From assembly GCA_001797815.1 (NCBI GenBank), contig MGQK01000009.1, forward strand, positions 43,310 through 60,438: a stretch of 17,129 nt of DNA, given 5' to 3'. Below, one piece after another: positions 1 through 17,129 of the stretch. The position numbers and the translations under genes are program-made. This DNA comes from Deltaproteobacteria bacterium RBG_13_61_14 (GTDB lineage Bacteria; RBG-13-61-14). Each line of letters opens with the position of its first letter. The stretch's first letter is position 1. The notes beneath the pieces are model-generated. The model was not told where the DNA came from, made no database searches, and saw only the letters and a program-made list of their open reading frames with translations.

Positions 1-2
1 CG

Positions 3-1463
3 CTCATCAAGCTGGACATCAAGCGCGGCGACCGGGTCGCGATCTACACCCGCAACCTGGTGGAATTGCCGCTCGCCAGCTACGCGGCCATGAAGATCGG
101 CGCGGTGGCCATCCCCCTCAACAACCTGCTCAAGGCCGGCGAAGTCAACTTTATCCTCGAAGACGCCCAGGTCAAACTCCTCCTTACCGACCAAGCGACA
201 TTTTTCCAGGATTACCGTTCCACCGACGACCTGGCCGGCAACCCCCTGGTGGGATTCCTCGACGACCCCGCCAACACCCCGGAAGGCGCCTTCTGCCTCA
301 AGACCCTGATGGCCGAGGCCTCGCCCGAGCTCGCCCCGGTGGAGATGCAGCCCGAGGACCTGGTCGGGATCTTCTACACCTCCGGCACCACCGGCTTCCC
401 CAAGGGCGCCAAGATGACCTCCAAGAACCTGGTCAAGAACAACGTGCGCATGCCCGCCTTGATCCTCGGTCTGCTGCCCAAAGAAATCGAGCGCAAGGCC
501 CTGATGGTCCAGCCCCTCTCGCACATCATGGGCTATGCCCTCTTCCTGTTCAACCTCACCCTGGGCCAGCCCTTGGTGCTGCTGGAACGGTTCCACCCGG
601 TCCGCGTCCTCGAAGCCATCCAGCGCCACCAGGTCACCACTTTCATCGGCGTTCCGGCCATGTATTCCATGATGCTCGCCGCCGGCGCGGAAAAATACAA
701 CCTCAAGTCAGTCGTGCTCTGGGTCTCCGGCTCCGATGAAATGCCGGCCGACCTCCGCAAGAAATTCATAGAACTCGGACAAGCCACCTTCTTCGGCCGT
801 TCTTACCCCGCCCTCTTCCTCGAAGGCTACGGCCAGGCGGAGACCTCGCCCATCTCCACCATGTGCCTCCACTCGAAGAGCTTCGCGCTCGGGCCCGGCT
901 GCATCGGCTGGAAACTGCCCGGGGTCCAGCTCAAGGTGGTGGACAGCAAGGACCGCGAGATCGAGCGGGGCCAGGTGGGCGAGCTTCTGGTCAAGGGCGA
1001 CCACGTCATGCCCGGTTACTGGAAGAACCGGGGCGAGGCGGGCGAGAAGGTCTTCACCGACGACGGGTGGTTCCACACCGGCGACATGGTCCGCCAAGGG
1101 AAATACCGCGAGTATTACCTGGTGGACCGCAAGAAGGACGTGATCAAGCACGGCGGCTACTCGGTGTTTTGCAAGGAGGTGGAGGAAAAGATCGCCGCCC
1201 ACCCGCTGGTGGAAGAAGCGGCCCTGGTCGGAGTGCCGGACGAGAAAAAGGGCCAGGTGCCGGTGGCCTTCATCTGCCTGCGGCCGGGCGCCAAGCTCAC
1301 CTGCGAGGAATTGGGCGAGTGGTGCCGCCAGCACCTGGCCGAATACAAGGTGCCCCGGCAGATCATTTTGCTGGAGGCGATGCCCCGGGGCATCGCCCTC
1401 AAGACCGACAAGAAAGCGCTGCGCGCCCGCTACCTGCGCGGGCAAGCCAGCGTTAGCCGGTAA
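3..1463 (+). CDS. Acyl-CoA synthetase (AMP-forming, ANL superfamily), 5' truncated
   Basis: ATP-dependent ligase that adenylates a carboxylic acid and transfers it to CoA; the acid substrate cannot be told from sequence. The reading frame is open to the left edge, and residues before the first internal GTG (position 60), such as GDRVAIYTRNLVELPLASY, are typical family sequence, so the true start lies outside the window. About 486 residues are visible against a usual 500-560. Visible motifs: the P-loop YTSGTTGFPKGA near visible residues 125-136, YGQAE adenine-site motif, DGWFHTGD, and YLVDRKKDVIKHGGY at the hinge to the C-terminal domain. The catalytic-lysine region reads PRGIALKTDKKALR where PRTATGKIDRRALR is usual, so the lysine is kept but the glycine before it is leucine. 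It ends with TAA and is followed by a hairpin; the next gene is convergent. Confidence 0.93.
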   Translation, partial: LIKLDIKRGDRVAIYTRNLVELPLASYAAMKIGAVAIPLNNLLKAGEVNFILEDAQVKLLLTDQATFFQDYRSTDDLAGNPLVGFLDDPANTPEGAFCLKTLMAEASPELAPVEMQPEDLVGIFYTSGTTGFPKGAKMTSKNLVKNNVRMPALILGLLPKEIERKALMVQPLSHIMGYALFLFNLTLGQPLVLLERFHPVRVLEAIQRHQVTTFIGVPAMYSMMLAAGAEKYNLKSVVLWVSGSDEMPADLRKKFIELGQATFFGRSYPALFLEGYGQAETSPISTMCLHSKSFALGPGCIGWKLPGVQLKVVDSKDREIERGQVGELLVKGDHVMPGYWKNRGEAGEKVFTDDGWFHTGDMVRQGKYREYYLVDRKKDVIKHGGYSVFCKEVEEKIAAHPLVEEAALVGVPDEKKGQVPVAFICLRPGAKLTCEELGEWCRQHLAEYKVPRQIILLEAMPRGIALKTDKKALRARYLRGQASVSR

Positions 1464-1479
1464 TCGCGCCGGCCATGGT

Positions 1480-1503
1480 GGCGCGGGTGAGGTCACCCGC
1501 GCC
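1480..1503. terminator. Perfect GC-rich hairpin after the acyl-CoA synthetase
   Basis: Arms GGCGCGGGTGA and TCACCCGCGCC are perfectly complementary around a central GG, 17 bases after the synthetase stop codon. As RNA this is a 10-bp stem with an AGGU loop. No U-tract follows, so it may be a weak or Rho-assisted terminator, an mRNA-stabilising end, or simply another dispersed palindrome like those further along. Confidence 0.45.
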
Positions 1504-1536
1504 CCGAAAGTCAACCCAAGGAACCCGCGCCCCTGG

Positions 1537-1665
1537 AACTGGTTTCATAACCCGAATCGTAGGGGCGTGATTCATCACGCCCTTCGGGGAGGGCGCAATC
1601 AATTGCGCCCCTACCAGATTGCCAGGATTGAATATTATGTTTCATGCGAAGTTATGAAACCAGTT
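1537..1665. mobile_element. MITE-like element 1 (15-bp perfect terminal inverted repeats)
   Basis: The ends AACTGGTTTCATAAC (1537-1551) and GTTATGAAACCAGTT (1651-1665) are exact reverse complements, 129 bp from end to end. The inside has no coding potential and holds a 56-bp double palindrome (1559-1614). The arms are AT-richer than the surrounding genes. It sits in the convergent gap between the acyl-CoA synthetase and the PIG-L deacetylase, where an insertion would do no harm. The architecture matches the element at 3871-4002, but the terminal sequence is different. I infer a non-autonomous element; no transposase is present in the window. Confidence 0.65.
1559..1614. repeat. GTAGGGGC-type double palindrome, copy 1
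   Basis: Bounded by GTAGGGGCG (1559-1567) and CGCCCCTAC (1606-1614). It contains two perfect palindromes in series, GGGCGTGAT-TC-ATCACGCCC and GGGCGCAAT-CA-ATTGCGCCC, separated by TTCGGGGA. The outer words are also complementary, so the whole unit can fold as a cruciform or a two-hairpin structure. Related units occur at 3911-3965 and 6698-6727. Confidence 0.7.
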
Positions 1666-1699
1666 TTAAAGCCAACCCCAGGAACTTGCATCCCGAAAG

Positions 1700-2482
1700 T
1701 CATTTCGATTCCGCCAGGGTAAAATATTCGTAATTGTAAAGCAGGTCTTCTTTCATGGCCAGGCCGTTCCAGAAGGAGAAGTGCTTCTGGCTGGAATGGG
1801 CGTAGAGCGCGGCCTTTTTCAGCCGCTTTTCCCCGCGGATCTGCACTCGCAGCGTGGGCCGGGCCCGCTCCGCTTCTCCGGGGAAGGTGCTGAACAAGCG
1901 GTTGCAGGAGTAGCGCAGGGGGGGCAGGGTCACGTAGTAAAGCCGCTGGCCGGCGCTTTGCCCGAAGGCCTCCCTCGCCGCCCGGGAGGCGGCGAGGTGG
2001 TCGGGATGGCCGGTGATGCCGTAAGGGTCGTGGGTGATCACGACCTCGGCGCCGGTCCGCTCCATCACCTCCCGCACCTGCCCCACCAGGGTCGCCGGGT
2101 CGGCGGCGGCGAGGCCCTGGTCATGGTAGCCGAGCTCGATCACCTCCTCCGCCCCCAGCACGGCCGCGGCCGCTTCCAACTCCTGGACCCGGATCCGGCC
2201 CAGCCGCTCAGCCGAGATGCCGAGCTTGTCCTTGGCCGCATCCCTGTCGCCCAGGGTCAGGCAGAGGATGTGGAGGCGGACGCGGGGATCGGCTGTGAGT
2301 TTGAGGAGGGTGCCAGCCTCGTAAAAAGTTTCGTCGTCCGGGTGGGCGAAGACGGTGAGCAGGTCAATCTTGCCCTCCGGCCCGGGCTGGACCCTCTGGA
2401 GCAGATCGCCCTCCGGCACCCGGGCCCAGGCGCCGGCGGCCAGGAGCCAAACGACGGCCCAACCCATCACGGCGCGCTTCAA
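1700..2482 (-). CDS. Secreted PIG-L/LmbE family N-deacetylase
   Basis: Zinc-dependent deacetylase of the family that includes MshB, BshB and GlcNAc-PI de-N-acetylase; the likely substrate is an N-acetylated sugar or glycoconjugate, not identifiable here. The protein is 260 residues. It begins with a signal peptide (residues 1-20, hydrophobic VVWLLAAGA, likely cut after AWA), so it acts outside the cytoplasm, unlike the cytosolic thiol-cofactor deacetylases. The zinc and catalytic motif AHPDDE is at 46-51, and the second metal motif HDPYGITGHPDH is at 151-162. The start is TTG at 2482, supported by AGGGAG (2490-2495) seven bases upstream; the next in-frame ATG, five codons in, has no ribosome site and would shorten the signal peptide. 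The gene stands alone on its strand, downstream of the receiver gene. Confidence 0.9.
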   Translation of the reverse strand: MKRAVMGWAVVWLLAAGAWARVPEGDLLQRVQPGPEGKIDLLTVFAHPDDETFYEAGTLLKLTADPRVRLHILCLTLGDRDAAKDKLGISAERLGRIRVQELEAAAAVLGAEEVIELGYHDQGLAAADPATLVGQVREVMERTGAEVVITHDPYGITGHPDHLAASRAAREAFGQSAGQRLYYVTLPPLRYSCNRLFSTFPGEAERARPTLRVQIRGEKRLKKAALYAHSSQKHFSFWNGLAMKEDLLYNYEYFTLAESK

Positions 2483-2501
2483 TGGTTCTCTCCCTGGAGG
2501 T

Positions 2502-2530
2502 TAGATATCATCTTCAGGGCAGGTTGGCAA
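2502..2530 (-). promoter_or_regulatory. Candidate sigma-70 promoter for the PIG-L gene
   Basis: On the minus strand, TTGCCA (2525-2530) and TATCTA (2502-2507) are separated by 17 bp. Only the -35 box is good. The predicted transcript start would leave a very short leader with the ribosome site near its 5' end, so this is tentative. Confidence 0.3.
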
Positions 2531-2610
2531 GGGGAAGAAAGAGAAAGCGTGTCCACTTCAAGAGGCGTCCAGCGGCAGGTGTCAAAGGGAGGGCTTTAAA
2601 GCCGGCGGGT

Positions 2611-2982
2611 TCAGGTCTTGGCCAAGAGGCTCCGCACGGTGCCTAACAGTTCGGCATGGTTCCAGGGCTTGAGCACCAGGGCCTCGGCGGCTCCCCGGCT
2701 CACCGCTTCCCGCACGGCCGGGGCATCCGGGCTGGCGGCCATCAAAACGCGTTTGACCAGGGGATAGCGGTCTTGGACTTCGGCCAGGAGCAGCGCCCCG
2801 TTCTGGTCGGAGAGTTCAAAATCCGCGAGCACCAGGTCCACCCCGCCCTGCTCCAGCCGCGCCTTGGCCTCTGCGGCCTGTGCGCACTGTTCCACCTGAA
2901 AATCTTCGCGCTCGAAAATCCGTTGCAAGAGACGACCCAGGGCCGCATCTCCCTCCACCACTAGGACTATCGGCTTTGCCAT
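2611..2982 (-). CDS. Stand-alone response-regulator receiver (CheY-like)
   Basis: A single REC domain of 123 residues with no output domain, so signalling would be through protein contacts, as in CheY or Spo0F-type regulators. Visible landmarks are the phospho-acceptor D54 in LVLADFELSDQNG, S84 at the Thr/Ser switch position, and K105 in LVLKPWNHAEL, the invariant lysine. The acidic pocket reads VVEGDAAL where VVDDEPAL is usual, so the second Mg-binding aspartate is glycine, which may weaken metal binding. The ATG at 2982 is chosen because the family begins just before this beta strand and GAGG lies upstream; the frame stays open for another ~165 codons, but that part is not receiver-like. 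No histidine kinase is adjacent. It is divergent from the DUF47 gene across a 229-bp gap. Confidence 0.88.
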   Translation of the reverse strand: MAKPIVLVVEGDAALGRLLQRIFEREDFQVEQCAQAAEAKARLEQGGVDLVLADFELSDQNGALLLAEVQDRYPLVKRVLMAASPDAPAVREAVSRGAAEALVLKPWNHAELLGTVRSLLAKT

Positions 2983-3032
2983 GTTCAACCTCACGGGCCT
3001 TCCCTGGCAGATTTGAAGATCCTTTGTTACCC

Positions 3033-3059
3033 CTATCGGAAGAAGCTTCAAAAAGCTAA
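3033..3059 (-). promoter_or_regulatory. Weak sigma-28-like promoter upstream of the receiver
   Basis: On the minus strand, TTAGCTTT (3052-3059), 11 bp, then TCCGATAG (3033-3040) match the flagellar consensus TAAAGTTT-N11-GCCGATAA at 5/8 and 6/8 positions. This would put a CheY-like gene under flagellar control, but the match could be chance. Confidence 0.22.
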
Positions 3060-3150
3060 AGGGATTTTTCTTCACCCTCGGGGGGACGGCGTTTCCGGGC
3101 AGAGCGGATAGTTGGTGAAGGGTGGGGGTCGGGGGAGAGCTCCCGAGCAT

Positions 3151-3179
3151 TTGACAAGAGCAGAGGTGTGGAGTATCTT
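3151..3179 (+). promoter_or_regulatory. Sigma-70 promoter for the DUF47 gene
   Basis: A perfect TTGACA (3151-3156) is followed after exactly 17 bp by TATCTT (3174-3179). Transcription would start near 3186, giving a leader of about 25 nt before the ATG at 3212. A small palindrome GGGAGAGCTCCC lies just upstream. Confidence 0.65.
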
Positions 3180-3211
3180 CTTGGCAAAATTTGAAGGCGA
3201 AAGGATGCCTC

Positions 3212-3874
3212 ATGGCTGAACCAAGCTCGGGCCGAGTCGGCCGCGGTTTCTTGCAGAGATTGCTCCCGCGCGAGGAAGAGTTCTTCCGGATGCTTGAGGC
3301 CCAGATCCAGAAAACCCTGGAAGGGGCCCGGCTCTTGCGGGAGCTGGTCCAGGACCCGGTCGCCAAAGATAAGTTGGTGGACCGGATCAAGGAAGTGGAG
3401 AACGAGGGCGATGCCATCACCCACCGGGTGCAAGCCAAGCTCAACACGACCTTCATCACCCCTTTTGACCGGGAGGACATTCACAAGCTCACCCAAAGCA
3501 TTGACGATATCCTGGACATGGTCAACGCCACCGCGCTGCGCATCCGTTTGTTCAAGCTGCAAAACATTCCCCCGGAAGGCCATGCCCTGGTGGATACCCT
3601 GATCCAGGCGATTGAGGTGCTGGTGACCGGGATCGGATTGCTCAATCAGATGAAGAACTCGGGCGCGATTCAAGAGGCTTGCATCAAGGTCAATGATTTC
3701 GAAAACCAGGGCGACCGCTTGCTGCGCCAGGCCCTGGCCGCCATTTTTGACGACCCCCAGGACCCGATCCTGCTGATCAAGCTCAAGGAGATCTTCGAGA
3801 ACATGGAGCGGGCCACCGACTATTGCGAGGACGTGGCGGTGATTCTCGAGGCGGTGACGCTGAAGAACATCTAG
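3212..3874 (+). CDS. DUF47 / PhoU-like phosphate-transport accessory protein
   Basis: A 220-residue all-helical protein of the DUF47 (TIGR00153, YkaA) family. Such proteins normally accompany a PiT-type low-affinity phosphate transporter and are thought to regulate it. Typical features are the N-terminal LLPREEEFFRMLEAQ, the repeated helical acidic motifs EVENEGDAITHRV and DFENQGDRLLRQAL (the two PhoU-like halves), FITPFDREDIHKL, and a C-terminal KEIFENMERATDYCEDVA metal-site helix. Length is usual. ATG at 3212 is preferred over TTG at 3191 because AAGGA (3201-3205) lies six bases before it. No pit gene is adjacent, which is unusual: downstream is a MITE-like element and then the sdh operon. 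The stop codon TAG (3872-3874) lies inside that element's left terminal repeat. Confidence 0.92.
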   Translation: MAEPSSGRVGRGFLQRLLPREEEFFRMLEAQIQKTLEGARLLRELVQDPVAKDKLVDRIKEVENEGDAITHRVQAKLNTTFITPFDREDIHKLTQSIDDILDMVNATALRIRLFKLQNIPPEGHALVDTLIQAIEVLVTGIGLLNQMKNSGAIQEACIKVNDFENQGDRLLRQALAAIFDDPQDPILLIKLKEIFENMERATDYCEDVAVILEAVTLKNI

Positions 3875-4002
3875 TGCTCTGTCAAACGATAAATGTGGAA
3901 TAAATTCTTGGTAGGGGCGGGGCTTGCCCCGCCCTGATCCTGGGCAGGGCAAGCCGTGCCCCTACATTCCCATTCCGCAAATTTGCCTTGACAGAGCACT
4001 AG
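3871..4002. mobile_element. MITE-like element 2 (15-bp perfect terminal inverted repeats)
   Basis: The ends CTAGTGCTCTGTCAA (3871-3885) and TTGACAGAGCACTAG (3988-4002) are exact reverse complements, 132 bp from end to end. A TA dinucleotide occurs symmetrically near both ends, compatible with TA target duplication as in IS630/mariner-type insertions (inference). The interior has AT-rich arms around a 55-bp GTAGGGGC double palindrome and no coding potential. Its left end overlaps the DUF47 stop codon and its right end lies 28 bp before the -35 box of the sdh operon. Confidence 0.7.
3911..3965. repeat. GTAGGGGC-type double palindrome, copy 2
   Basis: Bounded by GTAGGGGC (3911-3918) and GCCCCTAC (3958-3965). 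It contains GGGCGGGGC-TT-GCCCCGCCC (perfect) and GGGCAGGGC-AA-GCCGTGCCC (one mismatch). It has the same plan and almost the same length as the unit at 1559-1614, but different palindrome words. Confidence 0.7.
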
Positions 4003-4030
4003 CGGCTTTTGCTCCGAGGTCGCACCCTTC

Positions 4031-4059
4031 TTGACAACCTCATCTCGATTATCTACGCT
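4031..4059 (+). promoter_or_regulatory. Promoter of the sdh operon
   Basis: Perfect TTGACA (4031-4036), 17 bp, then TACGCT (4054-4059), which keeps the three most conserved -10 positions. The start site would be near 4066, leaving a ~20-nt leader containing the GAGGAGGA ribosome site of sdhC. Confidence 0.5.
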
Positions 4060-4086
4060 GCCCGTGCTTGCCGAGGAGGACTTCGG

Positions 4087-4452
4087 ATGAAGGTGATCAA
4101 ACATTATCGCTGGCAGGTCGGTTCCGCGGCTTATGCCTTTCACCGGATCAGCGGGCTCGCCCTCATTGCCTATTTGCCGCTGCATATCTGGGTGATGCAT
4201 TACCTCCGCCACGGGCCGAAAGACTTCAACGCCGCCATGGAGTTTCTTGCTCAACCCATTTTCAAATTGTCGGAGTGGGCGCTCTTCGCCGCCATTATCT
4301 ACCACGGCCTCAACGGGCTCCGGATCGTGGCGGTGGACCTGGGGCTGGCGGATAAGCTCCCCGCCCAGAAAAAGTGGTTCTGGGCCGCGGCCCTGGCGGG
4401 TTTGATCGCCTTTCTGGCCGTGGGCGTCGGCCTGTTCGGCGCCGGCCGATAA
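4087..4452 (+). CDS. sdhC: Succinate dehydrogenase cytochrome b subunit SdhC
   Basis: Membrane anchor of complex II, 121 residues with three hydrophobic spans (about 22-40, 62-84 and 97-118). It binds heme b and quinone together with SdhD. Family signs are YAFHRISGLALIAYLPLHIW in helix 1 and YHGLNGLRIVAVD in helix 2, where H73 is the probable heme ligand. ATG at 4087 is selected because GAGGAGGA (4073-4080) lies six bases upstream; the frame extends 26 codons further upstream with no anchor-like sequence. First gene of the operon, 13 bp before sdhD. Confidence 0.93.
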   Translation: MKVIKHYRWQVGSAAYAFHRISGLALIAYLPLHIWVMHYLRHGPKDFNAAMEFLAQPIFKLSEWALFAAIIYHGLNGLRIVAVDLGLADKLPAQKKWFWAAALAGLIAFLAVGVGLFGAGR

Positions 4453-4465
4453 GGAGGGAGAAGCC

Positions 4466-4813
4466 ATGCGGCGGGATCAAGCAGTCCGTTCGGGTGAATC
4501 CTTCTGGTGGTTCTTCCAGCGCATCAGCGGCCTGGCCCTGGTGGTGCTCCTGCTCCTGCACTTCCTGGTCATGCACTTCTTCGGCGACCTGAGCTTCCAG
4601 CACGTCACCAGCCGCATCAACATGCCGCTCTGGAAGGTCATTGACCTGTCCTTCCTCATCCTCGCCCTCGGGCACGGCCTTTATGGAGTCTGGATCGTCA
4701 GCGGCGATTACCTGCACCAGGCCTGGATGCGGATGCTGGTCTTCCTGGCGGTCAGCCTGGGCGGCCTGGGCCTGCTGGTGGTCGGCCTGGTCACCCTGCT
4801 GCCGGAATTTTAG
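4466..4813 (+). CDS. sdhD: Succinate dehydrogenase membrane anchor SdhD
   Basis: Second membrane anchor of complex II, 115 residues with three spans (about 19-39, 57-78 and 90-112). It parallels SdhC: FFQRISGLALVVLLLLHF in helix 1 and LGHGLYGVWIVSGDYL in helix 2. H70 is a likely heme ligand, and D81-Y82 occupies the quinone-site Asp-Tyr position known from E. coli SdhD. AAGGAGGGAG just before the ATG is a strong ribosome site. The shared motif plan of the two anchors suggests ancestral duplication, as known for this family. The next gene follows after 92 bp filled by a heptad-repeat array. Confidence 0.92.
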   Translation: MRRDQAVRSGESFWWFFQRISGLALVVLLLLHFLVMHFFGDLSFQHVTSRINMPLWKVIDLSFLILALGHGLYGVWIVSGDYLHQAWMRMLVFLAVSLGGLGLLVVGLVTLLPEF

Positions 4814-4817
4814 AAAA

Positions 4818-4888
4818 GTTGACGGTTGGCGGTTGACGGTTGACGGAAAGAAATGGAAGTTTTGGACCGCAAACCATGAACCGTGAAC
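4818..4888 (+). repeat. Inverted heptad array A (sdhD-sdhA gap)
   Basis: Four tandem heptads GTTGACG, GTTGGCG, GTTGACG, GTTGACG (4818-4845), then a spacer beginning GAAAGAAA, then three inverted heptads CGCAAAC, CATGAAC, CGTGAAC (4868-4888). The reverse complement of the right arm continues the GTTxxxG pattern, so the RNA can fold into an imperfect hairpin whose far end is five bases before the sdhA ribosome site. Similar arrays are at 7490-7560 and 8414-8454. Confidence 0.75.
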
Positions 4889-4905
4889 TATTGCCGGAGG
4901 CAATC

Positions 4906-6696
4906 ATGGTCTGGGATCAAACCGAAGCGGAAAAGTTGCACGAGCCAATGGGCATCAAGCCCCACCAGGTGCATCGCCACGACGTGGTGGTGGTCGGCGC
5001 CGGCCTGGCCGCCTTGCGCGGCGCCATCGAGGCCGCGGCCGAGTTTGACGTGGGCGTGGTCACCAAGCTCTTCCCCACCCGCTCCCACTCCGGCGCCGCC
5101 CAGGGCGGGATCGCCGCCGCCCTGGCCAACGCGGACGAAGACCACTGGGAATGGCACATGTTCGACACGGTCAAAGGCTCCGACTACCTGGGCGACCAGG
5201 ACGCCATCGAGATCCTGGTCAAGGAAGCGCCCCAGGTGATCCGGGAAATGGAGCACATGGGCTGTCCCTTCAGCCGCATGGCCAACGGCCGGCTGGCCCA
5301 GCGCACCTTCGGCGGACACGTCAAGGACTTCGGCCGGGGCGAGCCGGCGCTGCGCGCGGCGTTCGCGGCCGACCGCACCGGCCACGCCCTGCTCCACACC
5401 CTGTGGGAGCAGTCGGTCAAGCACCGGGTGCGGGTCTATGCCGAGTTCGTGGTCCTTTCCCTGATCTTACGCGACGGCATCTGCCGCGGGGTGGTGGCCC
5501 TGGAGCTCCTGACCGGCGAGATCCACCTCTTTCACGCCCGGGCCGTGCTCTTCGGCACCGGCGGGTATGCCCGTTCCTACAAAATCACCACCAACGCCTG
5601 GGCCAATACCGGCGACGGTCTTTCCCTGGCGCTCCGCGCCGGGCTGCCCCTGGAGGACTTGGAGTTTGTCCAGTTCCACCCGACCGGGCTTTATCCGCAC
5701 GGCATCCTGGTCACCGAAGGCGCCCGCAGCGAGGGCGGCGTCCTCTTCAACAGCAAGGGTGAGCGCTTCATGGAGCGCTATGCCAAAGACCAGATGGAAC
5801 TGGCCCCGCGCGACGTGATCTCCCGGGCGATCGAGACCGAGATCCTGGCCGGCCGCGGCATCTCCGGCAAGACCTGCGTGCATCTTGATATCCGCCACCT
5901 GGGCGCGGCCAAGATCCACGAGCGGCTGCCCCAGATTACCGAGTTGTGCATCAAGTTCGCGGGCGTGGACCCGGTGAAAGAGCCGATCCCGATTTTGCCC
6001 ACCGCCCACTATTCCATGGGCGGCATCCCCACCGACCTGGACTGCCACGTCCTCGGCGATGGCAAATCCAAGCCGGTGATCGGCCTCTATGCCGCGGGCG
6101 AGTGCGCCTGCGTCTCCATCCACGGCGCCAACCGGCTCGGCACCAACTCGCTCCTCGAAGCCGTGCTCTATGGCCGGCGCGCGGGCAAGAGCCTGGTCCA
6201 GGACCTGCGCGCGGGTCTGCCCTTGGCCGACCTCTATGTGGATGCCGCCGAGCCGGCGATTGCGGAGGTGGAAAAACTCCGCACGGCCCAGGGCCAGGAG
6301 AAGGTGGCGGCCCTGCGCGCGGAATTACAGGAGACCATGACCAGCCAGGTCGGGGTGTTCCGGGAGGAAAAGGCGCTCCGGCCGGCGATTGCAAAAATCC
6401 GGGAGCTGCGCGAGCGCTTTCACAAGATCGGGCTCGCGGACCACGGGAAGATCATGAACACCGAGCTGGAAAGCGCGCTCGAGTTCGGCCACATGCTCGA
6501 CTTCACTCTGGTCATCGCCGAGGGCGCGCTCGCCCGCGCCGAGAGCCGCGGGGCCCATGCCCGGCGCGACTTTCCCCGGCGCGACGATGACCACTGGCTC
6601 AAGCACACGCTCGCCTGGCTGGACCAGGAAAAAGTCCGCTTTGACCACAAGCCGGTGACCATTACTCGGTTTGCGCCCAAGGCGCGGCTCTATTAA
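4906..6696 (+). CDS. sdhA: Succinate dehydrogenase flavoprotein subunit SdhA
   Basis: Catalytic subunit of complex II oxidising succinate to fumarate, 596 residues, of usual length. The FAD-binding motif is VVVGAGLAALRGA near residue 28. H61 in TRSHSGAAQGG is the histidine that carries covalent FAD. Active-site signs are FHPTG (H258), TEGARSEGG (T270, E271), PRDVISRAI (R302), PTAHYSMGG (H368) and GANRLGTNSLLEA (R410). The C-terminal domain carries AESRGAHARRDFPRRDD, typical of SdhA/FrdA. ATG at 4906 has CCGGAGG five bases upstream; the frame is open upstream to a TTG at 4840, but that stretch is the heptad array and not conserved protein. No SdhE-like assembly gene is nearby. Confidence 0.97.
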   Translation: MVWDQTEAEKLHEPMGIKPHQVHRHDVVVVGAGLAALRGAIEAAAEFDVGVVTKLFPTRSHSGAAQGGIAAALANADEDHWEWHMFDTVKGSDYLGDQDAIEILVKEAPQVIREMEHMGCPFSRMANGRLAQRTFGGHVKDFGRGEPALRAAFAADRTGHALLHTLWEQSVKHRVRVYAEFVVLSLILRDGICRGVVALELLTGEIHLFHARAVLFGTGGYARSYKITTNAWANTGDGLSLALRAGLPLEDLEFVQFHPTGLYPHGILVTEGARSEGGVLFNSKGERFMERYAKDQMELAPRDVISRAIETEILAGRGISGKTCVHLDIRHLGAAKIHERLPQITELCIKFAGVDPVKEPIPILPTAHYSMGGIPTDLDCHVLGDGKSKPVIGLYAAGECACVSIHGANRLGTNSLLEAVLYGRRAGKSLVQDLRAGLPLADLYVDAAEPAIAEVEKLRTAQGQEKVAALRAELQETMTSQVGVFREEKALRPAIAKIRELRERFHKIGLADHGKIMNTELESALEFGHMLDFTLVIAEGALARAESRGAHARRDFPRRDDDHWLKHTLAWLDQEKVRFDHKPVTITRFAPKARLY

Positions 6697-6697
6697 G

Positions 6698-6727
6698 GGT
6701 AGGGGCACGGCGTGCCGTGCCCTTACC
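6698..6727. repeat. GTAGGGGC-type palindrome, copy 3 (sdhA-sdhB gap)
   Basis: GGTAGGGGCACGGC (6698-6711) and GCCGTGCCCTTACC (6714-6727) are complementary at 13 of 14 positions around GT. It is a single-palindrome version of the units at 1559 and 3911, beginning two bases after the sdhA stop. It could act as an mRNA stabiliser or attenuator between sdhA and sdhB. Confidence 0.65.
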
Positions 6728-6732
6728 TTCTT

Positions 6733-6765
6733 GTAGCCCGCCCTTCGTCCGCGAAGGGTGGGTTT
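6733..6765. repeat. GTAGCC-type palindrome, copy 1
   Basis: GTAGCCCGCCCTTCG, loop TCCG, then CGAAGGGTGGG and TTT. The 11-bp stem has one G-T pair. It is nearly the same sequence as the unit at 8595-8625, which marks it as a dispersed repeat and not a gene-specific terminator; here it lies inside an operon. Confidence 0.65.
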
Positions 6766-6785
6766 GCGGAGAGGAAAAATAACCG

Positions 6786-7490
6786 ATGACGACCTATCGG
6801 ATCACCATCCTCCGTTTCAACCCGGAGCAGGACCAGGAGCCTCACCCGGAGACCTACTCGGTCGAGGGGCAGGAAGGCTGGACCGTGCTCGATGCCCTGC
6901 ACCAGATCAAGTGGTTTCAGGACGGCACCCTCACCTTCCGCCGCTCCTGCCGGCACGGCATCTGCGGCTCCTGCGCCATGACCATCGCCGGGCTCAACGC
7001 CCTCGCCTGCGAGACCCAGCTCCAGACCCTGCCCGCCGAGTTCGCGGTCGAGCCGCTGCGCGGCCTTAAGGTGATCAAGGACCTGGCCGTGGACCTGGAG
7101 CCGATCTACCAGGCGCTTTACGCAATCAAGCCTTATCTCATCACCGACCAGCCGCCGCCCACCGACGCCGAGCGCCTGCAGTCACTCGAAGACCGCAAGA
7201 AGCTCGACGGGCTCTACGAGTGCATCCTCTGCGCCTGCTGCACGTCCTCCTGCCCCTCCTTCTGGGCCGACAAAAATTTCCTTGGCCCCCACGCCCTGCT
7301 CAAGGCCGACCGCTTTGTCCAGGACTCCCGCGACCAAGGCGCGGACGAGCGCCTGGCCGCGATTGACCACCGCCACGGGCTCTGGCGCTGCCACACCATC
7401 TTCAACTGCGCCGAGGCCTGTCCCAAGACCCTCAACCCCACGTCCGCCATTTCGCACCTGAAGCGGACGATTATCAAGGCCAAGTTCTAG
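6786..7490 (+). CDS. sdhB: Succinate dehydrogenase iron-sulfur subunit SdhB
   Basis: Electron-transfer subunit of complex II, 234 residues, carrying electrons from FAD to quinone. The [2Fe-2S] ligands are C55, C60, C63 (CRHGICGSC) and C75. The [4Fe-4S] ligands are C146, C149, C152 and C212. The [3Fe-4S] ligands are C156, C202 and C208. All ten expected cysteines are present, and their spacing follows the E. coli protein. The ribosome site GAGAGG lies somewhat far (about 11 bases) from ATG 6786. The gap before it (89 bp) holds two palindromes; the gap after it holds a heptad array whose first base is the last base of the stop codon. Confidence 0.97.
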   Translation: MTTYRITILRFNPEQDQEPHPETYSVEGQEGWTVLDALHQIKWFQDGTLTFRRSCRHGICGSCAMTIAGLNALACETQLQTLPAEFAVEPLRGLKVIKDLAVDLEPIYQALYAIKPYLITDQPPPTDAERLQSLEDRKKLDGLYECILCACCTSSCPSFWADKNFLGPHALLKADRFVQDSRDQGADERLAAIDHRHGLWRCHTIFNCAEACPKTLNPTSAISHLKRTIIKAKF

Positions 7491-7560
7491 TTGGCGGTTG
7501 GTGGTTCACGGTTGGCGGAAAGAATTTTTTGCAATGAACTGTGAACTGTCAATTGTGAAC
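7490..7560 (+). repeat. Inverted heptad array B (sdhB-methyltransferase gap)
   Basis: Heptads GTTGGCG, GTTGGTG, GTTCACG, GTTGGCG (7490-7517), a spacer beginning GAAAGAATTTTTT, then inverted heptads AATGAAC, TGTGAAC, TGTCAAT, TGTGAAC (7533-7560). The left arm begins at the last base of the sdhB TAG, and the right arm ends four bases before the GCGGAG ribosome site of the next gene. It has the same plan and spacer start as array A. Confidence 0.75.
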
Positions 7561-7577
7561 TCTTGCGGAGTAAAATC

Positions 7578-8417
7578 ATGAGCCCGCCCCGGAAAGTGGA
7601 TTCCAAAGAAGTCGGCCTGGTGATCGGCATGATCCTGGGCCAGTATTTCCTCGACACCGAGGACTTGCATTACGGCTACTGGCCGCCGGACCTCCCGGTC
7701 AGCGGCGCCAACATGGCCCAGGCCCAGGCCAATTACTCGAATTTCCTGATCTCTCACATCCCGGCCGGGACCAAGACCATCCTCGATGTCGGCTGCGGCA
7801 CCGGCCACCTGGCCAGAAAGCTCCTGGGCCTCGGCTATCGCGTGGACTGCGTTTCTCCCAGTCCGCTCCTCACCGAGCGCGCCCGCCAGAAACTGGGCGA
7901 CGCCTGTCGGATTTTCGAGTGCACTTATGAAGAAGTGGAAACGGAAAAACCTTACGACCTGGTCCTGTTCAGCGAGAGCTGGCAATACGTGAAAATGGAG
8001 CCGTCCTTCCAAAAGACCCAGACCTTGCTCCCCGAGGGCGGCCACCTCTTGATCTGCGACTTCTTCAAGACCGACGCCAAGGGCAAAAGCGCGCTGGGCG
8101 GCGGCCACCGCCTTTCCAAGTTTTACCGCCTGATCTCCTCATACCCGTTTGCGGCCGTCCAGGATCTGGACATCACCCCGGAGACCGCGCCCAACCTGGC
8201 CCTGGTGGATGAAGTTTTAACCCGCGCCGGGATTCCGATCCGCGACCTGATCTTTTACTTCCTGAATCAGAATTACCCCCGACTCTCCAAGTTAGTCCAG
8301 TGGCAATTCCAAAATAAAATTGACAAACTGAATTTCAAGTATTTCAGCGGCCAGAGAAACGCCGAGAACTTCGCCAAGTTCAAGTCCTACCGGCTCTTGC
8401 TCTATCGGAAAAGTTGA
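7578..8417 (+). CDS. Class I SAM-dependent methyltransferase
   Basis: A 279-residue methyltransferase. The SAM-binding motif I is TILDVGCGTGHLA (about 67-79), motif II follows around YRVDCVSPS, and DLVLFSESWQYV and LLPEGGHLLICDFF are the later strands of the Rossmann fold. The N-terminal LHYGYWPP is seen in lipid, polyketide and quinone methyltransferases, so a small hydrophobic substrate is plausible, but the substrate is unknown. ATG at 7578 has GCGGAG seven bases upstream and is preferred to TTG 7563. Its place after sdhB suggests co-transcription, and a quinone-related role is an attractive but unproven idea. The stop TGA falls inside the first heptad of array C. Confidence 0.85.
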   Translation: MSPPRKVDSKEVGLVIGMILGQYFLDTEDLHYGYWPPDLPVSGANMAQAQANYSNFLISHIPAGTKTILDVGCGTGHLARKLLGLGYRVDCVSPSPLLTERARQKLGDACRIFECTYEEVETEKPYDLVLFSESWQYVKMEPSFQKTQTLLPEGGHLLICDFFKTDAKGKSALGGGHRLSKFYRLISSYPFAAVQDLDITPETAPNLALVDEVLTRAGIPIRDLIFYFLNQNYPRLSKLVQWQFQNKIDKLNFKYFSGQRNAENFAKFKSYRLLLYRKS

Positions 8418-8454
8418 CGGTTCGTGGAAGAAGTTCACGGTTCGCGGTTGGCAA
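8414..8454 (+). repeat. Heptad array C (one arm only)
   Basis: GTTGACG, GTTCGTG, a GAAGAA interruption, then GTTCACG, GTTCGCG, GTTGGCA. No inverted arm is seen downstream, so this is a half array. The methyltransferase stop codon (8415-8417) is inside the first heptad. Confidence 0.65.
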
Positions 8455-8462
8455 AAAGAGAG

Positions 8463-8489
8463 GTAGCCGCGACCGCGCTTCGGTCGCGG
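8463..8489. repeat. GTAGCC-type palindrome, copy 2
   Basis: GTAG followed by CCGCGACCG, loop CGCTT, CGGTCGCGG: a perfect 9-bp stem. It shares the GTAGCC head with the palindromes at 6733 and 8595 but has a different stem word. Confidence 0.6.
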
Positions 8490-8517
8490 GGAAAATTTGT
8501 TACGAGGAGACGAACCA

Positions 8518-8565
8518 ATGAATTTCAAAGTCCTGCCTCATTTGATACAAAAATTGATTCTCTGA
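8518..8565 (+). CDS. Possible 15-residue mini-ORF or remnant of a gene start
   Basis: ATG at 8518 follows a good GAGGAG ribosome site (8504-8509) and encodes MNFKVLPHLIQKLIL before TGA. The local sequence is AT-richer than its neighbours. It could be the broken 5' end of a lost gene, a small peptide, or chance; nothing identifies a function. Confidence 0.2.
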   Translation: MNFKVLPHLIQKLIL

Positions 8566-8594
8566 TTCAAGGAATCGGACCTTCTTTTTTTCAT

Positions 8595-8629
8595 GTAGCC
8601 CACCCTTCGTCCGAAGGGTGGGTTTATTT
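8595..8629 (+). terminator. Terminator-like GTAGCC palindrome between convergent genes
   Basis: CCCACCCTTCG (8599-8609), TC, CGAAGGGTGGG (8612-8622), a perfect 11-bp stem, followed by TTTATTT. It lies two bases before the end of the convergent radical SAM gene, so it suits termination of plus-strand transcription from the sdh side. It is also a close copy of the repeat at 6733-6765. Confidence 0.6.
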
Positions 8630-8630
8630 C

Positions 8631-10019
8631 TTACTGATTCACCGCGTCCTGGAACAGCAGCCGCAGGGTGAGAAAGGCATTGATGGCGGTGCGGAAGTTT
8701 TTCGGCACTACCTGGAGGATGCGGGCGATGCGCCGGGGGTCCAGGTAGAAGCGGCGGTAGGCCTGCTTGCACATGCGGTGGAGGGTCGCGTCCGGCACGG
8801 CGCTCAGGTTGACGCTGATCGAGAAGTAGTCGAGGAAGGTGGTGTCGGTCAGGTCCCGGCCCGAGCTCCGGGCCACCTCGGTGCCGGGGAAGGGGTTGAG
8901 GTAGAAGAAGCTGGCCACGTGCAAATCCGAATGAGCCGCGAAGTCCGCGGTCAGCTTCATCTCCGCCTCGGTCTCGGTCGGGAAACCCAGGATGAAATAG
9001 CCGGTCGCCACCATGCCCCGCTTCGCCGTCTCGGTGATGGCCCGGTTCACTTTCTCCAGGTCTATCCGCTTGTGGATAATTTCCTGGATGCGCGGGCTGC
9101 CCGACTCCACCGCGAACGCGATCCGGTAAAACCCCGCGGCCTGGAACAGGTCCAGCAGCTCGCCGTCCACCCGGTCGCCCCGGAGGCCGTTGGGGAGCGC
9201 GATCTTCAGCTTGAGCTTCCGCTCGATCAGCCCCCGCGCGATCGCCTTGGCCCGCTTGAGGTCCAGGTTAAAAGCGTCGTCCACGATCTCCAGCTCTTTG
9301 ACGCCGTAGCGCTCCTTAAGCATCGTGATCTCTTCGAGCACGTTCTCCGCGCTCCGGGTCCGGAACTTGCGGCCGAATAGGTTGTGGCAGAAAATGCAGC
9401 CGTAGGGGCACCCGCGCGAGGTGAAGACCGCCAGGGTCTTATGCGAGGTCTTGACGATGTTCTCCGAGTTGCGGCCCCAGCGCTTGAAATAGCTCTTCGG
9501 GTCCACCAGGTCCCAGGCGGGGGACAGCCGATCAAGATCTTCGAGCGCGGGCCGATTCCCGGTGAAACGCGTCGCCCCGTCCTCCCGGAGGATAAGGCCC
9601 CGCACCCCAGGAAGCTCCGCTTTGCCCTCGAAGGCATCCAGCAACTCCCGGGTGGTCTCTTCTCCCTCGCCCACCACCACCACATCTATGTTGGGATCGC
9701 TCAGCACGGCCTCGCGGTTGGCGGAAGCATAGGGGCCGCCCAGCAGGATCTTGGCCTGGGGCGCCGCCTGGCGCAAGAGCTTGGCCAGGTGATGGACTTC
9801 GCGCTGCTCGAAGCTTAACGCGCCGATCCCGATCACGTCGGGCTTCAACTCCGCCGCCCGACGCGCCACCGCCTCGAGTTCCAGCCGGCGGTTCCGGGCG
9901 TCCAGGATGGTCACCTCATCGCCCCGCCTCTCCCGCAGGTATTGAGCGATATAGGCCAATCCCAGCGGCACCGGCGTGGCGATAATAATCGAGTTGGGAC
10001 GGATCAATAAGACCTTCAT
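8631..10019 (-). CDS. B12-binding-domain radical SAM protein
   Basis: A 462-residue protein of the cobalamin-binding radical SAM group (BchE/HpnP/HpnR-like plan), which usually methylates or rearranges lipids, pigments or natural products. The N-terminal Rossmann-like B12 domain (residues 1-135) shows MKVLLIRPN, PLGLAYIAQYL, PDVIGIGALSF, KILLGGPYAS and VVVVGEGEET; it lacks the DxHxxG base-off histidine motif, as many members do. The radical SAM core starts at about 195 with C204, C208 and C211 (SRGCPYGCIFC) and continues through EIVDDAFNLD, IAFAVESGSP and GYFILGFPTET. The ATG at 10019 is chosen because family members begin MKVLLI; its ribosome site is weak, and a TTG ten codons upstream is possible. 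It is divergent from the tungsten operon. The substrate cannot be named. Confidence 0.9.
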   Translation of the reverse strand: MKVLLIRPNSIIIATPVPLGLAYIAQYLRERRGDEVTILDARNRRLELEAVARRAAELKPDVIGIGALSFEQREVHHLAKLLRQAAPQAKILLGGPYASANREAVLSDPNIDVVVVGEGEETTRELLDAFEGKAELPGVRGLILREDGATRFTGNRPALEDLDRLSPAWDLVDPKSYFKRWGRNSENIVKTSHKTLAVFTSRGCPYGCIFCHNLFGRKFRTRSAENVLEEITMLKERYGVKELEIVDDAFNLDLKRAKAIARGLIERKLKLKIALPNGLRGDRVDGELLDLFQAAGFYRIAFAVESGSPRIQEIIHKRIDLEKVNRAITETAKRGMVATGYFILGFPTETEAEMKLTADFAAHSDLHVASFFYLNPFPGTEVARSSGRDLTDTTFLDYFSISVNLSAVPDATLHRMCKQAYRRFYLDPRRIARILQVVPKNFRTAINAFLTLRLLFQDAVNQ

Positions 10020-10059
10020 CGTTGATTTCAGGTTAGCAAAATCGGGCAAAGAAGCAAAC

Positions 10060-10087
10060 TTGCCTTGGCTCCTGACTATGGTAAAAT
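10060..10087 (+). promoter_or_regulatory. Extended -10 promoter of the tup-moa operon
   Basis: TTGCCT (10060-10065), 16 bp, then TAAAAT (10082-10087) preceded by TGG, an extended -10 signal. The expected start, about seven bases on, is near 10094, immediately before the first strand of the riboswitch stem, so promoter and aptamer positions support each other. Confidence 0.65.
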
Positions 10088-10093
10088 AAATTT

Positions 10094-10190
10094 GTTCTCC
10101 GAGCCTGCGATCCTAAAGGGCATCCCAGGGACGCGGGCCGATAGGGTCGGGCGGGAAACGGCCCGGCCTCCCGGACTTGGAAAGGAGACC
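10094..10190 (+). promoter_or_regulatory. Moco/Tuco-type riboswitch (molybdenum/tungsten cofactor RNA motif)
   Basis: The leader folds into a multi-helix RNA. A closing stem pairs UCUCC (10096-10100) with GGAGA (10184-10188). One internal arm pairs CCUGCG (10104-10109) with CGCGGG (10132-10137), with short apical pairings UCC/GGA and GGG-CAU-CCC. A second arm is an 8-bp stem, GGUCGGGC (10145-10152) with GCCCGGCC (10161-10168), carrying the loop GGGAAACG. Words such as CUCCGAGCC, CCUAAAGGGC, GGGAAAC and GGAAAGGAG resemble, from memory, the Moco RNA motif (Rfam RF01055). The Shine-Dalgarno AAGGAG (10182-10187) is part of the closing stem, so ligand-stabilised folding would block translation. 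The first genes carry tungstate, which suggests the Tuco variant; I cannot settle which helix set is present. Confidence 0.8.
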
Positions 10191-10194
10191 GAAG

Positions 10195-11031
10195 ATTTTT
10201 TCCCTCAAGAATTTTTATCTTCACTCGGTCGGCTGGGGCCTGATCAGTTTATTGACAGCTTCCGCTTGGGCCAAGGAACCCGGCCGGCTAAAATTAGCCA
10301 CCACCACCAGCACGGAGAACTCCGGGCTCCTCGCCTACCTGCTCCCGGACTTTGAAAAACGCTTCGACCTCAAGGTGGACGTGATCGCCGTGGGGACCGG
10401 CAAGGCGCTCAAGCTGGCGGAGAACGGGGACGCCGACCTGGTCCTGGTCCACGCGCCCGAGCTGGAAGCGGCCTTTGTCCGGGCCGGGTTCGGAGTCAAC
10501 CGCCGGGCGGTGATGAAGAACGAATTCGTGATCGTAGGCCCGCCTGCGGACCCGGCCCGGGTCAAAGGCTCCTCCGACGCGGCTAAAGCCATGAGCCAGG
10601 TCAAGCAGAGCGGCGCGGTCTTTGTCTCCCGGGGCGACTACTCCGGCACCCACCAGAAAGAAAAGGCGCTCTGGGCCTTGGTCCAGGGCCAGCCGGAGAA
10701 GAATTACCTGGAGGCGGGGCAGGGCATGGAGGCGGCGCTCTTCATGGCCAATGAAAAGCAGGCTTACACCCTGACCGACCGGGGCACTTATCTCGCGGTG
10801 ATGGACAAGCTCAACCTCTTGATCCTCTTCGAGCACGACCCGATGCTCGATAACCCTTACAGCGTGATTGCGGTCAATCCCGGCCGCCACCCGCACGTCA
10901 ATTACCTGGACGCCATGCTCTTCATTGCCTGGCTCACTTCGCCCGAGACCCAGGCCAGGATCGAGACATTCCAAAAGCACGGCCAGGCGCTGTTCCGGCC
11001 CGCCGCCGTGCCCCAGCCGGCCCCGAAGTGA
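10195..11031 (+). CDS. tupA: Tungstate ABC transporter substrate-binding protein TupA
   Basis: Periplasmic or exported binding protein that captures tungstate for the TupBC transporter. Mature-family motifs are clear: LATTTSTENSGLL, VDVIAVGTGKAL, DLVLVHAPE, GFGVNRRAVMKNEFVIVGP, SRGDYSGTHQKE and AYTLTDRGTYLA. A signal peptide precedes them with likely cleavage after SAWA. The start is unusual. The only standard in-frame start upstream is TTG at 10177, which lies inside the riboswitch and has no ribosome site. AAGGAG at 10182-10187 points, at seven bases, to ATT at 10195, giving 278 residues and an ordinary signal peptide. If TTG were used the protein would be 284 residues. It is the first gene of the operon, directly under riboswitch control. 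Confidence 0.9.
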   Translation: MFSLKNFYLHSVGWGLISLLTASAWAKEPGRLKLATTTSTENSGLLAYLLPDFEKRFDLKVDVIAVGTGKALKLAENGDADLVLVHAPELEAAFVRAGFGVNRRAVMKNEFVIVGPPADPARVKGSSDAAKAMSQVKQSGAVFVSRGDYSGTHQKEKALWALVQGQPEKNYLEAGQGMEAALFMANEKQAYTLTDRGTYLAVMDKLNLLILFEHDPMLDNPYSVIAVNPGRHPHVNYLDAMLFIAWLTSPETQARIETFQKHGQALFRPAAVPQPAPK

Positions 11032-11039
11032 AGGTCAGG

Positions 11040-11675
11040 ATGGAACTGCTCGGCATCATCTGGGTCTCGCTCCGCGTCTCGCTCGCGGCCACCACCTTGG
11101 CCGCGCTGGCCTCGGTGCCGCTGGGCTTCTGGATCGCGGTCCGCGAGTTCCCGGGCAAGCGGGTCGTGGTCGTGATCCTCAACACCCTCTTCTCCCTGCC
11201 CACGGTGGTGGTCGGGCTCCTGGTTTACGGTCTGCTTTCGCATTCCGGCCCGCTGGGTTCGCTTAAACTTCTGTATACGCCCGCCGGCATGACCCTGGGC
11301 CAGTGGATCCTGGCCACCCCGGTCATTACTGCGCTAACCTATGCCGCGACCAAGGGGGTGGACGAGCGGGTCCGGCCCACGGCGCTCACCCTGGGGGCCG
11401 ACGGCTGGCAGGCCGGCCTGATGGTGCTGCGGGAGGCGCGCTACGGGCTTTTGGCCGCGGTGGTGGCCGGCTTCGGCCGGGTCATCTCCGAGGTGGGCGC
11501 GGCCATCATGATCGGCGGCAACATCCGGGGCTACACCCGCACCATCACCACCGCCATCGCGCTCGAGACCTCCAAGGGCGAGTTCCAAATCGGCCTGATC
11601 CTGGGCGTCATCCTCCTCGCGGTCGCCCTCTCGGTCAACCTCTTTGTCCACGCTTTCTTGCGGGCCAGACCATGA
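11040..11675 (+). CDS. tupB: Tungstate ABC transporter permease TupB
   Basis: Inner-membrane permease of about 211 residues with around five hydrophobic segments. TupB-like features are VREFPGKR after the first span, SLPTVVVGLLVYGLLSHSGPLG, and the cytoplasmic coupling loop REARYGLLAAVVAGFGRVISEVG (about 131-153), which is the EAA-type contact site for the ATPase. ATG at 11040 has AAGG five bases upstream. A GTG at 11028, overlapping the tupA stop codon, is an alternative that adds four residues. Its 3' end overlaps tupC by four bases (ATGA). Confidence 0.93.
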   Translation: MELLGIIWVSLRVSLAATTLAALASVPLGFWIAVREFPGKRVVVVILNTLFSLPTVVVGLLVYGLLSHSGPLGSLKLLYTPAGMTLGQWILATPVITALTYAATKGVDERVRPTALTLGADGWQAGLMVLREARYGLLAAVVAGFGRVISEVGAAIMIGGNIRGYTRTITTAIALETSKGEFQIGLILGVILLAVALSVNLFVHAFLRARP

Positions 11676-12703
11676 ACCCGAACCCCGCCTTCCGTCTCCG
11701 CCAGATCCGGCAAGAGATCCCCGGCCGCACCTTGCTCGAGGTGCCGGAGCTGGAATTTCCCACCGGCGAGGTGAGCGCTCTGGTCGGGCCCAACGGCGCG
11801 GGCAAGACCACCCTCTTCCGCATCCTGGCCCTGCTCGATCCGCCCTTCGCGGGCGCGCTCGAGTTCAGGGGCGAGCCGGCCGCCTTCTCCGGTCCGCGCT
11901 GGCTCGAGCTCCGCCGCCGGATCACCCTGGTCCACCAGACGCCGTTCCTGTTCCGCGGCACCGTGTTTCAGAACGTGGCCTTCGGGCTTCGCGTGCGGGG
12001 CGAGCCTCAGGCCATTTGGCCGCCGCGGGTGGCCGAGGCGCTCGAGCTGGTGGACCTGGGCGGGTTCCAGGACCGCTTCGTAATCGCGCTTTCCGGCGGC
12101 GAAGCCCAGCGGGTGGCGATCGCCCGGGCCCTGGCCGTCCAACCCGAGGTGCTGCTCCTGGACGAGCCTTTCGCCAACGTGGACGCCGGCCGGATCAGCC
12201 GGCTCGAAGCCCTGATCAGCGAGATCAACCACCGGCTCGGCGCCACCGTGATCTTCTCCACCCATAACCTGGGCCAGGCCTTCCGCCTCACCTCCCGCGT
12301 GGTGACCCTGGTGGCAGGCAAAGTGGCCGAGTTCGGACACGAGAACATCTTTTCCGGCGCGGTGGAGGGCGAGGGCGCGGAGCCCTGGATCACGGTCCGG
12401 GGCGGGTGGCGGATCAGGATCGGTCCCGGGGTCTCCGGCCGGGTCACCTGCTCGGTGCCGCCGGAGGCCATCGCCTTGCGGCCGGCCGGCGGGCCTGGAG
12501 CAAGCGAGTGCAATTGTTTTGAAGGTGAAATCACCCGGATGGAATGCCATAATGGCCGGGTGCGGCTCCGGGTGGACGGCCCGGTCAGCTTTCGCGTGGT
12601 GCTGCCGGATCAAGAATTTCAGCGGCAGGGAATTCGACTCGGCGACCGGGTAGTCGTGAGCTTCACTCCCGCCGCAGTCAAGATCTTGGAGGCCAAACCA
12701 TGA
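11672..12703 (+). CDS. tupC: Tungstate ABC transporter ATP-binding protein TupC
   Basis: ATPase driving tungstate import, 343 residues. Motifs: Walker A GPNGAGKTT (39-47), Q-loop Q89 (LVHQTPFLF), signature LSGGEAQRVA (140-149), Walker B VLLLDEPFANVD (160-171) and the H-loop STHN (H198). A C-terminal extension of ~100 residues (VPPEAIALRP onward) resembles the TOBE/Mop-like oxyanion-binding domain of ModC-type ATPases, which could give feedback inhibition by bound metal oxyanion (family knowledge, not shown here). Start ATG overlaps the tupB stop and its own stop overlaps the moeA ATG, both as ATGA, implying translational coupling. Confidence 0.93.
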   Translation: MNPNPAFRLRQIRQEIPGRTLLEVPELEFPTGEVSALVGPNGAGKTTLFRILALLDPPFAGALEFRGEPAAFSGPRWLELRRRITLVHQTPFLFRGTVFQNVAFGLRVRGEPQAIWPPRVAEALELVDLGGFQDRFVIALSGGEAQRVAIARALAVQPEVLLLDEPFANVDAGRISRLEALISEINHRLGATVIFSTHNLGQAFRLTSRVVTLVAGKVAEFGHENIFSGAVEGEGAEPWITVRGGWRIRIGPGVSGRVTCSVPPEAIALRPAGGPGASECNCFEGEITRMECHNGRVRLRVDGPVSFRVVLPDQEFQRQGIRLGDRVVVSFTPAAVKILEAKP

Positions 12704-13905
12704 TTCCATTTGATGAGGCATTGCAACTGGTCCTGGAGCAGGCGCGGCCGCTGCCGAGTGAGTCGGTGCCGGTGCTGGGCGCTCTGGGCCGGGTGTTGCG
12801 GGAGGACCTCCAGGCCCGGCATCCGATCCCGCCCTTTGACCGCTCGGCCATGGACGGCTACGCGGTGCGGGCGGAGGACGTGGCGACGGCGAGCGAGGAG
12901 CGGCCGGCGGTGCTGCAAGTGCTGGAAGATGTGCCGGCCGGCCGGCGCGCGAAAAAGCCGGTCGGCCCGGGCCAGGCGGTCCGGATCATGACCGGCGCGG
13001 CTCTTCCGAGAGGCGCGGACGCGGTGGTGATGGTCGAGTTTACCAAGGCCGAGGGCCAAGCGGTCAAGGTGCTGAAGCCGGTCCCGCCCGGCGAAAACCT
13101 GGTCCTGGCCGGGGAGGACGTGGAGGCGGGCCAGGTGGTGGTCGCCGCCGGCGCGGTCATCGGTCCGGCCGAGATGGGCATGCTCGCCGCGGTGGGGAAG
13201 AACAAGGTCAAGGTCTCGCGCCGGCCCCGGGTGGCGGTGATCTCGACCGGCGACGAGATCGTGGAGCCGGGGAAGACCATGAAGCCGGGCCAGATCCGCG
13301 ACGCCAACGGCTACTCCCTCTTCGGCATGGCCCGGGCCGCGGGCGCAGAAGTCCGGTTCCTCGGCATCGCCCGCGACACCAAAAGCCAACTCCTCGCCCG
13401 GCTCCGGCGCGCGCAGGGCTTTGACCTGGTGGTGCTCTCGGGCGGCGTCTCGGTCGGCGATTACGACCTGGTCCAGGACATCCTCCTGGGCCGGGGCGTG
13501 AAGCAGATCTTCTGGAAAGTCGCGATCAAGCCGGGCATGCCCATCTTCGTGGGCAGGCGCGGCCGGCAGGTGGTGTTCGGCCTGCCCGGCAACCCGGTCT
13601 CGTGCCTGGTGACCTTCGGCCTCTTCGTGCAACCGCTCCTGGATGCCATGCAGGGCAAGCGCCAGGTCGGCCTGCTCCGGGGCCGGGCCCGGCTCGCCGC
13701 GGACGTCAAAGTCAAGACCGGCCGGCGCCACTTCCTGCGGGGGGTCCTCGCTTTCCAGGACCTTGAGCCGCTGGTGACCGTGCTCCGCGACCAGCATTCG
13801 GGCGTGCTCCGGTCCATGCTGGAGGCCAACGTTTTAGTGGACGTGCCCGCTGATATCACCGGCCGGCCGGCCGGAACGGAGGTAGAGGTATGGCACCTCG
13901 CTTGA
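12700..13905 (+). CDS. moeA: Molybdopterin molybdenumtransferase MoeA
   Basis: Cytoplasmic enzyme that inserts molybdate, or tungstate in tungsten users, into adenylated molybdopterin. It is 401 residues, of normal length. Signs: [17 protein letters not shown] (44-60), [15 protein letters not shown] (96-110), [15 protein letters not shown] (177-191), [24 protein letters not shown] (243-256) and [13 protein letters not shown] (294-306). GGAGG seven bases upstream supports the ATG. Its place directly after the tungstate transporter suggests use in tungsten insertion. Some bacteria carry separate MoeA paralogues for Mo and W; this copy would be the W candidate. Its last 16 bases overlap moaC. 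Confidence 0.96.
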
Positions 13906-14402
13906 AGAAGCTCAGCCACCTGGACCGACGCGGCCAGGCGCGCATGAAGGACGTGGGCAAGAAGCCGGTCACCCGGCGGGAGGCGGTCGCCTCGGCGCGG
14001 GTCCAGATGCAGCCGGCCACGGTGCGCGCGCTGAAGACGAACGCGCTCGCCAAGGGCGACGCCCTGGCCGTGGCCCGGGTGGCCGGGATCCTGGCGGCGA
14101 AGCGGACCGCGGAGTTGATCCCGCTGTGCCATCCGCTGCCGCTCGATCAGGTGGAGGTGGATTTCGCCTTCGGCCGGAGCGAGGTGCGGATCACGGCGCG
14201 GGCGAAAGTCTCGGCCCGGACCGGGGTGGAGATGGAAGCTTTAACCGCGGCCGCGGTGGCGGCGCTCGCGATTTACGACATGGCCAAGGCGATTGACCGG
14301 GGCATGGTCATTACAGATCTGCAACTGGAGAAAAAATCCGGCGGCCGCTCCGGGACCTGGGTCCGCGGCCCCGGCCGGAAAACGAGGTCGCGGCGTGGGT
14401 AA
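13890..14402 (+). CDS. moaC: Cyclic pyranopterin monophosphate synthase MoaC
   Basis: Second enzyme of molybdopterin synthesis, converting the MoaA product (3',8-cyclo-GTP) to cPMP. It is 170 residues. Family motifs: [20 protein letters not shown] (71-90, with K71 and H81) and [21 protein letters not shown] followed by KAIDRGM (D130, K133 at the active site), then EKKSGGRSG. The last ~15 residues form a very basic tail, [12 protein letters not shown], of no known role, which may simply reflect the out-of-frame overlap with the next gene. GGAGG lies seven bases before the ATG. Confidence 0.96.
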
Positions 14403-14859
14403 GATCGTCTCCATCAACCTGAGCCGGAAAAAGGGCACGATCAAGCAGCCGGTGGCCAAGGCGGAGCTGGTCGCCGGGCTGGGAATTGCCGGCGACGCCC
14501 ATGCCGCGGCGGGGAATAGGCAGGTGAGCCTGCTCATGCAGGAGAGCATAGAGAAACAGAAGCGCCGGATGGAGAAAAATCCGGGGGAAAAGGTGAAGCT
14601 TAAGCCGGGGGTGTTCGCCGAGAACCTGACCACCGCGGGCATTGACCTCCTGGCGCTCCGCCTCGGCGATGAGCTAAAGCTGGGGAACGGCTTGCGCCTG
14701 CGGGTGTCGAAAATCGGGAAGGAGTGCCACACCCGCTGCGCGATCTCTGACCGCGCCGGGGATTGCGTGATGCCGCGGGAAGGGATTTTCTGCGAGGTGG
14801 CAATCGGCGGAAGCGTGCGGGTGGGCGACCGCATCGAGCAGGCGGAGCGGCATGCCTAG
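14395..14859 (+). CDS. MOSC-domain protein (molybdenum cofactor related)
   Basis: A 154-residue stand-alone MOSC domain. MOSC domains occur in Moco sulfurases and in small Moco-operon proteins, sometimes fused to MogA, and are thought to carry or transfer sulfur or handle the cofactor. Motifs seen: [19 protein letters not shown] at the start, [44 protein letters not shown] with C111, the conserved sulfur-carrying position, and [11 protein letters not shown]. The usual HAGxWHRQVSLL reads [12 protein letters not shown], so the Trp-His pair is missing. The start is GTG at 14395 with GAGG seven bases upstream, overlapping moaC by eight bases; upstream in-frame sequence is non-homologous. Confidence 0.9.
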
Positions 14860-15820
14860 TTTCCATTCGCTGCGCGTCTCGGTGACCGACCGCTGCAACT
14901 TGCGCTGCCAATACTGCATGGGACCCGAGGGCGTGTCCTGGATGCGGCCGGAAGAGATCTTGACCTTTGAAGAAATCGCGCGGGTGGCCGCGGCCGCGGT
15001 CGGGCTGGGGGTGAAGAAGCTCCGGATCACCGGGGGCGAGCCGCTGGTGCGCCAGGGGGTTGAAGACCTGGTGGCCATGCTCGCGGCCCTGTCCGGACTC
15101 GAGGACCTGGCGCTCACCACCAATGGCGTGCTCCTGGCCGGGAAGGCGAAGGGCCTCAAGGCCGCGGGCCTGAAGCGGGTGACGGTGAGCCTGGACACGC
15201 TGCGGCCGGAGAGGTTCGAGCAGATTACCGGGCAGGACCGGCTGGAGCAGGTCTGGGCCGGGATGGAGGCGGCGCTGGCCGCGGGCCTGGCGCCCTTGAA
15301 GATCAACGTGGTCTTGCTCCGGGGACAGAACGACGACGAAGTCCTGGACTTTGTCCGCCTGGCCGCGGCGCGGCGGATCGAAGTCCGCTTTATCGAGCGC
15401 ATGCCTTTCCCGGCCAAGGCCGCGGCGCATGAGGGCTGCGGGCTCCCGGTGAGAGAAAGCGAAGTGCAGGCGAAGATCGAGCAAGAATTCGGGCCGCTCC
15501 GGCCCATCCCCCGGGAGAACGCCTGGTCCGGCCCGGCCCGGGTCTATGCGGTCCCCGGGAACGGCGGCCGGGTGGGGTTCATCAGCCCGCTCAGCGAGCC
15601 GTTCTGCGAGAGCTGCGGCCGGATGCGGCTCACGCCCGAAGGAAAGCTCCGCGCCTGTCTGGCCTCGGAAACCGAGCTGGACTTGAAGGGGCCGCTCCGC
15701 GCCGGCGCCTCGCAAGAAGAGATCCAGGCGCTCCTTAACCAGGCGCTCGCGGCCAAGCCGCAGCAGCACGCGGCCCATTTCGCCTCGGTCGAGCGGGCCA
15801 TGTCCCGGATCGGAGGCTGA
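14852..15820 (+). CDS. moaA: GTP 3',8-cyclase MoaA
   Basis: Radical SAM enzyme starting molybdopterin synthesis by cyclising GTP. It is 322 residues with both clusters: N-terminal C15, C19, C22 (CNLRCQYC) and C-terminal C252, C255, C269 (CX2CX13C). RITGGEPLVRQ and SLDTL are core motifs, and the protein ends in IGG, the C-terminal Gly-Gly known to be needed for activity. The C-terminal motif reads FCESCGRMRLT where CNRxRLT is usual, an Asn to Gly change. It overlaps the MOSC gene by eight bases. No moaB/mog, moaD or moaE genes are in the window, so the later steps must be encoded elsewhere. Confidence 0.96.
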   Translation: MPSFHSLRVSVTDRCNLRCQYCMGPEGVSWMRPEEILTFEEIARVAAAAVGLGVKKLRITGGEPLVRQGVEDLVAMLAALSGLEDLALTTNGVLLAGKAKGLKAAGLKRVTVSLDTLRPERFEQITGQDRLEQVWAGMEAALAAGLAPLKINVVLLRGQNDDEVLDFVRLAAARRIEVRFIERMPFPAKAAAHEGCGLPVRESEVQAKIEQEFGPLRPIPRENAWSGPARVYAVPGNGGRVGFISPLSEPFCESCGRMRLTPEGKLRACLASETELDLKGPLRAGASQEEIQALLNQALAAKPQQHAAHFASVERAMSRIGG

Positions 15821-15833
15821 GGGGTTCCCGCGG

Positions 15834-16931
15834 ATGAGTCGGATTCCTCTTTACCTGGCCCTGGCCGCGGCGCCGCTCCCGCCGGCCCGGCCCCATTACC
15901 TGGTGCTCTTCGTCACCTCGCGCTGCAACGCGCGCTGCCGGATGTGCTTCAACTGGGAGACCCTGGAGCGAAACGGCGAAGGCGACCTGGCGCTCTCGGA
16001 GCTGCAAAAAATTGCCGGGCACTGGCCGGGTCTGATCCAGCTCACCCTTTCCGGCGGCGAGCCTTTCTTGCGGGATGACCTGGTGGAGGTGGTGGAGGCG
16101 TTTGTCCGGCGGGCCGGAGCGCGGCAGGTGAGCATCCCCAGCAACGCGATCCTGACCGAGCGCGTGGTCTCCTTCACCTCGGAAATCCTGCGCCGTTTTC
16201 CCGGCCTGCCGCTGAACCTCAATCTCTCGGTGGACGCGATCGGGGACGAGCACGATCGCATCCGGCAGGTGCCGGGCGCGTTCGCGGCCGCGATGCAGAC
16301 CGCCCAGGGGCTGATGGCGCTGCGGCGGAAATATCCCAACCTGCGCCTGGGCGCGACCGTGGTGCTGATGAAGCAGAACCACGACCGCATCCTCGAAACC
16401 CTCGTCCATCTTGAGCAAGCCTTTCCCTGGGACCGCCTGCAGGTGGAACTCGCCCGCGGCCGGACGCGCGAGCCGGACGCGGCGCAGGCGCCGCTCGCCC
16501 GCTACCAGGAGGCGGCGCGGTGGCTGCGGGAACGCGGCCCGGCTTCGGGATCGCTCCTGAGCTATTTGCACCACCGCCTGGCCGGCCGGATGCGGGAGGT
16601 CTTGATCCAGACGGTCCACGAAAACCGGATGGTGGTGCCCTGCCGGGCCGGGCAAGAGCTCCTGGTGGTGGAAGCGGACGGCACGGTGCGGCCGTGCGAG
16701 GTGCTGCACACGCTCGATCCGGAGGGGCTTCGCGAGCAAGGTCTTGCGGATCTGAGCCTGGGCAATCTCCGGGAGAACGATTATCGCATCACCGAAATCC
16801 TCCGCTCGCCCCGCGCCCAAAAGATCCGCGCCGGGATCGTGCGCCGCCGCTGCCACTGCAGCTACGAGTGCGCGCTCTATGCGGGGCTGGTCTTCAATCC
16901 CCGGCAGTGGTCCTGGATGATCAAGGCCTGA
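15834..16931 (+). CDS. Radical SAM protein with SPASM-like C-terminus, possible tungstoenzyme maturase
   Basis: A 365-residue radical SAM protein, 13 bp after moaA and probably in the same transcript (AGGGG about nine bases before ATG). C31, C35, C38 (SRCNARCRMC) bind the SAM-cleaving cluster; TLSGGEPFLRDDL, IPSNAIL and LSVDAIGDEHD continue the core. The C-terminal part has C270, C288 (PCRAGQELLVVEADGTVRPC), then C340, C342, C346 (CHCSYEC), a SPASM-like arrangement for an extra cluster. SPASM proteins usually modify peptides or proteins. Known radical SAM maturases accompany tungsten cofactor oxidoreductases (for example TIGR04317), which makes such a role possible here, but no oxidoreductase gene or peptide substrate is visible. 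Function unknown; the maturase idea rests on context only. Confidence 0.85.
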   Translation: MSRIPLYLALAAAPLPPARPHYLVLFVTSRCNARCRMCFNWETLERNGEGDLALSELQKIAGHWPGLIQLTLSGGEPFLRDDLVEVVEAFVRRAGARQVSIPSNAILTERVVSFTSEILRRFPGLPLNLNLSVDAIGDEHDRIRQVPGAFAAAMQTAQGLMALRRKYPNLRLGATVVLMKQNHDRILETLVHLEQAFPWDRLQVELARGRTREPDAAQAPLARYQEAARWLRERGPASGSLLSYLHHRLAGRMREVLIQTVHENRMVVPCRAGQELLVVEADGTVRPCEVLHTLDPEGLREQGLADLSLGNLRENDYRITEILRSPRAQKIRAGIVRRRCHCSYECALYAGLVFNPRQWSWMIKA

Positions 16932-16940
16932 TTTCCGGTT

Positions 16941-16975
16941 GCGCCCCATCTGCCCAGGACACCCGGGCAGGGCGC
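16941..16975 (+). terminator. Hairpin ending the tup-moa operon
   Basis: GCGCC (16941-16945) and CTGCCC (16950-16955) pair with GGGCAG (16965-16970) and GGCGC (16971-16975), with a CCAT bulge and a 9-base loop. It begins nine bases after the radical SAM stop codon. There is no U-tract, so termination may be Rho-assisted. Confidence 0.5.
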
Positions 16976-17010
16976 GCCCGGCCTCGCCGCGGAAATTGCT
17001 TAAACCTCAC

Positions 17011-17037
17011 TCAAGTTCAGCGCCCAAAAACCGATAA
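17011..17037 (+). promoter_or_regulatory. Sigma-28 (FliA-type) flagellar promoter
   Basis: TCAAGTTC (17011-17018), exactly 11 bp, then ACCGATAA (17030-17037). Against TAAAGTTT-N11-GCCGATAA this is 6/8 and 7/8 with perfect spacing. Transcription would start near 17043, just before the AAAGGA ribosome site of the next gene. Confidence 0.65.
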
Positions 17038-17056
17038 GAGAGTCAAAGGACCAAAC

Positions 17057-17129
17057 ATGACGGCGATGGTAAAAAACTTGATCGCCCTGGGCGACGGCCT
17101 GCGGGTGTGCGTGGAGGTGGAGTCCGCGT
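17057..17129 (+). CDS. Unidentified gene, 3' truncated, behind a flagellar promoter
   Basis: The first 24 codons (MTAMVKNLIALGDGLRVCVE and on) of a gene running off the right edge. AAAGGA (17045-17050) sits six bases before ATG 17057; a second ATG three codons later is possible. The fragment is too short to identify. The promoter type implies a motility or chemotaxis product. The short beta-like stretch LRVCVEVE after GDG is reminiscent of N-termini of flagellar-brake (YcgR/PilZ) proteins, but this is a guess. Confidence 0.6.
   Translation, partial: MTAMVKNLIALGDGLRVCVEVESA

Follow-up and report, generated by a model that had tools for sequence, protein, structure and literature searches.

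The window (the whole analysed stretch of 17,129 nucleotides) contains an operon with the gene order tupABC-moeA-moaC-MOSC-moaA located behind a Moco RNA, a gene context characteristic of this riboswitch family. As the original prediction had proposed, the operon combines tungstate uptake with cofactor synthesis. The features of the locus, all on the forward strand, are as follows:

10060-10065 (+), −35-like hexamer TTGCCT, predicted with a consensus scan
10079-10087 (+), predicted extended −10 element TGGTAAAAT, with the start predicted at about 10094
10085-10203 (+), Moco/Tuco RNA (RF01055), core at 10096-10188, P3 absent; 75.3 bits with cmscan and 97.6 bits with our own covariance model R1, whose training set included the window copy
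10096-10100 (+), 5′ strand of P1 (UCUCC), partner GGAGA at 10184-10188; the outer P1 pairs covary
10103-10138 (+), helix P2 with an inner extension; covariation in both alignments, A1 and A3
10144-10169 (+), helix P4 with a GAAA tetraloop at 10155-10158; covariation
10170-10180 (+), two-pair helix P5 (CC 10170-10171 with GG 10179-10180) and the conserved UUGG
10181-10187 (+), Shine-Dalgarno sequence AAAGGAG, read from the sequence, with GGAG within the P1 3′ strand (10184-10188)
10195-11031 (+), tupA, tungstate-binding protein, likely starting with AUU (alternative UUG at 10177); NF041772, E 7.2e-67, 225.5 bits
11028-11675 (+), tupB, permease; NF038017 with 241.5 bits (above the cut-off) and NF041773 with 175.5 bits (below)
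11672-12703 (+), tupC-like ATPase; best NCBIfam match WtpC with 164.9 bits, below the cut-off
12700-13905 (+), moeA; best Glp/MoeA families with 386 bits, below the equivalog cut-offs, and the TIGR00177 domain above the cut-off
13890-14402 (+), moaC; TIGR00581 above the cut-off
14293-14859 (+), MOSC-domain protein matching the MOSC half of PRK14499; the limits are those of the open frame, and translation probably begins further in
14852-15820 (+), moaA; TIGR02666 above the cut-off
15834-16931 (+), radical SAM/SPASM protein, the last gene of the run

NF041772 is the best family for TupA, even though its score of 225.5 bits does not reach the NCBIfam equivalog cut-off of 400 bits. The residues of the tungstate site named for the D. 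alaskensis protein (5my5; PMC5517513), TTTS, His59, Arg118, Thr124 and Asp170, are conserved in the alignment to that structure. The order of the tup operon is conserved in two related genomes. A nearer relative of the window locus was sought among genome contigs, and the only candidate (L010, 57% identity) belongs to a genome without a Moco RNA.

RF01055 (Molybdenum/Tungsten riboswitch aptamer) was the sole Rfam match at the gathering level in the window. The covariance search, suggested in the original prediction, aligned the RNA over the full length of the model (positions 1-135) with E 5.7e-17 and a score more than twice the gathering score of 36 bits. Pairing of the initial UCUCC with a GGAGA about 85 nt later had been proposed together with two internal helices, and these are indeed P1, P2 and the GAAA-capped P4. 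P1, P2, P4 and P5 were all recovered in the minimum-energy fold of 10094-10190. The folding energy by itself is modest (z −2.38), and the main support for the fold is therefore the covariance-model score and the covariation. For 30 sequences aligned with MAFFT, both partners vary in 18 of 31 pairs, with a covariation score of 0.398 (0.170 for shuffles and at most 0.114 for slid partners). With 121 model-aligned copies, 27 of 31 pairs vary in this way and the score is 0.477 versus 0.188 for shuffled sequences, although this alignment was fitted to the structure and leans towards it. P1, P2 and P4 covary and the core words typical of the family are conserved; both the match and the covariation in relatives, the absence of which was to speak against the assignment, are present. 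The tupA leader RNA is a genuine member of the Moco/Tuco riboswitch family and extends this known class into a little-sampled phylum.

The promoter predicted upstream of the aptamer is of the sigma-70 type and comprises TTGCCT (10060-10065), 16 nt of spacer and TAAAAT (10082-10087), with TG ahead of the −10 hexamer. The scan found one promoter, where shuffled sequences gave a mean of 0.1, in agreement with the extended −10 promoter described originally, and it would place the transcription start near 10094, 2 nt ahead of P1. The arrangement had also been called unusually compact. This is only partly right, as the tight spacing is enriched in the family: the best −10-like hexamer lies 7-9 nt before P1 in 31 of 118 leaders (shuffled mean 11.2, sd 3.2), and a TGN-type −10 ends 7-8 nt before P1 in three of the four copies of the two related genomes. 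The compact promoter-aptamer spacing is a habit of the family and no peculiarity of the window.

RF01055 copies were collected from two sets of genomes. Three genomes belong to the window's phylum and yielded seven copies; the other 395 belong to the phylum of a second genome that carries TupA, and 78 of them had a match. From these, 127 copies were extracted in addition to the window's own. Binding proteins (24), MoaA (21) and Porin_O_P (16) are the three top classes among 113 distinct first genes behind the RNAs, these counts being approximate and probably lower bounds, since ORF calling errs in the choice of frame in GC-rich loci. Tandem Moco RNAs about 150-400 nt apart precede the same gene, often a porin, in L065, L071, L076, L084, L087, L091, L093, L100 and L128. 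P3-less copies were also observed before small subunits of [NiFe] hydrogenases (five first genes, likely L086, L105, L109, L142 and L143) and before aldehyde dehydrogenase family genes (three, likely L074, L098 and L107). Neither of these two kinds of enzyme needs Mo or W, and such copies could constitute a metal-sparing switch, by which W-independent enzymes would be made at low cofactor supply.

The GGAGA of P1 (10184-10188) overlaps the Shine-Dalgarno sequence (10181-10187), as had been predicted, and the leader probably controls translation as a P3-less riboswitch of the Moco family, in the proposed Tuco subtype. Transcription would start about 2 nt ahead of the aptamer, so that the 5′ end of the transcript would be the P1 strand. 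When the molybdopterin cofactor, most likely its tungsten form in this organism, is abundant, the aptamer would be stabilised, P1 would close and the GGAG of the Shine-Dalgarno sequence, being part of the P1 3′ strand, would be masked; less TupA and, by polarity through the operon, less of the products of the cotranscribed uptake and synthesis genes would be made. When the cofactor is scarce, P1 would open and the ribosome would bind. In the minimum-energy fold of a longer leader (10094-10215) P1 is open, hence this helix seems only marginally stable without ligand.

The sibling copies suggest the direction of control. The phylum has six other copies, among them the ones that precede tupA in the two related genomes, and in all six the aptamer is followed by a hairpin and a U tract (a terminator); a terminator was called in 86 of the 128 collected copies. 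A run of at least 6 nt complementary to the 3′ core of the aptamer was found in 58 of 82 terminator-bearing copies, versus 6.7 expected from mononucleotide shuffles. In the sibling copies, an intact aptamer should therefore favour the terminator. Such complementarity would be expected of a core strand that forms an antiterminator as long as no ligand is bound, so that the ligand turns the genes OFF. The window copy would arrive at OFF control as well, but through translation. Within one small clade, the tup operon would then be headed by switches of both kinds, translational and terminator-based.

A tungsten-cofactor OFF switch on translation is the best reading of the locus. The tungsten part of it is suggested by the genome context, namely six AFOR_C genes (aldehyde:ferredoxin-oxidoreductase type) and no detectable ModA; ModA gave no match in all three genomes of the phylum, and the identical search was positive in 11 of 14 control genomes. 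The organism carries the tungsten genes (tup, AOR) expected for the Tuco subtype, and P3, the absence of which is the published hallmark of that subtype, is missing from the window copy in the cmscan alignment. The tungsten cofactor was proposed as the ligand of P3-less RNAs in Regulski et al. 2008 (PMC2408646), where 17 of the 19 organisms that have such RNAs carry Tuco genes, a correlation on which the assumed tungsten specificity also leans. The check for P3, recommended in the original prediction, yielded a broader result as well: the P2-P4 junction (J2/4) is 3-6 nt long in all 121 aligned copies, none of which has a P3. P3 is missing irrespective of the downstream gene, including copies before Mo-hydroxylase-type genes (six first genes carry a molybdopterin-dehydrogenase FAD domain), and for this reason the correlation is weaker in our survey and the absence of P3 may characterise the lineage instead of marking tungsten. 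Accompanied by the finding that deletion of P3 brought no switch of specificity in E. coli (PMC2408646), this favours a riboswitch sensing Moco, or both cofactors without discrimination. We regard such a sensor as unlikely here, in view of the six AFOR genes, the Tup system and the missing ModA; oxyanion uptake probably consists mainly of tungstate. An AFOR_C match at L150 (G001:C40:8484-9605) lies in a 602-aa frame with one in-frame TGA, which may represent selenocysteine, frame damage or a sequencing error.

Further points against the best reading are the open P1 in the fold of the longer leader, the terminators of the six sibling copies and the start codon of tupA. The terminators agree with a leader acting on transcription, through an overlapping weak terminator or Rho, and the minimum-energy fold of 10094-10215 does contain a hairpin, CGGACUU-GGAAAG-GAGACCG, followed by AAGAUUUUUU. 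This hairpin contains one mismatch and one G-U pair, and 4 nt separate it from the U tract. Acting as a terminator, it would turn the operon ON in the presence of ligand, the reverse of the logic in the siblings. As it is weak and wrongly placed, and neither scan called any terminator in the window leader, a terminator was rejected and transcriptional control appears quite improbable. Concerning the start codon, no ATG, GTG or TTG is present in any frame at a usable distance after the Shine-Dalgarno sequence, so that a standard start there was rejected. The likely start is AUU at 10195, which lies 7 nt after the Shine-Dalgarno sequence and is the first candidate in frame with normal spacing. 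AUN initiation seems possible in this genome, because its infC gene (L155, G000:C119, about 8454-8957, minus strand) apparently starts with AUC behind AAGGAGG. The only standard codon nearby is UUG at 10177, within the conserved UUGGAAAGG of the aptamer; were it the start, folding would mask the start codon directly. It is in frame, and the resulting reading MERRPKIF resembles METPKFF of the relative G080 (L049), which has the same layout and reads GGAAAGGAG-TAAGATGTC-ATG-GAG-ACA-CCG-AAG-TTC-TTC, while the window reads GGAAAGGAG-ACCGAAG-ATTTTTTCC at the matching position. A deletion between two GGAGA-like words may have removed the ATG of tupA, or the missing codon may reflect a base error in the assembly. 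However, position 10177 has no upstream Shine-Dalgarno sequence, and UUGG is expected there anyway as conserved aptamer sequence; initiation at UUG is accordingly doubtful beside the well-spaced AUU.

The porin association is the part most worth following, the riboswitch otherwise being clean and well supported with a slightly odd start codon. The Porin_O_P first genes encode porins of the OprP/OprO type and include one in the window's own genome, where a Porin_O_P gene (PF07396, E 4.8e-23) follows the second Moco RNA (C41). Several genomes have the Moco RNA, the porin gene and tupA in this succession. Loci with a PF07396 porin gene immediately after a P3-less Moco RNA include:

L005:7097-8416 (−), porin gene
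L096:720-2168, porin gene
L065:4530-5783 (−), porin gene
L100:4543-5796 (−), porin gene
L141:1278-2525, porin gene
L057, L106, L111, L117, L128, L137 and L090, porin genes of the same kind

Exactly one PF07396 match, the riboswitch-linked one, was found in 10 of 19 genomes, of which 17 had been picked for the RNA-porin linkage and two are relatives. With one to few such genes per genome, chance adjacency is well below 1% per RNA by rough estimate rather than by a formal test. The linkage suggests a cofactor-controlled step of outer-membrane entry of tungstate or molybdate, and transport of these oxyanions by the linked porins is our hypothesis. We lean, with some reserve, towards the view that P3-less Moco RNAs control a dedicated tungstate/molybdate porin of the OprP/OprO type in at least two phyla; the riboswitch would then govern outer-membrane entry, periplasmic binding, import and cofactor synthesis, the window operon and the porin copy of its genome being one instance. 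No published link between Moco RNAs and porins was found in the literature searched, a scope that excluded most subscription journals and all supplements, and porins are not mentioned in the main text of PMC2408646. PF07396 porins under Fur control have been described (PMC545781). If confirmed, the link would identify the step by which tungstate or molybdate crosses the outer membrane, and porin-tupA would offer a clean reporter for whether P3-less RNAs sense the tungsten cofactor.

Other Moco RNA loci were observed in these genomes. Both related genomes have a Moco RNA-led operon (L011:853-4845, minus strand; L014:2166-6135, plus strand) that encodes a lipoprotein with kelch repeats, a secreted protein in which two CxxCH motifs for haem binding occur, and a Porin_O_P protein. 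The third Moco RNA of the window's genome (L004, about 7011-7116, minus strand, downstream to 6427) comprises an aptamer and a terminator. They are followed by a short frame, which opens like a signal peptide and ends early (MQRKKGWGGKVVTVLVVLTGAALL-stop), and then by an apparently separately promoted CbiMNQO cluster; the RNA is possibly an orphaned switch. CbiMNQO behind the C125 copy was rejected as a riboswitch target, because a promoter-like sequence of its own lies about 540 nt downstream and a broken frame intervenes.

The linked porins resemble the phosphate and pyrophosphate porins OprP and OprO in profile (OprO 4rjx, E 4e-41; OprP 2o4v, E 7e-40) and in predicted fold. The model of one of them has a mean pLDDT of 81, its top three PDB matches are OprP and OprO, and it matches 2o4v and 4rjw with a TM by target of 0.76; the two arginines (RR) of the FRRA motif are largely conserved. 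Unlike OprP and OprO, to which they are 21-22% identical in the fold alignment, they stand behind a Moco RNA and, in some genomes, beside tupA. The window RNA shares with the P3-less (Tuco) subtype of RF01055 its fold, core, lack of P3, Moco/Tuco gene context and ribosome site in P1. It differs in the absence of a standard start codon after the Shine-Dalgarno sequence, and in that the other copies of its phylum, represented by three genomes in the searched set, use terminators. The moaA riboswitch of E. coli, in which Moco represses and the ribosome site lies inside P1 (PMC2408646), provides the counterpart for the proposed translational control. The E. coli riboswitch responds to Moco but shows no response to tungstate (PMC2408646), whereas the window copy is P3-less and heads an operon that includes tungstate uptake.
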